From Chloroflexota bacterium (lineage in GTDB: Bacteria > Chloroflexota > Dehalococcoidia > Lucifugimonadales > Lucifugimonadaceae), in the NCBI GenBank assembly GCA_027624075.1, contig JAQBUH010000007.1:26660-90659 (forward strand): 64,000 bases of DNA. Reading direction: 5' to 3'. Below the pieces are notes generated by a model. The model was not told the origin of the DNA, ran no database searches, and saw nothing but the letters and a program-made list of their open reading frames with translations. A program made the translations under genes and the position numbers. Of this stretch, positions 1 through 64,000 are shown in pieces. Numbering within the stretch: position 1 is the first letter of the stretch; every line of letters starts with the position of its first letter.

Positions 1-704
1 AAGTAGGGCCTCACCTTGTCGTCCGGGCCGGTCATCGGCTTGCTGACAGCGTAGCAGTGGGTGACGATGTCTCCCGACCGCAGGTGCTTGAGAACCATCT
101 CGTCCATTGGCCGTGACGACCGCGGGGACTGATCCACCATGACGAACGTCCCGGTCTCCTTTGCCGCATTGACGCCCCTGTCGAGCGGCTCCCAGCCGGG
201 CCCCGCGTAGTGCGCCACCTTGACGCCGACGATCAGGTCAGGGCGCTGGGCGATCTTTCTCGCGGATAGTTCGGCGCTCATGCCTTCCAGGTCTTGCTCA
301 GGCTCGCCGACCATCCCTTCGCCTGCGATGTTCAGCAGCGCAAAGACCCTGGTCGTGGCGCGGCTGATGATGGTTTCGTTGAAGCGGTCGAATGTGAGGT
401 GACCAGAGCCGCCGGCGTCGACGGCCGTGGTGACGCCGGTCGAGAGGCAATGGGTGTCCGGCTGGAGCGCGCCAAAGTAGCCGAAGAAGTGGCAGTGGAG
501 GTCGATGAGACCTGGGACGACGCACATGCCGGTGACGTCTGCTGAGCGGAGGGCTTTCGCCTGGGAAATGGCCGGCTCGACTGCGGCGATGACGTTGCCG
601 GATATGGCAACGTCCATCTTCTGACCCGATATGCCGTTTGCGGGGTCGTAGACGGTTCCGCCGTGGAGGAGCAGGTCGTAAATGGGACCGTTTTGCTGCG
701 TCAT
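1..704 (-). CDS. Amidohydrolase / deacetylase-family metallohydrolase (3' end outside window)
   Basis: The leftward gene runs off the left edge; about 234 N-terminal residues are present. The start is the ATG at 702-704, preceded on the minus strand by AAGGAG at a good distance. The protein opens with the small beta-sandwich of amidohydrolases (DLLLHGGTVYDPANG, about residues 10-24) and then has the metal-binding signature VPGLIDLHCHFF (about residues 63-74), whose HxH supplies two metal ligands. A VGVKVAHYAG segment near residue 160 sits where the bridging carboxylated lysine of dihydroorotase-like enzymes lies. This fits the cytosolic hydrolases that open amide or cyclic-amide bonds. The substrate cannot be read from the sequence. 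The family call is firm; the specific reaction is not assigned. Confidence 0.85.
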   Translation of the reverse strand, partial: MTQQNGPIYDLLLHGGTVYDPANGISGQKMDVAISGNVIAAVEPAISQAKALRSADVTGMCVVPGLIDLHCHFFGYFGALQPDTHCLSTGVTTAVDAGGSGHLTFDRFNETIISRATTRVFALLNIAGEGMVGEPEQDLEGMSAELSARKIAQRPDLIVGVKVAHYAGPGWEPLDRGVNAAKETGTFVMVDQSPRSSRPMDEMVLKHLRSGDIVTHCYAVSKPMTGPDDKVRPY

Positions 705-1323
705 GTTTTCTCCTTGCCGCCTCTGACGTCTGGCCCTGATCGCCCGTGTCTGTGGTCGCAGTGAACGTACGCGCCGGAGTTGACCCCATCCGGCCCTGTC
801 GAGAGATTTGTCATAATTCCTCTTCCCTTCCCCGAACGAACGTCCGCTTGCCGGTCAGGAAGATGGATGGCCGGGTTGTCATTGTGAGCCTGTCGAAGGG
901 TGCCCGCTTGCGGGCGCGGGTCAAGTCTCCGCATTCTGTCACTCTGAGCTCGACTCAGAATCTCCCGGCTGACCGTTATTGAACGGCAAGATCCCTCCGC
1001 GAGGGCCGGGAGACAAATCGCGAGCGATCTTCTGGGAGACTCTGAATCAAGTTCAGAGTGACAAATTCTCCCTTCTTCGCCAGGCTCCCTTCTCCACGAG
1101 GAGGGAACCAGAGGGCGGTTTGTCCGGAATTCCGGACCGCCACTCTGAACGCGTGTACGCAATAGAACCACTTCGACTCATGCTGAGCGCAGGCACATGC
1201 AAGCTGAGGTGGTCCGATAGCAGCACGATCGAGTCTCCGTAGATCGACGACCACGCGATAATTCCGGTCGAAGCCCGGTCGAAACATAGAGCAGCGGTTG
1301 AGCTGCCGCTTTGCCGTGCCGGA
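705..1323. other. Gene-free gap of about 620 bases carrying repeat elements
   Basis: No convincing gene was found on either strand. The stretch holds an inverted-repeat element (898-1063), a half-element with the sequence GAGCCTGTCGAAGGG (886-900) and a related ACTTCGACTCATGCTGAGC (1170-1188). The remaining sequence has no recognisable promoter or coding bias. Confidence 0.6.
898..1063. repeat. Inverted-repeat element, copy A
   Basis: The left arm at 938-967 (TGTCACTCTGAGCTCGACTC and on) and the right arm at 1034-1063 are reverse complements at about 26 of 30 positions. They are separated by about 66 bases that include a CCGGCTGACCG segment. A small palindrome, GTGCCCGCttGCGGGCGC, lies just outside the left arm (899-916). 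The same design recurs at 32501-32576 and 42835-42953. It looks like a REP/MITE-type non-coding element; no protein is encoded inside it. Confidence 0.75.
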
Positions 1324-2298
1324 CTAGACCGGAACCGCCGCGTGCGCGTGGCGATAGATCTGGATGCGGTGCCGGCAGCTATCCGCGATGAGAACGAGCC
1401 CGTCGGCGCTGGTCTCCACAGCTGACGGGCGCCAGAACCGTTTCTCTTGCTCGAACAGGCCTGCGTTCTCGCGCCAGCTAGCCTGTTCAGGGTTGACGTC
1501 CAAAAACTCCTGGCACCACTTAGACAGCGTGGCGTCGCCCGTCAGCGTTTCGATGTGCGCTCCGTCTTCGGAGAACGCCTGGACGCGGTCGTTCCGCCAG
1601 TCTGCGACAAACACCTCGCCATCCGCAGACACATGCACCCCGGACGGCCGGTCAAACTGTCCGTTGGCCCGGCCGCTTGAGCCGAGCGTGCTCACGAACT
1701 CCCCGGTTTTCGTAAAGCGCTGGATGCGGTCGTTTCGCCAATCGGCGATCCAGATGCCGTCTGCGCGGTCGATGGAGATGCCCCAGGGGAAATTGAACTG
1801 GCCTGGAGCTGTGCCGGAGGCGCCAAAAGAGGAGATGAATCCGCCGTCCGGGGTCAGCTTCTGAACACGCGCGTTCAGGTGATCGACAACGTGGATGTTG
1901 CCCTCGGAGTCGATGGCGATCCCTGAAGGGCGGTCGAACTGGCCGGGCCCGGTCCCGAACTCGCCCCAGCGGTCGACAAACTGGCCTTCCCGGTTGAACA
2001 CCGTGACGTTGTGCATGAACTCGTCTGTGGCATAGATGCGGTCGTCCTTGTCGATGGCAATCGCGGTGGGCTGGGTGGTTTGGCCGGGCTCTGTGCCCCA
2101 GCGCCCAAACTCGTAGAGGTACTCAGAGTCCAGCGTCTGCGCGCTGATCCTGACATCCTTGTTACCGGCGTTGGAGCGGCTAAGGACGAAGAGAAGGCCC
2201 GTGCTGTCCAGCCGCACATCGACCGGGTTCATGAACCCGCGCCCCTGGAAAGACGCGATGCCGATGGTGTGGCTGTACGAGAAGTTCTCGAGGCCCAT
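1324..2298 (-). CDS. NHL-repeat beta-propeller protein
   Basis: The protein has 324 residues made almost entirely of NHL-type repeats. The motif PxGIAIDSEGNIxVVDxxNxRVQ recurs with a spacing of about 45 residues (for example near residues 85, 125, 175 and 225), giving five to six propeller blades. No signal peptide or transmembrane helix is seen. The gene starts 36 bases after the DUF1501 gene and reads in the same direction, so the two are probably co-transcribed with the DUF1800 gene further upstream. NHL propellers usually bind proteins, RNA or small ligands. A scaffold or sensor for the two neighbouring proteins is inferred from position only. Confidence 0.85.
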   Translation of the reverse strand: MGLENFSYSHTIGIASFQGRGFMNPVDVRLDSTGLLFVLSRSNAGNKDVRISAQTLDSEYLYEFGRWGTEPGQTTQPTAIAIDKDDRIYATDEFMHNVTVFNREGQFVDRWGEFGTGPGQFDRPSGIAIDSEGNIHVVDHLNARVQKLTPDGGFISSFGASGTAPGQFNFPWGISIDRADGIWIADWRNDRIQRFTKTGEFVSTLGSSGRANGQFDRPSGVHVSADGEVFVADWRNDRVQAFSEDGAHIETLTGDATLSKWCQEFLDVNPEQASWRENAGLFEQEKRFWRPSAVETSADGLVLIADSCRHRIQIYRHAHAAVPV

Positions 2299-2334
2299 GT
2301 GGAAATTGCTCCTGGCTGTGGCGGCCCGGCTGCG

Positions 2335-3486
2335 TCAGCTTTTGACTAATTCAAGCTTGCTAAATTTCTGCTTGAGGACGGGCTCAGACTCGACACCGAG
2401 CACGTCTTCGAGGAGGGTGGCGTAGACCTGTCTGAAGTCCGTGTTGAAACGTACGTCGCCGTCCAGCTGATCGGACTGCGCCAGCTTCGGATACTCGCCG
2501 TAAAGCCCGCTTTTGACGGAGTCGCCGATCATGAAGGCGACGCCGCCTGAGCCATGGTCTGTTCCGGCGCCGTTGTCTGCGATGCGGCGGCCGAACTCCG
2601 AGAACATCCAGATAACGGTCTCTTGCCCCTTGCCCTGGCGCTCGACGTCGTCCCAGAAGCACGCCACGGCCGTCGAAACCTGGTCCCAGAGCAGGGCGTG
2701 GTTGACCAGCTCGTTGGTATGCGTGTCGAAGCTGCCATGGGCAGCGTAGTAGATGCGGGTGCCCAGGTTGGCGGACATCACCTGCGCGATGCCCTTGAGA
2801 CTCTGAGCGATGGGGTTGTCCGCCGGGTACTCAATGTCCGAGGTGTACTTCGATGGCGCCTCGCGTAGCAAGTCGGCTCCGTCCAACGCGCCCCTGCCAG
2901 TTTCCAGGATCCGCCGGGAAGGGAATCCGCCGTCTGCCATCGGCTGATATATGCGGCTTACCGTGTCCAGCATGGCGTCCCTGTTGCGCGCGCCTGCGAG
3001 GCCGGTATAGAGCCCGTACGACTCAAGCGCTCCGACCGAGGCAACGGACACGCCCTGGGAGGCGAGCGCACGGGGCAGGCCGCGCCCGAAGTTCACCGTT
3101 GTAACCGGGTTCTTGCCTGCGGGGTCGATGAGCGAGCTGGCTTTGCCGAGCCAGCCTTCGGAGGAGCTGGTGAACGGCTCGGCGGTGTGCCAGATGTCCA
3201 TGGACCTGAAGTGGGAGCGGTTTGGCTCCGGATATCCGATGCCCATCAGGACGGCCATCTTGTCCCGGTCAAAGAGCCGTTTGAACGGGCCCATGTGCGA
3301 GTTAAATGCGATCTTCTCGTCGAGCGGGACCACGTTCTCGCCCTTCAGCCCCATGTTGGGGCGGAAGTCGTAATAGAGTCCGTCTTGATAAGGAACGGTC
3401 GTGTTCAGATAGTCGTTGCCACCAGAAAGCTGGATGACAACGAGGTTCTTAGGGTTCTTGTGGCCGTTCTTCTTGTTTGTTGCCAT
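2335..3486 (-). CDS. DUF1501 domain-containing protein
   Basis: The product is 383 residues, starting at ATG 3484-3486 behind the strong site CCAGGAGG. It opens with KNLVVIQLSGGNDYLNTTVPY, the conserved start of DUF1501 proteins, and contains MFSEFGRR and DHGSGG (about residues 295-320), the metal-ligand-like motifs that relate the family to alkaline phosphatases and sulfatases. Family members often carry a Tat signal before this domain; here only about 12 polar residues precede it, so export is not evident. It lies just downstream of a DUF1800 gene, the usual partner in many bacteria. The biochemical role of the pair is unknown, so no function is assigned. Confidence 0.9.
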   Translation of the reverse strand: MATNKKNGHKNPKNLVVIQLSGGNDYLNTTVPYQDGLYYDFRPNMGLKGENVVPLDEKIAFNSHMGPFKRLFDRDKMAVLMGIGYPEPNRSHFRSMDIWHTAEPFTSSSEGWLGKASSLIDPAGKNPVTTVNFGRGLPRALASQGVSVASVGALESYGLYTGLAGARNRDAMLDTVSRIYQPMADGGFPSRRILETGRGALDGADLLREAPSKYTSDIEYPADNPIAQSLKGIAQVMSANLGTRIYYAAHGSFDTHTNELVNHALLWDQVSTAVACFWDDVERQGKGQETVIWMFSEFGRRIADNGAGTDHGSGGVAFMIGDSVKSGLYGEYPKLAQSDQLDGDVRFNTDFRQVYATLLEDVLGVESEPVLKQKFSKLELVKS

Positions 3487-3521
3487 GTCGACGCCTCCTG
3501 GCGTTCCGGTTTGCCGCTTTC

Positions 3522-4916
3522 CTAGCAATACTGGTAGTCGGGGGTGGAGACGATCAACTGGAACATCTCGATCGTGCGCTCGGCGCCGTCCGGCGTGCCG
3601 GACAGGACCGGTCCGTCCTGCGCGGCGTGTTCGATAAGCACAGCCTTCGAGCGCTGGCTGAGGTCGATGGCGCCCAGTGCGTCGAGGCACGCCTCTACGA
3701 ACTCGCCGGGTTGGAGATCACTGCCTGCCGACTCGACCCGCCGGAGCATCCGCGTTACGCCGGGCGAGGTGCGGCGGCCTACCTCGGAGGCGGCGAAGTT
3801 GATGCGCTCAAGGAGAGAGCCTGAGTCGACCCACTCTTCGCCCTCGTGCCAGCCCTCAACGCTGGGCGGGTTGAGCAGGTGCTGTCCCATGAAAAGGGCA
3901 TAGTTCGCCAGCGTGGATGAGTCCATGTCCGGGATCTCAAAACGGTCGGTCAGCCGGGCCGCGCCGAACACCAGTTCGGCAGGACTTTTGACCTTGCGAA
4001 ACCTCACGGCGGCCGACTTGAAGTGGTCCGAGTTGAAGAGGGAGCGGAGGATGGACCGTATGTCGCCGCCGGTCTCCTGGAAGCAGTCGGCCAGGCGCTC
4101 GATCTCACCTTCATCGGGCTCGTCCGAGACAAAAAATAGATAGAGGCGTTTGGCTATGAAGCGGGCGGTGGCGCGTTCACTGACAATGATGTCAATGATG
4201 TCTTCGCCGTTGAAGTTTCCGGTCTTGCCAAGGAACGATTTTTCTGCGCCGTCGTGGTCCGACGGGTCGAACCTGAACTCCATGGGGAATGGACCCAGGA
4301 AGAACGGCGGCGGCGTCGGCTTCGACGCCCACCCGGTGAACGCCCTGGCAGCGGCCTTGACGTCATCCTCCTTGTAGGCGCCCCCGCCAAGATCATCTAT
4401 GCCCATGGAGAACAGCTCCAGGAGTTCCCGGCCGTAGTTCTCGTTGGGCGCGTCCTTGTGGCTGTTCTGGTTGTCAAGCCAGTACATCATCCCGGGATTG
4501 CGAGAGATCTCGAAAAGAATAGTCCGGAAGCTGCCCAGGCCGGCACGCCGGAACAGGTCGATTTCTGTCAGCATCTCCAGCCCGTGGTCCAGCTTCACGC
4601 CACCAACGGCAAACAGGCCGTGCCAGAACAGGGCGATCTTCTCCTCCAGCGGTTTCTCGCTGGTGGCCAGACGCCACGCCCACTGCGGGTCTGCGTGGCC
4701 GGGTGAGCGTGCCTCGACCGAAGCAATGAAGTAGCGGTCCATCAGGTCCTGGTCTTCTGGCTCGCCGTACCGTGGGTTCAGGAGCTCCTCGACCGTCGCC
4801 TCGTACCCTCTGGCGGCATACTGGTCAATCTGATCTCGCGTCGCGCCGAACCCCGCCCTGCGAAGTAAATGCGCAACGGCGGCCACGTCTTCCTGCTTTG
4901 TCGCAACGGTCGTCAT
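3522..4916 (-). CDS. DUF1800 domain-containing protein
   Basis: A 464-residue protein with typical DUF1800 features: VAHLLRRAGFGAT near the N-terminus, FWHGLFAVGG (about 98-107), NYGRELLELFSMG (about 163-175) and FTGW (about 193-196). The length is normal for the family. The start ATG at 4914-4916 has an AGGAG upstream. It is the first gene of a leftward set with DUF1501 (gap 35 bases) and the NHL propeller. Pairing of DUF1800 with DUF1501 is widespread and suggests a joint, still unknown, activity. No signal peptide is seen, in line with the missing signal on the DUF1501 partner. Confidence 0.92.
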   Translation of the reverse strand: MTTVATKQEDVAAVAHLLRRAGFGATRDQIDQYAARGYEATVEELLNPRYGEPEDQDLMDRYFIASVEARSPGHADPQWAWRLATSEKPLEEKIALFWHGLFAVGGVKLDHGLEMLTEIDLFRRAGLGSFRTILFEISRNPGMMYWLDNQNSHKDAPNENYGRELLELFSMGIDDLGGGAYKEDDVKAAARAFTGWASKPTPPPFFLGPFPMEFRFDPSDHDGAEKSFLGKTGNFNGEDIIDIIVSERATARFIAKRLYLFFVSDEPDEGEIERLADCFQETGGDIRSILRSLFNSDHFKSAAVRFRKVKSPAELVFGAARLTDRFEIPDMDSSTLANYALFMGQHLLNPPSVEGWHEGEEWVDSGSLLERINFAASEVGRRTSPGVTRMLRRVESAGSDLQPGEFVEACLDALGAIDLSQRSKAVLIEHAAQDGPVLSGTPDGAERTIEMFQLIVSTPDYQYC

Positions 4917-5571
4917 GGAGTCCTACTCCTGTGGTGTGCAGATTGGCAGATCTGAGGCATGGACTAATCCAACTCGCCGAATTCTAAGTTCCGGCCAATC
5001 AGGGGTCAAACGGCGCCGGTCACTCCAAAGCTGACCATTCGGACAATGCGAGGTCGCGACGATGTCCGGACTCCGGCCCGCTCATCTTGACGCGTCACGA
5101 CAATTGAGGCGTCGAGATCGCCATAACCCATTGTGCCAGCAGACCCAATTTCACACAGGTGACCGGGTTCGATCCCGGCAACAATCGACTCGAATCCTGC
5201 GTCGAGAGTGTGAGCGATGAGTATCGCCGGTCTACGCCCGGAGCGCTCGGCACGTCCGTAGTAGCACGGCCAGATGGACCCGCGAGCTTGAGCTCCAGGC
5301 GCCGCGTATGGCGCCGGGTCTTATGGTCGGCGGATTACAAGTAGTTAACGGCAGACCAGTCGCGAACTCGACGATGAGAAACGTCCGGACAACCGCGGTC
5401 GCAAGTTCAGGACCGTGATCACAGCCTGACTTTTCCAGCCTGTTCGACTGCGAAGCCGGTGAAACCAGGGGGACCGCAGGCAGAGCTATCGTTGAACGGT
5501 CCAGGTCACCCAGCGCGTGCTACGCTGCCAGCGGCTTCGACACATGGAACCTAGACGCAAAGAGAGACGAC
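4917..5571. other. Gene-free gap of about 650 bases
   Basis: The gap lies between the divergent DUF1800 and Gfo/Idh/MocA genes and must hold both promoters, but no clear -35/-10 pair stands out. A CCGGGTTCGATCCCGG palindrome at 5163-5178 resembles a tRNA T-arm but is one base short and has no matching tRNA body. Short open frames here have no coding signature. Confidence 0.5.
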
Positions 5572-6645
5572 ATGGCACGCAGGATCGGCGTTATTGGCGC
5601 GGGGTTTGGGACGATGGTACATGTGCCGGGGTTCCGGTCCGAGGGCTGGGATGTGGTGGCGCTGTTCAGCCGGGACCCGGAGCGGGTCCGGAAGGCGGCG
5701 AAAGAGGCCGGCGTGCCGGATGTCCACACCGATGCGATGGAGATGATAAACCGCGATGACCTGGACGCCATCGCTATCGCCACTCCGCCAGGCCAGCACC
5801 ACGAGCTTGCCATCGCGGCGCTGAAGTCAGGCAAGCACGTCGTGTGCGAGAAGCCGTTCGCCGTGAACGCCATGCAGGCGCGCGAGATGCAGAAGACGGC
5901 GGAGGGGAGCGGACTGACGGCAATGGTCGCGCACGAGTTCCGCCACACGCCGCAGCGGGCCTTCATCAAGGAACTGCTCACCGACGGGTATGTCGGCGAC
6001 TTCAAGCTCTGCGCCATGGAGCTGTTTTTCAACCGCGGCGTGCCGGCTACTCCCCCGGCAATGACGTGGGCGCACCGTAAATCGGAGGGAGGCGGCTTCC
6101 TTGGCGCGCTCGGATCGCACTACATAGACGGCCTGCGCTACTGGTTCGGTGACGTGGCGACGGCAAGCGGCAGCCTGATGACTGTGCGGCCCGATGTGAC
6201 GGACCCGAAGAGCGGCAAGGTCGTGCAGTCCGAGACTGACGACACGTTCTCATTCACTCTCGCATTTAAGAACGGCGGGACGGCGACGATGACCGCGTCT
6301 TCGGCGCTGGTCCCATCACGCGGCGCCCGCATCGCGGTGATGGGCACGAAAGGAACGCTGTACGCAGAACAAGGAGGCCCGAATCCGGCGGAGGACGGTG
6401 CGACGATGGGCAGCCAGGACGGCGGGCCGTTGAAGGCGCTTGATACGCCTGGACGCCTGACGCCGTTTAAGGACGGCCGCGACCCGCGGCTGATGGCCTT
6501 CCGGTTGCTGGTGCGAGACTTCAACCGCGGAATCGAAGAAGGCGGCTCGCCGGCGCCGAGTTTCTCGGACGGCCTGCGCTGCCAGGAGGTCCTGGACGCG
6601 ATCAGAGAGTCGGCGGCCACCGGGAAGACCGTGTCCGTGGGTTAG
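5572..6645 (+). CDS. Gfo/Idh/MocA family oxidoreductase
   Basis: A 357-residue NAD(P)-dependent sugar-type dehydrogenase. The N-terminal Rossmann fold starts with IGVIGAGFG (residues 5-13), and the family signature CEKPFAVN (about 92-99) carries the conserved lysine of the EKP motif. The C-terminal half matches the alpha/beta substrate domain (GGGFLGALGSHYIDGLRYWFGD). Members oxidise hydroxyls of sugars, inositols or related ring compounds; the substrate here is unknown. The gene stands alone between gaps of about 650 and 340 bases. The ATG start is chosen because the Rossmann strand begins four residues later, although the upstream AGAGAG is only a weak ribosome site. Confidence 0.92.
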   Translation: MARRIGVIGAGFGTMVHVPGFRSEGWDVVALFSRDPERVRKAAKEAGVPDVHTDAMEMINRDDLDAIAIATPPGQHHELAIAALKSGKHVVCEKPFAVNAMQAREMQKTAEGSGLTAMVAHEFRHTPQRAFIKELLTDGYVGDFKLCAMELFFNRGVPATPPAMTWAHRKSEGGGFLGALGSHYIDGLRYWFGDVATASGSLMTVRPDVTDPKSGKVVQSETDDTFSFTLAFKNGGTATMTASSALVPSRGARIAVMGTKGTLYAEQGGPNPAEDGATMGSQDGGPLKALDTPGRLTPFKDGRDPRLMAFRLLVRDFNRGIEEGGSPAPSFSDGLRCQEVLDAIRESAATGKTVSVG

Positions 6646-6986
6646 ATGCTGACGCTCTGGCCGGCGTCCCGAAAACCGGTTCGGTCCGGTAGACGAAATT
6701 CCTGAGACCTGACGCTCCCGGTCGACCCGGCCACGACGCACCGCCTGTGCGCCGTCCTCGCAATCGAGTTGTTCGCGGCCACCTCTCGGACGGACACTCG
6801 TCACGATGCTCCGGCGCCAGCGGCGTCATGAGCTCGCTGAAGGGCCGCCCCGCACAGCCCGGTCCTGTCATCGCTCCATCCTGACAAGGCCCTGGCAAGG
6901 ATTGGGGTCTCCAACTCTACCGGAGCAGTTCGTTATCGGCAGAAAGACAGGGTGTCGCATGCCGCAGTGGCACGATAAGACAGGCT
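6646..6986. other. Gene-free gap of about 340 bases between convergent genes
   Basis: The oxidoreductase gene ends at 6645 and the anti-sigma gene ends at 6987 on the other strand, so this is a tail-to-tail spacer. No strong terminator hairpin, gene or repeat was recognised. Confidence 0.4.
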
Positions 6987-7955
6987 CTACCGGGGGGACT
7001 CAGAGGCCGTCATGACCTCGGGGCCAGAAAGCGCCATGACGTCGCTGCCAAACTGGCTGCCGAGCGGCTCAAGGCTCACGACTGCGCGCTCGAACTGGCC
7101 GATGTTGTCCGGCAGCTTGAAGTCGACCCTGGCCATCCCGGCCTCGTTAACCTGGAAAGTGGCAACCGCCTCCGGAACGCCGTCACGGACGAGCGAGAGC
7201 ATGTACTGGTAGTTGTCTGGCGCGGGCGGCAGGCCGGAGACCAGGAAAACAGCCTCGTCATCGAAGTTCTTTACCGCGAGTGTGCCGTTTGCCTCCGGCG
7301 CCTGAGCGTTGCCTACAAAGTAGTTTGGCACCCGGAACTCACGGTTCTGGGTCACGTATGTCAGCCACTGCATGTTCTTGAGAGCTTCGTTGACGGCGGC
7401 GTTGACCGCGGTCAGCCTGGCCACCTCTTCGTCTTGCGATATGAACTGGGCGTTCGTGTCCTCAACCATGGAACGCAACTCAGTCACCTGCGCCAACTCA
7501 GTCTGCATGTCGGCCCGGAGTTGACCAACCTCGGAGTCGAGACGAGAGTTTTCGGCGCTGAATATGACAGCGACGCCGAGAACCGCTATGAGCGCCGCGG
7601 CGACGCCGGTGTAGGCGATACGGGCCGGATTCAGTACAGACCGGACAGAAATTGATCTGCGCGGGCGAATCGAGCGGGCGTCTTCGCGCGCGACGTCGCT
7701 CAGGTGGATGTCGGTGTCTGCCTGCGCCAGGAGCAGTCTCCTGACGCGCTCTGATGGCTCCGCGTGTGTCACCAGATAGCTGAGGTTCTCGGCAGCCTCC
7801 AGCAATAACCGAAGCTCGTCGCGCGCCTCGGGGGAGACGGCGAGCAAGTCGTCTACACGCGACCGCTCTTCCGGAGAAAGCGCATTGAGCGCGTATCCCG
7901 GCAGGTCACCCCACGGGTCTGGGACCGTGAAATCAAGACTATTTGGGTCGGTCAT
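6987..7955 (-). CDS. Anti-sigma factor, RskA-like, membrane-anchored
   Basis: A 322-residue protein. Residues 1-75 are an alpha-helical anti-sigma domain (LPGYALNALSPEERSRVDDL), residues about 113-133 form one membrane helix, residues about 137-190 are a predicted coiled coil, and the C-terminal 120 residues match the extracytoplasmic RskA-type domain (DNYQYMLSLVRDGVPEAVATF). No Cys/His zinc motif is seen in the N-terminal domain, so it is not a ZAS-type factor. The ATG overlaps the stop of the sigma gene in an ATGA arrangement (7952-7955), the usual translational coupling of an ECF sigma factor with its inhibitor. It should hold that sigma factor at the membrane until a cell-envelope signal releases it. 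Confidence 0.88.
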   Translation of the reverse strand: MTDPNSLDFTVPDPWGDLPGYALNALSPEERSRVDDLLAVSPEARDELRLLLEAAENLSYLVTHAEPSERVRRLLLAQADTDIHLSDVAREDARSIRPRRSISVRSVLNPARIAYTGVAAALIAVLGVAVIFSAENSRLDSEVGQLRADMQTELAQVTELRSMVEDTNAQFISQDEEVARLTAVNAAVNEALKNMQWLTYVTQNREFRVPNYFVGNAQAPEANGTLAVKNFDDEAVFLVSGLPPAPDNYQYMLSLVRDGVPEAVATFQVNEAGMARVDFKLPDNIGQFERAVVSLEPLGSQFGSDVMALSGPEVMTASESPR

Positions 7956-8533
7956 ACAGCTGCACTGATTTCGCTGCTAAGGGCATTTCGCAGCTTCTTC
8001 AGGGCAAGGCGCATACGGGTTTTGACAGTGCCGAGCGGCTGCTCGGTCTTTTCAGCTATCTCCGCCTGCGTTAGCCCCTTGAAGTAGGAAAGCTCAACTA
8101 CCTGTCGCTGCTCTGCGGGGAGGTCAGCCATAGCGTCGCGTACTTTGGCGTACTCAGACTGTGCTACGGCATTTTCGAGCGGGGAGATTTCTGCAGACTC
8201 GATGCTCAAATGGTCATCGATGTCGTCGTTCTGGCGATTTCGGTCACGACGGCGCTTGCGCAACTCGTCGATAGTGCGGTTGTGGGCAATGCTGAACAGC
8301 CATGTTGTGAACTTACCCTTGGCTGCGCTGTAGCTGCTGCCACGACGCCAGACACTCAGAAAGACGTCCTGTGTGACCTCTTCTGAGCTAACCGGATCGT
8401 TGAGTATCCGGGCCGACAGGGCGAAGACTCGCCTGCCGTAGCGGTCATATAACTCCGCCAGGGCGTCTCTATTGCGCCCTGAGATCAACTCAAGCAGGTC
8501 AAGGTCAGCCAGCTCCTGATAGTTCGTGGACAT
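7952..8533 (-). CDS. RNA polymerase sigma factor, ECF subfamily
   Basis: A 193-residue sigma-70 family factor. Region 2 runs from LYDRYGRRVFALSARIL to IAHNRTIDELRKRRR (about residues 22-90) and region 4 from LPAEQRQVVELSYFKGLTQ to GTVKTRMRLALKKLRNAL (about 132-185). The start chosen is ATG 8531-8533, preceded by CAGAGGA; an open frame runs further upstream without family similarity. There are no sigma regions 1 or 3, as expected for ECF factors. It is translationally coupled to the RskA-like anti-sigma gene. Autoregulation is likely for such pairs, but I could not identify a matching promoter in the 257 bases upstream. Confidence 0.94.
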   Translation of the reverse strand: MSTNYQELADLDLLELISGRNRDALAELYDRYGRRVFALSARILNDPVSSEEVTQDVFLSVWRRGSSYSAAKGKFTTWLFSIAHNRTIDELRKRRRDRNRQNDDIDDHLSIESAEISPLENAVAQSEYAKVRDAMADLPAEQRQVVELSYFKGLTQAEIAEKTEQPLGTVKTRMRLALKKLRNALSSEISAAV

Positions 8534-8790
8534 CTGACGGTCCTCTGGGTCGTTTTCGGCCTCCGGGGAGCCGCCTTCCGTGCGTGGCATCCGGTTCAAT
8601 CTGCGTAATCCCGGGCTGGGTAAACCCGGGCCAAACTGGCCGATCGGACAAGATGCCTGCCGATTCCATCTGCGCACCTGTTGCGGTCATCGTATTTTAG
8701 TGGATTCCCGTCGCCGCATATGCAGAGAATGTTAAGACGCGTTAACTATCGACCGTAATCGGGGCCGGCGAATCGTACCGAAAATTGGTA

Positions 8791-9663
8791 TCAGGAATTG
8801 GCCTTGGCCGCCGCCTGCTTGCGGGCCAACTCCCGCAGTTGGGAAAGAGCGTCCTGTGCCCTCCTGGTGTCCGCACCCTCCGGGGCCCGGTCCAGGAATG
8901 CAGACAGGGATTCAACCGCCTGGACGAAGTCTCCAACCTCCGCCTGCAACCGGGCAAGGTCACTCAGGTTGCGCCAGTTCTGAGGGTCGAGCATCTGGAT
9001 CCGCTCGGCCGCCGCGAGCGACCGTTTGTAGTCCCGCTTTTTGGCGTGCGTTAGCTTGAGATTGGTGAGCAACCGGCGCAGCGTTGAGCGGTTTCCGCAG
9101 ACCGGGAGCAGGTGCCGGGAGAGTGCCGGCGAGGTCCCTCCAGCCGGTTTCTTGCCCCGCATCGCAAGTGACAGACACTCTTTCCTGGAAAGAAGTCCGC
9201 CGCGGTGATAAGGGTCGATAAATATCTCGTCCCCGCCTGAGCCCGTCACAAGCAGAAAGTGACCCGGCATGCCGATGCCGTGCATCTCGATCCCGGTCCT
9301 GGCCGCCACTTCACGGTAGATGACGGAAAGTGTGATCGGTATGCCGAGCCCGCGGTCAAGGACCTGGTTCACGTAGCTGTTTCGCGGATCATAAAAGTTG
9401 CCGCTATTGCCGCGCAGCCCGGCGACCTCGAAAACGACCTCTCGCAGATTGGCGAGCCTGTCGTAGGTTGATGAAGAGCCGGTGAGACGGTCTTGCACCA
9501 TCCCCGCAAGCGAGTCGAGCTTTGTGAAGTAGCGGTCCGTTTCGAGGTCCGGATACTCTTCCGCCGCTATGAACAGGCACGCGGCGAAGAGGTCTATCTC
9601 CGCGTCTGTGTGCCGCACCGCCTGGGCGAAGCTCTCTCGGGCCTGTTTAGCGTGGGTCTCCAT
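8791..9663 (-). CDS. SirB1/transglutaminase-like protein with TPR tail
   Basis: A 290-residue protein of the SirB1 (YchA) family. It shows NFYDPRNSYVNQVLDRGLGIPITLSV (about residues 87-112) and GIGMPGHFLLV (about 129-139), with the conserved His of the transglutaminase-like fold. The C-terminal part (about 200-275) has TPR-like helices (DYKRSLAAAERIQMLDP, DFVQAVESLSAFLDRAP). The catalytic cysteine of true transglutaminases is not evident, as in other SirB1 proteins. The exact role of this family is unknown. It lies upstream of the sigma gene on the same strand with a 257-base gap and may be transcribed separately. Confidence 0.87.
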   Translation of the reverse strand: METHAKQARESFAQAVRHTDAEIDLFAACLFIAAEEYPDLETDRYFTKLDSLAGMVQDRLTGSSSTYDRLANLREVVFEVAGLRGNSGNFYDPRNSYVNQVLDRGLGIPITLSVIYREVAARTGIEMHGIGMPGHFLLVTGSGGDEIFIDPYHRGGLLSRKECLSLAMRGKKPAGGTSPALSRHLLPVCGNRSTLRRLLTNLKLTHAKKRDYKRSLAAAERIQMLDPQNWRNLSDLARLQAEVGDFVQAVESLSAFLDRAPEGADTRRAQDALSQLRELARKQAAAKANS

Positions 9664-9816
9664 GTTCGGTCTCGCAGCCGGTCAAACAGTTGTGCCTGCG
9701 CCGGTTGTTCCTGAGCCGGATGCCGCAGGAAGATTCTTGCTCTTCAGTTTCGGACCTGCTGACAAGCATCCTAGCAACGCCCGGTAGCTGTAGCAATTGG
9801 CGTTGACCGTCTGGAG

Positions 9817-9845
9817 TTGACAGGGTTTCGTCATGTTGCAACACT
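9817..9845 (+). promoter_or_regulatory. Possible promoter of the thiamine-uptake operon
   Basis: TTGACA at 9817-9822 is followed after 17 bases by AACACT, a weak -10 match (three of six). It sits about 55 bases upstream of the TPP riboswitch, a sensible place for the operon's transcription start. The call rests on the good -35 box and the position only. Confidence 0.35.
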
Positions 9846-9900
9846 TCGCGCAATGGCGCCGGGCTGATTTCACATGCCACGCCAGACGGAAAATAGAACA

Positions 9901-9995
9901 CGCGGTGGGGAGCTCGGAACAGCCGGGCTGAGAGGGCGAACGATGATTCGCCGACCCATGAACCTGAACTGGGTAATTCCAGCGGAGGGACTGCG
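9901..9995 (+). promoter_or_regulatory. TPP riboswitch (THI element)
   Basis: The hallmark pieces appear in order: CGCGG (P1 5' side, 9901-9905), GGGCTGAGAGGG, GACCCATGAACCTGA, CTGGGTAATTCCAGCG, GAGGGA and CTGCG (P1 3' side, 9991-9995). These match the pyrimidine-sensing CUGAGA loop and the pyrophosphate-sensing UGAACCUGA...CCAGCG...AGGGA core of thiamine-pyrophosphate aptamers. A terminator hairpin follows at 10015-10045, and then the ABC transporter genes. The known mechanism in this arrangement is transcription termination when TPP is bound, so the importer should be made only when thiamine is scarce. Confidence 0.96.
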
Positions 9996-10014
9996 GCACA
10001 TCAGCAACAATCTG

Positions 10015-10045
10015 AACCGCCAGTGGCCCCGCCAGGCGGTTTTTT
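10015..10045 (+). terminator. Riboswitch attenuator hairpin
   Basis: AACCGCC (10015-10021) pairs with GGCGGTT (10035-10041) and is followed by a run of six T in all. It lies 20 bases after the TPP aptamer and 34 bases before the ATPase start, the expected place for the expression platform. Confidence 0.85.
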
Positions 10046-10078
10046 GTTGTCTAACGAAAAGGCGAGTGATTGACAGGC

Positions 10079-10924
10079 ATGACGATGAGCGCAGGCTCTT
10101 CACGATCTGCACAGCTGGCACAACTGGCGCGGCTGCTAGTTGACAGGGTCAGCATCGGCTACACGTCCGCCCGGGGCGAACAAGTGCTGGCCGTTCGCGA
10201 CCTGAGCATTGAAGTCGACGCGGGAGAGTTCGTCGCCATCGTCGGGCCGAGCGGATGCGGCAAGTCCACTCTGCTGAACGCCATCGCAGGGCTCACGGAG
10301 CCGTCATCCGGCGCAATCTCTATAGACGGCAACCCGGGGGCGGCACGGCTCGGGAAGGTCGCCTACATGCAGCAGCGAGACCTGCTGTTGCCGTGGCGAA
10401 CGGTGCTGGGAAATGCACGACTCGGACTGGAGCTTGCCGGCACGGACAGACACATTGCGGACGCCGCGGCGTCGGAGCGAGCGGAGCGGTTTGGACTGGG
10501 CGGCGCGCTCGGCTCGTTCCCCTGGCAGCTGTCCGGCGGGATGCGGCAAAGGGTGGCGCTGCTCAGGGCGACCCTGCCTGATAGCGGTGTGCTGCTGCTG
10601 GACGAACCCTTCGGCGCGCTGGACGCCATAACGCGGCGCGACCTCCAGCAGTGGCTTGCGGGAGTGCTGGAGCGAGCTGGCCGCGCCGTCCTGCTTGTGA
10701 CGCACGATGTTGAGGAGGCGCTGCTGCTCGCAGACCGCGTGTACGTCATGTCAACGCCGTCAGGTGACAACAAACCGTCTATTACTGCACGTGTAGATGT
10801 GCCGCTCCCCCGGCCGCGGCGCGAAGAGACCGTGACAACTCCGGAGTTTGTTGCGTTGAAGGCGGAGCTGATGTCTGCGCTCTCAGCCACAGCGCCCGGC
10901 CCTGTTCCGGCGGAGGCCCCGTGA
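10079..10924 (+). CDS. thiZ: ABC transporter ATPase for thiamine-precursor uptake (ThiZ-like)
   Basis: A 281-residue ABC ATPase of the nitrate/taurine/THI5 type. Walker A GPSGCGKST lies at about residues 56-64, the LSGGMRQRVAL signature near 150 and Walker B LLLLDEPFGALD near 170, followed by the H-loop THDVEEALLLADR. The start is uncertain among TTG 10070, ATG 10079 and ATG 10085; 10079 is used. It is the first gene behind the TPP riboswitch, overlaps the permease start by one base and is followed by a THI5-like binding protein. The family by itself could serve sulfonates or nitrate; the riboswitch and the binding protein point to the pyrimidine part of thiamine. Confidence 0.9.
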   Translation: MTMSAGSSRSAQLAQLARLLVDRVSIGYTSARGEQVLAVRDLSIEVDAGEFVAIVGPSGCGKSTLLNAIAGLTEPSSGAISIDGNPGAARLGKVAYMQQRDLLLPWRTVLGNARLGLELAGTDRHIADAAASERAERFGLGGALGSFPWQLSGGMRQRVALLRATLPDSGVLLLDEPFGALDAITRRDLQQWLAGVLERAGRAVLLVTHDVEEALLLADRVYVMSTPSGDNKPSITARVDVPLPRPRREETVTTPEFVALKAELMSALSATAPGPVPAEAP

Positions 10925-11817
10925 TGGGCGAAGTGCCAGTGACGGGCGGAGCGCCAGTAACGGGCGGAGCAATGGATGGCGGCGCGACAAAGCGGAGCAC
11001 AGCTAAGAGAGGCGCCGCACAGGTTGTGCGCGCGACGATCGGTGGCTGGACGCCCGCTCTTGCGCTGACGCTGGCGCTCGTCGGACTGTGGGAGCTGCTG
11101 GCGCACGCGCTTGACGTGCAGCCGTGGCTGCTGCCTGCGCCGAGCGAGATAGCGCAGGAGCTTTCGGAGTCGTTCTCGCTGCACATGAGGCACGCCCGTA
11201 TCACGGTGCAAGAGGTTGTTATCGGTTTCTTGCTGGCCGCGCTGCTTGGCGCGGCGCTGGCCGCGGCGATCTCATGGTCGAGGATCATCGAGCGATCGCT
11301 CTATCCGATAGTCATCGCGTCGCAGACCATCCCGATCATCACGCTTGCGCCGCTGCTGCTGGTGTGGGTCGGGCCAGAGATGACGTCGAAGGTGATCGTC
11401 GTCGTACTGATCTCGTTCTTCCCCGTCGTCGTGAGCATGGTGGACGGGCTGCGGTCTGCGGACACCGAGATGGCAGACATGATGAGGACGCTGGGCGCGA
11501 GCCGTGTACAGCTGCTGTTGAAGCTCAGGCTGCCCGCAGCGCTGCCCTACCTGTTCTCCGGCCTCAAGGTGGCCGCGGTGACCTCCGTGATCGGCGCTGT
11601 GGTCGGAGAGTGGGTCGGCGGAAGCGGCGGACTCGGCTGGCTGATGAAGGTCTCCGGCCCGCAGTTCAGGACAGAGCGCGTCTTCGCCGCCATTTTCGTG
11701 CTGTCGGTCGCCGCCGTCCTGATGTTCATGCTGGTGGTTGCCGCTGAGCGTTGGGCGCTGCGCAATCACGGCCCGAGGGGCCTGAGGGCCGGGGAGGTCT
11801 GGAGAGCCCGCAAGTGA
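10924..11817 (+). CDS. thiX: ABC transporter permease (ThiX-like)
   Basis: A 297-residue inner-membrane permease with about six helices. The cytoplasmic EAA-type loop MMRTLGASRVQLLLKLRLPAALPYL (written here in part) lies near residues 180-205 and docks on the ATPase. The ATG at 10924 overlaps the ATPase TGA (10922-10924). The first 20 residues are a low-complexity PVTGGAPVTGGA stretch encoded by two 18-base repeats (10935-10970), so translation may really begin at ATG 10972. The gene belongs to the riboswitch-controlled importer. It is of the BPD_transp_1 family shared with taurine and nitrate systems; context gives the thiamine-precursor call. Confidence 0.88.
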   Translation: MGEVPVTGGAPVTGGAMDGGATKRSTAKRGAAQVVRATIGGWTPALALTLALVGLWELLAHALDVQPWLLPAPSEIAQELSESFSLHMRHARITVQEVVIGFLLAALLGAALAAAISWSRIIERSLYPIVIASQTIPIITLAPLLLVWVGPEMTSKVIVVVLISFFPVVVSMVDGLRSADTEMADMMRTLGASRVQLLLKLRLPAALPYLFSGLKVAAVTSVIGAVVGEWVGGSGGLGWLMKVSGPQFRTERVFAAIFVLSVAAVLMFMLVVAAERWALRNHGPRGLRAGEVWRARK

Positions 11818-11898
11818 GATGACGGAACAGGCGGCGCCTCGATGGGCGCGCCGAAACGGACCGAGCGACGCAAACAGATGCCAGGGAAGGCGAAACAG

Positions 11899-12960
11899 AT
11901 GAGCTCAATTAAACCGGTTGGCCGGGACGGCAAGCAGCGGGAACTTCGACCGCAGCGATCAATGTCCCTCTTCGCAGGACTGCTGATCCTAGCAGTCCTG
12001 GCGCTCGGCGCGTGCTCGTCGGACTCCGATGACGCAGACCGCTCTCGTGTCAGCGTGTCGCTCGCACTCGACTGGTTCCCGAACTCCAATCACGCCGGCA
12101 TCTACGCGGCGCTCGAGAACGGTTACTTCGATGACGAGGGGCTGGACGTGAATGTCTACACCCCGGCGGACCCCGCGCTGGTGCTGCAGTCGGTCGGCGC
12201 CGGGCGCGATGACTTCGGCATCAGCTACCAGACGGACCTGCTGCAGGCACGCAACGCAGGTGTCCCTGTTGTGTCCATCACGGGCATCGTGCAGCACCCG
12301 CTCAACTCGGTGATGGCGCTCAAGAGCTCTGGAATAACCCGGCCGTCTGACCTGCACGGCCTCAAGGTTGGCTACCCTGGCATCCCGTCAAACGAGGGGC
12401 TCCTGGCGACGATGCTGGAGAGCGACGGCCTGACGATGGACGACGTTGAGCTAGTCGACATCGGCTTTGCGCTCACGCAGTCGCTGGCAGCCGGCAGCGT
12501 CGACGCCATCGTCGGCGCCTACTGGACTCACGAGTCGATAGTGCTGGACCTCGAAGGCCTGCCGGTCAACGTCATGCGCATGGAGGACTGGGGAGTCCCT
12601 GACTTCTACGAGCTTGTGCTGGTGGCGAGCGAAGAGACGGTCCAGGGGCGGCCGGAGACGGTTCAGAAACTCGTGCGGGCGCTGAGCCGCGGGTTCGAGT
12701 ACGCGCTGGCAAACCCGCAGACCTCAATGGATATCCTGGTGGACCGCGGCGGCGAAACGGTGCTGGAGGATGTGGAGCGACAGGGAGTCGAGCTGTTACT
12801 GCCGATGTGGGATGACGGGGTTGCGCCGCAGTTCGGCTGGCAGGAGCGCGCTCGCTGGGACAGCTTCGCCGGCTGGATGAAGAGCAAGGGATTGATCGAC
12901 GCGTCTCTTGATCCGGAGGCGGCGTTCACAAACCGGTTTGTCGAGGGAGCGGTGGAGTAA
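11899..12960 (+). CDS. thiY: THI5/NMT1-like substrate-binding lipoprotein (ThiY-like)
   Basis: The 353-residue product has a lipoprotein signal: a charged N-region, the hydrophobic FAGLLILAVLALGAC and the lipobox Cys at about residue 39. The mature part starts SLALDWFPNSNHAGIYAALENGYF, the signature of THI5/NMT1 pyrimidine-binding proteins, followed by GISYQTDLLQAR and GIVQHPLNSVMALKSSGI. Such proteins deliver thiamine pyrimidine precursors such as HMP or formylaminopyrimidine to the permease. ATG 11899 is chosen because GGGAAGG precedes it; ATG 11842 and 11962 are alternatives. It is the third gene of the TPP-riboswitch operon. Ligand identity between HMP, its degradation products and thiamine itself cannot be settled here. 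Confidence 0.9.
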   Translation: MSSIKPVGRDGKQRELRPQRSMSLFAGLLILAVLALGACSSDSDDADRSRVSVSLALDWFPNSNHAGIYAALENGYFDDEGLDVNVYTPADPALVLQSVGAGRDDFGISYQTDLLQARNAGVPVVSITGIVQHPLNSVMALKSSGITRPSDLHGLKVGYPGIPSNEGLLATMLESDGLTMDDVELVDIGFALTQSLAAGSVDAIVGAYWTHESIVLDLEGLPVNVMRMEDWGVPDFYELVLVASEETVQGRPETVQKLVRALSRGFEYALANPQTSMDILVDRGGETVLEDVERQGVELLLPMWDDGVAPQFGWQERARWDSFAGWMKSKGLIDASLDPEAAFTNRFVEGAVE

Positions 12961-12972
12961 CTGGCGCGCTGG

Positions 12973-14226
12973 TCAGGAGGACGCTTCCGGCTCTGCAGCG
13001 GCTCGCTCCATTGCCCACAGCGGCCGCAACAGCGTTACGCCGACCGCCAGCACGGCGCCGGACATCAGTGTTCCTCCAAGAGTCAGCGCAAACGGCGCTC
13101 CGTATAGCTGCGCCAGCGCGCCCATCAGGAGTCCACCGAGGCTCGACGCTCCCCAGGTGAACTGGCTGATGCCCAGTATGCGGCCTCGATACTCTGGCGC
13201 TACAAGCGTCTGCACCAGCGTCTGGCTCATGGTCTGGTAGACGGTGCGGGTCGCTCCTACGAACGCCAGCGCAAAGGCCGCCAACACGAGGACGTCTGAC
13301 CGCGCAAACAGCACGAGCGCGGCGCCGAACGCGCTGCCTGAGACGGTCAGGTAGAGCGCCGGTTTAACGAGCGTGCCAAGAAAGACGATAGCCAGCGTCG
13401 CAACCAGTCCTCCGGCGCCCGCGGCAAGGAGCAGGTTCCCGTACGTGTGCTCGCCGCCTGCAAAGATCTCGTCTGCGAACACCGGGATCAGCGTCTGGTA
13501 CGAGAGGCCGACCAGCCCGCCGAAGATGCCAAGGCCGATCAGACCGGCGATGGTGCGGTTCTCTCGCAGGTGACCGAACCCTTCTGTCAGCCCGCGCCAT
13601 GCCGAGACACGGCTGCTCTCCATCTTGTGGCCGGCAGGCGACATGAGCATGAGCGAGGCGGTCGTCAAGACGTACGCGGCTGCGATGATGAAGAAGAGAC
13701 CTTCGAGGCCGAGCGCGCCGACCAGCGGCGCAAAGAGCGCCGGACCTGCGATGGCGGCGACTCCGAAGACGATGGAGTACATGGCGATTGCGCCGGCGAG
13801 GTGCTCCTTCGGCACGATGGTCGCGACCATTGCGGAGCGCGATGGGATGTCAAACGAGAGCAGGATGCCGGTTCCGACCGATATGGCGATGAGGTGCCAC
13901 GGCACAATCACATCCGTCGCCACAAGAACCCCTGTGAGAGCGGCGAGCGCAGCGAACATGAGCCGCGTCACGCGCACGAGCTTGAGCCGGTTGACGCGGT
14001 CTGCCAGCACGCCGCCCCACATGGAGAAGATGAGCACAGGGCCGAGGTTGGCGGCAGTCTCCAGGCCGAGCATGAACTCGCTGTCTGTGAGCGTCCGCAT
14101 GAGCCAGAGCCGGCCGAAGATGAGCGTCCACATGCCAATGTTCGAGAACGCGGCGGCGACCCAGAAGATGCGGTATTCCCGGTAACGGAACGCGGCGAAT
14201 GCGGTGTTTTCGAAGGTCAGGCGCAA
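12973..14226 (-). CDS. MFS transporter
   Basis: The protein is about 417 residues with 11-12 hydrophobic helices and a central charged loop (GHKMESSRVSAWRGLTEGF). It shows the MFS loop 2-3 pattern GGVLADRVNRLKLVR (about residues 65-80) and a repeat-like C-terminal half, and resembles the MFS_3 (enterobactin-exporter type) branch. No ATG lies in frame before the first helix; TTG 14224-14226 is used as the start and GTG 14412 is a longer alternative with non-membrane sequence. It overlaps the end of the upstream hydrolase-like gene by 10 bases, suggesting co-transcription. The transported substrate is unknown. It is convergent with the ThiY-like gene, only 12 bases away. Confidence 0.86.
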   Translation of the reverse strand: MRLTFENTAFAAFRYREYRIFWVAAAFSNIGMWTLIFGRLWLMRTLTDSEFMLGLETAANLGPVLIFSMWGGVLADRVNRLKLVRVTRLMFAALAALTGVLVATDVIVPWHLIAISVGTGILLSFDIPSRSAMVATIVPKEHLAGAIAMYSIVFGVAAIAGPALFAPLVGALGLEGLFFIIAAAYVLTTASLMLMSPAGHKMESSRVSAWRGLTEGFGHLRENRTIAGLIGLGIFGGLVGLSYQTLIPVFADEIFAGGEHTYGNLLLAAGAGGLVATLAIVFLGTLVKPALYLTVSGSAFGAALVLFARSDVLVLAAFALAFVGATRTVYQTMSQTLVQTLVAPEYRGRILGISQFTWGASSLGGLLMGALAQLYGAPFALTLGGTLMSGAVLAVGVTLLRPLWAMERAAAEPEASS

Positions 14227-14990
14227 GTGGTGGTCATTGGGAAGCTCTGGAAGGCCGGGGGTTTCGGAGTTGTCAACGCCACACAGCGCGAACGCGCTGG
14301 CGCGCGGTATGCGATCTGCGGGTCGCCGGACAGGAAGCGCGTTATGGCAGAGATCGCGTCTGCCGGGTTGTCCTCGAACACATTGTGACCTGCGCCTGGG
14401 ATATGAAGCCACTCGCCGTCCGGCACGGTCGTCGCGGCCTTCTGCGCGGTCTCGTCAGTAACGAGTCCGCTATCGCCTCCGAGCAGGAACAGCGTCCCGC
14501 ACCGCCCGCCCCTCAGCGTACTCCAGCGCTCATCAGCGGCCGGCGCCGGATTGCGGTCCCTGTGCTTGAGGATGTCTGGATCCTCCCGCCAGGCGATACG
14601 GCCGTCTTGCTCAACCATTCGGGAGTGTAGGCGGCGTGCGACAGCGTCTTCGCTGATGAGCGGCAGCACACCACGCTGCCATTCCCGCGCCTCATCCCAG
14701 CCTGCGAAGTCGCGGCCAAGCGCGGCCACTCCCGCCGCAACCTGCTCGCCCGCGGCGTTGCGGAGAGCTATCGACTCGAGCCTGCTACTGCCAAGCAAAA
14801 CGCGGTGCATGCCGCCGGTAGACTCAGCGGCATGAGCGATGACCTGCCCGTCAGGGTTAAGGACGTCATAGGCGTTGGCACCCTCAATGCCCGTAAACAT
14901 CTCAAGCCCCTCAACCCGCTGCTCGATGCGCACGGAGTTGACCCGAGTCAGGTCGAGTAGCTGCCGCGTGACAGAGCCTGTTCTACGCAT
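14217..14990 (-). CDS. Scramblase-like N-terminus fused to a C-terminal alpha/beta-hydrolase segment
   Basis: A 257-residue chimera. Residues about 20-70 (EQRVEGLEMFTGIEGANAYD, then PDGQVIAHAAE) match the start of the phospholipid-scramblase/LURP-type fold, including the ETxNxYxIxNxxGQxIxxAAE pattern. From about residue 92 the sequence matches the second half of an alpha/beta hydrolase: LFLLGGDSGLVTDE has the acid position and HIPGAGHNVFEDNP the catalytic His. The hydrolase first half with the nucleophile elbow (GxSxG) is absent. The ATG overlaps the stop of the upstream mannonate-dehydratase-like gene by 8 bases. Whether this is a working fusion or a deletion remnant is open; hydrolase activity is unlikely. 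Confidence 0.7.
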   Translation of the reverse strand: MRRTGSVTRQLLDLTRVNSVRIEQRVEGLEMFTGIEGANAYDVLNPDGQVIAHAAESTGGMHRVLLGSSRLESIALRNAAGEQVAAGVAALGRDFAGWDEAREWQRGVLPLISEDAVARRLHSRMVEQDGRIAWREDPDILKHRDRNPAPAADERWSTLRGGRCGTLFLLGGDSGLVTDETAQKAATTVPDGEWLHIPGAGHNVFEDNPADAISAITRFLSGDPQIAYRAPARSRCVALTTPKPPAFQSFPMTTTCA

Positions 14991-15978
14991 TCCGGGTCAC
15001 GGTCTCGATCAGCGCCTGGATATAGCCGTTGGCGAACGCCCGTCCACGGTGACCGTACTCGGTGTCGCCAATGGTGACCGGCACATGGTCGTCGATGAAC
15101 ACTCCGTCGAAACCGGCGTCGTGGTAGATCTTCATTGCACGGCGCATGTCGACATACCCGGTGTTGATGAATGCCTCATCGAAAGGCACACCGGGGTTAG
15201 AGACGTTCCTGAAATGGACGTACAGCACTTTCTTGCGCTGTGCCATCTCCTCGATCCAGCTGTAAATACCTTGACCCGCCGCGTCCTCGAACTCGGAGAA
15301 CGTGCCCTGGCAGAACTCAATGGCGTTCGACGGTGAGTCCACTATATCCACGAGCCTCCGGTAGGCGTCGAAGGTGTGGAGCAGACGCGGGATGCCGCCG
15401 ATGGACCGGACCGGCGGGTCAGGCGGGTGGATGCCGAGCCTGATCCCTTCCTCCTCTGCAACTGGAGTGATGATGCGGATCCAGTCCTCGAGCAGGTCCC
15501 CCATCTCAGCCTCGTCATAGACGCGGCCATGCGTTGGCGCAGCGTTTGCAAACTCAGCATGGTCATAGTTGGTGTACTGCACGCCACCGCGGCCGACGCT
15601 GTTCGACGAGCCTCGCCAGACATTGGAAGGCATCCAGTTGTAGCCGAAGATCGGGAGGCCGGAGCGGCCCATTGCGGCAACCGTGTGCTTCATGTTCTCG
15701 ATCTGCCTCGCCCGGTCCGGGCCGCCGAGCATGACCTGGTCGTAGAAGCGGGTCGGCACGTTCTCGATGGCCTCAAGGTTGAGACCGAACGATGCGACAT
15801 GCTTGCGGAGCGCGATCAGGTCATCGACCTCGAACCGCACGTCGCCAGGGACCAGGTTCTCCCTGTTGTATGAGCCGAGGATCACGTCTGACGCGCCGTA
15901 CTGCGCTGCGAAGGTTAGTAGATCATCCAGCGGTGTCTCACCGAACGCTGCGGGCGAAAACTTGAAGCCGACTCTCAT
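14983..15978 (-). CDS. Mannonate dehydratase-like TIM-barrel protein (paralog 1)
   Basis: A 331-residue protein of the UxuA/xylose-isomerase-like TIM-barrel superfamily. Conserved pieces are RLGIHPPDPP (about residues 181-190), NAIEFCQGTFSE (about 220-231) and VLYVHFRNVS (about 255-264), which in mannonate dehydratases supply Cys, His and Asp metal ligands. UxuA converts D-mannonate to 2-keto-3-deoxygluconate. The ATG has AGGAGC six bases upstream. A second copy lies at 17743-18723, and between them are DinB and aldo/keto reductase genes on the same strand. The metal-site motifs support dehydratase chemistry; the true sugar acid may differ from mannonate. Confidence 0.85.
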   Translation of the reverse strand: MRVGFKFSPAAFGETPLDDLLTFAAQYGASDVILGSYNRENLVPGDVRFEVDDLIALRKHVASFGLNLEAIENVPTRFYDQVMLGGPDRARQIENMKHTVAAMGRSGLPIFGYNWMPSNVWRGSSNSVGRGGVQYTNYDHAEFANAAPTHGRVYDEAEMGDLLEDWIRIITPVAEEEGIRLGIHPPDPPVRSIGGIPRLLHTFDAYRRLVDIVDSPSNAIEFCQGTFSEFEDAAGQGIYSWIEEMAQRKKVLYVHFRNVSNPGVPFDEAFINTGYVDMRRAMKIYHDAGFDGVFIDDHVPVTIGDTEYGHRGRAFANGYIQALIETVTRNA

Positions 15979-15999
15979 CGATTGCTCCTGTAGACAGCG

Positions 16000-16515
16000 T
16001 TACTTCCCGAATCCGTGCGTCATGCCGCGGATGAACGCGACCTGACCGGTGTGCTGGCTCTCTTCTACGATGATGTGTCCAACTATCCAGCTGCCGGTTA
16101 CGACGCCGAAGCGCGGATGTTGATACTCCCGTTCGAGCTCGCCGTCTGTGAGTTTGTCCAGGTAAGCGTTTGTACGGGCGCGGACGGCGTCGAAGTACTC
16201 AAGCAGGTCCGGCACCGGTATCTGCGGCATGGACTTCACCTCCTCGATGCTCTGTCCGGCGCCGTTGCTCTCAGGGTCCATGCCGAAGCGCTTGTCCCAA
16301 CCGCCCGCGTTCCACTCCTCTGCCGTACTCAGCAAAATGCGGTTGACCCAGCGGTCTTCGACGCGTGCCATGTGCCAGACGAGCCAGCCGATGTGGTTGG
16401 ACTGCGGCGAGGGTTGCGAGTAGACCTCGGAGGTGGTGAGACCATCGACGCCACGCTTGAGTGCGGTGAGGTATTCGTCGAAGGCGCTTTGCAGAGTTGC
16501 TGGGAAGCCGTTCAT
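16000..16515 (-). CDS. DinB/DUF664 family protein
   Basis: A 171-residue four-helix-bundle protein. The three-histidine metal site is visible as NHIGWLVWHMARVEDRWVN (about residues 40-58) and HIIVEESQHTGQV (about 147-159). The ATG is preceded by a strong AAGGAGGAAA site. DinB-like proteins include bacillithiol- or mycothiol-dependent transferases and many proteins without a known role; this one resembles the general DUF664/DinB_2 group. It is 21 bases upstream of the mannonate dehydratase-like gene and probably in one transcript with it. No specific thiol cofactor can be inferred. Confidence 0.85.
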   Translation of the reverse strand: MNGFPATLQSAFDEYLTALKRGVDGLTTSEVYSQPSPQSNHIGWLVWHMARVEDRWVNRILLSTAEEWNAGGWDKRFGMDPESNGAGQSIEEVKSMPQIPVPDLLEYFDAVRARTNAYLDKLTDGELEREYQHPRFGVVTGSWIVGHIIVEESQHTGQVAFIRGMTHGFGK

Positions 16516-16654
16516 GGCGTTTCCTCCTTGGTGCGGGCAGCAGGTGTGGCGATGCCAGGCGATACCAACCGGGGTGGGACCGGACCGTGCGAGGCTCGAA
16601 AATCTTACCCTTCGCGACGGACGTTCAGGGTGCCTGGCGTCCGGCCGCGGCTAC

Positions 16655-17587
16655 TCACGGCACAAACTTCTGGTGCAGCGCGTCGAGGTCGACGCGGCCT
16701 GCTGTGTCGTTCAGGACGGCGATGTTGCGGTCGACCTCTTCGCAGGTGCGCATCCCGGCGAGCGCGACATCTACGAGCGGGTTCGACAGGTTGAACTGCA
16801 GCAGCGCCGCCGAGTAGTCGAAGCTGTCGTCAGGGCGAATGACTGCCATCCAGCGCTGGAACACGCCGGATGTGAGCGAGCGCATTGTGACGATGCCCAT
16901 GCCGGCGTCTCGGGCGGCGATCATGCAGCCGAACGGGCGGTCGGGCGAGTACGGGTGCTGAAAGAGCAGGTTGTACTGGACCTGCATCACCTCGAAGCGG
17001 CCGGAGCCAATGAAGCGGTAGACGGCGGAGTTCTGGTCTTCGGTCGTGAAGCCGATATGCCTGATCAGGCCGTCGTCGCGGGCCTTTTCGAGCGTCTCAA
17101 GCACTCCGCCGGGACGCATGACGGCGTGTTCGTCCGCCTCTGTGTACGAGCCGCCGTGGACCTGGACGAGGTCGACGCTGTCGACCCGCAGGTTGCGGAG
17201 CGAGCGCTCGACGGAGCCACGGACATCCGGCTCAGCGTGCGCAACCTTGGTTGCGAGGAAGATGCTGTTTTGTTCCGAACTGTTCTCCGCGGCAGAGGGA
17301 GGAGGATTAGCGTGGAGAACGTCTATTGGCCGCGCTACTCTGCCGACCAGCGCCTCACCGAAGATGCGCTCGCTCTCGCCTTTGCCGTAGGCGGCGGCGG
17401 TGTCGAAGTAGGTGACGCCGGAGCCGGTGGCGTGTTGAATAGCCGCGATCACCCGCTCTCGCTGATCGGCCTGCTCAGGCGAGTATTTCTCAAGGTAGTT
17501 GGCAAGCCCGGCAGGCGCGCCGCCAAAGCCAAGCCGGGAGACGGTGCGGTTGGTTGCGCCGAGGGTTGCTGATTCGAGGATGGTCAT
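16655..17587 (-). CDS. Aldo/keto reductase
   Basis: A 310-residue NADPH-dependent oxidoreductase. The TIM-barrel AKR active site is present: TYFDTAAAYGKGESE (Asp and Tyr, about residues 42-56), ATKVAH (Lys, about 95-100) and LVQVHGG (His, about 125). The barrel continues with IRHIGFTTED and ends near the C-terminus. The ATG at 17585-17587 is chosen for the GGAAG six bases upstream; another ATG lies 15 bases further out. It resembles the L-fucose/D-threo-aldose dehydrogenase-like branch. Its place between two mannonate dehydratase-like genes suggests sugar oxidation, but the substrate is inferred only. Confidence 0.9.
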   Translation of the reverse strand: MTILESATLGATNRTVSRLGFGGAPAGLANYLEKYSPEQADQRERVIAAIQHATGSGVTYFDTAAAYGKGESERIFGEALVGRVARPIDVLHANPPPSAAENSSEQNSIFLATKVAHAEPDVRGSVERSLRNLRVDSVDLVQVHGGSYTEADEHAVMRPGGVLETLEKARDDGLIRHIGFTTEDQNSAVYRFIGSGRFEVMQVQYNLLFQHPYSPDRPFGCMIAARDAGMGIVTMRSLTSGVFQRWMAVIRPDDSFDYSAALLQFNLSNPLVDVALAGMRTCEEVDRNIAVLNDTAGRVDLDALHQKFVP

Positions 17588-17620
17588 TGTTGCTTCCATC
17601 AATCTGAACCGCCGTCCGGA

Positions 17621-17650
17621 GCTGCATCCTGAGCCTGTCGAAGGGTGGCC
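17621..17650. repeat. Solitary half-element CCTGAGCCTGTCGAAGGGTGG
   Basis: TCCTGAGCCTGTCGAAGGGTGGCC closely matches 881-904 (TTGTGAGCCTGTCGAAGGGTGCCC) in copy A of the inverted-repeat family. No second arm is seen nearby. It lies in the short gap between the aldo/keto reductase and mannonate dehydratase-like genes. Confidence 0.55.
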
Positions 17651-17742
17651 GCGTTGGCAGAAAAGCGAAACAGCATCGCATTACATCTCCAAGCGGGTGC
17701 TCCAGCCCAGGATTAGCGTCATCACCGGCCCAACCCGCCCCC

Positions 17743-18723
17743 CTACTTCCCAGCCGCCTGCTTCGTCACTGCTTCGATCATTGCCTGGATGTAGCCGTTT
17801 GCGAAGGCGCGGCCGCGGTGGCCCCACGCGGTGTCCTGGTGCGTGTGCGGGACATGATCGTCGATGAAGAAGCTCTTGTAGCCGGCGTTGTGGTACGTCT
17901 TCATCGCACGGTACATGTCAACGTGGCCCGTGTTGATGAACTCCTCGTGGAACTCGTCCGGGTTCGGCGCAGAGACGTTGCGGAAGTGCACGTACAGCAC
18001 CTTGTCCCGACGCACCATCTCATCGATGAACTCGTACAGCGCGTCGCCTGCCGAGTCTGCCATCTCGGAGATCGTGCCCTGGCAGAACTCGATGGCGCAG
18101 TTCGGCGACTCGTAGATCGAAAGGTAGCGGCGGTAGTTGTCGTATGACCGGAACAGCTGCGGGATGCCGCCGAGCGACTTCGCGGGCGGGTCGCACGGGT
18201 GGATGCCGAGACGGACGCCTTCCTCTTCAGCAATGGGCGTGATGATCTTGATCCAGTACTCCAGGTTCGTCCACATCTCCTCATCGGTGTACACACGGTC
18301 GTGGGTCAGCGGCATCTTCTCCGCCTCTTTCAGACTGAACGCCGTTGCCACCGCGCCGCCGCGGATCAACTTCGGCGTGGTGCGCCAGACGTGCGAAGGC
18401 ATCCAGTTGTAGCCGAAGATCGGTATGCCGGCGCGTGCGATGTTCCGGACCGTTGTGATCATGTTCTCGACCTGCTCGTCACGCTTCGGGCCGTTCAGCA
18501 TGATGTGGTCGTAGAACTGCGTCGGGACGTTCTCCAGCGCAGAGAGCTTCAGGCCGTATCCCTCGACCGTGGTGCGCAGCTTCACGAGGTCGTGCAGCGA
18601 CCACGTCCCGCCGTAGCTGGGCAGGCTCGGGGTGTTGAGCAGCACGTCCGTTGCGCCGTACTGCGCGGCGTAGCGAAGGAACTCTGGTGTGGCGCTATTG
18701 AACTGTCCGAATGCTGGTCGCAT
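17743..18723 (-). CDS. Mannonate dehydratase-like TIM-barrel protein (paralog 2)
   Basis: A 326-residue paralog of the protein at 14983-15978, with the same motifs: RLGIHPCDPP (about residues 174-183), CAIEFCQGTISEM (about 212-224), VLYVHFRNVSAPNP (about 247-260) and the ending WGHRGRAFANGYIQA. The ATG at 18721-18723 follows AGGAAA by six bases. It lacks the short insert of paralog 1 but keeps all metal-ligand positions, so both copies are likely active. The pair brackets the aldo/keto reductase and DinB genes, giving a leftward run that looks like a small sugar-acid cassette. Confidence 0.86.
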   Translation of the reverse strand: MRPAFGQFNSATPEFLRYAAQYGATDVLLNTPSLPSYGGTWSLHDLVKLRTTVEGYGLKLSALENVPTQFYDHIMLNGPKRDEQVENMITTVRNIARAGIPIFGYNWMPSHVWRTTPKLIRGGAVATAFSLKEAEKMPLTHDRVYTDEEMWTNLEYWIKIITPIAEEEGVRLGIHPCDPPAKSLGGIPQLFRSYDNYRRYLSIYESPNCAIEFCQGTISEMADSAGDALYEFIDEMVRRDKVLYVHFRNVSAPNPDEFHEEFINTGHVDMYRAMKTYHNAGYKSFFIDDHVPHTHQDTAWGHRGRAFANGYIQAMIEAVTKQAAGK

Positions 18724-18897
18724 TGTGATTTCCTGTTGTACTGTTGCCTGTTGCGAATAATGCGGTCTGCGTCCGGCAGGCATTCGAGGGCGCGGGCCGA
18801 ACGCTTATGTCGGCGGCAGTCTACACGCATGGAGCGGACAAGTTGAACTGGCTTATCTGGATTAACTGGATGAGCGGATGCGTCAACCGTTACCGAC

Positions 18898-19278
18898 GTG
18901 ACCCCGTTCAGCACTGTCGTCATCGGCTCGCCGATCTACGGCGGAGCGGTCCGGGACGAGATAATCTCGTTCTGTGAGTTGCACGAGATAGCACTGATCG
19001 AAAAGCGTGTTGCGGTGTTCACGGTGGGTGTGCTCCCTGTTTACGACCGGGTGGGCGGCCAGGCGGAGCATGAAGGCGCTATCGAGCGCGTGCAGTTGCG
19101 TGCGCCCGGTGTTAACCCTGTGTCGCACGGAATATTCACAGGCGCATACGACCCGGAAAAGGTCAATTTCGTGTCTCGGATGCTGATGCAGAAAAAGTAC
19201 GCTCCGGCCGGAGATTCCCGGGACCCGAGGGCGATACAGGCTTGGGTTGACGACCTGGCTCAGCAGATAGCGGCTTAG
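18898..19278 (+). pseudogene. Flavodoxin-domain protein lacking its N-terminus
   Basis: The 126-residue frame begins TPFSTVVIGSPIYGGAVRDE, which equals the second conserved block of flavodoxin-like proteins; the family continues here to the C-terminus (VFTVGVLPVYD, IQAWVDDLAQQIAA). The first block, with the FMN-phosphate loop TxAxxxGST, should precede it by about 50 residues, but the frame is closed by TGA at 18871-18873 and no other upstream frame supplies the missing block. The GTG at 18898 has no ribosome site. It reads as a truncated remnant, or a stand-alone half-domain. A complete flavodoxin follows 125 bases downstream. Confidence 0.6.
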
Positions 19279-19402
19279 TCCAGCCAGGTCTGCGTGTGAC
19301 CGAGGATTGCCTAAGACCGGCAGCGCTTGCTCCGGCAGACACCCGGCGCCGTGATCTACTTGATCGCGAACCTTTCCGCGTTTCGCGAATAGACTTGGCT
19401 CC

Positions 19403-19996
19403 GTGCCACGAGTACTCGTCACATACGCCACCAGATACGGCTCCACGCGGGAGGTCGCAGCGGCCATTGCCGAGGAGCTGACCGCGGCCGGAATGGACGT
19501 GGACGTTCTTGCCGCCGGTCCGCAGGTGGAGGTTGGAAAGTATGACGCCGTTGTCGCCGGCTCACCTTCATACGGCAGGAACTGGCTCCCGCATGCCTCA
19601 CTGTTCGTAGTTGGCAACGCGTCAAGGCTCTCTCTGATGCCGGTTGCGCTGTTCACGACAGGGATGCTTGGCGTGAAGAACCCGAAGTCGGCGCTGCGAG
19701 AGCACGAGCGGATCATGTCGACGCTGCGGGAGTTTACGCCCGGACTGGCGCCTGTCACGACAGCGCTGTTCCACGGCTCGTTCGATCGGCGCAGGCTTCC
19801 TTTCATTCTCCGTCTCCTCGACCGGCTTGCCGGGACGCCCCAGGGCGACCAGAGGGACTGGGAGGCGATCCGGGGATGGGCGCGGCGTGTGGGAGAACGG
19901 TTTTCGGAGCGGCTGAGCGGCGACCGCCCCGAAATGCGGGCTGAGAACCCGGATGAGCCCCGGCCGGATGAACCTCAGCAGGATGGCCGGGTTTGA
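19403..19996 (+). CDS. Flavodoxin domain-containing protein
   Basis: A 197-residue protein starting at GTG 19403. It has the FMN-phosphate loop VTYATRYGSTREVA (about residues 6-19) and the second block KYDAVVAGSPSYGRNWLPHA (about 47-66), both typical of protoporphyrinogen-oxidase-type (HemG-like) flavodoxins. The last 30 residues are an acidic, proline-rich tail (ENPDEPRPDEPQQDG). It likely carries electrons or acts as an FMN oxidoreductase in the cytosol; no partner is evident nearby. Its stop overlaps the TTG start of the TatD-like gene, so the two are probably translated together. The partial copy just upstream suggests a local duplication. Confidence 0.85.
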   Translation: MPRVLVTYATRYGSTREVAAAIAEELTAAGMDVDVLAAGPQVEVGKYDAVVAGSPSYGRNWLPHASLFVVGNASRLSLMPVALFTTGMLGVKNPKSALREHERIMSTLREFTPGLAPVTTALFHGSFDRRRLPFILRLLDRLAGTPQGDQRDWEAIRGWARRVGERFSERLSGDRPEMRAENPDEPRPDEPQQDGRV

Positions 19997-20841
19997 GGCT
20001 TCTCGACGTCCACGCACACATCCAGCAGCACGAGCCGGGCGAACTGGAGGGGATGCTCGCCCGGGCGGCCGACGCGGGAGTCGGCGCGATCATCGTGGCC
20101 GGAGTGACGGTTGAGGATAGCCGCCGCTGCATCGATCTGGCGGAGCGGCATCCGAGCCTTTTTGCCGGCGTTGGCGTGCATCCGACCGATCTCACGGGCC
20201 CTTTGACACAGGCTGATCTCACTGCGCTTGACGAGATGGCGGAGCACCCTCGAGTGGTTGTGATGAGCGAGGCCGGGATCGACCATCAACCTCATGTGCT
20301 TGAGAGGAGTCGCGCCGATGGACGGGAGTGGGCCGACATCCAGGAAGAGGCGTTTCGCCAACAGATCGAGGTTGCTCACCGCCACGGACTGCCTGTCGTG
20401 TTTCATGTCAGAGAGCCCGGTGACGACCCTGCGGCGGGGTCTGCGTGGCCTGTCGCGTTGAGAGTGCTGCGGGAATCTTCAGCTGGCGATATCGGCGGCG
20501 CCGCGCACTACTTCCAGGGGGATTTGAGCACGGCGCGCAAGGTACTCGACGCCGGGTTCATGGTGTCGCTGGCGAGGCCGCTGCTGAGACTGAGCCGGTT
20601 GCAGGAGGTTGCTGCGCGACTGCCGATCGACCGCATCGTCATCGAGACCGACTCATACCCGCAGCCGTTCAAGAAGGACCGGGCGAAGTGGACCGAGCCG
20701 CGGCACGCGCTGAGTGTGGCAGAGAAGCTGGCGGAGATTCGAGGACTGACGGTGGAAATGGTTGCCGAGAGGACATCGGAGAATGCGCTCTCCATGCTGA
20801 GAGGCCGCGGTGAGCAGGTCAGGGCAATGCTGGAGCAGTAG
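19993..20841 (+). CDS. TatD-family metal-dependent hydrolase
   Basis: A 282-residue TIM-barrel hydrolase. LLDVHAHIQ at residues 3-11 provides the HxH metal ligands; GVGVHPTDL (about 59-67), MSEAGID (Glu ligand, about 90-96), LPVVFHV (His, about 132-138), AHYFQG (about 165-170) and IVIETDSYP (Asp, about 214-222) follow in family order. TatD proteins are metal-dependent 3'-5' exonucleases/DNases, and related enzymes hydrolyse phosphoesters or lactones. The start is TTG 19993, which overlaps the flavodoxin stop (TTGA). It is slightly longer than Escherichia coli TatD. Confidence 0.86.
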   Translation: MRLLDVHAHIQQHEPGELEGMLARAADAGVGAIIVAGVTVEDSRRCIDLAERHPSLFAGVGVHPTDLTGPLTQADLTALDEMAEHPRVVVMSEAGIDHQPHVLERSRADGREWADIQEEAFRQQIEVAHRHGLPVVFHVREPGDDPAAGSAWPVALRVLRESSAGDIGGAAHYFQGDLSTARKVLDAGFMVSLARPLLRLSRLQEVAARLPIDRIVIETDSYPQPFKKDRAKWTEPRHALSVAEKLAEIRGLTVEMVAERTSENALSMLRGRGEQVRAMLEQ

Positions 20842-20861
20842 AGCGCGGGCTGTTGTCACGG

Positions 20862-21384
20862 GTTACGCGGCGGGCCGGTCAAGCCTGCTGTGAATCTTCA
20901 GTGACTGCTCTATGACCTGCTTCCAGAGCTCGGGGTGCCTGGACTGGCTCGCGGCCTGAAGCGCTGCCTTGAGTTGCTCTTCACCGGCGGCCCAGTCGCC
21001 GTCAGAGGTCTTGAGGGCGGACGCAAAGAACAGGAGGCGGGCCTGATCGGCATTTGAGGTTGTATCGATGTGGATGCCGTAGAGATCGGCTATCGCCGCA
21101 GCGTCTGCGATATGTTGCAGTTGTTGAACGCGGTCCGGAGCGCTATCGGAGGAGGATGCGCCTCGCAGCCGGGGCCTGCTTTGCGGAACCCGCTTCGGTC
21201 CCCGTTTCAGCCCCCGTTTCAGGCTGGGGCTGGTATTCGGTTTCGCCGGTTCCTGCGAAGCCGGGGATTTCCGGGCGCGCGGTCTGATGCCTTTGGGCTG
21301 GCTGAAGGCGGGACGGCGACGGGGCGGGTCCTGCTCCTGTGAGTGCTCGGCAGGACTGGTGTGCCGTTCACTACGTTCGGCAGT
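20862..21384 (-). other. Continuation frame of the long Pro-rich protein: conserved C-terminal domain without a start codon
   Basis: In the frame -1 relative to the long gene upstream, an open stretch runs from after TGA 21385-21387 to TAA at 20862-20864. Its last 90 residues read as a good helical protein (PDRVQQLQHIADAAAIADLY, then ARLLFFASALKTSDGDWAAG and HPELWKQVIEQSLKIHSRL). No ATG, GTG or TTG exists in this frame before the domain, so it can only be made as an extension of the upstream frame. Its basic, Pro/Ser-rich first half matches the style of the long protein. A one-base deletion or a programmed -1 frameshift between 21219 and 21384 would join them. Confidence 0.7.
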
Positions 21385-23759
21385 TCAGCTACCGGGCTCG
21401 GTGACACAGCAGGCTGGTCTTTCGATGCCGTCTTGCCGCGTGGCGTAGATTGCGCGGCAGACGTGTTCGCTACCTGGTCCGCTCGTCCTTCTGTGTCCCG
21501 TTTACCGGCAGTGCCGCCGGTACGTTGAACGGACTCAGCTGGCTTGCGCTCCGGCGCGACAGCAGCGGCTTTCCCGGGTCGGGTAGCCCGGGCGAGCTGG
21601 CTCCGCTTTTGCAGATGTGACGTCTGTCCGGCAGAGGTGGCCGGATGTTCTGACTCAGTCTTGTTGGTCTTGCGGCGCCGGCGCTGCTTTGTTGCCTCAG
21701 CCTCAGGCGGTTGAGTCGTCTGGCTGGCGGATTTCGGCTCAGCAACCGTCTTTGCGGGCGTTTCCTGTCCGGTAACGGCAGGTTGCAGCCTGGTCTGGGG
21801 ACGCTGGACCACATCGTTCGAGTCGATATTGACTGGATCAGTCGAATCGGTACGGTCCGCTGAACGTCGCGCGGCCTTGGAAGAGGACTTGCCGGACTGC
21901 GTCTTCTTCAACAGCCGTCGCCCTGGCGCTGCGGCTACGGTCTTCTCACGCACAGCTGGCGGTGACATCGCCGTTGCCGGCTGAACGAGTTCACTGGCAG
22001 CTTCGGCGGGGCGCGGCGTCGACGCGCGGCTTGTTCTCCGCGCCGGCTTTGCCGCGTCGCTCTCAACCTGCTCAGCGCCGCTCGCTGCCTTCGGATCATC
22101 GCGGCCTGCCTGTTGATTTTCAGGCTGAGAATCGGCTGATTGTTCCCTGCCTGCCAACGCCTTCGCCGAAACTCTGAGGTTCTGGCGTTTGTTCTGCCTG
22201 CCGCCGGCCAGCCTCGGTTCAGAAGAACTCGCACTGGCCAGGTCCGCGCCTCCGAGTTCAGGCAGTGTTTGAGCGACTGGCGAGAGGATGATGGCGGCTT
22301 CGTCCTCTTTCGCCTCCTGCCTGGCAGGCTCGACTTTAATTGGCTCAACTGATTGAGGGTCCGGTTTGCGAGCAGCGTTCCATTCTGTCTTGGACTCTTC
22401 GCTCTTCAACCGCTCTCGCTTGATTTCAGGCTTTGCTTTTTTCGGCAGTTCACTCTGAATATCCAACTGGACTCCATCGCCTCGCTCCAACTTGAGCGAT
22501 GCTCTCAACCGCGCCTTCTCCAGGCACCGCTCTTGCCTCCGGTCAGACAGCGTCGTCTCCAGTACGGGTCCGGGAGAACTTGCACCGGAAAGGTCCGCTA
22601 CTCCACCGTCTGGAGGCGAGTGAGTTACTGACGACTCAGGCAGGGCAGGCTCGTCACTATTCGTGGAGAGTTTCGGAGGCTCGCTTACGACCGGCGGAAT
22701 CTGCGCGGTCTGCACGAAAGGCAGGCTGTCGCCGGCAGAGCCAATCTCCGGGCCTGTTGCGACGGCTGGCTCTGCGACGAGTCCGGCAACGGTCTCACTG
22801 ACTGGCTCCTCGACGGGCTCTGGCGCAGGCGTGAACATCCACTCAACCGCAATCTCCTCTTGCACAGGATCATCCCTGTGGCCCGCCTCACCCGGCTCTA
22901 TCTCTGGCTGCACCACCTCCGGCGCTGCTTCCGCTTGATCCTGTTGCCCTGTTGAGGCATCCGCTGCCGCAACAACCTTTGAGGCCTGTGAGACCTGGCC
23001 GGTCTCGCCGTCAGCAAGAGGGTCGCCAGCAGGAGAGCTGTCGTTGGCCTGTCCAGCGTCTTCGGCCAGTGACGGCTCGATCTCCGTGGGTTCTTCGCTC
23101 AGCCTTGCCGAAACCGCAAGCAGGTGCATCATCGAGGCCAGCTCTGCCTCGTCAGGGGTTAACTCGTCGTAGTGAAGCGTCGAAGCACGTGGCGGCTGCC
23201 ACCGATCAGCTTCTGCGTCATAGTCATCGGCTGGTTGCGCATCGTATTCCTTGAACAGGCTGCCGCCGGATTCGGCTGCGTCCATTGGCTGTTTGAGGCG
23301 ATAGCCGGGCTTACGCGCCTGTCCTGCCGGCGCAGCGGCGGTCTTCGTTGAGTCAGGATGTGAAACTGGCGTGATTGGATCGTCGTATGACGGGGCCCAC
23401 TTCGCCTCTTCAGCGGTCTGCAGAGGGTGCGACACCACGAACTCAGGACGCGGGCCGGCTGGCTTCAGAAGAGGTTTGGGCGCCTCGCGTTGCCCGGCCT
23501 TTTTATCTGCCGGCTCGCTACGCCCTGAGACAAGAAAGGGCCGGATCAACTCGAACACGTCGTCGCGCCACAACCCTTTGGCTGCAAGCTCCTGCTCTAT
23601 CCAGAGTGCTTTCACCCAGGTCGGAGCGTTGGAGAGCGGCACCATCGAGAGTGCGATTTCGGTAAATGTCCGTGCGTCGAGTCTGCGCATCGAGCGGAAC
23701 TCCGCTGCGGGAGTCTTGCCACACTCGTCAGACGGCGCCTCGGTGGCATAAAACTCCAA
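21219..23759 (-). CDS. Long Pro/Ala/Glu-rich protein of unknown function (frameshifted before its C-terminal domain)
   Basis: I do not recognise this 846-residue protein. Residues about 24-82 form a compact helical domain (RRLDARTFTEIALSMVPLS, then VKALWIEQELAAKGLWRDDV and ELIRPFLVSG). The next 700 or so residues are low-complexity, rich in Pro, Ala, Glu, Ser and Lys, and expected to be disordered, turning from acidic (to about residue 330) to basic. The last residues of this frame (NPRLRRNRRNRIPAPA) differ from the -1 frame, which carries a conserved-looking C-terminal domain. The TTG at 23757-23759 is one possible start; ATG 23690 with GGAG upstream is an alternative. No signal peptide or membrane segment is seen. 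A structured head and tail linked by a long disordered spacer suggests a tether, but this is inference. Confidence 0.65.
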   Translation of the reverse strand: MEFYATEAPSDECGKTPAAEFRSMRRLDARTFTEIALSMVPLSNAPTWVKALWIEQELAAKGLWRDDVFELIRPFLVSGRSEPADKKAGQREAPKPLLKPAGPRPEFVVSHPLQTAEEAKWAPSYDDPITPVSHPDSTKTAAAPAGQARKPGYRLKQPMDAAESGGSLFKEYDAQPADDYDAEADRWQPPRASTLHYDELTPDEAELASMMHLLAVSARLSEEPTEIEPSLAEDAGQANDSSPAGDPLADGETGQVSQASKVVAAADASTGQQDQAEAAPEVVQPEIEPGEAGHRDDPVQEEIAVEWMFTPAPEPVEEPVSETVAGLVAEPAVATGPEIGSAGDSLPFVQTAQIPPVVSEPPKLSTNSDEPALPESSVTHSPPDGGVADLSGASSPGPVLETTLSDRRQERCLEKARLRASLKLERGDGVQLDIQSELPKKAKPEIKRERLKSEESKTEWNAARKPDPQSVEPIKVEPARQEAKEDEAAIILSPVAQTLPELGGADLASASSSEPRLAGGRQNKRQNLRVSAKALAGREQSADSQPENQQAGRDDPKAASGAEQVESDAAKPARRTSRASTPRPAEAASELVQPATAMSPPAVREKTVAAAPGRRLLKKTQSGKSSSKAARRSADRTDSTDPVNIDSNDVVQRPQTRLQPAVTGQETPAKTVAEPKSASQTTQPPEAEATKQRRRRKTNKTESEHPATSAGQTSHLQKRSQLARATRPGKAAAVAPERKPAESVQRTGGTAGKRDTEGRADQVANTSAAQSTPRGKTASKDQPAVSPSPVAELPNVVNGTPVLPSTHRSRTRPVAVPPSASPKASDRAPGNPRLRRNRRNRIPAPA

Positions 23760-24077
23760 TATTCATACTGGCCCTGCAGGCGGCCGGCGGAATCGCGGAT
23801 GTCACCAATCGCGATATGCTGGATTTCTGGAATGCTTACTCGTTTCGCCCATGTCCTGACGTCCCTGTGAGGATTTTCAGCGGAATCCGCCGTAGCCGAT
23901 AATCGCGGCGTGCCTTCATGCGCGTAGGCTCGAACTGGACGAGTAGCGTGGTGAGCATCACAATCTGGCTTTGCTGGCCCTGGTTTTGGCGCGCTCCGCG
24001 GTTACATTGGGCCGCGGTTACATCAGGACCGCAATCGGCACAACCTTCAGACATCAATAATCGGCACAGGAGTTCAC
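23760..24077. other. Gap of about 320 bases between divergent genes
   Basis: The gap separates the long Pro-rich gene and the Xaa-Pro peptidase gene and must hold both promoters. Short open frames are present but lack coding signature or ribosome sites. No repeat element was recognised apart from a local GGTTACAT pair (23998-24032). Confidence 0.4.
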
Positions 24078-25400
24078 ATGGACCAGCTCTCAGAGCGCCA
24101 GTTCGCAGAACGAAGAAAGAGGCTGCTGGCGCAGATCACTGACGGCGCGATCATCGTTCCTGCGGGACACCTGTCTGCTCGCAACCATGACGTCGACTTC
24201 AAGTTCAGGCAGCAGTCTGCGTTCTGGTATCTAACCGGGTTCGGCGAGCCTGACGCGGTTGCGGTGCTGCGGCCGGGCCATAGCGAGCCATACACGCTCT
24301 TCGTGCTGCCGCGCGACCCGAAACTGGAGACCTGGACAGGGCTTCGAACCGGTGTCGACGCGGCGAAGGAGAGGTTCGGCGCTGACGCCGCGTTCTCGAC
24401 GGCGGAGCTTGAGACCGAGCTCCCGAAGCTGATCGCTGACTATGAGAAGGTGTATTACGCGGTCGGCGCAGACCAGAAACTTGACGCGTTCCTGATCGAT
24501 CTTGCGGTCAAGCGCCGGAGGACCGCTCCTCGCGGGGATAAGGCGCTGACGGCGCTCATCGACCCGATGCCCGCGATCGACCAGTTGAGGTTGATCAAGT
24601 CCGCAGTAGAGATCGAGTGCTTGCAGAAGGCGATAGACGTGACGGTTGCCGGGTTCGATGTGGCGTTCGCGAAGGCGAGGCCGGGAATGTACGAGTTCGA
24701 GGTGCAGGCCGACATGGAGGTGGAGTTCCGCCGGGGTGGATCGCCTCGCAACGGCTATCCGTCGATTGTGGCGTCTGGCGAAAACGCCTGCATCTTGCAC
24801 TACATCAGCAACAGGGACCGCCTAAAAGACGGAGACCTGCTGCTGATCGACGCCGGCGCTGAATACGAGTACTACTCTGCTGACATCACCCGCACGTGGC
24901 CGGTGAACGGGAAGTTCACGCCGGAGCAGAAGGACATCTACGAACTGGTGCTTGCGGCGAACGAGGCAGGCATCGACGCGGCAAAGCCGGGCAACGGGGC
25001 CACGGACGTCCATGACGTTGCGCTAAGAGTGTTGACACAGGGCCTGGTTGACCTCGGCGTGCTCAAGGGAGAGATCGACACGCTCATCACTGAGCGCGGC
25101 TTTCTGCCGTATTACATGCACGGCACATCGCACTGGCTTGGCCTGGATGTGCACGACTCGGGAATCTACCGCACCGGAGGGCGGACCGGCCCTTCAATAA
25201 AGCTAGAGCCTGGAATGGTCCTCACCGTTGAGCCGGGGCTTTACTTCGGGCCGTTTGCGGAGGACGCTCCCGAGCGGTTCAAGGGCATCGGCATACGCAC
25301 AGAGGACGACGTCCTGATCACAGATGACGGCAACAGGGTGATGACGTCCGCAGCGCCAAAGACCGTCGCTGAGATAGAGGCTGCCGCGTCCGGCGGTTAG
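24078..25400 (+). CDS. pepP: Xaa-Pro aminopeptidase (M24 family)
   Basis: A 440-residue protein with the aminopeptidase P N-terminal domain (residues about 6-130, AIIVPAGHLSARNHDVDFKFRQ in part) and the M24 pita-bread catalytic domain (about 165-430). The metal ligands are in order: the two Asp of LLIDAGAEYEYYSADITRTW (about 257 and 268), His of HGTSHWLGLDVHD (about 351), Glu of LTVEPGLYF (about 385) and Glu of GIRTEDDVLIT (about 405). It removes N-terminal residues preceding proline using Mn2+, in the cytosol. The ATG follows AGGAG. Length matches Escherichia coli PepP. It appears monocistronic. Confidence 0.94.
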   Translation: MDQLSERQFAERRKRLLAQITDGAIIVPAGHLSARNHDVDFKFRQQSAFWYLTGFGEPDAVAVLRPGHSEPYTLFVLPRDPKLETWTGLRTGVDAAKERFGADAAFSTAELETELPKLIADYEKVYYAVGADQKLDAFLIDLAVKRRRTAPRGDKALTALIDPMPAIDQLRLIKSAVEIECLQKAIDVTVAGFDVAFAKARPGMYEFEVQADMEVEFRRGGSPRNGYPSIVASGENACILHYISNRDRLKDGDLLLIDAGAEYEYYSADITRTWPVNGKFTPEQKDIYELVLAANEAGIDAAKPGNGATDVHDVALRVLTQGLVDLGVLKGEIDTLITERGFLPYYMHGTSHWLGLDVHDSGIYRTGGRTGPSIKLEPGMVLTVEPGLYFGPFAEDAPERFKGIGIRTEDDVLITDDGNRVMTSAAPKTVAEIEAAASGG

Positions 25401-25405
25401 CGGCC

Positions 25406-26371
25406 TCAGACGCCGCCTGTGTTAGGACCTTCCTCACCCGTGTCGGGGCCGCGCCTTGCAACATCGTCGAGGAACTTCTCGATCTCTGGCGAAAGTTCCA
25501 CTGATTCGTCTGGCGATTCTTCTGGCGGACCGTCTGCCGGGGCGTCTGGTTGCGCGTCTGCGTCGCGGTCATAGTCGGCCTCAAACTTGGACACCAGTTC
25601 CTGGAGCTGCGGGTTGTTCAGTAACGCGGGCGTCACCTGGCTGTACTGCTGCGCCGCAAGCGCCTTCTCCGGCACATCCGGCGAGAAGCCATAGAGACTT
25701 GAGAGAGCTTGCAGGACCCGGTATGCGCCGTTGTAGTCGTCTTCCAGCTTGAGGTAAAGCGGCAGATGGACGATGAGGGAGAGTGTCTCTACGCCAAGAT
25801 CCGCCCGTGCGCGGTCTGTGAGTTGGCTCGTGATGCTGGTTGGGCCCTGGTAGTTGCTGCGCCCAAGACGGACACCGCCGAAATTTAAGGGTGGCGTCCA
25901 TCCGCGCGCTGATCCGGTCACCGACAGCGGCCGGGAGTGCGGGACCGAGTCGTACATGCCTCCGATTAGCGTGTAGCGTTCGACGTTCAGCGCACGTAGA
26001 AGTTCGAGGACAGAGTCGTTGAAGTCCTCGCCGTTCGAGTGCGGCTCCATCATGTAGAGCAGGACGATATCGTTAGCCGTCCCGCCTCCTGCGTTGGCGT
26101 CCGCTCTTCCTGCGAGCACCCTTGTGTTCGGGACCCGGACCGTGCGCCTGCCGTCCTCGAAGCGAATCTCCGGGCGATAGCGCGTGAAGTCGTAGAATAT
26201 TCCGGGGCGCTGGAGCCCGCCAATCTCCCTGGCGTTGTAGATCCTCGCCAGCCTGCCCAGCACCGTGTGGCCCACGTTGCCCACGTCCACCCAGGGCCGC
26301 AGCATCGCGATGCAGTGCGGAGACCTCAGTGGCGGGTCTGGAACCTCGATTTCGAACTGACCGGCTCTCAT
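25406..26371 (-). CDS. PAC2 family protein
   Basis: A 321-residue protein of the PAC2 (proteasome-assembly-chaperone-like, DUF75) family. The N-terminal block LRPWVDVGNVGHTVLGRLAR (about residues 24-43) and LNVERYTLIGGMYDSVPHSRPL (written in part, about 127-148) are typical, as is the helix LYLKLEDDYNGAYRVL. The last 50 residues are an acidic, Asp/Pro-rich tail. Bacterial and archaeal PAC2 proteins are common in actinobacteria and Chloroflexota, with no proven role; a link to proteasomes cannot be assumed since none is seen here. It is convergent with the pepP gene, five bases away. Confidence 0.84.
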   Translation of the reverse strand: MRAGQFEIEVPDPPLRSPHCIAMLRPWVDVGNVGHTVLGRLARIYNAREIGGLQRPGIFYDFTRYRPEIRFEDGRRTVRVPNTRVLAGRADANAGGGTANDIVLLYMMEPHSNGEDFNDSVLELLRALNVERYTLIGGMYDSVPHSRPLSVTGSARGWTPPLNFGGVRLGRSNYQGPTSITSQLTDRARADLGVETLSLIVHLPLYLKLEDDYNGAYRVLQALSSLYGFSPDVPEKALAAQQYSQVTPALLNNPQLQELVSKFEADYDRDADAQPDAPADGPPEESPDESVELSPEIEKFLDDVARRGPDTGEEGPNTGGV

Positions 26372-26573
26372 ATGGCCTCGCTTGATCCGTCTGTCGGCGA
26401 CGGCCCCAGTCTATCTCACCCGCCGTGCGGCGTTGCCGGCCTGCGGATGCTTAGGCGGTTTCGGTCTCTCGACGGTGCTAGAATCCCGGGTCTCGGGCAG
26501 CGGTCCCGCCGCACTCTATGCCCACCTCTCCTGGCAGCTATTGTTACCCTCAATCAAACAAAAGGTCACCTGA

Positions 26574-27542
26574 ATGAAGTTCGTATTTGTGCCGCCGCAA
26601 AGTGGTCCTGTCAGCGGTTGGGTCAGCCGGCTCCAGGACTCGATACCGGGCGTCGACTTCGTGGCGCCGGAAACGGAAGACGAAGCGGTCAGGGAAATCG
26701 CTGACGCGGATGCCGCATTTGGCACCCTTTCGAAGCGCGTCCTTGCCGCCGGCAAGAACCTCAAGTGGATCCAGGCGCCCGCGGCCGCGCCGAACGCCGG
26801 CTACTACTACCCTGAGCTGGTCGCCCACAAGGCACAGGTAACCAACTTCCGTGAGATCTACAACGACCACATCTCCTCGCACATCCTTGCAGTGCTGCTG
26901 TCGTTCGCAAAGCACCTGAACATCTACCGCGACCAGCAGCGTGAACACAGGTGGGCGCCGCTGGCTCCTCCGGCCCATCACACCAGCTTCCTGCCAGAGA
27001 GCACGGTGCTGATCGTCGGCGTTGGTGGCATTGGCGCCGAGACGGCCCGGCTGTGCGCCGCGTTCGGCATGAAGGTGCTGGCGACGGACGCGCGGCGTGA
27101 GGAAAAGCCTGACTGGGTGGACGAGATGGGCGGATCGGACGACATGGACAGGTTCTTGCCGCTGGCGGACTACGTGATCCTGACGATTCCGCACACGCCG
27201 CAGACTGAAGGGCTGTTCGACCGGTCGAAGTTCAAGCTGATGAAGGATTCGGCGATCTTTATCAACATCGGCCGAGGGATGACGACGAAGCTCGACGACC
27301 TGGCAGACGCTCTTTACGCGGGGGACATCGCCGGCGCGGGGCTGGACGTTTACGAGATCGAGCCGCTGCCGGCTAACCACCGGTTGTGGGACGCGCCGAA
27401 CACGATTCTGACGCCTCACATTGCAGCCCAGGCCGGCGCGCACCTGGAGGAGCGCAGGTACGAGATAATCGCCGAGAACGTGCGTCACCTGTTGAGCGGC
27501 GAGCGGCTTCGCAACGTTGTCGACAAGGCGAACTGGTACTAG
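26574..27542 (+). CDS. D-2-hydroxyacid dehydrogenase
   Basis: A 322-residue NAD-dependent dehydrogenase. The nucleotide site VGVGGIGAETARLC lies near residues 144-157. The catalytic triad is complete: Arg in INIGRGMTT (about 234), Glu in DVYEIEPLP (about 262) and His in LTPHIAAQ (about 281). It interconverts 2-keto acids and D-2-hydroxy acids in the cytosol; the branch resembles glyoxylate/phosphoglycerate-type enzymes but the substrate is not fixed. The gene is alone on its strand, convergent with the frameshifted glycosyltransferase. It fits the hydroxy-acid theme shared with the Ldh2-type enzymes at 41.7-44.1 kb. Confidence 0.93.
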   Translation: MKFVFVPPQSGPVSGWVSRLQDSIPGVDFVAPETEDEAVREIADADAAFGTLSKRVLAAGKNLKWIQAPAAAPNAGYYYPELVAHKAQVTNFREIYNDHISSHILAVLLSFAKHLNIYRDQQREHRWAPLAPPAHHTSFLPESTVLIVGVGGIGAETARLCAAFGMKVLATDARREEKPDWVDEMGGSDDMDRFLPLADYVILTIPHTPQTEGLFDRSKFKLMKDSAIFINIGRGMTTKLDDLADALYAGDIAGAGLDVYEIEPLPANHRLWDAPNTILTPHIAAQAGAHLEERRYEIIAENVRHLLSGERLRNVVDKANWY

Positions 27543-27567
27543 GCCCGGAGATTGTCCCGGTGAAGCC

Positions 27568-28161
27568 CTAACCCAGCTTGCGGATGAGCTGGACGTACTG
27601 CAGCAGGTGACGGTCGCCAAGGAACTTTTCGATCACACGCGATCTGGCGTTTTGGCCGAGCCGTGCCGCCAGTTGGCCGTCATCAAGGACCGACTGCACG
27701 GCGGTGGCGAACTCTTCGGGGTCCCGCGGGTCCTGTAAGAGGAGACCCGACTCGCCGTGAACGATCTGGTTTTGAATGCCGCCGACGGCAGAGGCGACCA
27801 CCGGCTTGCCTTTCCACATAGCCTCCGTCACGGTCAACCCGAACCCTTCCTCAAGGCTCTTCTGGATCACGAGCGTTGCGTTCGCCTGCAACGCGTTAAT
27901 TATCGCCGCGTTCTCGTCGATGTCCGTCATGGGGATGCAGATGAGTTGGACCCGGCTCCGCTCGAAGTGCGGGAGTTCGCGCCACGCCTCGGTGCACTCT
28001 GTCAGGACCTCTCCGCCTTCGGGGTCGTCTGCAACACCGGTCACGACCGGGCCTGCTAGCACAAGGTGCGAGTCTCTATCGCCGTCTACGTGGACGGCGA
28101 AGGCCTCCATGACACCCTGCATGTCCTTAAGCCGGTCCCAGCGAGAGGACCTGTACGGCAA
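27568..28161 (-). CDS. Glycosyltransferase, C-terminal part (frameshifted from the next gene upstream)
   Basis: The fragment encodes the GT-B C-terminal half: SRWDRLKDMQGVMEAF, then VIQKSLEEGFGLTVTEAMWK (the EGFGLxxxE nucleotide-sugar motif) and PVVASAVGGIQNQIVHGESG. Its true N-terminal partner is the frame at 28127-29023. Reading GTACAGGTC and skipping one C at 28147-28148 gives AVQVSRWDRLKDM, which joins the two halves without a gap. The combined protein of about 480 residues matches trehalose synthase/phosphorylase-type (TreT-like) family 4 glycosyltransferases. The fragment alone would start at a TTG with no ribosome site, so independent expression is unlikely. Confidence 0.8.
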   Translation of the reverse strand: MPYRSSRWDRLKDMQGVMEAFAVHVDGDRDSHLVLAGPVVTGVADDPEGGEVLTECTEAWRELPHFERSRVQLICIPMTDIDENAAIINALQANATLVIQKSLEEGFGLTVTEAMWKGKPVVASAVGGIQNQIVHGESGLLLQDPRDPEEFATAVQSVLDDGQLAARLGQNARSRVIEKFLGDRHLLQYVQLIRKLG

Positions 28162-29023
28162 GCCTGCTGTCCGGGCCGGGAGCGGGCCCGGTGCGCACGA
28201 TGTCAGCCATCCGGTTTACTCGCCCTGTAGAGCCGTCTGCCAGGGTGAACTCAGGTGGAACGTCGGTTGAGTCGTAGTGGATGACTCCGGTGTGGGCCAG
28301 GATGGCGAGCGCCGCATCGCGTGACATGGGGCGGTTCTTGGTAGAAAACGGGTCGACGGACGGCGGAATGATGAACAGACGGTTCTCGTCCACCCACTCC
28401 GGCGCAAGCTCACTGCGGGAAAATACGAGCGCGTCGACATCTTCCAGATACGGACGCAGGAACTCCCAGGCTGCGGTGTTGAGGTCGCTCTTCCGGTCTG
28501 TGCCGACGTGACAGCGCCAGATCACCGTCGCTCCGGCATTCTTCATCTCGGCCGCCAGTCCCGCTGTCTGCGGGTCGTGCAGCATGACGATGTCGCCCGG
28601 CGAGACCACGGCGCGAAGCTCCCCTGCGTTCGCAAGTGTGACCTCGCGATATACGTTCCTGTCGTGTGAGTTCATGGGTAACCCGTCGCCTTCATGGCCG
28701 TGCAGCATGTTGTGGAGCCGCTTGGTGATCTTGAAGAACTCGGGCGTTCCATCGATGACGTACCAGCTCACATCGACGCCTGCTCCCCTGACGTAGGAGA
28801 GCATCCAGTGGAGCATCTCCGCAACACCGCCGCCTTTAGCTGTCGAGTTGACGCTGATGAGTGCCCGCCCGGACAGAGCGGTAGATATCTCATCTGCTGT
28901 ATCCAGCACCAGGCGTGTTCGCTCAGAGCCGATGACGGGCTCAAGCCGGGCAAGATCAGCAGACTGCAGTGGAACTGAGTTGAGTGGCATTTCGTTGTTC
29001 CGCAGAGTGAGGTTGCGACGCAT
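28127..29023 (-). CDS. Glycosyltransferase, N-terminal part (TreT-like, frameshifted)
   Basis: The fragment encodes the GT-B N-terminal half of a TreT-like glycosyltransferase: RALISVNSTAKGGGVAEMLHW (written in part; about residues 53-73, the acceptor-side GGVAE motif), VDVSWYVIDGTPEFFKITKRLHN, SPGDIVMLHDPQTAGL and VDENRLFIIPPSVDPFSTKN. It ends LSLGPA in the wrong frame. ATG 28990 is an alternative start with a weak CGGA upstream. TreT enzymes move glucose between nucleotide sugar and trehalose; related proteins make other disaccharides. The gene is inactive as read unless the extra base is a sequencing error or the ribosome shifts +1. Confidence 0.82.
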   Translation of the reverse strand: MRRNLTLRNNEMPLNSVPLQSADLARLEPVIGSERTRLVLDTADEISTALSGRALISVNSTAKGGGVAEMLHWMLSYVRGAGVDVSWYVIDGTPEFFKITKRLHNMLHGHEGDGLPMNSHDRNVYREVTLANAGELRAVVSPGDIVMLHDPQTAGLAAEMKNAGATVIWRCHVGTDRKSDLNTAAWEFLRPYLEDVDALVFSRSELAPEWVDENRLFIIPPSVDPFSTKNRPMSRDAALAILAHTGVIHYDSTDVPPEFTLADGSTGRVNRMADIVRTGPAPGPDSRLAVQVLSLGPA

Positions 29024-29667
29024 TCCGCATTAGCTGGCCCGCTACGGACACAGGCGCGGCGATACACCCCACTCTACAAACCGCCTCTGGGTAGGGAGGA
29101 GTCGAGTCGTGCGAATTGCGTGAAGATAACCGCATGGGGCGGTTTCGAGCCTGCGAGCCAGATGTGGAGTGAGCGCTGTCCCGGCACTGGTCTACGTACT
29201 TTTCGGCATCCGGATGAGGGAACGCGCACAGCCCTGTATTGCCGGCCTGCTGGACGTAAATGGCATAATGTTGGATGCCGGTGAGCGATGCTTACGCGAA
29301 CCGGCCGGTTGTGGGCAGTGGCCCAGGCTGCAAACGATAATGAAAGGAGGTGTTTGCTAAGCATGAATAGTAGTACCGGAGGTGTCCGGCTTTAGCATGG
29401 GCGCCCAGTCTTAGCAGGGCACCTCAACGAGAGGGGTCACCCGGTTAGCGGCCAATTGGCTGTTGACCCGGTGGCCCCTCTTGCTTTCTGCCTTTCCCAA
29501 CTGTAAGGCAGGAAAAGTAGAAGTTGCCGTCGGGGGATGTTTGTCGCCGGATTTGCACGCCTGCGGAACGGATAGCGCGCTGGCGAAGTTACGAGATCGC
29601 GAGCCCGCGGAGCTCGGACAGAAACCGGCGTTTTCTACACCTGAAACGCCGATAATCGGCCGAGTGA
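29024..29667. other. Gap of about 640 bases holding a candidate structured RNA
   Basis: Protein-coding frames here are unconvincing. The right half carries a possible promoter, a hairpin-rich stretch with a very strong ribosome-binding sequence, and a terminator-like hairpin, all on the plus strand. Close to the DUF2267 stop, CGGCGTTT (29633-29640) pairs with AAACGCCG (29649-29656), a possible 3' hairpin for that leftward gene. Confidence 0.45.
29239..29487 (+). ncRNA. Candidate small RNA or leader with mini-ORFs (unassigned)
   Basis: TTGCCG (29239-29244) and CATAAT (29264-29269) form a plausible promoter with 19-base spacing. AAAGGAGG (29343-29350) is followed by a 10-codon frame (29363-29395, MNSSTGGVRL) whose centre is a CCGGAggtgTCCGG hairpin, and by a 5-codon frame (29397-29414) around TGGGCGCCCA. 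GAGGGGTCACCCGGT (29431-29445) pairs with ACCCGGTGGCCCCTC (29466-29480) and is followed by TTGCTTTCT, like a terminator. I could not match it to a known riboswitch, T-box, 6S, SRP or tmRNA. It may be a regulatory leader or a small RNA. Confidence 0.35.
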
Positions 29668-30045
29668 TCAGACGGCGAATTCGAAGAGACGCGCGTACTG
29701 CTGGGGCAGCGCCGCACGCAGCGCGTTGAACTCATCCAGTGAGAGTTGCTGCTCAACCACCGATAGCACTGCCCACGCACGTTGGATCGCGACCGGCTTG
29801 TCCACGTGGGAGCGTTCGCTGATCCGCTCGAAGAACTCGTGGACCGAGAACTGCTCTGGCTTTAACGGCCGCTTGAGGTACATGGCGGCCTCGCGAGGCA
29901 ATTTGCCGGCAAGCTGAGTCAGCTGGGGGCCGGGAAGGCACTCTGCCAGCGTTTCAAGAGTAGCCTGAATCGCCCTGGATATGTCATCAGCCTTCTCGAT
30001 GCGGCCACGCCGTCCGATCAGCTTTGTGAATTCGAGGTAGTTCAT
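29668..30045 (-). CDS. DUF2267 domain-containing protein
   Basis: A 125-residue all-helical protein. NYLEFTKLIGRRGRI at the N-terminus, DISRAIQATLETLAECLPG (about residues 21-39), LAGKLPREAAMYLKR (about 43-57) and FFERISERSHVD (about 71-82) follow the DUF2267 pattern of two repeated helical units. The start ATG 30043-30045 is chosen because the domain begins at its second residue; upstream sequence in the same frame has no family similarity. DUF2267 proteins are widespread, soluble and of unknown function, often near stress genes. A possible 3' hairpin lies at 29633-29656. Confidence 0.85.
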   Translation of the reverse strand: MNYLEFTKLIGRRGRIEKADDISRAIQATLETLAECLPGPQLTQLAGKLPREAAMYLKRPLKPEQFSVHEFFERISERSHVDKPVAIQRAWAVLSVVEQQLSLDEFNALRAALPQQYARLFEFAV

Positions 30046-30302
30046 TCTCTCAGGCGCGTTTTCCAGCTGGGTGACTGCGGTTTTGATAGAGACCCAACCC
30101 AGCATCGTCCTGGCCCGGCTAACCAGTGTAGGCTTTTTTACCCACATTGCACCGTATGGTGGCTCATGTGTGGCGATAGCTCGTCTCACATAACCTCGCC
30201 CACGGTGTGATTCAGGTTTGACGCTTTGGGCTCTCAACTGGATGGGCAGACAGCGGCGCTCAGTTCCGCAGGTTCCCCTAGGTTCCCAGAATCAGGAGAC
30301 AG

Positions 30303-30812
30303 ATGATCCGGCACTTCACATCTACGGGGATAGTGGCAATAGACGGCGCTGCCCTGGTGCACTGGCACGCCAGAGTGCAGGCGTGGCTGGCTCCGGGAGG
30401 TCACATCGAGCCCAATGAGGACCCTGTACAGGCGACGATTCGCGAGGTGAAAGAGGAGACAGGGCTGGATGTCCGTATCCTCCCGACCTCTTCACCACCG
30501 GAAATTTCCAACCTTGCGCAGATCATCACGCCGTTCACTGTGATGGTGGAGGACGTGACTGACGAGAAACACGGACCGCACCAGCACATCGACTTCATCT
30601 ACTTCACGACCCCTGTTGGCGAGGCAGGGAAATCCGGCGGTGGCGGCCGCCCGGCGGTGCCGGATGGCTGGCACTGGGTTACTCGTGATGCGCTGGTGAG
30701 CGGCAGCCCGCTTATGGCTCCAGACGGGCAGATGGTTGCGCCGCCTGAGGACGTGTTGAAGCTGAGCATCTCGGCGCTTGACCTGCTGGAGAAAGACAGG
30801 GCGAGCGGTTAA
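30303..30812 (+). CDS. NUDIX hydrolase
   Basis: A 169-residue protein with a complete Nudix box at residues 33-55 (GHIEPNE, then REVKEETGL), fitting GX5EX7REUXEEXGU with all metal-binding Glu residues. It hydrolyses a nucleoside-diphosphate-linked substrate using Mg2+; the substrate is unknown. A loop EKHGPHQHIDFIYF in the middle is common in ADP-ribose-type and MutT-like members. The ATG follows AGGAGAC closely. It stands alone, divergent from the DUF2267 gene and convergent with the small membrane protein. Confidence 0.92.
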   Translation: MIRHFTSTGIVAIDGAALVHWHARVQAWLAPGGHIEPNEDPVQATIREVKEETGLDVRILPTSSPPEISNLAQIITPFTVMVEDVTDEKHGPHQHIDFIYFTTPVGEAGKSGGGGRPAVPDGWHWVTRDALVSGSPLMAPDGQMVAPPEDVLKLSISALDLLEKDRASG

Positions 30813-31031
30813 TCAGCCGCGGCCGAACGCCGCCAGCGCAGCTTTGACGGCGCCGACCGCCACTCCGACGACTGCCCCGGCAGCTGCTCCGCCAATCATT
30901 ACCACCCCGAGCGCCAACGCGCCCGCCACTCCAACCAGAGCAGCTCCCCCAATAGCGCCGATCAGCACCCATTTGCGGAAGACGTATCCGGGGCTGTGGG
31001 ACTCGCCGGGTGTCCTTAACTCAACGTTCAT
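30813..31031 (-). CDS. Small Gly/Ala-rich membrane protein
   Basis: A 72-residue protein whose residues about 20-62 are hydrophobic and rich in Gly, Ala and Val (VLIGAIGGAALVGVAGALAL, then VVMIGGAAAGAVVGVAVGAV), giving one long or two short membrane helices with GxxxG-like packing motifs. The N-terminus is polar. GGAG lies eight bases before the ATG. I do not recognise a family. It is just downstream of the PLP-enzyme gene (20-base gap) and may share its transcript. Confidence 0.6.
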   Translation of the reverse strand: MNVELRTPGESHSPGYVFRKWVLIGAIGGAALVGVAGALALGVVMIGGAAAGAVVGVAVGAVKAALAAFGRG

Positions 31032-31051
31032 GCCTGCGCTCCGATTTCGTC

Positions 31052-32149
31052 CTACCTGAACTTGCCCCTGCCGACGATTGGCGCGACCGTCTCCAGCCTG
31101 CCGTCCCTGACGCAGAAGTAGTAGTCGTGAATGTTGATCGTCGTGTCACCGTGCATTGCCCTCAGGCTGACTTTGTCGCCAACTCGCAGGCTCTTCGCGT
31201 CACCAGAGAGGCTCACCTTCGTGTGCTCTTCGGAGAGACTGTTGACCTTCAAGCCTTCGACGCTGACTGCGTACGGCAGCCCGCGGTCGACGCTGACCGA
31301 CTTCAGACCACAGTCCAGGACGGCGCGTTCGCCGGTCTTCGATATGACTGTTGCGAGAACGGTCATCGCAGGCTCGAAGTCGTTGAACACCTCAAGGTAG
31401 TCGCCGTCCATGAAGATGTAGCTGCCGGCCTGGAGCTCTGTGATGCCGTCGATCTTGCCGGTGATGTTGTATGTGCCTGATCCTGCGGCAGAGACAATGT
31501 TGACCGGGACGCCGGCCTTGCGGACCATGGAAGCCGCGGTCAGCAGGCGGTCGATCGCTCTTCCCGCCTCCGTCTTGCGCTCCTCGAAGTCGCGTATCGA
31601 AACCGTATGGCCCTCGTAGCCCATCAGGCCGTCGAAGCGGAGTCCGGGCGCTTTGACCACGGCCTGCGACAGCGCGGATGCCGCGTCCGGCTCGACGCCG
31701 CAGCGGTCCATGCCGACGTTGATCTCAATGATCACGCCAAGCTCGACGCCGAACGATGACGCGGCTTCTGACAGGTCGGAGACGTTTGCTTCGCTGTCGA
31801 CGGCCACGATCGTCTTCGTTGTGCTGGCGACGGACATGAGCCGCCTGATCTTCCGCTCCGTCACGATCTGGTTCGGGATCATGATCTCAGGGATCCCGGC
31901 GGCAGCCATCTGTTCCGCCTCGCCGACCTTGGCGCAGCAGATGCCGATGGCGCCCGCGTTCATCTGCTTCCATGCCCAGTAAGGGCTCTTGTTCGTCTTC
32001 GTATGCGGTCGCACGCTGACGCCGTTTTCGTTGGCGAACTCCTGCATGCGGCGGATGTTGCTCTCAGCCGCGTCGAGGTCAATGACAATGGACGGTGTGT
32101 CCAGCTCTTCGACGGGTGTGCCTGGCAGTGGCAGCCATTCCTGGGTCAC
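31052..32149 (-). CDS. D-threonine aldolase / D-serine dehydratase-like PLP enzyme
   Basis: A 365-residue fold-type III PLP enzyme. LDTPSIVIDLDAAESNI (residues 16-32) opens the alanine-racemase-like barrel, and the PLP lysine is in VRPHTKTNKSP (about 46-56). The C-terminal beta domain has AMHGDTTINIHDYYFCVRDG (about 334-353), the His and acidic residues that bind the divalent metal in DSD1/D-threonine aldolase enzymes. The start is GTG 32147-32149 behind AGGAGA. The family cleaves D-3-hydroxy-amino acids or dehydrates D-serine. Which of the two applies is not decidable from the sequence. Confidence 0.88.
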   Translation of the reverse strand: MTQEWLPLPGTPVEELDTPSIVIDLDAAESNIRRMQEFANENGVSVRPHTKTNKSPYWAWKQMNAGAIGICCAKVGEAEQMAAAGIPEIMIPNQIVTERKIRRLMSVASTTKTIVAVDSEANVSDLSEAASSFGVELGVIIEINVGMDRCGVEPDAASALSQAVVKAPGLRFDGLMGYEGHTVSIRDFEERKTEAGRAIDRLLTAASMVRKAGVPVNIVSAAGSGTYNITGKIDGITELQAGSYIFMDGDYLEVFNDFEPAMTVLATVISKTGERAVLDCGLKSVSVDRGLPYAVSVEGLKVNSLSEEHTKVSLSGDAKSLRVGDKVSLRAMHGDTTINIHDYYFCVRDGRLETVAPIVGRGKFR

Positions 32150-32281
32150 CGGTTTCTCCTGATCTGTCTGGCGAAATCTATCTGGCGAATATTTGGCGGC
32201 GCTGTATTGTGAGGCGCCGCAAAGGTCTGTGCTTGCAAACGGGTGAAGCTTACCGCACGAAGCGCCCGGCCGCGCCCCCGG

Positions 32282-32446
32282 ATGAACGGGCTGCGGGACG
32301 TCCTGGATGTGGAGCCGGTGAGCCTGAGCGTCTGGGCGGTGATGCTTGGCATTTCACTGACCATGCTGGTAGCGGCGGAGCTTTACAAGCGATACCGGAA
32401 GCACGACGCGCCCGCGAGGGCGCCGGACGCGAGACAGCCGGCCTGA
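32282..32446 (+). pseudogene. Fragment resembling the C-terminus of a P-type cation ATPase
   Basis: The short frame (about 54 residues from ATG 32282) reads NGLRDVLDVEPVSLSVWAVM, then LGISLTMLVAAELYKRYRK, closely like the last membrane helix and tail of P-type cation-transporting ATPases (xLNxVFxxxPLSxxxWxxxLxxxLxxLxxxELxK). No other part of such an ATPase is present in the window. It could be a remnant of a lost gene or a chance single-helix protein. It sits between the PLP-enzyme gene and an inverted-repeat element. Confidence 0.4.
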
Positions 32447-32500
32447 TGGGTCCAGGCCGGCTGCTGATTTGGGGTAGCGAGCAGCACCCAAACCGAAAAT

Positions 32501-32576
32501 TGTCATGCTGAGCTTGATTCAGCATCTCTCAGGAGACCGGTTAGCCGGGAGATTCTGAGTCAAGCTCAGAATGACA
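32501..32576. repeat. Inverted-repeat element, copy B
   Basis: TGTCATGCTGAGCTTGATTC (arm 32501-32528) is the imperfect reverse complement of the arm 32549-32576. The centre contains GACCGGTTAGCCGG. Sequence and arm layout match copies A and C. It lies 31 bases from the dnaK stop codon, so it may act as a 3' hairpin of the dnaK transcript. Confidence 0.75.
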
Positions 32577-32607
32577 GGACGTCTCGTCACGCCCAGACAA
32601 AACCCTG

Positions 32608-34512
32608 CTAGACCTCCCGGAACTCGCCTTCCACGGTGTCTTCGCCTTCGTCCTGGCCGTCCTCGGGCGACGTTTCAGCTCCCGCGGCGCCCGCCGTGTT
32701 GTCAGCGGCATACACCTCCTCACCGATCTTCTGGACACTCTTCTGGAGCTCGGTGGTGGCGGCGACCAGCTTCGCGGGGTCTGTGCTTTCGTCCTTCAGC
32801 AGCTCCCGCAGCGCGTCGATCTTTCCCTGGACATCGGATTTAACGTCCTCGGAGACCTTGTCGCCGAAATCGGAGAGGGCTTTCTCAGCCTGGAACGCGG
32901 CGCTCTCCGCAGTGTTCCGGGACTCGACCCTCTCCTTGCGTTTGCGATCCTCCTCAGCGTGCTCTTCGGCCTCCTTCATCAACCGCTCAACCTCAGTCTC
33001 TGCAAGGCCGGAGCGGCCGGTGATGGTGATGTGCTGCTCCCGGTTGGTGCCCTTGTCCTTGGCTGACACCGTCAGAATTCCGTCCGCGTCGAGGTCGAAG
33101 GTCACCTCGACCTGCGGCCTGCCGCGTGGAGCAGGCGGGATGCCGTCGAGTGTGAACCTGCCGACGGAGATGTTGTCCGAAGCCATCGGCCGCTCTCCCT
33201 GGAGGACGTGGATCTCGACGCTCGTCTGGCCGTCTGCGGCCGTCGTGAAGATCTCTGACTTCGATGCTGGGATGGTCGTGTTTCGCTCGATCAGCGGGGT
33301 CTTCACACCGCCCAGGGTCTCGATTCCCCACGTCAGCGGCGTGACGTCCAGCAGCAGCACGTCCTTTACCTCGCCCTGCAGCACTCCGCCCTGGATGGCG
33401 GCGCCGATGGCCACAACCTCGTCCGGGTTGATCGACTTGTTCGGCTCTTTGCCGAAGATCTGCTTGACCTTCTCAGACACGGACGGCATTCGCGTCATGC
33501 CGCCTACGAGCACAACCTCATCTATGTCAGACGGCTTGATGCCTGCGTCCTTGATCGCGGCCCTGCACGGCGCAACGGTCCGCTCAACCAGGCTGGCGGT
33601 CAGGTCTTCGAGCTTGGCGCGTGTAAGCGTCATGTGCAGGTGCTTGGGACCGCTTGCGTCCGCCGAGATGAACGGCAGGTTCACCTCGGTCTGCGCGACA
33701 GACGAAAGCTCGATCTTCGCCCGCTCCGCCTCGACTCGCACGCGCTGGTGGGCCGATGGGTCCTGGCGGATATCGATGCCGCTGGTTGCCTTGAATTCGT
33801 TTGCGATGTAGTCGACTATCGTCTGGTCGAAGTCGTCTCCGCCCAGGTGAGTGTCGCCATTTGTCGACTTGACCTCAAAGACTCCCTCGCCGATCTGCAG
33901 GATCGTGATGTCAAACGTGCCGCCACCGAGGTCATAGACCGCGATCGTCTCGTCTGCCTTCTTGTCCAGTCCGTATGCGAGGGACGCCGCGGTTGGCTCG
34001 TTGATGATGCGGAGCACCTCAAGACCGGCAACCTGGCCCGCCACCTTGGTGGCGTCGCGCTGGGCGTCGTTGAAGTAGGCGGGAACGGTGATCACAGCCT
34101 GAGTGATCGGCTCACCGAGCTTGGCCTCCGCGTCCTCCTTCAATTTGCGCAGCACCATTGCCGATATCTCGGGCGGAGCGTGGTCCTTGCCGTTGAGGGA
34201 GATCCCGGCGTCGCCGTTCTTCAACTTCACCATCTTGAACGACACGCGACTGGCGTCCGTCTTTACATCCGGGTCGTCGAACCGGCGGCCGATGAAGCGC
34301 TTTGCGGAGTAGACGGTGTTCTCGGGGTTTGTGATTGACTGGCGGCGCGCCAGCTCGCCGACGAACCGCTCTCCCGTCTTCGGGTTCACGGCAACCACGG
34401 ATGGCGTCGTGCGGCGTCCCTCTGCGTTTTCGACGATCTCGGGCTCTCCGCCCTGCATCACCGCCATCGCGGAGTTGGTTGTGCCGAGGTCGATTCCCAG
34501 TATCTTTGCCAT
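32608..34512 (-). CDS. dnaK: Molecular chaperone DnaK (Hsp70)
   Basis: A 634-residue Hsp70. The ATPase domain starts [32 protein letters not shown] (about residues 191-202) and [11 protein letters not shown] (about 326-336) are the phosphate-binding signatures. The substrate domain has [14 protein letters not shown] and a helical lid; the tail is acidic ([12 protein letters not shown]). The start ATG 34510-34512 is chosen for AGGAAA six bases upstream and the immediate start of the fold. It folds client proteins in an ATP cycle helped by GrpE, encoded just upstream, and DnaJ, which is not in this window. The operon begins with an HspR-like regulator gene. Confidence 0.98.
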
Positions 34513-34615
34513 TATTTTTCCTGTCACTGGCTGCCGTCAGGCAGCGGGTTGGTCACCTGGTCAAGTTGATTGCTTCAGATTTGGCCGGCCCGGCCAATCG
34601 GGCGGCCGGGTTCAC

Positions 34616-35188
34616 TCACTCACGGCCTGACTCTTCGGCGGCACGCGGCGCAGCTATCTCCACCTGCGCTGGCCTGACCACCTCGCCGTTGCGTGTGTAG
34701 CCGGCGGCCAGTTGTCGAATCACTGAGTTTGGCGCGTGATCGGGGCTTGGCGACGACAGCAACGCGTCGTGTCGTCGTGGATCGAACTCCTCGCCGTGCG
34801 AGTCGAAGCGCTCGAAGCCCTCTGTCTTCAACACATTGAGCAGGTTCTGGTAGATCGCCTCGACACCCGAGAGCCACTGGCTGTCGACGCCCGCTGCGAT
34901 CTCAGGCTCGAGAGCTTTCTCCATCTGGTCCGCAACCTCTATGAACCGTGTCGCAACCCGCTGAACGGCGCGTGCCTGCAACAGCTCCTGCTCGCCGCGG
35001 ACGCGGTTCCGGTAGTTCACAAGGTCGGCCTGCGCACGCTGGGCGAGCCGCTTGAACTGATCCTTCTCGCGCTCCGCCTCGGCAAGCCGCTCGGCCAGGT
35101 CATCACTGACGGCGCCATCGGGAAGCGCCGCCTCCGGCCCATCGCCAGGCCGCGGCTCCGTCTCGTCTCTTTGCTCTTCGCTACTCAT
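34616..35188 (-). CDS. grpE: Nucleotide exchange factor GrpE
   Basis: A 190-residue GrpE. After an acidic N-terminal tail come the long coiled-coil helix (LAERLAEAEREKDQFKRLAQ, residues about 29-48, then RAQADLVNYRNRVRGEQELL) and the C-terminal beta domain GEEFDPRRHDALLSSPSPDH with VIRQLAAGYTRNGEVVRPAQV. It exchanges ADP for ATP on DnaK. The ATG at 35186-35188 lies 75 bases after the MerR-type gene, and its stop is 103 bases before dnaK, so the three are likely one heat-shock transcript from the promoter at 35914-35942. Confidence 0.96.
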   Translation of the reverse strand: MSSEEQRDETEPRPGDGPEAALPDGAVSDDLAERLAEAEREKDQFKRLAQRAQADLVNYRNRVRGEQELLQARAVQRVATRFIEVADQMEKALEPEIAAGVDSQWLSGVEAIYQNLLNVLKTEGFERFDSHGEEFDPRRHDALLSSPSPDHAPNSVIRQLAAGYTRNGEVVRPAQVEIAAPRAAEESGRE

Positions 35189-35263
35189 GTTTCGTTCTCA
35201 TGTGCTCCCTGGCTTCTCGATGGGCTGTCCCGTTGGGCCTGGCCATATGTGTCCGGCGAACTG

Positions 35264-35848
35264 TCAGGAGCGGGCGCCCAGGCTGGCGAGAAGGCGTCTG
35301 AGCTCACGGGCCGCCACCTCTGCCGTGGCCTTCCCCTCAAGCTCTTCGCTGTTCTCAAGCAGGTTCACCACACCGGTGATCAGGCGGACGAGGTCCATCA
35401 CGAGCCGGACTCCGTTTAGATTGATTCCGTATCGCTCAGCCAGCGTTCTAACGATCTGCAGCCGCTGCACGTCTGTGTCTGAGTACAGACGCTGCCTGCC
35501 TTCAGAGCGAGACGGACTGACGAGCCCTTCTTTGTCGTACTTGCGAAGTGTGTTCGGGTGCATTGCGACGAGACGGGCGGCTACGCTGATCACATACACC
35601 GCCTCGTATCTTTCGCCCGCGTAGGTTGCCTTCTGCCGGCCGCCGTCATGGCCTTGCGGACCTTGCGAACCTGGAGGCAGGTCTGGTCTGGGAGCTGGAA
35701 GAGCCTGCCGGAATTCGTCGCCAAGGCCTGCTGCTGAGAGTATTTCCCCGAGGATCCGGTCGAACTCAGCGGCCATAACCCAGCCGCCTGCGGAGTCCAG
35801 GCGAGCTGATTCGCCACTGTTCGGGTTTTTCCTTGGAAGGCCCTCCAT
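35264..35848 (-). CDS. MerR-family (HspR-like) transcriptional regulator
   Basis: A protein of about 194 residues. The winged-helix MerR domain spans about residues 85-155: YVISVAARLVAMHPNTLRKY, then DKEGLVSPSRSEGRQRLYSD, the arrangement of HspR (YxISxAAxLxGMHPxTLRxYExxGLxxP). The N-terminal 80 residues are a polar extension and the C-terminus is helical. It is the first gene of the grpE-dnaK operon, so heat-shock control by repression is the natural reading. ATG 35848 is used because the predicted transcript starts near 35907; ATG 35776 is an alternative. In actinobacteria hspR usually sits at the end of the dnaK operon, so its leading position here is unusual. Confidence 0.85.
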   Translation of the reverse strand: MEGLPRKNPNSGESARLDSAGGWVMAAEFDRILGEILSAAGLGDEFRQALPAPRPDLPPGSQGPQGHDGGRQKATYAGERYEAVYVISVAARLVAMHPNTLRKYDKEGLVSPSRSEGRQRLYSDTDVQRLQIVRTLAERYGINLNGVRLVMDLVRLITGVVNLLENSEELEGKATAEVAARELRRLLASLGARS

Positions 35849-35913
35849 GTATCCGTCCGTCTGCCGTCCGAACTGGACAGGCTGAAATTCACCTTTCAAG
35901 AGACACGAGTCGG

Positions 35914-35942
35914 ATTGTAATAGCTCACACAGTTCGTGTAAA
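35914..35942 (-). promoter_or_regulatory. Sigma-70-type promoter of the MerR-grpE-dnaK operon
   Basis: On the minus strand TTTACA (35942-35937) and TACAAT (35919-35914) are separated by exactly 17 bases, a strong consensus match. Transcription would begin near 35907. ACACGA (35940-35935) and TCGTGT (35910-35905) form a perfect inverted repeat bracketing the -10 box, and TGAAA-N6-TTTCA lies just downstream (35899-35884), either of which could be an operator for the encoded repressor. The operator idea is inference. Confidence 0.7.
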
Positions 35943-36187
35943 GTATCGGATGGCAGGGATACGCACATCCAATGGCCAGTGCGTACACGTAACAAATCCG
36001 TTACGAATCCTGTCGAGAATCGGTGGACATTGGCGGAAAGGCTATGTATGCTTCGCCGCCGGTTGGACATGACAAGTTCGGAGAAGCGACCGGAACCGCC
36101 GCATCGCGAACGGTTACGTACAGCCGAAAAGCCTCGACTCCCATGGAGCGGGGACAGTTTGAAGATTTTTAGAAATGAGGGTTTGAA

Positions 36188-36352
36188 GTGATTTACTTGA
36201 AGACGTGCCCCAAGTGCTCAGGCGATGTCGAACTGGCCAACGGGCCGGACGGCCGCGTCCTGCAGTGCCTGCAGTGCGCATTCACGATCGACTCCCCGGA
36301 GGCTGCGCGCAGAGCTGTAGTCGAACGGGCGAAGAAGACCGTCGCCGCCTGA
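36188..36352 (+). CDS. Small zinc-ribbon protein (54 residues)
   Basis: The frame GTG 36188 to TGA 36350-36352 encodes 54 residues: IYLKTCPKCSGDVELANGPD, then GRVLQCLQCAFTIDSPEAAR and a basic helix VVERAKKTVAA. Two CxxC pairs (residues 7-10 and about 27-30) form a zinc ribbon. GAGGG lies about eight bases upstream, in-frame sequence is closed by TGA just before, and an intrinsic terminator follows at 36374-36420, so this looks like a complete one-gene unit. Similar tiny zinc ribbons are often annotated as hypothetical. It may bind RNA, DNA or a ribosomal partner; no function is assigned. Confidence 0.75.
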   Translation: MIYLKTCPKCSGDVELANGPDGRVLQCLQCAFTIDSPEAARRAVVERAKKTVAA

Positions 36353-36373
36353 CGCTCGGGCAATAGTTACACG

Positions 36374-36420
36374 AAAGACGCTCCGCCGGCCGGTCCGGGC
36401 CACGGGGCGTCTTTCTTTTT
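36374..36420 (+). terminator. Intrinsic terminator after the zinc-ribbon gene
   Basis: AAAGACGCTCC (36374-36384) pairs with GGGGCGTCTTT (36404-36414), enclosing a GC-rich inner stem, and is followed by CTTTTT. It ends the small zinc-ribbon transcript and may serve the convergent DUF503 gene as well. Confidence 0.85.
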
Positions 36421-36456
36421 GGCCGGGCGTCGGCCGGCGGGACGGCCGGGACGAGG

Positions 36457-36753
36457 TCAACTCTCGAACGGGATGATATCTGACTCGACTCCGGTGACAA
36501 GCGCTTCGGGTGAGAACTCTTCGATAAAGCGCACGACGCTATCGAGCATCTCCCTGGCGTGGCTTTCACTTGAGCTGACCACGCTCACGCCGATCCCGGC
36601 CAGCTGCCACGTCTCCTGGCCGTCAACCTCTGCCACGGCCGCGCCAAACCGGTTTCGAGTACGGTCCATGAGGGAACGCAACACTCGCCGCCGGTCTTTC
36701 AACGACTGGCTGGAGGGGATGTGAAGGCTGATTTTTGCGGCCGCCACGTACAT
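36457..36753 (-). CDS. DUF503 domain-containing protein
   Basis: A 98-residue protein. YVAAAKISLHIPSSQSLKDR followed by RRVLRSLMDRTRNRFGAAVAE and GIGVSVVSSSESHAREMLDS is the standard DUF503 pattern, with the conserved SLKxKRxxxxxLxxRxRxxFNxxVAE motif. The ATG 36751-36753 is preceded by AAGAGA; the frame upstream has no family similarity. DUF503 proteins (YlxP-like) are small ferredoxin-fold proteins often found near ribosome-assembly genes such as rbfA, which suggests a ribosome link; here no such neighbour is present. Confidence 0.9.
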   Translation of the reverse strand: MYVAAAKISLHIPSSQSLKDRRRVLRSLMDRTRNRFGAAVAEVDGQETWQLAGIGVSVVSSSESHAREMLDSVVRFIEEFSPEALVTGVESDIIPFES

Positions 36754-37016
36754 TCGGTCTCTTACCACTCTGTTTCCGGGCCGCCGCCGGGCCGCTCCCG
36801 GGCTGCGGCGCCGGCCGTGATTGCGGCTGTCTGTTAACGCTCGTGAAAGACGGCTGGAGTCTGGCACACCACCTGAACGTCCTGCGGCCCGGTCCCCCAG
36901 GCCCGCAGTCCGCAATCCCAGGCTTTCACTCAATCATGCCCGTCTTCTGGCTAAGTGCCGGACTTTGTGCCAGACTTTGGGATTAATAAAGAGGCTTTTC
37001 ACATACTTCAGGATCT

Positions 37017-37682
37017 GTGGAACCGCGTTTGATGCGCTCCGATAATAGCCCGGAACCGATAGACGCTGAAATTGTGCCCGAGGTTGTGGTCCAGCGTCTT
37101 CCGCTGTACGTGCGCGCGCTGAGCCAGTTCGCGTCTGCGGGGGTTGAGGTGATCAGCTCCGAGCAGCTCGGCGCCCACCTTCAGATGACCCCCGCGCAGA
37201 TACGGAAAGACCTTTCGTACTTTGGCAGGTTCGGCAAGCAGGGCCGGGGCTATGACGTTGACAACCTTGCTGAGCGGCTGCGGTCCATCCTTGGGCTGGA
37301 CTCCCAGTGGAATGCGGCGGTAATCGGCATCGGCAGGTTGGGACGGGCCGTTGTGGCGTACCCTGGCTTCGAGCCCGAGGGGTTCCGCATCGTTGCCACA
37401 TTCGACGCGGACGAGCGGCTTGTAGGCCACGAGGTTGGCTCGATGCGCGTGCAGTCGTTGAACGAGCTTGCGTCTACCGTCCACGAGCGAAACATCAAGA
37501 TTGGCATTGTCACCGTCCCTGCGAGCCATGCCCAGGAGGTGATCAACCTGCTGGTGAGGGTGGGCATCAAGGCGATCCTGAACTACGCGCCGATCGCCCC
37601 CGTGGTCCCGCCAGACGTGAGAGTCCGAGGCGTCGACCCGGTCCTGTCGTTACAGTCGATGACGTTCTATCTCAAGACCTGA
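37017..37682 (+). CDS. rex: Redox-sensing transcriptional repressor Rex
   Basis: A 221-residue Rex protein. The N-terminal winged helix (LPLYVRALSQFASAGVEVIS, about residues 28-47; MTPAQIRKDLSYFGRFGKQGRGY, written in part, about 57-79) binds DNA, and the Rossmann domain begins AAVIGIGRLGRAVV (about 99-112) with the NADH-binding GxGxxG. The C-terminal helix (LQSMTFYLKT) swaps between subunits. Rex represses fermentation and respiration genes until NADH rises. GTG 37017 with AGGA five bases upstream is used; ATG 37032 is an alternative. A TTTTCACA half-site upstream hints at autoregulation but no full Rex box is seen. Confidence 0.95.
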   Translation: MEPRLMRSDNSPEPIDAEIVPEVVVQRLPLYVRALSQFASAGVEVISSEQLGAHLQMTPAQIRKDLSYFGRFGKQGRGYDVDNLAERLRSILGLDSQWNAAVIGIGRLGRAVVAYPGFEPEGFRIVATFDADERLVGHEVGSMRVQSLNELASTVHERNIKIGIVTVPASHAQEVINLLVRVGIKAILNYAPIAPVVPPDVRVRGVDPVLSLQSMTFYLKT

Positions 37683-37741
37683 GGCTCATGACCTGAAGGC
37701 TCAAGACCTGAGGGCGCTGCCCACTCTCGCGGCGCACAACG

Positions 37742-37770
37742 AAAGACCCGGCAACAAGCCGGGTCTTTTT
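37742..37770. terminator. Bidirectional intrinsic terminator between rex and the aminotransferase gene
   Basis: AAAGACCCGGC (37742-37752) and GCCGGGTCTTT (37758-37768) form a perfect 11-bp stem with an AACAA loop. T residues follow on the plus strand and A residues precede it, so it can end both convergent transcripts. Confidence 0.92.
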
Positions 37771-37798
37771 GTTTCAACGATGTCTCCGCTTACGTGGA

Positions 37799-38986
37799 TC
37801 AGCTTCCCGCCAGCATCTTGCGCAGGCGCTCGATGCCCTCATTAAGGTTCTCTCGCGAGTTGGCGAAAGAGATCCGGATGTAGCCGTTACCGTGCTTGCC
37901 GAACGCGGTCCCGGAAAGCAGTGCCACGCCTGCCTCGTTCAGCGCCCGGTCCGCAAACTCCCTGCTTGAGAGGCCAGTGCCTGCAATGCTCGGGAAGGCG
38001 TAGAAGGCGCCCTTCGGCGTGCGGCAGGTGACTCCGGGCAGTGAGTTGAGGCCTTCGACGATGAGGTCCCGGCGGGCGGTGAACTCCCGCATCATCGTGC
38101 CGACAGACTCCTGCGGACCCTCGAGAGCCGAAATTGCGGCCATCTGGCTGAACACGGAGGTGCAGGAGACGCTGTTCGTCATGAGCCGGGAAACCGGCTC
38201 AACCAGCCACTCGGGGAAAATTCCGTAGCCCAGTCGCCATCCGGTCATGGCGTAGCTCTTGGAGAAGCCATCCAGGATCACAGTGCGGTCGATCATGTCA
38301 GGGAACTGCGTGATCGAATCATGCTCGCCGCCGTAGTACATGTCCTTGTAGATCTCATCCGACAGGACGACGAGGTCATGCTCGGACGCTATCTCGGCGA
38401 TCTTGCGCAGGTCGTCTTTCGGGATGATCGAGCCGCAGGGGTTGTTCGGAGAGTTGACAACCAGCAGCTTTGTGCGGCTGGTGACCAGTCCGCGAAGCTC
38501 TTCAACATCCAGGCTGAAGTCGAACTCCTCCTTCAGCGGCACAGGCACAGCGGTCCCGCCCATGTACTGGATCATAGACTCGTAGATCGGGAAGCCCGGG
38601 TTCGGGTAGATAGCCTCGTCGCCACTCTCGATCAACGCCATCATCAGGAAGAACATGACCGGCTTGCCGCCTGGGGTCACGATCACGCGCTCAGGCGCTA
38701 TCTCGTAGCCCTGGCGCGCTGACTGATGCCTGGCAATGGCCACCCGCAGCTCCATCTGGCCGGCTGACGGGCCGTAGTGGGTGAAGCCGTTGTCCAGCGC
38801 GTCTTTCGCCGCCTGCCGGATATGAACTGGCGTGTCGAAGTCAGGCTCACCGATCTCAAGGTGGATGATGTGCCTGCCCTGGCGTTCCAGAGCCCTCGCT
38901 TTGGCGAGTGTCTCGAATGCCGTCTCGGTCCCGAGCCTGGTCTGCCGGGTTGCAAGCTTCGATCTGAGGTCGGTCTTCAGTGTCAC
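37799..38986 (-). CDS. Class I pyridoxal-phosphate aminotransferase
   Basis: A 395-residue fold-type I aminotransferase of the AspC/AlaT-like group. Features: IIHLEIGEPDFDTP (about residues 39-52), VVNSPNNPCGSIIP (Asn contact, about 177-190), VVLSDEIYKDMYY (Asp and Tyr, about 206-218), DGFSKSYAMTGWRLGY with the PLP lysine (about 240-255) and the substrate-carboxylate Arg in GYIRISFANSRENL near the end. The start is GTG 38984-38986 with CGGAGAA upstream. The substrate pair, probably aspartate- or alanine-type with 2-oxoglutarate, is not fixed by sequence. It is transcribed alone. Confidence 0.93.
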   Translation of the reverse strand: MTLKTDLRSKLATRQTRLGTETAFETLAKARALERQGRHIIHLEIGEPDFDTPVHIRQAAKDALDNGFTHYGPSAGQMELRVAIARHQSARQGYEIAPERVIVTPGGKPVMFFLMMALIESGDEAIYPNPGFPIYESMIQYMGGTAVPVPLKEEFDFSLDVEELRGLVTSRTKLLVVNSPNNPCGSIIPKDDLRKIAEIASEHDLVVLSDEIYKDMYYGGEHDSITQFPDMIDRTVILDGFSKSYAMTGWRLGYGIFPEWLVEPVSRLMTNSVSCTSVFSQMAAISALEGPQESVGTMMREFTARRDLIVEGLNSLPGVTCRTPKGAFYAFPSIAGTGLSSREFADRALNEAGVALLSGTAFGKHGNGYIRISFANSRENLNEGIERLRKMLAGS

Positions 38987-39202
38987 GGTCGGTTCTCCGT
39001 AAAAGGCTGCGCTTTGCCGGTAGACTCCGGTTTACGGGTAGTCTCCGTTGGGCAGCAAACTGCGACGCAAGAGCGAAGTTTCTGTCTGCGGCAGAACGCT
39101 GTCAACTGATTCCGTGGGGCAATATCATTCCCGCGCGACAGCCGGCCCGCGCGACAGCCAGACAGCTGCCACGGCCCGGCAACCGGAAACGAAAGGCGAA
39201 AT

Positions 39203-39964
39203 ATGCGAGAAAACCGGATGAAGAGCCTGATCGGCGCGGGCAAGCCGGCATTCGGCGTTTCGGTCCAGTTCCCGTCGCCTGAGATCGTCGAGATGGTCGG
39301 CCAGCTGGGGTTCGACTGGGTGATGCTGGACGCCGAGCACGGCTCGATCACCCCGGACAATATTGGCCCGCTGGTTATGGCGGCGGAGCTTCATGGCATC
39401 ACGCCGCTCGTACGGCCAGAGATGAACGATCCTGCCGCCATCAACAAGTACCTGGACCGCGGCGTGATGGGCGTGCAGGCGCCGCATGTGAATACCGCGG
39501 CAGAGGCCAGGAAGGTTGTCGAGGCGTGCCTGTTCCACCCCGGCGGCAAACGAGGTCTCGGCGGCGGAAGGATGGCGGATTTCGGGTTCGGCGTCGCGAC
39601 GGCCGACTATGTGAGGCAGGCGAACGAACAGATGCTTGTCTGTGTGCAGATCGAGGATGTTGAGGCGGTGGCGAACCTCGACGAGATCCTGGCGGTTGAC
39701 GGGGTTGATGTGTTCTTCATTGGGCCGACAGACCTCGCGCAGTCGATGGGCTATCCCGGCCAGAACGGTCACCCTGAAGTTCAGAAGGTTGTGCGGGAGA
39801 CGTTTGCGCGAATACACGCGGCAGGCAGGGCGTCCGGGACTCCCGGGGCGGCAGAGCAGGCGAAGAAGAATGCCGACGCGGGCATCCTCTACCACTACAC
39901 CCACATCCCGACCTTCATGAGCACGTACGGCCGCCAGTTCATGAAGACGGTTGGGCGGCTTTAG
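39203..39964 (+). CDS. HpcH/HpaI-type aldolase
   Basis: A 253-residue metal-dependent class II aldolase. LGFDWVMLDAEHGSITPDNI (about residues 35-54) contains the catalytic His and the Asp/Glu region; GVMGVQAPHVNTAAEARKVV (about 87-106), CVQIEDVEAVANLDEIL (Glu metal ligand, about 148-164) and VFFIGPTDLAQSMGY (Asp metal ligand, about 172-186) follow the HpaI/GarL/RhmA pattern. The enzymes split 2-keto-3-deoxy acids to pyruvate and an aldehyde. This would suit the sugar-acid dehydratases elsewhere in the window. AAAGGCGA precedes the ATG. The preferred substrate is unknown. Confidence 0.92.
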   Translation: MRENRMKSLIGAGKPAFGVSVQFPSPEIVEMVGQLGFDWVMLDAEHGSITPDNIGPLVMAAELHGITPLVRPEMNDPAAINKYLDRGVMGVQAPHVNTAAEARKVVEACLFHPGGKRGLGGGRMADFGFGVATADYVRQANEQMLVCVQIEDVEAVANLDEILAVDGVDVFFIGPTDLAQSMGYPGQNGHPEVQKVVRETFARIHAAGRASGTPGAAEQAKKNADAGILYHYTHIPTFMSTYGRQFMKTVGRL

Positions 39965-40000
39965 CGTGCGGCCCGCGGCACGGATCCGGCGAACTCCCCG

Positions 40001-40786
40001 ATGAACTACTCTGAGTGGGCGGACTGGTACGACCTCTTCTACTCCACCGAATCAGGCGAAGAGGCGGCGTTCTATCTGGAGGAGACGCTGTCTGCCGGCG
40101 GGCCCGTGCTCGAGATCGGCGTAGGGACCGGCCGCATCGCCATTCCAGCGGCCAAACAGGGCGCAGAGGTCTTTGGCGTCGATAGCAGCCCTGAGATGCT
40201 GGCGGTCGCTGCGTCGAAGGCGAAAGCGGCCGCTCCCCTGCCCGGCGGCCTCACGTTGATAAGGGCGGACATGCGGACCCTCCAGCTGGGGCGTACAGAC
40301 TTCGCGCTGGTGACTATACCTGCCCGTACGCTGCTGCTCGCCACTTCATACGAAGAGCAGCAGGCGACCCTCTGCTGCGCCGCCCGCCACCTGCGGCCCG
40401 GCGGACGCCTGATCTTCAACATCTTCAACCCGACTCCTGAGTTGATCTTTGACAACTCTCCAGAGCCGGTCGAGATAGGAGAGGCGGCGATAGCCGGGAC
40501 AGAGACAGAGCATGGCCGCCGCTTCAGGCTGTCTGCGGTCAACCGGTTCGACGCCGAGACGCAGATCAACGACGCGACACACGTCGTAGAGGAGATTGGG
40601 CGAGACGGGGTTTCCATTGAGCGGGCGCGCCTTAACGTCAGGCTGCGCTACCTCTTCCCGCATGAGGTGTTCTCCATGCTGGAGGAGATCGAAGTGCAGG
40701 TCGACGCGCTGTCCGGCTGGTTCGACGGGTCGCCGTTCGATGAAGAGAGTGAGGAGATGGTCTTCGTGGCGTCGCGTCCCGGCTAA
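40001..40786 (+). CDS. Class I SAM-dependent methyltransferase
   Basis: A 261-residue methyltransferase. Motif I is VLEIGVGTGRIAIPAAKQG (about residues 36-54), the adenosine-ribose acidic residue follows in VFGVDSSPEMLAVA (about 58-71), and LTLIRADMRTLQLG gives motif II (about 85-98). The C-terminal half has the beta-sheet extension seen in many small-molecule methyltransferases (RLNVRLRYLFPHEVFSMLEE). It lies 36 bases after the aldolase gene on the same strand and may be co-transcribed. The acceptor molecule is unknown. Confidence 0.9.
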   Translation: MNYSEWADWYDLFYSTESGEEAAFYLEETLSAGGPVLEIGVGTGRIAIPAAKQGAEVFGVDSSPEMLAVAASKAKAAAPLPGGLTLIRADMRTLQLGRTDFALVTIPARTLLLATSYEEQQATLCCAARHLRPGGRLIFNIFNPTPELIFDNSPEPVEIGEAAIAGTETEHGRRFRLSAVNRFDAETQINDATHVVEEIGRDGVSIERARLNVRLRYLFPHEVFSMLEEIEVQVDALSGWFDGSPFDEESEEMVFVASRPG

Positions 40787-40895
40787 ACGCGCAATTTTTG
40801 AGGACCGGCGCGCCGCATCAACACATAGCGCGTCTTAATGTTCAAGGTCCGGTCCAGGGCAGGGTCAGGATGCGAGCTGACACAGGAGTCCGAAC

Positions 40896-41591
40896 ATGAG
40901 AGGGGCCGCAAGACTGATATCCGGGGCCGTGTCCGGCCTCACAGCGGCGTTTTCTCAGAGAAACCGCCAGGTTACGGTCGCCGTGCTGCTCGGCGGGGCG
41001 ACAATCGCGGCGGCGAACTGGTTCGCGATGTCGCGACCAGAGGGCGAGGCCGTCATCGGACTTGGCTCAAACTCGGCCAGCGGAGCGCTGGTCGCCCCGG
41101 CATACGGCGGCATCGTAACCGGCGCAATTGCCGGCTTCACCAGGCGTCCGGTCTACGCCGATGGCCGGGCGGGCACGTACGCGGCTTTCACGGGCGTTGT
41201 GCTTCTCATGGTGTGGGTGATCTTCACAAGGTTCACCGGCGAGCTGCCGGCTGGCAGCGCTGGATTCGAGAGGTTCGGGCCGCTCAGCACAGCGATGTTC
41301 ACCCTGATCATCGGCGCGGCAAACGTCTTCGTCACCTTTCCAACAGCGTTCGTGATCATCTTCGCCATCCGCTCTATCGTGCCGAACAACAGGCACAGGT
41401 ACGGCTGGCTGGCAGACGACGATGACGACCTTGGCCTGGACTATGGCGCCACCGCCGTCAACATTGTCCCGACGAGCTCAGCGGCCAGGGGCGACATCTC
41501 CATGCGGAGCACCGCCTTCTCGCGCTTCAACCCCGCGCCTCCTCGCTTCAGCAAGGTCCCGAGCCGCTTTCTCGACGTTGAGCGGGAGTAG
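40896..41591 (+). CDS. Membrane protein of unknown function
   Basis: A 231-residue protein with four to five predicted membrane helices (about residues 27-45, 65-82, 95-113, 133-160) and a cytosolic-looking C-terminal tail of about 60 residues that starts with a DDDDDLGLD acidic patch and ends in basic, Pro/Phe-rich sequence (FSRFNPAPPRFSKVPSRF). AGGAG precedes the ATG. I recognise no family. Gly/Ala-rich helices resemble small transporter or holin-like units, but this is only a resemblance. It stands before the tandem Ldh2 genes with a 98-base gap. Confidence 0.7.
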   Translation: MRGAARLISGAVSGLTAAFSQRNRQVTVAVLLGGATIAAANWFAMSRPEGEAVIGLGSNSASGALVAPAYGGIVTGAIAGFTRRPVYADGRAGTYAAFTGVVLLMVWVIFTRFTGELPAGSAGFERFGPLSTAMFTLIIGAANVFVTFPTAFVIIFAIRSIVPNNRHRYGWLADDDDDLGLDYGATAVNIVPTSSAARGDISMRSTAFSRFNPAPPRFSKVPSRFLDVERE

Positions 41592-41689
41592 AATCCGCCT
41601 CGAACGGTTTCAGGAACACTTGAACCGCAGGGGACCGCGCCGCCGGTCTGCAGAGCCTTCACGCGACAAGCGCCAACAAGGGGAGAACG

Positions 41690-42781
41690 ATGTTAGAGCA
41701 CTTCCACGTACCGCCTGAGGATGAGGTCAGAGTGATGTCGGCCGACCTGAGACGGAGCGTGGACTCGCTGTTCCGCAAGGTGGGCTTGAGCGACGATGAC
41801 GCCGCCCTGGCGACCGACGCGCTGGTGTCCGCAGACGACCGCGGGACAGACACGCACGGCGTATCGAACATGATGCGCCGGTACGTCGAGATGTTTGCCG
41901 AGGGTTTTCTCAACCCGAACCCGGACGTGAAGGTGGTCCGGGAGTCTGCGACAACGGCGAACATCGAATGTGACGCAGGGCTCGGGCTAGTGGTCGTTCC
42001 GAAGGCGATGGAGATCGCGATCGAGAAGGCTGAAAAGTACGGCATCGGCGCAGTGACAATGGGCAACGGCAGGCACGCCGGGATGATGGCCTATCACGCC
42101 ATGAAGGCGCTGCCGCACGACATGATCGGCTACGCCATCACGGCTGGCGGCCAGAACATGGTCCCGACGTTTGGCGCCGAGCCCCGGATGGCCGCAAACC
42201 CTCACGCGTGGGCGGTGCCGGCAGGCGACATGCCGCCGTTCGTGCTGGATATCTCGTCTTCATCAGTGGCTGCAAACAAGATCAGCCTGCTGCGCCGCAT
42301 GAACAAGCCGACGATTCCAGGGCTGCTTGCGGCTGCGGACGGATCGCCGATCATGACGGAGGTCCCGGTCCCGGAGCACACGTGGCTGCTTCCAACCGGA
42401 GCGACCCGGGAGATGGGCTCCCACAAGGGCTATGGCATGAGCGTCGTGGCGCAGGTCTTTGGCGGTATCCTCTCGACGGGTGCGTTCGGCGCATACGGCA
42501 TGGGTCACATGTCCCACTTCGTGGCGGCCTACAAGATCGACGCGTTTACCGATGTGACGCGGTTCAAGTCGTCGATGGACGACTTCCTGACCTACCTGAC
42601 GGAGACGCCGCCTGCGCCTGGGCATGAGCGCGTCTACTATGCCGGGCTGCCGGAGCACGAAGAGGCGGCTGACCGGGCGGCACGCGGAATTCCGCTCCAC
42701 AAAGAGGTTATCGAATGGTTTGACTCGATCAGCGCAGAGTTGAACACGGAGCCGCTGGCACGAGGCGCTGTGGCGGGGTGA
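41690..42781 (+). CDS. Ldh2-family (malate/L-lactate/ureidoglycolate-type) dehydrogenase, paralog 1
   Basis: A 363-residue NAD(P)-dependent oxidoreductase of the Ldh2/YbiC type, unrelated to Rossmann-fold lactate dehydrogenases. Family motifs: DDRGTDTHGVSNMM with the catalytic His (about residues 61-74), NGRHAGMMAYHAM (about 125-137), FVLDISSSSVAANKI (about 183-197) and GATREMGSHKGYGM (about 236-249). The ATG follows AAGGGGAG. It oxidises a 2-hydroxy acid (malate, lactate, sulfolactate or ureidoglycolate are known in the family). A close paralog follows at 43016, separated by an inverted-repeat element. Confidence 0.92.
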   Translation: MLEHFHVPPEDEVRVMSADLRRSVDSLFRKVGLSDDDAALATDALVSADDRGTDTHGVSNMMRRYVEMFAEGFLNPNPDVKVVRESATTANIECDAGLGLVVVPKAMEIAIEKAEKYGIGAVTMGNGRHAGMMAYHAMKALPHDMIGYAITAGGQNMVPTFGAEPRMAANPHAWAVPAGDMPPFVLDISSSSVAANKISLLRRMNKPTIPGLLAAADGSPIMTEVPVPEHTWLLPTGATREMGSHKGYGMSVVAQVFGGILSTGAFGAYGMGHMSHFVAAYKIDAFTDVTRFKSSMDDFLTYLTETPPAPGHERVYYAGLPEHEEAADRAARGIPLHKEVIEWFDSISAELNTEPLARGAVAG

Positions 42782-42834
42782 CGGAGGGAACTGAACTCAA
42801 TTGGACCTGAATAAAACCACATCGGCCTCGACCG

Positions 42835-42953
42835 GGTGCCCGCTGGCGGGCGCTGGTTAGGGAGAGGGTAGATTGTTTGTCATTCTGAGCTTGACTCAGA
42901 ATCTCTCGGCTAACCGGTTTCCTGAGAGACGGTGAATCGAGTTCAGCATGACA
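42835..42953. repeat. Inverted-repeat element, copy C
   Basis: The small palindrome GTGCCCGCTGGCGGGCGC (42836-42853) is followed by the arm TGTCATTCTGAGCTTGACTC (42878-42907) and its imperfect reverse complement at 42924-42953; the centre holds GGCTAACCGGTT. The order and sequence match copy A, including the leading GGGTGCCCGC palindrome. It separates the two tandem Ldh2 genes. Confidence 0.78.
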
Positions 42954-43015
42954 CGCATCGAGACGGGAGACAGGATTTGAACAGAGGCGCCACAACCTCA
43001 AATCGCAGGTGAACA

Positions 43016-44095
43016 ATGCTTGACCACTTTCATGTCCCGGAAAAAGACCGCGTGATGGTCATGCCGCAGGACCTGCGGAAGACCACGAAAGAGGTGTTCC
43101 TCAAGATGGGGATGCCTGACGAGCATGCGCACCTGGCCATGGACGCGCTTGTGGTCGCCGATGAGCGCGGCTGCGAGACGCACGGCGTTTCGAACATGCT
43201 GCGACACTATGTGAGGTCGTTCGGTGAGGGCGGCATCAACCCGGCGCCGAACATCAAGATAGTGCGTGAGTCGCCGGCCACCGCGACCATGAACGCAGAC
43301 GGCGCGCACGGGCTCGTGGCCTGCCCGCTCGCAATGGAGATCGCAATCGGCAAGGCGAAAGAGTTCGGCATCGGAGCGGTGACAATCTACAACAGCCGTC
43401 ACCCCGGCATGATGGCCTACCACTCGATGCTTGCGCTCGAGCACGACATGATCGGCTACGCGATCACGGGCGGCGGCGCTGTCACCGTCCCGACCTTCGG
43501 CGCGATCCCTCGCGTCGGCGCTGTGCCACACTCGTGGGCGGTGCCGACGAAGAGCATGCCGCCGTTCGTGCTGGACATCTCCTCATCTTCAGTGGCCGCG
43601 AACAAGATCGTGCTGCTGCGCCGCACCGGAGCGGGCGTCCTGCCGGGGCTGCTCGCCGATGAAGACGGAACGCCGATCATGTCGGACGGTCCGGTGCCGG
43701 AGGTGACGCGGCTCCTCCCGTGGGGAGCGACGCGTGAAATGGGGTCCCACAAGGGCTACGGCATGGCGGTGATCGGCCAGATCTTCGCGGGGATCCTGTC
43801 TGCTGGGATCTTCGGCGTGACGGACCCTCCCGGCAACGGGACGCAGTTCGTTGCGGCGTACTCGATCGACGCATTCACGGACACCGATCGATTCAAGCAG
43901 TCGATGGACAATTTCCTGACATACCTGACCGAAACGCCGCCTGCGCCGGGCCACGAGCGCGTCTACTATGCGGGGCTGCCGGAGCACGAAGAGGCGCAGA
44001 GGCGGACGCGGGACGGGATTCCGCTCCACAGGGAGGTGGTCGAGTGGTTCGACTCCTGCACTGCCGAGCTAGGGCTGGCGCCGCTTGCGCGGTAG
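43016..44095 (+). CDS. Ldh2-family dehydrogenase, paralog 2
   Basis: A 359-residue paralog of the product at 41690-42781, similar over its whole length. It keeps the His motif DERGCETHGVSNML (about residues 54-67), NSRHPGMMAYHSM (about 125-137), FVLDISSSSVAANKI (about 183-197) and GATREMGSHKGYGM (about 236-249). Differences cluster in the substrate-side segments (for example PRVGAVPHSWAVPTKSM and VTDPPGNGTQ), so the two copies may act on different 2-hydroxy acids. AGGTGA precedes the ATG. It is followed after 99 bases by an epimerase-type gene on the same strand. Confidence 0.92.
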   Translation: MLDHFHVPEKDRVMVMPQDLRKTTKEVFLKMGMPDEHAHLAMDALVVADERGCETHGVSNMLRHYVRSFGEGGINPAPNIKIVRESPATATMNADGAHGLVACPLAMEIAIGKAKEFGIGAVTIYNSRHPGMMAYHSMLALEHDMIGYAITGGGAVTVPTFGAIPRVGAVPHSWAVPTKSMPPFVLDISSSSVAANKIVLLRRTGAGVLPGLLADEDGTPIMSDGPVPEVTRLLPWGATREMGSHKGYGMAVIGQIFAGILSAGIFGVTDPPGNGTQFVAAYSIDAFTDTDRFKQSMDNFLTYLTETPPAPGHERVYYAGLPEHEEAQRRTRDGIPLHREVVEWFDSCTAELGLAPLAR

Positions 44096-44194
44096 TGAGA
44101 CGGTTGGGCCGGCAACACTGATGCCAGAGATTCTGGCTGGCGCGCATACGTTGACTCCGCAGTTTGCGGAGCGCGCTTGCGGCGAAAGGAAAAC

Positions 44195-45115
44195 ATGAAA
44201 GTCTTAGTCACAGGTGGCTCCGGCCGCGCCGGCGAGTACATCATGGCCGAGCTTGCGGCGCAGGGCCACACGCTCATCAACGCAGACATGGCGCCGCCAA
44301 AGCCAGGCGCCCACGACTCAGGAGCGCTCTTCCAGCGCGTCGACTTCACAGATTACGGCCAGACTGTCGCCGTGATGAAGGGCGTCGACGCCGTCGTCCA
44401 CATGGCGGCCATTCCTGCGCCCAACATGGACGCAGAGCACACGGTTTTCCGCGTCAACATGCTCTCCAACTGGAACGTGCTTGAGGCGGCGGAACTGTAC
44501 GGCGTTGAGAAGATCGTCATGGCTTCATCGATCAACGCCGTAGGCGCAGGATGGGGCGCAGACCTCTTCGTGCCAGAGTACTTCCCGGTCGACGAGGCGC
44601 ACCCGACGCGTGTACAGGACGCGTACTCGCAGTCGAAGTGGCTTGGCGAGCAGATGGCGGACGCATTCTGCCGCCGCAGGAAGGGTCTGCAGATCGCGTC
44701 TATGCGTTTCCATGGGCTGTGGAACCCTGAGACCGCTGACCGGCACATGAAGCATGGCAACAAGCACGACACCTCGGGCCGCAATGCGATGGGCTTCTGG
44801 TCATGGGTTGGCCGGCACGACGCGGCGAGGGCGTGCAGGCTTGCGCTAGAGAAGGAGTTCGGCGGGCACGAGGCGTTCTTCATCAATGCGAAGGACACTG
44901 TGCTGGAGGTCCCGACCGAGGAGGCGATACGACGTGAGTACGGCGATGTGAGCTACCGGCGGCAGTTGCCTGACTTCACGAGCCCGCTCGACATATCGAA
45001 GGCGGCGCGTCTCCTGGACTGGGAGCCTGTTGAGTCATGGCGCGAGGGCACGGTGCGAGAGCCTGAGGACGCGGCGCACAGCCGGCCGGACTACGAGGCG
45101 CCGTGGACGAGGTAG
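44195..45115 (+). CDS. NAD-dependent epimerase/dehydratase family protein
   Basis: A 306-residue extended short-chain dehydrogenase. KVLVTGGSGRAGEYI (residues 2-16) is the NAD-binding loop; VVHMAAIPAP (about 68-77), MASSINAVGAGWG (about 108-120) and DAYSQSKWLGEQMAD with the YxxxK pair (about 143-157) complete the active site. AAAGGA is five bases before ATG 44195. It resembles the uronate dehydrogenase-like and GDP-mannose-like branches, acting on a sugar or sugar acid. Its position after two hydroxy-acid dehydrogenases supports a sugar-acid role, which remains inference. Confidence 0.91.
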   Translation: MKVLVTGGSGRAGEYIMAELAAQGHTLINADMAPPKPGAHDSGALFQRVDFTDYGQTVAVMKGVDAVVHMAAIPAPNMDAEHTVFRVNMLSNWNVLEAAELYGVEKIVMASSINAVGAGWGADLFVPEYFPVDEAHPTRVQDAYSQSKWLGEQMADAFCRRRKGLQIASMRFHGLWNPETADRHMKHGNKHDTSGRNAMGFWSWVGRHDAARACRLALEKEFGGHEAFFINAKDTVLEVPTEEAIRREYGDVSYRRQLPDFTSPLDISKAARLLDWEPVESWREGTVREPEDAAHSRPDYEAPWTR

Positions 45116-45119
45116 CCTC

Positions 45120-45896
45120 TCAGAAGGCGGTCAGCCCGCCGTCAACTGAGTAAGCCTGTCCTGTGACGTATGACGAGGCGTCCGAGCAGAGCCACGCGAC
45201 AAGTTCCGCCACCTCTTCAGGTCTGCCGTAGCGGCCCATTGGCAAAGCCTTCTCCCTGCGGGCTTTGAGATCGGAATCGTTGGAGTCGACCTGCTCCATC
45301 ATCACGGTGTCGATCGGGCCGGGGCAGACAGCGTTGACGCGGATGCCGTATTTGACGTAGTCCAGGGCGCAGGTACGTGTCAGCCCGACGATGGCGTGCT
45401 TGGCGGCGGTATAGGCGGGGCGGCCTCGCGATCCGCGGATACCCGCAAGCGATGAGTCGTTGACAATAACACCGCCGCCCTGCTCTACCATCACGGCGAG
45501 CTCAGCCTTCATGCAGTTCCATGTGCCGCGTACGTTCACGTCCAGCGTCCGGGTCAGCACATCGTCTTCCGCCTCGTGCAGCCTTCCCGTGTCTGCGAAC
45601 ACCCCGGCGTTGTTGAACGCGCAGTCGAGCCGGCCGAACTCATCCACCGCGAACTTCACGAGAGCGTTGACCTGCGACGTGTCCGTTACGTCACACCGCA
45701 TGAACCTGCATTCGGCCTTGTCTGCGCTGGCTGCGTTGGCCAGGCGCGCCGTCTCCTCGCCCTCCGCGACCCTGCGGCCCGCGACGACCACGTTTGCGCC
45801 GAGCGACGCAAACAATATCCCGGTCGCCCGCCCAATTCCCGAGGTCGCACCGGTTATGATTGCGGTCTTGCCCTTGAGCGATGTGTTCCTGTTCAT
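45120..45896 (-). CDS. SDR-family oxidoreductase
   Basis: A 258-residue classical short-chain dehydrogenase. [16 protein letters not shown] (about residues 11-26) is the TGxxxGxG cofactor loop, FNNAGV (about 92-97) the NNAG motif, IVNDSSLAG (Ser, about 142-150) and YTAAK (Tyr and Lys, about 158-162) the active site, and CPGPIDTVM (about 190-198) the PG motif. The ATG at 45894-45896 starts directly before the fold. It ends four bases from the convergent epimerase gene. The substrate is unknown; close relatives include 3-oxoacyl-reductase- and glucose-dehydrogenase-like enzymes. Confidence 0.93.
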
Positions 45897-45984
45897 CCGT
45901 TGCTGCCTTGCTAACCAGTGTTCGCCCGTGTGCCCGCCGGCGCAGGCCGCAAGTGTAGCTGTCTGAAAGAGAGTCCTGACACGC

Positions 45985-47208
45985 ATGCCGATCGAGTACC
46001 GCGTAGTTTCTGAGGCCGAGTTTCCGGAGTGGCGAAAAGCGGTGCGCCGCGGCTTCAACGACCATGTTCATCCGGACGACATCGCTCGACTGCGAAGTGA
46101 CCGCGCGGAAATGGACCGGCTGTTCGGCGCGTTCGACGGCGACCGGCTGGTCGGCACAGGCGGAGCCGACTCGCACATGCTGACAGTACCCGGCGGAGCG
46201 CGGCTGCCGACTGCGGGAATCGCGTACATCGGATCGGCGGCCACTCACCGGCGGCAGGGCGTGCTAACAGGGATGATGCGCGCTCTGCTCGATCAGGCGC
46301 GAGAACGCGAGGAGCCGCTCGCCGCACTTTGGGCGTCACAGGCCGGCATCTATTCCCGGTTCGGGTTCGGCCCGGCAACCGTCGGCGAGGACTGGCAGGT
46401 CGAGAGTGTGCGCTCGGCGTTCACGCACTCGCCGGATATGCCGGGACGGGTCCGGTTCGTTGAGCATGACGAGGCGCTGCGACTGATGCCACAGGTGTGG
46501 GACGTGGCGAGTGCGCGGCGAGCAGGGTTCTTGGACCGGTCAGAACGCAGGTGGCGCTACTTTTTCTTCGATGAGGAGCGGGTCCGCGGCGGGTGGAGCG
46601 GGATGTTCCACGTGGTGTATGAGCACAATGGCAGACCGGAGGGCTACGCCGCGTACCGGTTGCGGCACATCGACCCGGAAGACGACCCTATGGACATGAA
46701 GGTGATCGAGAGCGTCACCGTTTCAGACGCCGCGCACGCGGCGGTCTGGCGCTTCCTGTTCGATGTCGACCTGGTTCAGACCGTGCGAGCCCACAACCGG
46801 CCCCCGGACGACCCAGTCTGGTGGATGCTGGCTGACCCAAGCAGGCTGCGGCGCACCCCGGAAGACGGGTTGTGGGTGAGACTGGCCGACCCCGCGCGGG
46901 CGTTGGCGGCACGAGGCTACGGCGCCGAGGGGCGGATAGTGATCCAGGTGGAGGACCGGTTCCGGCCGGACGCAGGTGGAGTGTTCGAGCTGGAAACCTC
47001 TGCCAGCGGGGCAACGTGCAGGCGGACGACGGCGTCTCCCGATGTCTCGCTCTCTGCCTCAGAGCTTGGCGCGGCGTATCTCGGCGGCGCCCGGTTGGCG
47101 AGTATGGCGAGGGCAGGCCGGGTTGAGGAGCACACGGACGGAGCGTTGCGGCTGCTCGACCGCATGTTTGCCGCGGAGCAGGCGCCGTGGAGCGTCCACT
47201 ATTTCTAA
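45985..47208 (+). CDS. Eis-like GNAT N-acetyltransferase, paralog 1
   Basis: A 407-residue protein with the Eis architecture: an N-terminal GNAT domain ([20 protein letters not shown], then [12 protein letters not shown], about residues 77-110, the acetyl-CoA loop), a second GNAT-like domain (to about residue 295) and a C-terminal sterol-carrier-like domain ([20 protein letters not shown], ending SVHYF with the free C-terminal carboxylate used in catalysis by Eis). Eis proteins acetylate amines including aminoglycosides and lysine residues. It is divergent from the SDR gene. The natural substrate is unknown; drug inactivation should not be assumed. Confidence 0.9.
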
Positions 47209-47363
47209 CTACTATTAACCACTGGTAATTACTGGTGGGCCATGGCTGGCTCGTCCGGAACCGCGCTAACCTTGCAGGTTGCGCCAGAGCCACGCAGTGG
47301 CGAGTCGATCGCCTTGACAGGCAGGCCAATAGCCAACAACGCAGCGGAGTTGAGGACAGCACG

Positions 47364-48593
47364 ATGAGTATCGAGTACAGAGCCGCCACGAATGACGAGT
47401 GGGCCGCGTTCGGGAAATCCGTGGCGCGGGGTTTCGGCGACCATCCCCCGGCCGATCAGCGGTCGCGCGACCGCTGGACGCGTTTCTTCCAGGATGTCAG
47501 CTCGGTTGGCGCATTCGAGGGCAAGGAGATCGTCGGGACCTCCGGCTCGTTCATGGCGAACACGACCGTGCCAGGTGGAGCAAAACTGCCTGCGGCGCTG
47601 GTGACTATGGTGACGGTGGCCGCGACACACCGCAGGCGCGGCGTCCTGACCAATATGATGCGCGACCTGCTGAAAGGCGCACACGAGCGGGGTGTTCCGA
47701 TAGCCACGCTCTGGGCGTCCGAGAGCGTAATCTACGGCCGGTTCGGGTTCGGGATGGCAGGCCAGCACTACGAGGCAAAGATCAGATCGGATAACGCTCA
47801 GTTTGCGCACATGCCGGACTCGGCCGGTAGCGTGCGTCTTGCGGACAGGCCGCGCATACGAGAGGTTGGCCCGGACATCTGGGCCAGGACGGCAGCCCGG
47901 CAGCCGGGAATGCCGGCGCGTAGGGAACTCGACTGGGATGGCCCTCACCCTTTGCCGGAGGACGAGTCCAAGCCTGACAAAAAGCTGTTCTACGCGGTGT
48001 ATGAGGAAGATGGCAGAGCAGACGGTTACCTTGCTTACAAGACCATCGACAAAGGCATGGACAACGGCCTGAAGGATGTCCGCGTTGTGGAGCTGATCGC
48101 AGCGACAGACGCGGCGCAAGCGGCCCTGTACCGCTTCCTGTTCGGGATCGACCTTGTCAACGAGGTCACTTATCCGCTAATGGCGCAGGACGACCCGCTG
48201 TGGTGGATGCTGGCAGACCCGAGACAGCTCAGGCGCACGCCATACGACGCCATCTGGCTGCGGATACTGGACGTCGAGCGGACGCTATCTGCGCGCACCT
48301 ATTCTGGCGAGTGCGACATAGTATTCGAGATCGAGGATGAGTTCTGTCCGTGGGCGGCGGGAACGTATCGGCTCATATCTGACAAACAGGGCAATGCGAC
48401 GTGCGAGAGAGCGGAGTCGGCGGCCGATATCGCGCTGCCTGCCGCATCGCTGGCAACGTGCTATTTTGGCAACGCGAAGTTCGCAGACCTTGCCCGCGCG
48501 GGGCGGGCCGAAGAGAGAACATCCGGGGCGCTCGCGTCGGCAGACCGGGCCTTCGCGGCGGAGCGGGAGCCCTGGTGCCCGATGCAGTACTGA
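47364..48593 (+). CDS. Eis-like GNAT N-acetyltransferase, paralog 2
   Basis: A 409-residue paralog of the upstream gene, alike over its length: LVTMVTVAATHRRRGVLTNM (about residues 79-98), LWASESVIYGRFGFGMAGQH (about 118-137), WWMLADPRQLRRTPYDAIWL (about 279-298) and the ending PWCPMQY. The ATG at 47364 has GAGG nine bases upstream; an open frame extends further but has no similarity. The middle carries an extra short insertion (PLPEDESKPDKK) compared with paralog 1. The two genes are 155 bases apart on one strand, consistent with tandem duplication followed by divergence. Confidence 0.9.
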   Translation: MSIEYRAATNDEWAAFGKSVARGFGDHPPADQRSRDRWTRFFQDVSSVGAFEGKEIVGTSGSFMANTTVPGGAKLPAALVTMVTVAATHRRRGVLTNMMRDLLKGAHERGVPIATLWASESVIYGRFGFGMAGQHYEAKIRSDNAQFAHMPDSAGSVRLADRPRIREVGPDIWARTAARQPGMPARRELDWDGPHPLPEDESKPDKKLFYAVYEEDGRADGYLAYKTIDKGMDNGLKDVRVVELIAATDAAQAALYRFLFGIDLVNEVTYPLMAQDDPLWWMLADPRQLRRTPYDAIWLRILDVERTLSARTYSGECDIVFEIEDEFCPWAAGTYRLISDKQGNATCERAESAADIALPAASLATCYFGNAKFADLARAGRAEERTSGALASADRAFAAEREPWCPMQY

Positions 48594-48601
48594 CCCGAAC
48601 G

Positions 48602-49066
48602 ATGCCCGTATTCACTCCAACGCACCTTGGAAAATGGGAGACGCTTTACAGCGATCTGCTGGATGGCGAGACGCTGCCGCTGACAGCAGACGGCACATGG
48701 ATGCTGGCCGACCGCCCCGGACTGATTGCGGCTTTCGATGATGGCGAGGTTGTGTACATTGGCGCGACCGAAAAGCTGGGGCGGGAGCTTCAGGTTGCGG
48801 TGGCAGGCGGCGCTGAGTCTGAGCTTCGGACGCTGGTGGCGGTGATAGAGCTTGGCTCGTCGAAGAAGAGCGCGGCAGCGCGGGCAAAGAGCGGGCCTCT
48901 TGCGACGCGTGTGAGCCGCAAGATCTCGAAGATGCGTTATCGCGTTGTTCCTGCAACGCCTTCTCAGATGACGCTGATAGCAGAGGCGTTCGCAGTGGTG
49001 GCAGACCCTCGCTACAACGGGCCAACGGCGCGGGCGAACGCGGCGCTGGACACGCTGCCCAAGTAG
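48602..49066 (+). CDS. GIY-YIG-like protein
   Basis: A 154-residue protein that resembles the GIY-YIG nuclease fold: GLIAAFDDGEVVYIGATEKL (about residues 40-59) corresponds to the GIY...YIG strands and following helix, a run SELRTLVAVIEL comes next, and MRYRVVPATPSQMTLIAEAF followed by DPRYNG carries the conserved Glu and the P-YN ending. The first Tyr-type residue is Ile-Ala here, so catalysis is uncertain. It begins eight bases after the Eis-like gene. Single-domain members occur in DNA repair, mobile elements and as uncharacterised proteins; no mobile element is seen nearby. Confidence 0.65.
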   Translation: MPVFTPTHLGKWETLYSDLLDGETLPLTADGTWMLADRPGLIAAFDDGEVVYIGATEKLGRELQVAVAGGAESELRTLVAVIELGSSKKSAAARAKSGPLATRVSRKISKMRYRVVPATPSQMTLIAEAFAVVADPRYNGPTARANAALDTLPK

Positions 49067-49221
49067 CGTCTGTCTCCAGAGCTATGTCGAAATGTGGCTG
49101 CTCGATCCTCATCGGTACGCCAGACCTGCTCGAACACCCGTACCACACAGCCCGTCATTTGCGATCGCCTCACAACCACCTCACCACGACGCTCTCTCGT
49201 CTCACCTCACCCGGACAAAAG

Positions 49222-49260
49222 AAAAAAACGCCCCGGCGTATTGCCGGGGCGTTTCGATTT
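49222..49260. terminator. Bidirectional terminator between the GIY-YIG-like gene and ftsZ
   Basis: AAACGCCCCGGC (49226-49237) and GCCGGGGCGTTT (49243-49254) form a perfect 12-bp stem with a short loop. Seven A residues precede it, giving a U-tract for the leftward ftsZ transcript. Confidence 0.92.
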
Positions 49261-49288
49261 CGTTGAGGTCTGCCTCCGTCAGTGGAAA

Positions 49289-50431
49289 CTAATCCCCTGC
49301 CAGAGTGGCGTCAGACTCCTCAGACTCCTGGCCGCGGTACATGCCACCGTTACGGTAGCGGCGGCGTGCAGCCGGGTGATGCCTGAGGAAAGGCGGGATC
49401 GCCATCAGAGACGGGTCTTCGATCGCCATGCGGGCGATGCGGTCCGCCTCACTCTCGGATTCGCCTGCGACCTTGAAGCCGGTTGCGATCACCGTCATGC
49501 GGATCTCGTTATCCATCGAGTGGTCTGTCACCGTGCCGAAGATGATGTTTGCGTCCGGGTGAACGCGGTTGGCGATCACCTCGGAGGCGGCGTGGACCTC
49601 GTCGAGCGTCAGGTCTGAGCCGCCTGTGATGTTGAACAGCACTCCGGTGGCGCCATCGATGTCCACCTCGAGGAGCGGGCTGTTGATCGCCTGCTCTGCG
49701 GCTTCGATGGCCCGGTTGGGACCCGAGCCCCTGCCGATTGCCATCCATGCCGGGCCTGCGTTTTGCATAACTGCCCGGACGTCCGCAAAGTCCAGGTTGA
49801 TCTCGCCTGGGACGAGAATTAGCTCAGCGATGGACTGAACACCCTGGCGCAGCACGTTGTCCGCCAGCTTGAACGCGTTGTCCATCGTGAGGTTTTCATC
49901 GCTGAGGGCGAGCAGCCGGTCGTTCGGGATAACGATAAGGGTGTCGACGCAGCCCCGAAGCAGCTCAATTCCTTCCAGCGCCTTGCGCCTGCGGTGTGAG
50001 CCTTCAAAGCCGAACGGCTTGGTGACGACACCAATGGTCAGCGCGCCAATCTCCTGCGCCACCTCAGCAACCACGGGAGCGCCGCCTGTGCCGGTGCCGC
50101 CGCCCATGCCTGCCGCTACGAAGACGAGGTCAGCGCCGGCAAGGGCTTTCTTGATGAGGTCCTTGTCTTCTTCGTGGCACTGTCTGCCCTTGGACGGGTC
50201 TCCACCAACGCCGAGACCGCGTGCGGTTGTGTCACCGACTCGCAGCTTCGTCGGGACAGTGGACAGCTCAATAGCCTGTTTGTCTGTATTGACGATGATG
50301 TACTCGGCGCCCGGTATCGGGTCCCTGTACATGCGTGAGACGGCGTTTTGTCCGCCGCCGCCAACGCCGACCACTTTTATCGTGGCGGTCCCAATCTTGT
50401 CGGGCGAAAACTGGTCGAAATGCTCGGGCAT
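49289..50431 (-). CDS. ftsZ: Cell division protein FtsZ
   Basis: A 380-residue tubulin-like GTPase. [16 protein letters not shown] (about residues 19-34), the tubulin signature [14 protein letters not shown] (about 107-120), the T7 loop [11 protein letters not shown] (about 212-222) and the C-terminal-type motif IPPFLRHHP (about 345-353) are all visible. It polymerises at the division site and recruits the divisome. ATG 50431 is preferred because GGGGGA lies upstream; ATG 50467 has no ribosome site. It is not within a dcw cluster (no ftsA, ftsQ or mur genes nearby) and appears to be its own transcript, ending at the hairpin 49222-49260. Confidence 0.97.
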
Positions 50432-50723
50432 TGATCCGTCCCCCAGGAGATGCAGTTTCACGCCCATTAAACACTACGCAATGTGCGTCAGCGGATCCGG
50501 GCGCGGTACGAATGGCAGGTGACGCAAGTCTAGAGTCAGACGCCTGGATAACTCTCCAGAAATCAAATCCGTCTTTTGACAACTTTACGCGAGTCGGTCT
50601 GCCGTCCCGGGTAAATTGTGCAGGCAGAAACCGCAAGCGCTGGACTGTGAAGGCCACCAACCTGCGTGTGTGCAGGCCCACCGCGCAAGGCACCGCCGCA
50701 AGGTTCTAGCCCGGCCAGAATGG

Positions 50724-51194
50724 CTAGCCGCCGATGTGCTGACCGAGGACGGTGATGGGTGAGGCAGAGAGGCCGCACGACGCGAGGAAGGTCATGTCTC
50801 GCGCGTCTTCTGGTCTGAGCACGGCGTAGATTGAGTCGATCCCGCGTTCGGCGCACTGTGCCTGGAGTTGCTCGACCAGCATGCGGCCGATGCCCTGCCG
50901 GCGCTCGTCCGGATGGACGCCTACGGCCACGACCCACATACCGCGCGGGAGCCCGTATTCGCCTGCCTGGACCTCTGCCAGCAGGAACCCGGCAAGCATG
51001 TTGTTCCGAAGGGCCACGAAGCAGCCAAGCGAAGGGTGCGGCAGCGCTCCGTAGTCGCTCAACTCGATGAAGCGAGTGACTTGCTGGTCCCATGTGCTCG
51101 ATCGATCGTCACCGAGTATCAGCTGGTCCAGCCGCCGGACTTCGTCAGCGTCGTCAGACCGCATCGGGCGAATAGTGACCTTTGGCACAACCAT
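50724..51194 (-). CDS. GNAT family N-acetyltransferase
   Basis: A 156-residue acetyltransferase. VVAVGVHPDERRQGIGRMLV (about residues 85-104) carries the acetyl-CoA pyrophosphate loop (Q/RxxGxG/A), and YAVLRPEDARDMTFLASCGL (about 121-140) the C-terminal strands. The start ATG 51192-51194 is preferred because AAGGAAA lies ten bases upstream; the frame extends further without similarity. The RimI/phosphinothricin-type fold gives no substrate. A 292-base gap with no recognised feature separates it from ftsZ on the same strand. Confidence 0.88.
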   Translation of the reverse strand: MVVPKVTIRPMRSDDADEVRRLDQLILGDDRSSTWDQQVTRFIELSDYGALPHPSLGCFVALRNNMLAGFLLAEVQAGEYGLPRGMWVVAVGVHPDERRQGIGRMLVEQLQAQCAERGIDSIYAVLRPEDARDMTFLASCGLSASPITVLGQHIGG

Positions 51195-51458
51195 TGTTGT
51201 TTCCTTACTGACTGGACTCTTCTTAGCCGGGCGCTCTGGGCCGGTCGCCCTGGCGCCGCTGCCAATTTGATGCGCGCGTAAGCCCGGCATACACTGTGGC
51301 TCGACCGCTCAGCTGTCACGATTCACCGCCCGGACCGAGGCCCTGCGGGGAGTGGCCCTGTATCGACGAGCGGCTGGCGAGCGGCTGGCCAACATTTCCG
51401 GCAGCAGTCTATGGCCTGATCCCCCCCGCAGAAAATACCAACAGGAGACGCAACGAAT

Positions 51459-53099
51459 ATGAACGGCTATGACGCCATTGCACAGATGTTGAAGCAGGAG
51501 GGGTTCGAGTGGCTCGCCTGTTTCCCCGCAAACCCGCTGATCGAAGCCGTCGCTAAGGCAGGCATCAGACCGATCGTGTTCCGGCAGGAGCGCGGCGGCA
51601 TCATGGCCGCAGACGGCTACAGCAGGATTATGGCCGCCCGCGGCAAATACGGGGTGTTCGCCTGCCAGGGTGGCCCCGGAATTGAGAATGCGTTTGGCGG
51701 CTTCGCACAGGCGTGGGCAGACGGCGTGCCAATCCTGTTCATCCCCGATGGCCCCGGCACCAACAAGGCGGACATCAAGCCATATTTCAGCGGGCCTGCA
51801 AACTACGAGCACATCACCAAGTGGGCCGTTTCGATCACTAGCGGGGACCGGATTCCCGCGCTCATGAGACGGGCGATGACGGCGTTGAAGAACGGACGTC
51901 CGGGACCGGTGATGCTGGAGATGCACCGCGACGCGATGCAGGGCGAGATTGCCAGCCTGGACGGTTTCACCATTTCCGAGCAGTACCGCACGGTGCCGTC
52001 CGTCGGCGACATTCAGGAGGCCGCAAGGCGTCTTGTTGAGGCGAAAAAGCCGGTCATATGGGCCGGACAGGGCGTGCTCTATTCGGGAGCGACCGCGGAG
52101 CTGAAGGAGCTTGCCGAGCTCGCCCAGATTCCTGTGATCACAACCATGCCGGGCAAGTCTGCCATTGACGAGCGGCACCCGCTTTCACTTGGAGCGGCGA
52201 ACCGGACAGCGCCGAAACCGGTATGGACTTGGCTCAAAGAGTCTGACGTTCTCTTCGCCATCGGAGCCAGCCTGACAAAGACCAACTACGGGATCGACAT
52301 TCCGGCCGGCAAGACGATCATCCACAGTACCAACAACGTCGAGGACGTCGCCAAGGAGTACCCAACGGAGGTCGGCCTGGTGGGAGACTCCAGGGAGACG
52401 CTGCGGCTGATGATCGACGCTGTGCGCGATCTTATCGGCGACTCCCGGAGCAAGGACACGGCTGTCAGGGAAGCGGTCGCCCAGGTGCGGAAGGAGTGGC
52501 TGGACGAGTGGAAGCCGCTGCTGAACTCCAACATGGAGCCGATCAATCCGTACCGGCTGGTCAACGAGATCAACAAGGCGGTTGACCACGAGAAGACGAT
52601 CATGACGCATGACGCAGGCCACCCGCGTGACCAGCTCATGCCTTTCTACACGGCTACTCTGCCGCACAGCTACGTTGGCTGGGGCAAGACGACGCACCTT
52701 GGCTACGGAATCGGGCTGATGATCGGAGCAAAGATGGCGCATCCGGAAAAGTTCTGCATGAACTTCATGGGTGACGCCGCGTTCGGCATGGCGGGACTGG
52801 ACATCGAGACGTCCGTCCGCTCAGGCAACCCGATCACCACGATTGTGCTCGACAACGGCACCATGGGCGGCTACAACCGGTCGCTGCCGACCGCCATGGA
52901 GCAGTTTGGCGCAGGGAAGATGACTGGCAACTACGCCATGATCGCCGAGGGGCTTGGCGCAACGGGGATCACGGTGGACAAGCCGGAGGGGATCGGCCCG
53001 GCTATCAAGCAGGCCCAGCGGCTGAACTCCGAGGGCAAGAGCGCGCTGATCGCCGTAAAGACGCAGCAGGAACTCAAGTTCAGCGTCTACGCTGACTGA
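51459..53099 (+). CDS. Thiamine-pyrophosphate-dependent enzyme, acetolactate-synthase-like
   Basis: A 546-residue protein with the three-domain layout of the family. The N-terminal PYR domain has the cofactor-activating Glu in IVFRQERGG (about residue 45), the central domain runs from PVIWAGQGVLYSGATAEL (about 198), and the C-terminal PP domain carries MGDAAFGMAGLDIETSVRSG (about 437-456) then IVLDNGTMGG, the metal/TPP motif GDx(25)N. AGGAGA precedes the ATG. Such enzymes decarboxylate or ligate 2-keto acids, such as acetolactate synthase, glyoxylate carboligase and oxalyl-CoA decarboxylase. It lacks an adjacent small subunit, which argues against a biosynthetic acetolactate synthase. It ends in a strong terminator. 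Confidence 0.92.
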   Translation: MNGYDAIAQMLKQEGFEWLACFPANPLIEAVAKAGIRPIVFRQERGGIMAADGYSRIMAARGKYGVFACQGGPGIENAFGGFAQAWADGVPILFIPDGPGTNKADIKPYFSGPANYEHITKWAVSITSGDRIPALMRRAMTALKNGRPGPVMLEMHRDAMQGEIASLDGFTISEQYRTVPSVGDIQEAARRLVEAKKPVIWAGQGVLYSGATAELKELAELAQIPVITTMPGKSAIDERHPLSLGAANRTAPKPVWTWLKESDVLFAIGASLTKTNYGIDIPAGKTIIHSTNNVEDVAKEYPTEVGLVGDSRETLRLMIDAVRDLIGDSRSKDTAVREAVAQVRKEWLDEWKPLLNSNMEPINPYRLVNEINKAVDHEKTIMTHDAGHPRDQLMPFYTATLPHSYVGWGKTTHLGYGIGLMIGAKMAHPEKFCMNFMGDAAFGMAGLDIETSVRSGNPITTIVLDNGTMGGYNRSLPTAMEQFGAGKMTGNYAMIAEGLGATGITVDKPEGIGPAIKQAQRLNSEGKSALIAVKTQQELKFSVYAD

Positions 53100-53129
53100 G
53101 ACGCGGGGCGGCAGGTCCAGGCGGAAAAA

Positions 53130-53163
53130 GAGAGGGCGGCCCGGAAGCGGGCCGCCCTCTCTC
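53130..53163. terminator. Intrinsic terminator after the TPP-dependent enzyme gene
   Basis: AGAGGGCGGCCCG (53131-53143) pairs with CGGGCCGCCCTCT (53148-53160) around a GAAG loop, forming a very stable stem. It lies 31 bases after the TPP-enzyme stop and 38 bases before the convergent USP gene, so it may serve both. Confidence 0.85.
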
Positions 53164-53197
53164 AATACCCGAACTTAACCAGAGTCGGCCCTGGGAG

Positions 53198-54178
53198 CTA
53201 ACCCTTTTCTGCAGGCGGCGGGATCACCATCACCGGCAGGCCGGAAGACCGGACCACCTTGTCCGCCACGCTGCCCAGCACCCACCGCTTGATCCCGGAC
53301 TCTCCCCTTGTGCTCATGATGATGAGCGGCCGGGAGAGCGTCTTCACCTCTTCGAGGAGCCTGGAGGCTGGTGAGCCTGTCACAACCAGTGATCGTGCGC
53401 TGACGCCCATCGCCTTTGCCTTTTTTATGAGAGGGTCAAGATAGTCCTCGGCTTCCTGGCGCTGGAACGAGATTCCGTAGTCTGTGTGATAGTAGGAGGC
53501 GTCTATCGCCGTAACCCCGTAGTACGGGTACTGCACCACCCGGAAGAAGAAGACCTCTGCGCCGGCTGCCTTCGCGACGCCAAGCGCCAGATCGACGACC
53601 CCTGCCGACCGCTCCGACCCGTCGAGTGGCACAACGATGGTCTCAGGCTGGCCCTGGCTGCCTGAAAAGGCGCTCAGGCTCTCGGGGTGAACGGCCATCA
53701 CAGGGATGCCGGCACTGCGCAGCACCCGGTCTGTAACGCTGCCCAGGACGCCACGTGCGATGGCGGACCCGCGATGCGTTGCCATCGCAATGAGGTCGGC
53801 GCCGATCTCCTTTGCGTAGCGGATAATCTCCTCTGCAGGGTCGCCAGTGAGCGCCTTGGAAGTGACCTTCACACCCGCGGCGTTCATCTGCTCCGCCTCG
53901 CGCTCCACGTACGCAGACGCCTGCTGCATAACCTGGTCGATGACCTGAGTTCCGAAGCCTGGAGCGTGCTGAACTCCGCCGCCGTAACCTGGCGAGACCG
54001 TTACACCGCCGGTCATGCCCGAGGCGCCCGCTAATGTACCCGTCGTCTCAATACCTGGCCTGTCATACCGGCCGGGCCGTCCAGGAATCGGGTGTCCGTG
54101 CTCAGCGGTTGAATTCGGCAGTTCGATCTTATCCGGGTCGACGACAGTAACAAGCGCCACCTCTGCGTCGAGCGTCAC
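53198..54178 (-). CDS. Tandem universal stress protein (interrupted near its start)
   Basis: The 326-residue frame has two UspA-type domains. Domain 1 spans residues about 1-165 and ends with IGADLIAMATHRGSAIARGV, then LGSVTDRVLRSAGIPVMAV; domain 2 starts IVVPLDGSERSAGVVDLALG (about 181) and ends PLIIMSTRGESGIKRWVLGS, then PVMVIPPP. Both have the ATP-binding Gx2Gx9GS motif. The first strand of domain 1 (TKILVPLDGSENAEKIGG) lies upstream in the same frame at 54197-54259 and is cut off by a TGA. As read, translation would start at GTG 54178 and lack the first ATP-binding strand. A glycine-rich linker (GGVTVSPGYGGGV) sits in domain 1. Confidence 0.85.
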   Translation of the reverse strand: MTLDAEVALVTVVDPDKIELPNSTAEHGHPIPGRPGRYDRPGIETTGTLAGASGMTGGVTVSPGYGGGVQHAPGFGTQVIDQVMQQASAYVEREAEQMNAAGVKVTSKALTGDPAEEIIRYAKEIGADLIAMATHRGSAIARGVLGSVTDRVLRSAGIPVMAVHPESLSAFSGSQGQPETIVVPLDGSERSAGVVDLALGVAKAAGAEVFFFRVVQYPYYGVTAIDASYYHTDYGISFQRQEAEDYLDPLIKKAKAMGVSARSLVVTGSPASRLLEEVKTLSRPLIIMSTRGESGIKRWVLGSVADKVVRSSGLPVMVIPPPAEKG

Positions 54179-54193
54179 CGCCAGTCCGCTGAC

Positions 54194-54259
54194 TCAGCCC
54201 CCGATCTTCTCTGCGTTCTCTGAGCCGTCCAGCGGCACGAGTATCTTTGTGATAGTCAA
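54194..54259 (-). pseudogene. 5' fragment of the universal stress gene, ended by in-frame TGA
   Basis: Strong AGGAGGTG followed by TTG (54257-54259) opens TITKILVPLDGSENAEKIGG, the first strand of a UspA domain, then TGA (54194-54196), then VSGLAVTLDAEVALVTVVDP in the same frame. The 353-codon whole would be a normal tandem USP. The best ribosome-binding site of the gene therefore lies on the far side of a stop codon. Confidence 0.8.
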
Positions 54260-54536
54260 TTGCTCACCTCCTGGTTACATTCGGCGAGGCGCTGGACCGC
54301 GCGTTCAACTGGCCCGACGCCTGCAATATCACTCTATCGCTCTGGCAGACGCTAAGTATGAAGCATCGCCTGATGGCCGTGAAGGAGGCATGAGTTTTAT
54401 GGCCATATGGGGAGATAGACGGTCAGGTCAGAACGGTCACTGCGGTTCGCAGAGACGATCCGGAGTTAGACTTCGTCGCGCGAGCAGCGCAATGAGGCTG
54501 TGAGCCCTTACGGAACGACACTGGGGAGTGACGCTG

Positions 54537-56966
54537 GTGACAGACATCTCGAAGTACAGAGTACCTGCGGAGAAGACGCGTTGGACCATCGACCCTGCGA
54601 CCCTTCCATTCAGCTGCACGGACGAGATCAAGCCGCCTGGGAACTTTATCGGCCAGGAGAGGGCCGTGCGCGCCATAGAGTTCGGCCTGGGAATGGACGC
54701 GCCCGGTTACAACATATTCGTGAGCGGTCTCTCGGGCACCGGCAAGAGCAGCGTAATCAGGAGCCACCTTGAGCAGGCGGTCAAGCGTAGGAGCAGTGAA
54801 AACGGGAGCCAGCTGTTCCACGACTGGGTCTATTTCCATAACTTCGAAAGGCCCGATCAGCCCGCCGCGGCCCAGCTCCCGCAGGGGATGGGCGCCGAGC
54901 TGGCGAATACAACGGATGAGCTGCTCCAGGTGGTCTTGAAGGACCTGCCGGCGGCGTTGAGCGACGATACGTACGCAGAACGCGTAAGAGAGTTGAATGA
55001 GCGCACGGCGAATTCACGTCGTGAGGTGATTTCTGAGGTCGAGCGCTCCGCTGAGCAACGAGGGTTCACGGTGCAGGCTGGACCGGCCGGCATCGTCGTG
55101 GTCCCCAAGCTGGACGGGCAGCCGATGACGCAGGAGGCGTACCTTGCGCTCTCGGACGAGCAGCGCCAGAAGCTTGAAGAGGTCAGGAGCGAGATCACCA
55201 GGCAGGTCGAGCGGACAATGGACCAGATCCGCCGGACAGACCGCGAGGCGATGGGACAGCTGGTCGAGTTTCAGCGAACGGCGACCGAGTCTGCGATCGG
55301 TCCGGCGTTCGACGCGGCGATCAATCGCTTCAAGGAGGCCGGAGCTGATGAGGCGGCGGAGTTCCTGGCCGGTCTGAGAGCCTATTCGCACGACAACGCT
55401 ATCCACATCATCAGCGGCAGGGCCGGTAACGATGATGGAGGCTCTGGCCCGAACCTCATCGCAGACCCTCGCCTGCCGTTCAGGGTCAATGTCTTCGTCG
55501 ACAACTCCGGTCGCACCAGCCCTCCGATCATCATGGAGGACAACCCGACGTATAGCCACCTTTTCGGGCATATCGACCGCCGGCCCATCATGGGGACGTA
55601 CATCACTGACCACACGATGCTCAGGCCAGGCAGCCTGGCGCAGGCGAATGGCGGATACCTGGTGATCGACGCACGGCTCGCGCTCAGCCACGCGGCGGTT
55701 TGGCCGGCTTTGAAGAGGGTGCTGAAAGGCGGCGAGGTCAGGCCTGAGGACCCGGAGGACCTGATCCCAGGCTTCATTCCGCCGCAGCCTTTGCGGCCCG
55801 AGCCCATTCCGATACATGTGAAGGTGGTGCTAACGGGAGAGCCGGAGATCTACCAGCTACTGGCGGCATACGATCCGGACTTCTGGGAGATCGTGAAGGT
55901 CCGTGCAGACCTGAACCACCAGATTGAGATGAGTGACGGGATCTTGCACTCCTTCTCACAGTTCGTCTGCGGCATCTGCAATGAGAGCAAACTGAAGCAC
56001 TTCTCTGCAGACGGTGTGCTGGCGGTGATCGAACACTCGATGCGGCTCGTCGACCATCAGCAGATGCTCAGCGCCCGCTTCGGGCTGCTGGTCGACCTCG
56101 TGCAGGAGGCGGCCTACATTGCCGCACGCGGCGACTCCGAACATACCGGGAGGAGTCATGTCCAGGCGGCTCTCGACGCCCGGAGGTCGAGGTCAGGCCA
56201 GGTGTCCGATCTGCTGCAGCAACTGCTCCTGGAAGGGACGCTGAAGGTGGACCTTGAGGGAGCGGAGGTGGGGCAGGTGAACGGGCTGGCAATCTACAGC
56301 ACTGGCGACGTTGCGTTTGGCAAGCCCGCCCGCATAACGACGCAGGCCTACATGGGCAGTGACGGTTTCATCAACATCGAGCGCGAGGCGGACCTGAGTG
56401 GCAAGACTCACGACAAGGGTGTCATGATCCTCGCCGGGTTCCTCGGCAACCGCTTCGCACAGAACTTCCCGCTCTCGGTAAACATCTCGCTTGCCTTTGA
56501 GCAGTCGTACGGGCCGGTCGATGGCGACAGTGCGTCTTCGACTGAGCTCTATTCCATCCTGTCGGAGCTTTCAGCCGTGCCCATCAGACAGGACATCGCG
56601 GTCACCGGCTCGGTAAACCAGAAAGGCGAGATCCAGTCGATCGGCGGCGTTAACGAGAAGATCGAAGGGTTTTTCGACCTCTGCAAGGCGGCCGGGAAAC
56701 TTGGTTCCGCGGGTGTGTTGATCCCGCAGTCCAACGAGCGAAACCTGATGCTCAGGCCGGACGTTGTGGAGTCGATCAGGAACGGCGAGTTCCACATCTA
56801 CTCTGCAAAGACCGTTGCGGACGGCATCGAGGTGCTGACCGGAGTAGAGGCGGGCGAGCCGGATGCGGACGGCAATTACCCGCCAGGATCGGTGAACGGT
56901 CTTGCGGCGGCCAGGTTGCGCAGATTCGCAGAGGGATACCGTGACTTTACAAACTCGCCGAAGTAG
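54537..56966 (+). CDS. Lon-family ATP-dependent protease (LonB/LonC-like, AAA_32 type)
   Basis: An 809-residue protein. The N-terminal ATPase half has Walker A VSGLSGTGKSS (about residues 61-71), a long coiled-coil insertion (about 125-280) and the late strand block GGYLVIDARLALSHAAVWPA (about 372-391) of the split AAA module. The C-terminal half is a Lon protease domain with the catalytic Ser in PVDGDSASSTE (about 664) and Lys in GGVNEKIEGFF (about 707). GTG 54537 is chosen for GGGGAG eight bases upstream; GTG 54528 is possible. Proteins of this type degrade or remodel misfolded proteins with ATP. It is not classical LonA, since the N-terminal LAN domain is absent. Confidence 0.92.
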   Translation: MTDISKYRVPAEKTRWTIDPATLPFSCTDEIKPPGNFIGQERAVRAIEFGLGMDAPGYNIFVSGLSGTGKSSVIRSHLEQAVKRRSSENGSQLFHDWVYFHNFERPDQPAAAQLPQGMGAELANTTDELLQVVLKDLPAALSDDTYAERVRELNERTANSRREVISEVERSAEQRGFTVQAGPAGIVVVPKLDGQPMTQEAYLALSDEQRQKLEEVRSEITRQVERTMDQIRRTDREAMGQLVEFQRTATESAIGPAFDAAINRFKEAGADEAAEFLAGLRAYSHDNAIHIISGRAGNDDGGSGPNLIADPRLPFRVNVFVDNSGRTSPPIIMEDNPTYSHLFGHIDRRPIMGTYITDHTMLRPGSLAQANGGYLVIDARLALSHAAVWPALKRVLKGGEVRPEDPEDLIPGFIPPQPLRPEPIPIHVKVVLTGEPEIYQLLAAYDPDFWEIVKVRADLNHQIEMSDGILHSFSQFVCGICNESKLKHFSADGVLAVIEHSMRLVDHQQMLSARFGLLVDLVQEAAYIAARGDSEHTGRSHVQAALDARRSRSGQVSDLLQQLLLEGTLKVDLEGAEVGQVNGLAIYSTGDVAFGKPARITTQAYMGSDGFINIEREADLSGKTHDKGVMILAGFLGNRFAQNFPLSVNISLAFEQSYGPVDGDSASSTELYSILSELSAVPIRQDIAVTGSVNQKGEIQSIGGVNEKIEGFFDLCKAAGKLGSAGVLIPQSNERNLMLRPDVVESIRNGEFHIYSAKTVADGIEVLTGVEAGEPDADGNYPPGSVNGLAAARLRRFAEGYRDFTNSPK

Positions 56967-57020
56967 ACCGGCGCCGGAACGCCACGGTGTCCGGGTCAGC
57001 CTGATCGAGAGCCGCTCCGA

Positions 57021-57079
57021 GGATTGCGCCAGGGATTGCGCCGGAGGTTGCGGCCAGGATTGCGCCAGGGATCGCGGCA
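57021..57079 (+). repeat. Short imperfect tandem repeat before a GNAT gene
   Basis: Units of 11-13 bases, GGATTGCGCCA, GGGATTGCGCCG, GAGGTTGCGGCCA, GGATTGCGCCA and GGGATCGCGGCA, follow one another directly upstream of ATG 57081. The ribosome site AGGGA of that gene is inside the last unit, so change in repeat number could affect its translation. Confidence 0.65.
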
Positions 57080-57080
57080 C

Positions 57081-57590
57081 ATGAGCATTGAGATAGATGT
57101 TGCAGGAACGACCGATGCGCGGGAGCTTGCCGCGCTTCACTATCTGAGCCACACGACGTCATTCGCACAGTTCGCCTCTCCCGCATGGGTGAAGAGTCGG
57201 CGCCTTGATGACTACCTCCGCCAGTGGCAGGAGTTCCTCTCAGACGCAGTCACCGGCCCCGGGGCGCAGGCGTGGAAGGCGACAATCGATGGGGACGGTG
57301 TCCTGGCCGGCATGGTGCGGGTCAGCGCGGTAAGCGAGCGGGTGGCGCAGCTATCGAGCATGCACGTCCACCCTGACCGGCATCGACGCGGCATCGGCGC
57401 CCTGCTTATGGACGCTGCGGTCAGCTTCATGCGGGATGCAGGGTTCGAGACAGCGACTCTGGGTGTAATCCAGGCGAACACCGCCGCTCGCACACTGTAT
57501 GAACGCGGCGGATGGCAGGTTTCCGAACTCAGGCCAACCGGAGTTGAGGGCGTGCCGGTTGCGGTTTACAGCCTGTCGCTGAGTATTTAA
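57081..57590 (+). CDS. GNAT family N-acetyltransferase
   Basis: A 169-residue acetyltransferase. VAQLSSMHVHPDRHRRGIGA, then LLMDAAVSFMRDAG (about residues 88-121) is the acetyl-CoA site, and LGVIQANTAARTLYERGGWQ (about 127-146) the typical NxxAxxxYxxxGF ending. The ATG is inside a run of short tandem repeats that holds its ribosome site. It follows the Lon-type gene by 114 bases on the same strand. The substrate is unknown; the fold is of the general RimI-like class. Confidence 0.9.
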   Translation: MSIEIDVAGTTDARELAALHYLSHTTSFAQFASPAWVKSRRLDDYLRQWQEFLSDAVTGPGAQAWKATIDGDGVLAGMVRVSAVSERVAQLSSMHVHPDRHRRGIGALLMDAAVSFMRDAGFETATLGVIQANTAARTLYERGGWQVSELRPTGVEGVPVAVYSLSLSI

Positions 57591-57694
57591 GCCGCAGGCC
57601 GCCTGGTGCATCACCACTCGGCGGCCTGCGGAACGTTGGCTGGCCGGTCCATCCAGGGCACGGCGACCCGGCCAGCCGGAACAGGTAACCGTTG

Positions 57695-58129
57695 TTAGCT
57701 CACGTTGACGGTCACCTTCTTTGGCTTGGAATCCTGCCTCTTCGGCATCGTCACCGTCAGAACGCCATCTGCGTAGGTAGACTCGGCCATTGCGCCGTCC
57801 ACAGATTCGGGAAGCCGGACCTTCCTGTAGAAAGAGCCTTCACTGCGCTCTTTGAGAAGATAGCCCTTCTTCTTCTCTTCCTTTTCGGAACTGGTCGCGC
57901 CCTTGATGGTCAGGACGTCGTCCTCGATCTCGACATCGATCTCCCCGGCCTTCATTCCGGGCACTGATGCCTCGACAACCAGCTTGCCGTCGTCCTCGCG
58001 GATGTCCAGCGGGACCGTCCACTCCTCGTTGCCGTCGCCAAAAAAGGGCGGCATGCGGTTCCAGAGCCGGGCCATACGGTTTTCAATCCGTTTCAGGTCT
58101 GCAAAGGGTTCCCACCGTTGCATTGTCAT
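57695..58129 (-). CDS. Small heat-shock protein, Hsp20 / alpha-crystallin family
   Basis: A 144-residue Hsp20. The alpha-crystallin domain spans about residues 36-130: TVPLDIREDDGKLVVEASVP, then GMKAGEIDVEIEDDVLTIKG, ERSEGSFYRKVRLPESVD and ADGVLTVTMPKR with the conserved A/DxxxxNGVLxIxxPK motif (Asp in place of Asn). A C-terminal IxI-like motif (VTVNVS) helps oligomers form. The GGAGGT site is six bases before ATG 58129. It holds unfolding proteins in a refoldable state. Two CGAACACG direct repeats lie 21 bases apart just upstream (58146-58174), a possible operator. Confidence 0.95.
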   Translation of the reverse strand: MTMQRWEPFADLKRIENRMARLWNRMPPFFGDGNEEWTVPLDIREDDGKLVVEASVPGMKAGEIDVEIEDDVLTIKGATSSEKEEKKKGYLLKERSEGSFYRKVRLPESVDGAMAESTYADGVLTVTMPKRQDSKPKKVTVNVS

Positions 58130-58145
58130 AACAGACCTCCTCGCA

Positions 58146-58174
58146 CGAACACGATATGAGTGAAATCGAACACG
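58146..58174 (-). promoter_or_regulatory. Possible operator: direct repeats upstream of hsp20
   Basis: CGTGTTCG occurs twice on the minus strand (58174-58167 and 58153-58146) with a period of 21 bases, two helical turns, within 45 bases of the hsp20 start codon. The spacing fits two proteins or a dimer on one face of the DNA. There is no CIRCE element in this region. Confidence 0.4.
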
Positions 58175-58445
58175 CTTTGCCAGATGCTGGCGCGGCGCCT
58201 GTGCATACACATTGACCCTTCCTGCGTGGCGGCTGCGTGAAGACTGGCCGAAAAGCGTGATATCAGCGTGAGCGTGCCAGAAATGGCGAAGGTTGCTCCG
58301 GCAAGAGGGCGACGCTGGCGGACTGGCGGTAACATATGACGCCGGACAGCTACTCTCACGGAACCGGCCGCGTGAGCGAGACAGACCTGTGCCGCGGGCA
58401 ATCGCCCCGCATGCACCCAGAGCCAGGAGAAAAGCGCAGAACCCC

Positions 58446-59621
58446 ATGAAGACAACCGCATTCCGCACGCTTGCCCTCGGGACCCCGTGGCGCAACCTGA
58501 GCTACATCATCATCGAGACCGACGAGGGGATCAGCGGCATTGGCGAGGCCCGCGTGCTGGGCAAGACGCACACCGTCGCCGAGTACCTGAAGGACGTCGA
58601 GCGTCACTTCATTGGCCACGACCCGTTCAATATCGAGGCGCTGTATCGCCGGATGACGCTGCTGGACTTCGGAAAGCCGGGCGAAGTGGTCTACACCGGT
58701 CTCGCAATGGTTGAGCTGGCGTTCTGGGACATCATCGGCAAGGCGACGGGCCAACCTGTTTACCGTCTGCTCGGCGGGCAGGTCAAGGACCGCGTGCAGG
58801 CGTACGCGAACGGCTGGTACACGGTCGAGCGGAAGCCTGCGCAGTTTGCCGCGGCCGCGCAGAAGGTGATGGACCGCGGCTACAGGGCGATGAAGTTCGA
58901 CCCCTTCGGCAACGGCGACATGGAGCTTGAGCGGGAAGAGTTCTACAGGTCGCTTGACCTGATCGAGGCCGTGTCATCGGTGACCGGGACGCGGGCCCAG
59001 ATGATGATCGAGATGCACGGCCGGTTCGCGCCGCACCAGGCGAGGGAGATAGCTCGGCACATCGAGCGTTACAACATCGGCTGGATCGAGGAGCCGGTCC
59101 GGCCCGGCGACACTCCCGCGCTCGGCAGGCTGCGCAACCACACCTCGCTGCCGATAGCAACGGGCGAGAGGCTGTATGGCGCGCCTGAGTTCAGGGAGAT
59201 CTGGGCGAGCAACGCGGTCGACATAATCCAGCCAGACATCACGCAGTCTGGTGGGATCCTCGAGTCGAAGAAGATCGCGTCGACCGCCGAGATCTACTCA
59301 ATCATGGTCGCTCCGCACAACGTCGGCGGGATCGTATCGACGATGGCGGCGCTGCACCTCTGCCTGACGCTGCGCAACGGCAAGATCCTGGAGCACTTCA
59401 ACGACTTTGCGGACCCGCACGTCAAGAAGGCGGGGACCGGCTATCCGGAGGTGGTGGACGGGTTCTTCCCTGTGCCAGACAAGCCGGGATGGGGCATTGA
59501 GCTGGACGAGGATTTCATCCTGTCCCAGCCACCTGCGAAGACGGCATCCGGCGTTGTCGCAGATCCCGGCCTAAACATGTTCGAGAATGCCAACTGGGCG
59601 AAGCGCGGGCAGGAAGACTAG
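58446..59621 (+). CDS. Enolase-superfamily sugar-acid dehydratase (MR/MLE-like)
   Basis: A 391-residue enolase-superfamily enzyme. The N-terminal capping domain runs to about residue 115; in the barrel, GYRAMKFDPFG has the Lys base region (about residue 155), MMIEMHGRFAP and GWIEEPVRPG and IATGERLYG give the three metal-ligand carboxylates (about 191, 218, 244), and VAPHNVGG gives the catalytic His (about 295). The layout matches galactonate/mannonate-type acid-sugar dehydratases. The ATG at 58446 directly precedes the fold. The gene is divergent from hsp20. It would turn an aldonic acid into its 2-keto-3-deoxy form, a substrate type for HpaI- and DapA-like aldolases in this window. Confidence 0.92.
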   Translation: MKTTAFRTLALGTPWRNLSYIIIETDEGISGIGEARVLGKTHTVAEYLKDVERHFIGHDPFNIEALYRRMTLLDFGKPGEVVYTGLAMVELAFWDIIGKATGQPVYRLLGGQVKDRVQAYANGWYTVERKPAQFAAAAQKVMDRGYRAMKFDPFGNGDMELEREEFYRSLDLIEAVSSVTGTRAQMMIEMHGRFAPHQAREIARHIERYNIGWIEEPVRPGDTPALGRLRNHTSLPIATGERLYGAPEFREIWASNAVDIIQPDITQSGGILESKKIASTAEIYSIMVAPHNVGGIVSTMAALHLCLTLRNGKILEHFNDFADPHVKKAGTGYPEVVDGFFPVPDKPGWGIELDEDFILSQPPAKTASGVVADPGLNMFENANWAKRGQED

Positions 59622-59812
59622 AAGGCCGCGGGCGTCAGGTGAGCGCGTTGCGCAGAGGCACAGAGTGCGTGCGCGGCACGTTCTGCGCGCGCCTGCGTTT
59701 TGTAACACTTTGTTAAGAGTTGAAAGCTCTGTGTCACATGCTCCCGGTACCTTTGCCGCCACACGACTGTACTTTCAGTCAATTTCGGCAGGAACAGATA
59801 CGGGAGTTTGAG

Positions 59813-60271
59813 ATGAAGCGACTCAGGATTCTTGCGATCACCATGGCCGCCGCAGCGGCATTCGGCGGGACGGCTCTGGTCTCAGCCAACGGCGCCGGCG
59901 GCGTGACGGGCCCCGCCTTCTATGTGGACGGCGAGCTTTACAGGACGGTGGTTACGCCGACCGATTTTTCGGGCACGGGAGCGCCGGACCACTCGTTTGA
60001 CACGGTCTACGACATTTCAGAGCAGACGAACGTGGCCGAGGCCAAGCCCGGAGACAGGGACTACAACGGCGGCAGGTGGCGCGTGCGCCACGTCTCCTTC
60101 GCTGACTACGCAGCGGCCGTCGCGGCGCATGACGCCAACGGGAGCGGAAACTTCGACTCGGCTGAAGAGGTCGAGGCGGCGATAGCCAGCGGAATGGGCT
60201 CCGTTAGCGGAGTGGTCGCATCCTTCCTGTGCCCGGTGATCCCGGTTCCGGGACACCAGGCAGGCGGATAG
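59813..60271 (+). CDS. Secreted protein of unknown function
   Basis: A 152-residue protein with a Sec signal peptide (KRLRILAITMAAAAAFGGTA, then LVSANG; cleavage near residue 28, ALVSA/NG). The mature part holds FYVDGELYRTVVTPTDFSGT, then HSFDTVYDISEQ and NGGRWRVRHVSFADYAAAVA, followed by an EF-hand-like acidic loop AHDANGSGNFDSAEEVEAAI (about residues 107-126), which might bind Ca2+. GGGAG precedes ATG 59813. I do not recognise the family. It is followed by a terminator at 60282-60320 and appears to be a single-gene unit. Confidence 0.75.
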   Translation: MKRLRILAITMAAAAAFGGTALVSANGAGGVTGPAFYVDGELYRTVVTPTDFSGTGAPDHSFDTVYDISEQTNVAEAKPGDRDYNGGRWRVRHVSFADYAAAVAAHDANGSGNFDSAEEVEAAIASGMGSVSGVVASFLCPVIPVPGHQAGG

Positions 60272-60281
60272 CTGGTAGCAG

Positions 60282-60320
60282 AAGCGGCCGGCGTGCCCCG
60301 AGTATGCCGGCCGCTTTGTA
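60282..60320 (+). terminator. Intrinsic terminator after the secreted-protein gene
   Basis: AGCGGCCGGC (60283-60292) pairs with GCCGGCCGCT (60306-60315), followed by TTGTATTTC. It lies 12 bases after the stop of the secreted-protein gene. Confidence 0.8.
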
Positions 60321-60376
60321 TTTCGCCGTGAGTCAAGGCATGCGGCCTCGGGCACGGTGGCGTCACCGCGCAGAGG

Positions 60377-61276
60377 TCAGTCCGGAATCAGACCTGCCTC
60401 GCGCATGGCCACTGTCAGCCGTTCTATCTCGGCCGCAGTCAGAGGCGTTGAAGGCAGTCGCGGCTGCGTGCCCTCGTAACCCATCAGGTTAAGCGCCGCC
60501 TTTATTCCGGCGGCGCCTCTGCTCAAGACCTGCCAGTCAGCGTTGTTCAGTCGAAGCTGCAGATCTTGCGCCCTGCCAAGCTCGCCACTCATGACGAGCG
60601 TCAGCATCTCGATGCACTCGGCCGGCGCGATGTTCCCGAACATCAGACAAGCTCCGTTTGCGCCGATGGCCGCGCCCGGCAGGAGGAGCACGCCGTTCCC
60701 GATCCAGAACTTCTTACTGGCGGGCACACGCATCCGCGTCATCGACTCGAAGCGCAGGTTCCCGCCCGCAATGTATCCGTAGACGTTATCCATCTCGCAC
60801 ACTGCGCCAATCATCTCCGGCGAGCCGGCGGCGAGCGGCAGGCTCTGGCCGAACATCCCCGGCGCGGGCTGGTTTATGAGAATGGCTGGAACGGGCAACC
60901 GCGGCACGAGCTGATCGAAGTAGCCGCGTGCGTCGTCTGTGAGCCGTGGAATCCTGATCCGCACCAGCTCGGCCCCGGCCTCCGCCAGCGTGTCTGCGAC
61001 TCGAAGCGATTCGGTAACGGATGGGTTGTCGATGCCCCCGACGATGAACTTCTGACCGCCTCTGGCGCTGTTCACGGCGCGGATGATATCGAGCCGCTCC
61101 TGTTCGCTCAGGAACGACTCCTCGCCGTTCTCAGAGTTGAGCATGAAGCCGGAGAGCGGTGTCATCAGCCATCGCCCAACGTTGCGCTCAACGGCTGCCA
61201 GGTCCACGCGGTCGTCAGGCGTGAACGGAGTCGGACTCGGCGCGATGACTATCGGGTCGGTGGCAGGTAACGGCAA
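60377..61276 (-). CDS. Dihydrodipicolinate-synthase-family protein without the catalytic Lys and Tyr
   Basis: A 299-residue protein of the DapA/NAL superfamily, recognisable by APSPTPFTPDDRVDLAAVER (about residues 12-31), FMLNSENGEESFLSEQERLD (the GxTGE-type loop, about 44-63) and FIVGGIDN. Where the family has YNxPxxT the sequence is LINQPAPGMF, and where it has GIKxxxGNL it is YGYIAGGNL, so both the proton-relay Tyr and the Schiff-base Lys are missing. The length and the rest of the barrel are normal. It is unlikely to perform the usual aldolase reaction; a changed chemistry or binding role is possible. It is convergent with the secreted-protein gene. Confidence 0.82.
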   Translation of the reverse strand: MPLPATDPIVIAPSPTPFTPDDRVDLAAVERNVGRWLMTPLSGFMLNSENGEESFLSEQERLDIIRAVNSARGGQKFIVGGIDNPSVTESLRVADTLAEAGAELVRIRIPRLTDDARGYFDQLVPRLPVPAILINQPAPGMFGQSLPLAAGSPEMIGAVCEMDNVYGYIAGGNLRFESMTRMRVPASKKFWIGNGVLLLPGAAIGANGACLMFGNIAPAECIEMLTLVMSGELGRAQDLQLRLNNADWQVLSRGAAGIKAALNLMGYEGTQPRLPSTPLTAAEIERLTVAMREAGLIPD

Positions 61277-61632
61277 GCCGGTGCTCCGGAGGCGGTGATT
61301 TGATCGGTCCGTCGGGTTAAAAGCCTACAGCATGCTGGCAACAGCCGTTGCGGTGACCGCGGCATGTCCGGCCTACGGGGACAAACGTGGCCACGAGCGC
61401 CATTCTGCCTTGACCTTGAGCGGTGGGGTTGCGCATATCCGCGACACCATGTCGGTTTTACGAATAACGCACTGACGGCCACACCAATGCCGGACTGTCA
61501 CCAATCAGTGACATTTCTACGTGTGACCGTCAGGTTACCGACCAGTTACTTACGGGCCATCTGCGCATCGGCGCGGGGCTGAAACATATTGGCAGGGCAC
61601 GGACCAGCCCAGAATCTGCGACAGGAAGCATC
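61277..61632. other. Gap of about 355 bases between divergent genes
   Basis: The gap lies between the DapA-like and chemoreceptor genes and should hold both promoters. No clear promoter, repeat or small gene was recognised. Confidence 0.4.
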
Positions 61633-63723
61633 ATGAACCTCAGTATTCGCGCACAGCTAATTGGCGGTTTCGCCATCATCGTCATTCTGCTCCTCGCCGT
61701 GTTCGGAGTCTCCTTCATGGGAATGAACTCCATGGCAAAGGCGACGGACGAGATCGTACACGTTGACCTGCCCGCAGACATCGCGGTGCGTGAGCTCGAA
61801 GTGCCCATCCTTGAGCAGCTCACCTTCTACGCCGACTACATCATTACCCGCGATGCGGATGACCTGACAAAAATCGATCACGAGATCGAAGCGGTCGAAG
61901 AGCACGTGGCCGCTCTATACGCGCAGTTCGGGAACGACCCGGAGGTTGACGCTCTGATCGATAGGTTCCACGAGGAATATGGAGCCTTCGTTCACACCGG
62001 CGATCTCCTCATTGAAGAGGTTGGCCACACTAACGCCGGTGAAGTCACCGCAGCACTTATTGCGGAGCTCCACGAGCTTGAGGCCGAAGAGGCCGAGATG
62101 CTGCTGGAACTGGAAGAGCTTGCGCTCGTAGCTGAGGAGAGGGTCGAGCACGCTGCAGGCCAGGCGAAGTCAGCAGAGAACAGCGCTATCCTCATGGCAA
62201 CCGTGCTGGCAGTCATTGCGGCTGCGGCGTCTGCGGCCATTGCATTGATCCTGATACGTAAGATCACGGGTGGTCTGAGTGCGGTGGAAGCGGTTGCGAC
62301 CGACATGAGCGAAAACACGCTGCCCAAGTTGGTTAGCAGCATGCAGCGCGCCGCGGCCGGCGACCTGACCGGCATCTTTGACACAGATATGGCGAAGATC
62401 GATGAAGGCCAAAACGATGAGATCGGCAAGATCAAGCGGGCTTTCAACCGGATCCTGGATGCTGTGGGGAACACGGGTGAGTCATACAACCAGATGATGA
62501 CGGAGATATCCGGTCTGGTCGGCAAGGTGCGGGGGATGTCTACTGATCTGACCGGCGCCAGCGGCCAGCTGGCGGACGCCGCCTCACAGGCGGGTGACGC
62601 CACACAGGGACTGGCGAACGCATCCCAGCAGGTTGCGTCTGGCGCCCAGGAGCAGGCGACCAACATCCAGAAGGCCTCTGCCGTTGTGGATGATCTGATC
62701 CGGAGCGTGGGGCTTATCGGGGATGGCTCAAGGAAGCAGACCGCCGAAATTGACCGTGCGCAGGGCATCGTCAGCCAGGTTGCGAACGCCTCGAAGCAGG
62801 TTGCAGAGAACGCACAGGGCGCATCCGAAGGCGCACAGTCTGCCAACCAGACCGCCCAGAAGGGCGTCGAAGTGGTGCAGAAGACGATCGAGGGTATGAA
62901 CTCGATCAACCAGGCGGTAAAGAACGTCGCTACCGAGGTCTCGAACCTTGGCGAGAGGTCACAGGAGATTGGAAAGATCGTCTCCGTGATCGACGACATC
63001 GCCGCCCAGACCAACCTTCTGGCGCTGAACGCAGCCATCGAGGCGGCCCGCGCCGGTGAGCAGGGACGAGGCTTCGCAGTGGTCGCAGACGAGGTGAGAC
63101 AGCTCGCTGAGCGTGTCAGCCAGGCGACGAGCGAGATCGCAAACCTGATTGAGAGCGTTCAGCAGAGTGTCTCAACATCTGTGCAGGCGACCGAGACCGG
63201 CACAAAGCAGGTTGAAGAGGGCACGACCCTCGCAGGCGCCGCAGGTGACGCGCTCGATGAGATCATCAAGGCGGTCGGAACTGTGACCCGCCAGGTCGAG
63301 GACATATCGGCCCTTGCCGAAGAGGTGTCCGCATCATCGAACGAGATGGTCGCGGCGATCGATAGCATCAGCGCTGTTGCGACTGAGAACTCAGAGGTTG
63401 CTGAGAAAATGAACGTGGCCAGTGGTGAGGTGAAGTCATCTATGGAGACGGTGTCTGCCGTCACCGAAGAGACCAGCGCCGCCGCAGAGGAGACTTCAGC
63501 CAGCACGGAGCAGATGAGCGCCCAAGTGGAAGAGGTTGTGGCCTCCGCTCAGTCGCTCGCCGACATGGCAGCTTCTCTTGAGAAGGCTGTCGAGGTGTTC
63601 AAGGTGTCGGCTACAGACGTTTCCAGCACAGCCAAGGGTGCGAAGAACTCCGCAGCCGCATCACGAAAAGGACGAAAGATGGCGGACTCCCATGACGTGG
63701 AGGCTGACGAAGAAGCCGCCTAG
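61633..63723 (+). CDS. Methyl-accepting chemotaxis protein
   Basis: A 696-residue chemoreceptor. Membrane helix 1 is at about residues 7-30, a four-helix-bundle-type ligand domain (Glu-rich, [20 protein letters not shown]) spans to about 180, helix 2 is at about 184-208, a HAMP domain follows, and the cytoplasmic coiled coil peaks at the hairpin tip [20 protein letters not shown], then [20 protein letters not shown] (about 452-490). The ATG follows AGGAAG. The receptor would pass signals to CheA/CheW, none of which is in the window. Several Gln/Glu pairs in the coiled coil suit methylation. It ends in a basic tail and a hairpin at 63746-63780. Confidence 0.95.
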
Positions 63724-63745
63724 TCCTGGCTTAGTACGGATCAAC

Positions 63746-63780
63746 GACAGGGCCGCGTACACAGGTGCGCGGCCCTGTTC
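63746..63780 (+). terminator. Hairpin after the chemoreceptor gene
   Basis: ACAGGGCCGCG (63747-63757) pairs with CGCGGCCCTGT (63768-63778), a stable stem 24 bases after the stop codon. The following T content is modest (TCGCGTCTTT), so it is a likely but not ideal intrinsic terminator. Confidence 0.7.
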
Positions 63781-63815
63781 GCGTCTTTGAGTAAGAGTTT
63801 TCGTTTCGTATTGAA

Positions 63816-63845
63816 GAGGCCGCCGGTGGTTGGGCCGGCGGCCTC
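63816..63845 (-). terminator. Terminator hairpin of rnpB
   Basis: On the minus strand GAGGCCGCCGG (63845-63835) pairs with CCGGCGGCCTC (63826-63816) just past the 3' end of the RNase P RNA and is followed by TTCAATACG. It is well placed to end that transcript. Confidence 0.75.
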
Positions 63846-63855
63846 ACGCTAAAGC

Positions 63856-64000
63856 AAGACGGACTGTAAGCCGGGTTCTGTAGGCGGCTTTCGCCAGCCC
63901 GACGACCATCCATCTGGGCGTGCCGTCACCAGCACGCTCTAGCAGCCAACCCGGGAGCGAGCCGGGCCGCTCATTGCTCCCCTATTTGGCCTTGCACCGG
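63856..64000 (-). ncRNA. rnpB: RNase P RNA (3' portion; 5' end outside window)
   Basis: Read on the minus strand, the sequence ends ACAGAACCCGGCTTACAGTC, the universal 3' closing segment of bacterial RNase P RNA, and earlier has GCAAGGCCAAATAGGGGAGC and GCTGGCGAAAGCCGCC, also typical. The part with the GAGGAAAGTCC core lies beyond the right edge. It is the catalytic subunit that trims tRNA 5' ends. A hairpin terminator follows at 63816-63845. The layout looks like the common type A. Confidence 0.95.

Follow-up and report, generated by a model that had tools for sequence, protein, structure and literature searches.

A long genus-restricted protein that is encoded in one frame in relatives and in two frames in a Chloroflexota contig

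The stretch of DNA considered here (the window) comprises 64,000 nucleotides of a Chloroflexota bacterium whose genome amounts to 2.3 Mb in 60 contigs. An earlier note on the window had described a reverse-strand frame of 846 codons and, overlapping its end, a -1 frame bearing a helical C-terminal domain. Both frames are present as described (Table 1). A count of start codons bore out the further claim that the -1 frame is devoid of the three common ones: ATG, GTG and TTG numbered zero, and the only other bacterial starts present were CTG, ATC, ATA and ATT. On the other hand, the start of the long frame at TTG 23759 had to be corrected. The true start is most likely ATG 23690, leaving 823 codons in the broken frame, because the orthologs begin at MRRL, MPRL or MRSL (in genome G002 at a GTG codon, read as MRHL). 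The window's own protein in the protein collection, P0001, has 823 aa and agrees with ATG 23690.

Table 1. Features of the long protein gene in the window
Feature	Position	Strand	Remarks
Main frame	21219-23759	-	846 codons, stop at 21219
N-terminal helical domain (N-domain), residues 1-56 from ATG 23690	23523-23690	-	three predicted helices
Conserved short motif 2, about residues 83-105	23376-23444	-	ortholog alignment
Conserved helical motif 3, about residues 175-198, ELTPDEAELASMMHLLAVSARL	23097-23168	-	ortholog alignment, model
Tether of low complexity (first half acidic, second half more basic)	21271-23096	-	net charge profile
CCCAAAG heptamer of the X XXY YYZ type, in frame	21291-21297	-	probably chance
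Frame junction	21270-21285	-	alignment to P0002; 14 nt vs 21 nt implied by P0002 codons
Open -1 frame	20863-21384	-	173 codons plus stop; ATG/GTG/TTG absent
C-terminal four-helix, TPR-like domain (C-domain), conserved part, -1 frame	20866-21096	-	9-sequence alignment, model

Both ends of the protein have relatives in the same genus. A search of 100 whole genomes with the N-domain matched six, namely its own, three of the same genus (G006, G003 and G002; 66-72% identity, E 3.3e-32 to 1.4e-25) and two weak ones (G046 and G072; 33-35%, E about 5e-4). The weak matches were discarded because the one in G046 lies within a stretch holding three stops and the one in G072 inside an unrelated 331-codon frame; G046 was not recovered when a profile of the N-domain was used. 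The C-domain, read from the -1 frame, also matched six of 100 whole genomes, its own and five of the same genus (G002-G006; 37-53% identity, E 5.6e-25 to 2.9e-15). Three of the relatives are Chloroflexota metagenome-assembled genomes (OFTM176, OFTM297 and SFB_Oligo_Co_124). The nonsynonymous proportion (0.10-0.41) was below the synonymous one (0.66-0.85) in all eight comparisons, with dS saturated in six of them. Judged by sequence conservation, a chance frame can be dismissed for both ends.

The comparison with related genomes that the earlier note had proposed turned up an intact single frame: in all six relatives holding both ends (719-1314 aa) the two share one open frame. Three of these are stop-free frames in genomes, with 1330 codons in G002, 826 in G003 and 746 in G006, and three are entries of the protein collection that contain both ends, P0002 (944 aa), P0003 (1051 aa) and P0004 (1073 aa). 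P0005 and P0006 were taken as the same as G002 and G003, and each was counted once. Two further relatives, G005 and G004, have the C-domain without the N-domain. The frame of G005 is interrupted by the end of its contig. The G004 ortholog (L016 6323-8431) is a 702-codon frame in which the N-domain is missing; none was found in the three frames directly upstream or, by profile, elsewhere in that genome. G004 may represent either a natural loss of the N-domain or another broken copy.

The relatives also bear on the question whether the C-domain could be a separate gene that uses a rare start codon. CTG and ATC codons are available in the -1 frame ahead of the domain. Yet the common start codons are absent, and the C-domain terminates a long frame in each of the eight relatives having it, from 456 codons (cut by the contig end) to 1330. 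Stand-alone homologs of the C-domain had been named earlier as the finding that would speak against a joint protein; a search that needs shared short words detected none of about 51-163 aa at E<=0.001 among 3544 candidates. With long frames in the relatives and no stand-alone homolog among these candidates, the proposal that the C-domain is part of the same protein is supported, and a gene of its own is hardly credible.

The two frames meet in a short repeat. Translated in frame 0, bases 21281-21271 give RAP, and in frame -1 they give RAR, while P0002, which stays in frame across the junction in the alignment, has RAPRAR in series. The counts of 14 and 21 nt in Table 1 run from the flanking serine to the flanking lysine codon. 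They suggest, the codons being counted from the P0002 protein, a deficit of 7 nt in the window against P0002 within 21284-21271. In a short GC-rich repeat, such a length difference is in keeping with replication slippage as well as with an assembly fault. Of the two causes offered earlier, a lost base or a shift of the ribosome, the former was right in kind, although the comparison with P0002 suggests 7 nt instead of one base; the latter was not supported, since the relatives have one intact frame.

Programmed -1 frameshifting would give rise to a short product without the C-domain and a long product with it. The in-frame CCCAAAG (21297-21291) does fall in the overlap of the frames, and no other heptamer of this type occurs in the frame, whereas codon shuffles of its full length average 3.9. 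Yet codon shuffles of the overlap alone contained at least one such heptamer in 2584 of 5000 cases. Pseudoknot-free RNA folding downstream was expressed as z-scores against shuffles: of three segments, one was slightly more stable than its shuffles (z -1.51; 14 of 200 as good), while the remaining two were unremarkable (z 0.90 and -0.03). Moreover, none of the six relatives with both ends needs a shift, and the split-frame arrangement is not kept in them. We consider programmed frameshifting to be very improbable.

The age of the break was judged by identity of the window to P0002, which was 56/56 in the N-domain, 654/741 in the linker, 54/61 in the Arg-rich part that precedes the C-domain and 78/81 in the C-domain (C-domain vs linker, Fisher p 0.024). 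Because the C-domain is so close to P0002, the data suggest that the break is either young or not real. This has to be weighed against a break that is real and old, with the C-domain being lost in the species and the 823-residue product functional. A long-dead domain would be expected to drift at least at the rate of the linker, whereas the C-domain is nearly identical to that of P0002 and its 173 codons are free of stops. On the other hand, P0001 has two member sequences, so that the broken frame may recur, and the flavodoxin and glycosyltransferase genes nearby are damaged as well. On balance an old break is unlikely.

Frame changes were seen in two of 21 window loci compared with relatives, the long protein gene and the glycosyltransferase gene; the 21 include one locus in which two paralogs are merged, one with a weak match (31%) and the truncated flavodoxin. 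The glycosyltransferase (27574-28990, reverse strand; Pfam Glycos_transf_1), which we take to be a group 1, trehalose-synthase-like enzyme, is encoded by two overlapping frames that meet at about 28148-28188, and is a single frame in G004 (473 codons) and in G002 (513 codons). With a second broken gene in the window, a recent indel or assembly error therefore fits best. Going by P0001, the longest contig of which has 126754 bases vs 90659 in the window's genome, the broken form may be present in another assembly, too, which speaks against a pure assembly error. Taken together, the locus is very likely one gene that is broken in this assembly. In the window its product would be without the C-domain. 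The break itself is ordinary and serves as a warning of indels in the window.

Alignment of the family members revealed four conserved islands, the N-domain, motif 2, motif 3 and the C-domain. The N-domain is 67-83% identical to that of the window in five orthologs, with 32 of 60 columns invariant. Its predicted helices span residues 6-16, 24-37 and 43-54 with a block pLDDT of 51-80 over residues 1-60; the model of the N-region as a whole was weak (mean pLDDT 57.4 over 204 residues). Invariant in six orthologs were V86, S87, P89 and E95 of motif 2 as well as L177, A182-S186, H189, A192, V193 and R196 of motif 3, which was modelled as a helix at 179-198 (block pLDDT 61-81). The best model of the C-domain had four helices with a pLDDT of 82.3 and a pTM of 0.75, the five models ranging from 56 to 82.

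The tether is conserved neither in sequence nor in length among the family members. Its charge is ordered, however, the first half being more acidic than the second in each of nine members. Out of 10000 shuffles per member, the number that attained the observed difference was 0 in P0002, P0003, P0004, G002, G005 and G006, 1 in the window, 6 in G004 and 41 in G003; for the window, G004 and G005 the calculation took in the entire available frame. A net positive second half occurs in four of the six intact proteins (P0002, P0003, P0004 and G002), with K+R of 0.17-0.21 vs D+E of 0.08-0.16 and a composition rich in Ala, Lys, Arg, Pro and Ser. The second half is neutral in G006 (0.13 and 0.13), with positive eighth and ninth tenths of the tether, and net negative in G003 (D+E 0.20, K+R 0.16). 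In the G003 ortholog (L015 4572-7052) the tether is largely Ala/Glu-rich rather than Pro-rich; its second half is without proline, contains 26% Ala and, on visual inspection, has the look of a coiled coil.

The basic half of the tether could be a histone-H1-like DNA-binding tail, in which case the protein would condense or anchor the nucleoid and the end domains would be secondary. The composition and net charge of the four positive members agree with such a tail, as do the positive tenths of G006. Yet the negative, Ala-rich and proline-free second half of G003 does not, and the strongest constraint is on the end domains instead of the tail. We regard a DNA-binding tail as improbable.

Searches of family libraries did not assign the protein. 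In Pfam-A no family was above the cut-off for eight family proteins or pieces, PHROGs yielded no family match, and in Rfam nothing reached the gathering score in 20500-24200. Sub-threshold matches were taken as chance; they were DUF6366, Clathrin, CENP-U, CT_A_B, YcaO_C, DUF6456, RHH_1 and Rap1_C_Sp in Pfam, RiPP_near_DynW in NCBIfam (E 0.079) and PDC-M49B of PADLOC in P0004 (E 0.02). A search with the G002 C-domain inside the full-length protein recovered itself alone, a sign of how limited this kind of search is. By these searches the protein is outside every family in Pfam, NCBIfam, PHROGs and PADLOC. The earlier statement that it matches no known family was thus confirmed for these libraries, on which the absence of a described family rests, the literature search not being exhaustive.

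A sequence search of the PDB yielded no match for the N-domain or the G006 protein. With the C-domain 19 sequences were obtained at E<=1, the best being a 'CAP REPEAT' entry at 2e-05, in which no stretch was significant alone; the others were mostly designed helical proteins, plus ferritins and an Hbl B protein. We read these matches as a reflection of helix composition. The structural search with the N-region gave no useful fold match. The structural lists for the C-domain were headed by PcrH and LGN, which we take to be TPR proteins, with weak scores (best Foldseek E 0.28) and with MIT domains and designed proteins intermixed. The predicted four-helix arrangement of the C-domain resembles TPR and helical-hairpin domains such as those of PcrH, LGN and STUB1. 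Yet, unlike in TPR proteins, no TPR family was listed in Pfam-A for the nine members at E<=10.

The profile of the N-domain detected 4 of 76 genomes of the family and 2 of 393 sampled genomes of the class, the profile of the C-domain 6 of 250 genomes of the order. The own genome is included in each count and all belong to a single genus. By these profiles the protein is an orphan restricted to the genus. Its gene has a convergent neighbour of the TatD family on one side and a divergent one for an M24 aminopeptidase on the other in the window, G002, G004 and G006 (assigned by Pfam on the window's two genes). G005 keeps the TatD side and G003 has different neighbours. A diverged ortholog beside TatD was considered in G007, G009 and G046 of three other genera and was rejected, the flanking frames being other genes. 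In G001 TatD is absent and the aminopeptidase match is weak (E 4e-5), so that the neighbourhood there says nothing on whether the gene is missing.

Two side observations concern other genes of the window. The flavodoxin-like gene (18874-19275, forward strand) is missing about the first 40-48 residues compared with a 182-codon frame of G002, and its Pfam Flavodoxin_5 match begins at profile position 43. Furthermore, a paralogous pair on the reverse strand (14986-15993 and 17752-18840), presumably mannonate-dehydratase-like, is matched by the same proteins of relatives, the weaker at about 56% identity.

The layout of the intact protein invites comparison with two known systems. Among proteins whose linkers are Pro-rich and charge-blocked, TonB has an acidic-then-basic, Pro-rich spacer ahead of a small C-terminal domain, and the present protein is similar in this respect. 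In contrast to TonB it has no hydrophobic anchor, going by hydropathy only: the six intact proteins are without a strongly hydrophobic segment, the best 19-residue mean being 1.37, where the usual cut-off is about 1.6. The second system is PopZ, the polar organizing protein of Caulobacter, which is studied in Alphaproteobacteria and for which Pfam-A holds a model. PopZ consists of a short helical N-terminal region, a disordered acidic and Pro-rich middle and a helical C-terminal region (PMC9512792), and the present protein is alike in its predicted helical ends around a low-complexity middle, the model of the N-region being poor here. It differs from PopZ in a middle of about 565-1160 residues (lengths of the intact proteins minus about 155 for the two ends) vs 78, in a second half of the tether that is less acidic or basic, in the lack of a sequence match in Pfam-A and in belonging to a different phylum.

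A PopZ-like scaffold is what we infer as the best guess for the role of the protein. The N-domain and the TPR-like C-domain would each interact with a partner; alternatively, the C-domain might self-associate. The tether would set the spacing of the end domains and may drive a loose, charge-based association. This would be analogous to the N-terminal client region, disordered region and helical C-terminal region of PopZ. Taken by itself, a scaffold role of the intact protein is tentative. More specifically, it is rather doubtful that the protein is a genus-specific giant scaffold with two small folded ends and a tether of 565-1160 residues that can vary in sequence but keeps its acid-first order of charges, and which forms condensates or bridges a partner to nucleic acid. 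Overall, we moderately favor the view that this gene, single-framed in all six relatives with both ends, was broken here at about 21285-21270, probably through a small deletion of recent date or a fault of the assembly, and that the intact protein would be a cytoplasmic scaffold.

With its conserved ends and a tether that keeps little beyond the order of its charges, the family offers a clean example in which to study the origin of a new, genus-restricted protein. If the scaffold role is true, a PopZ-like design would exist outside the Alphaproteobacteria, where PopZ is studied.
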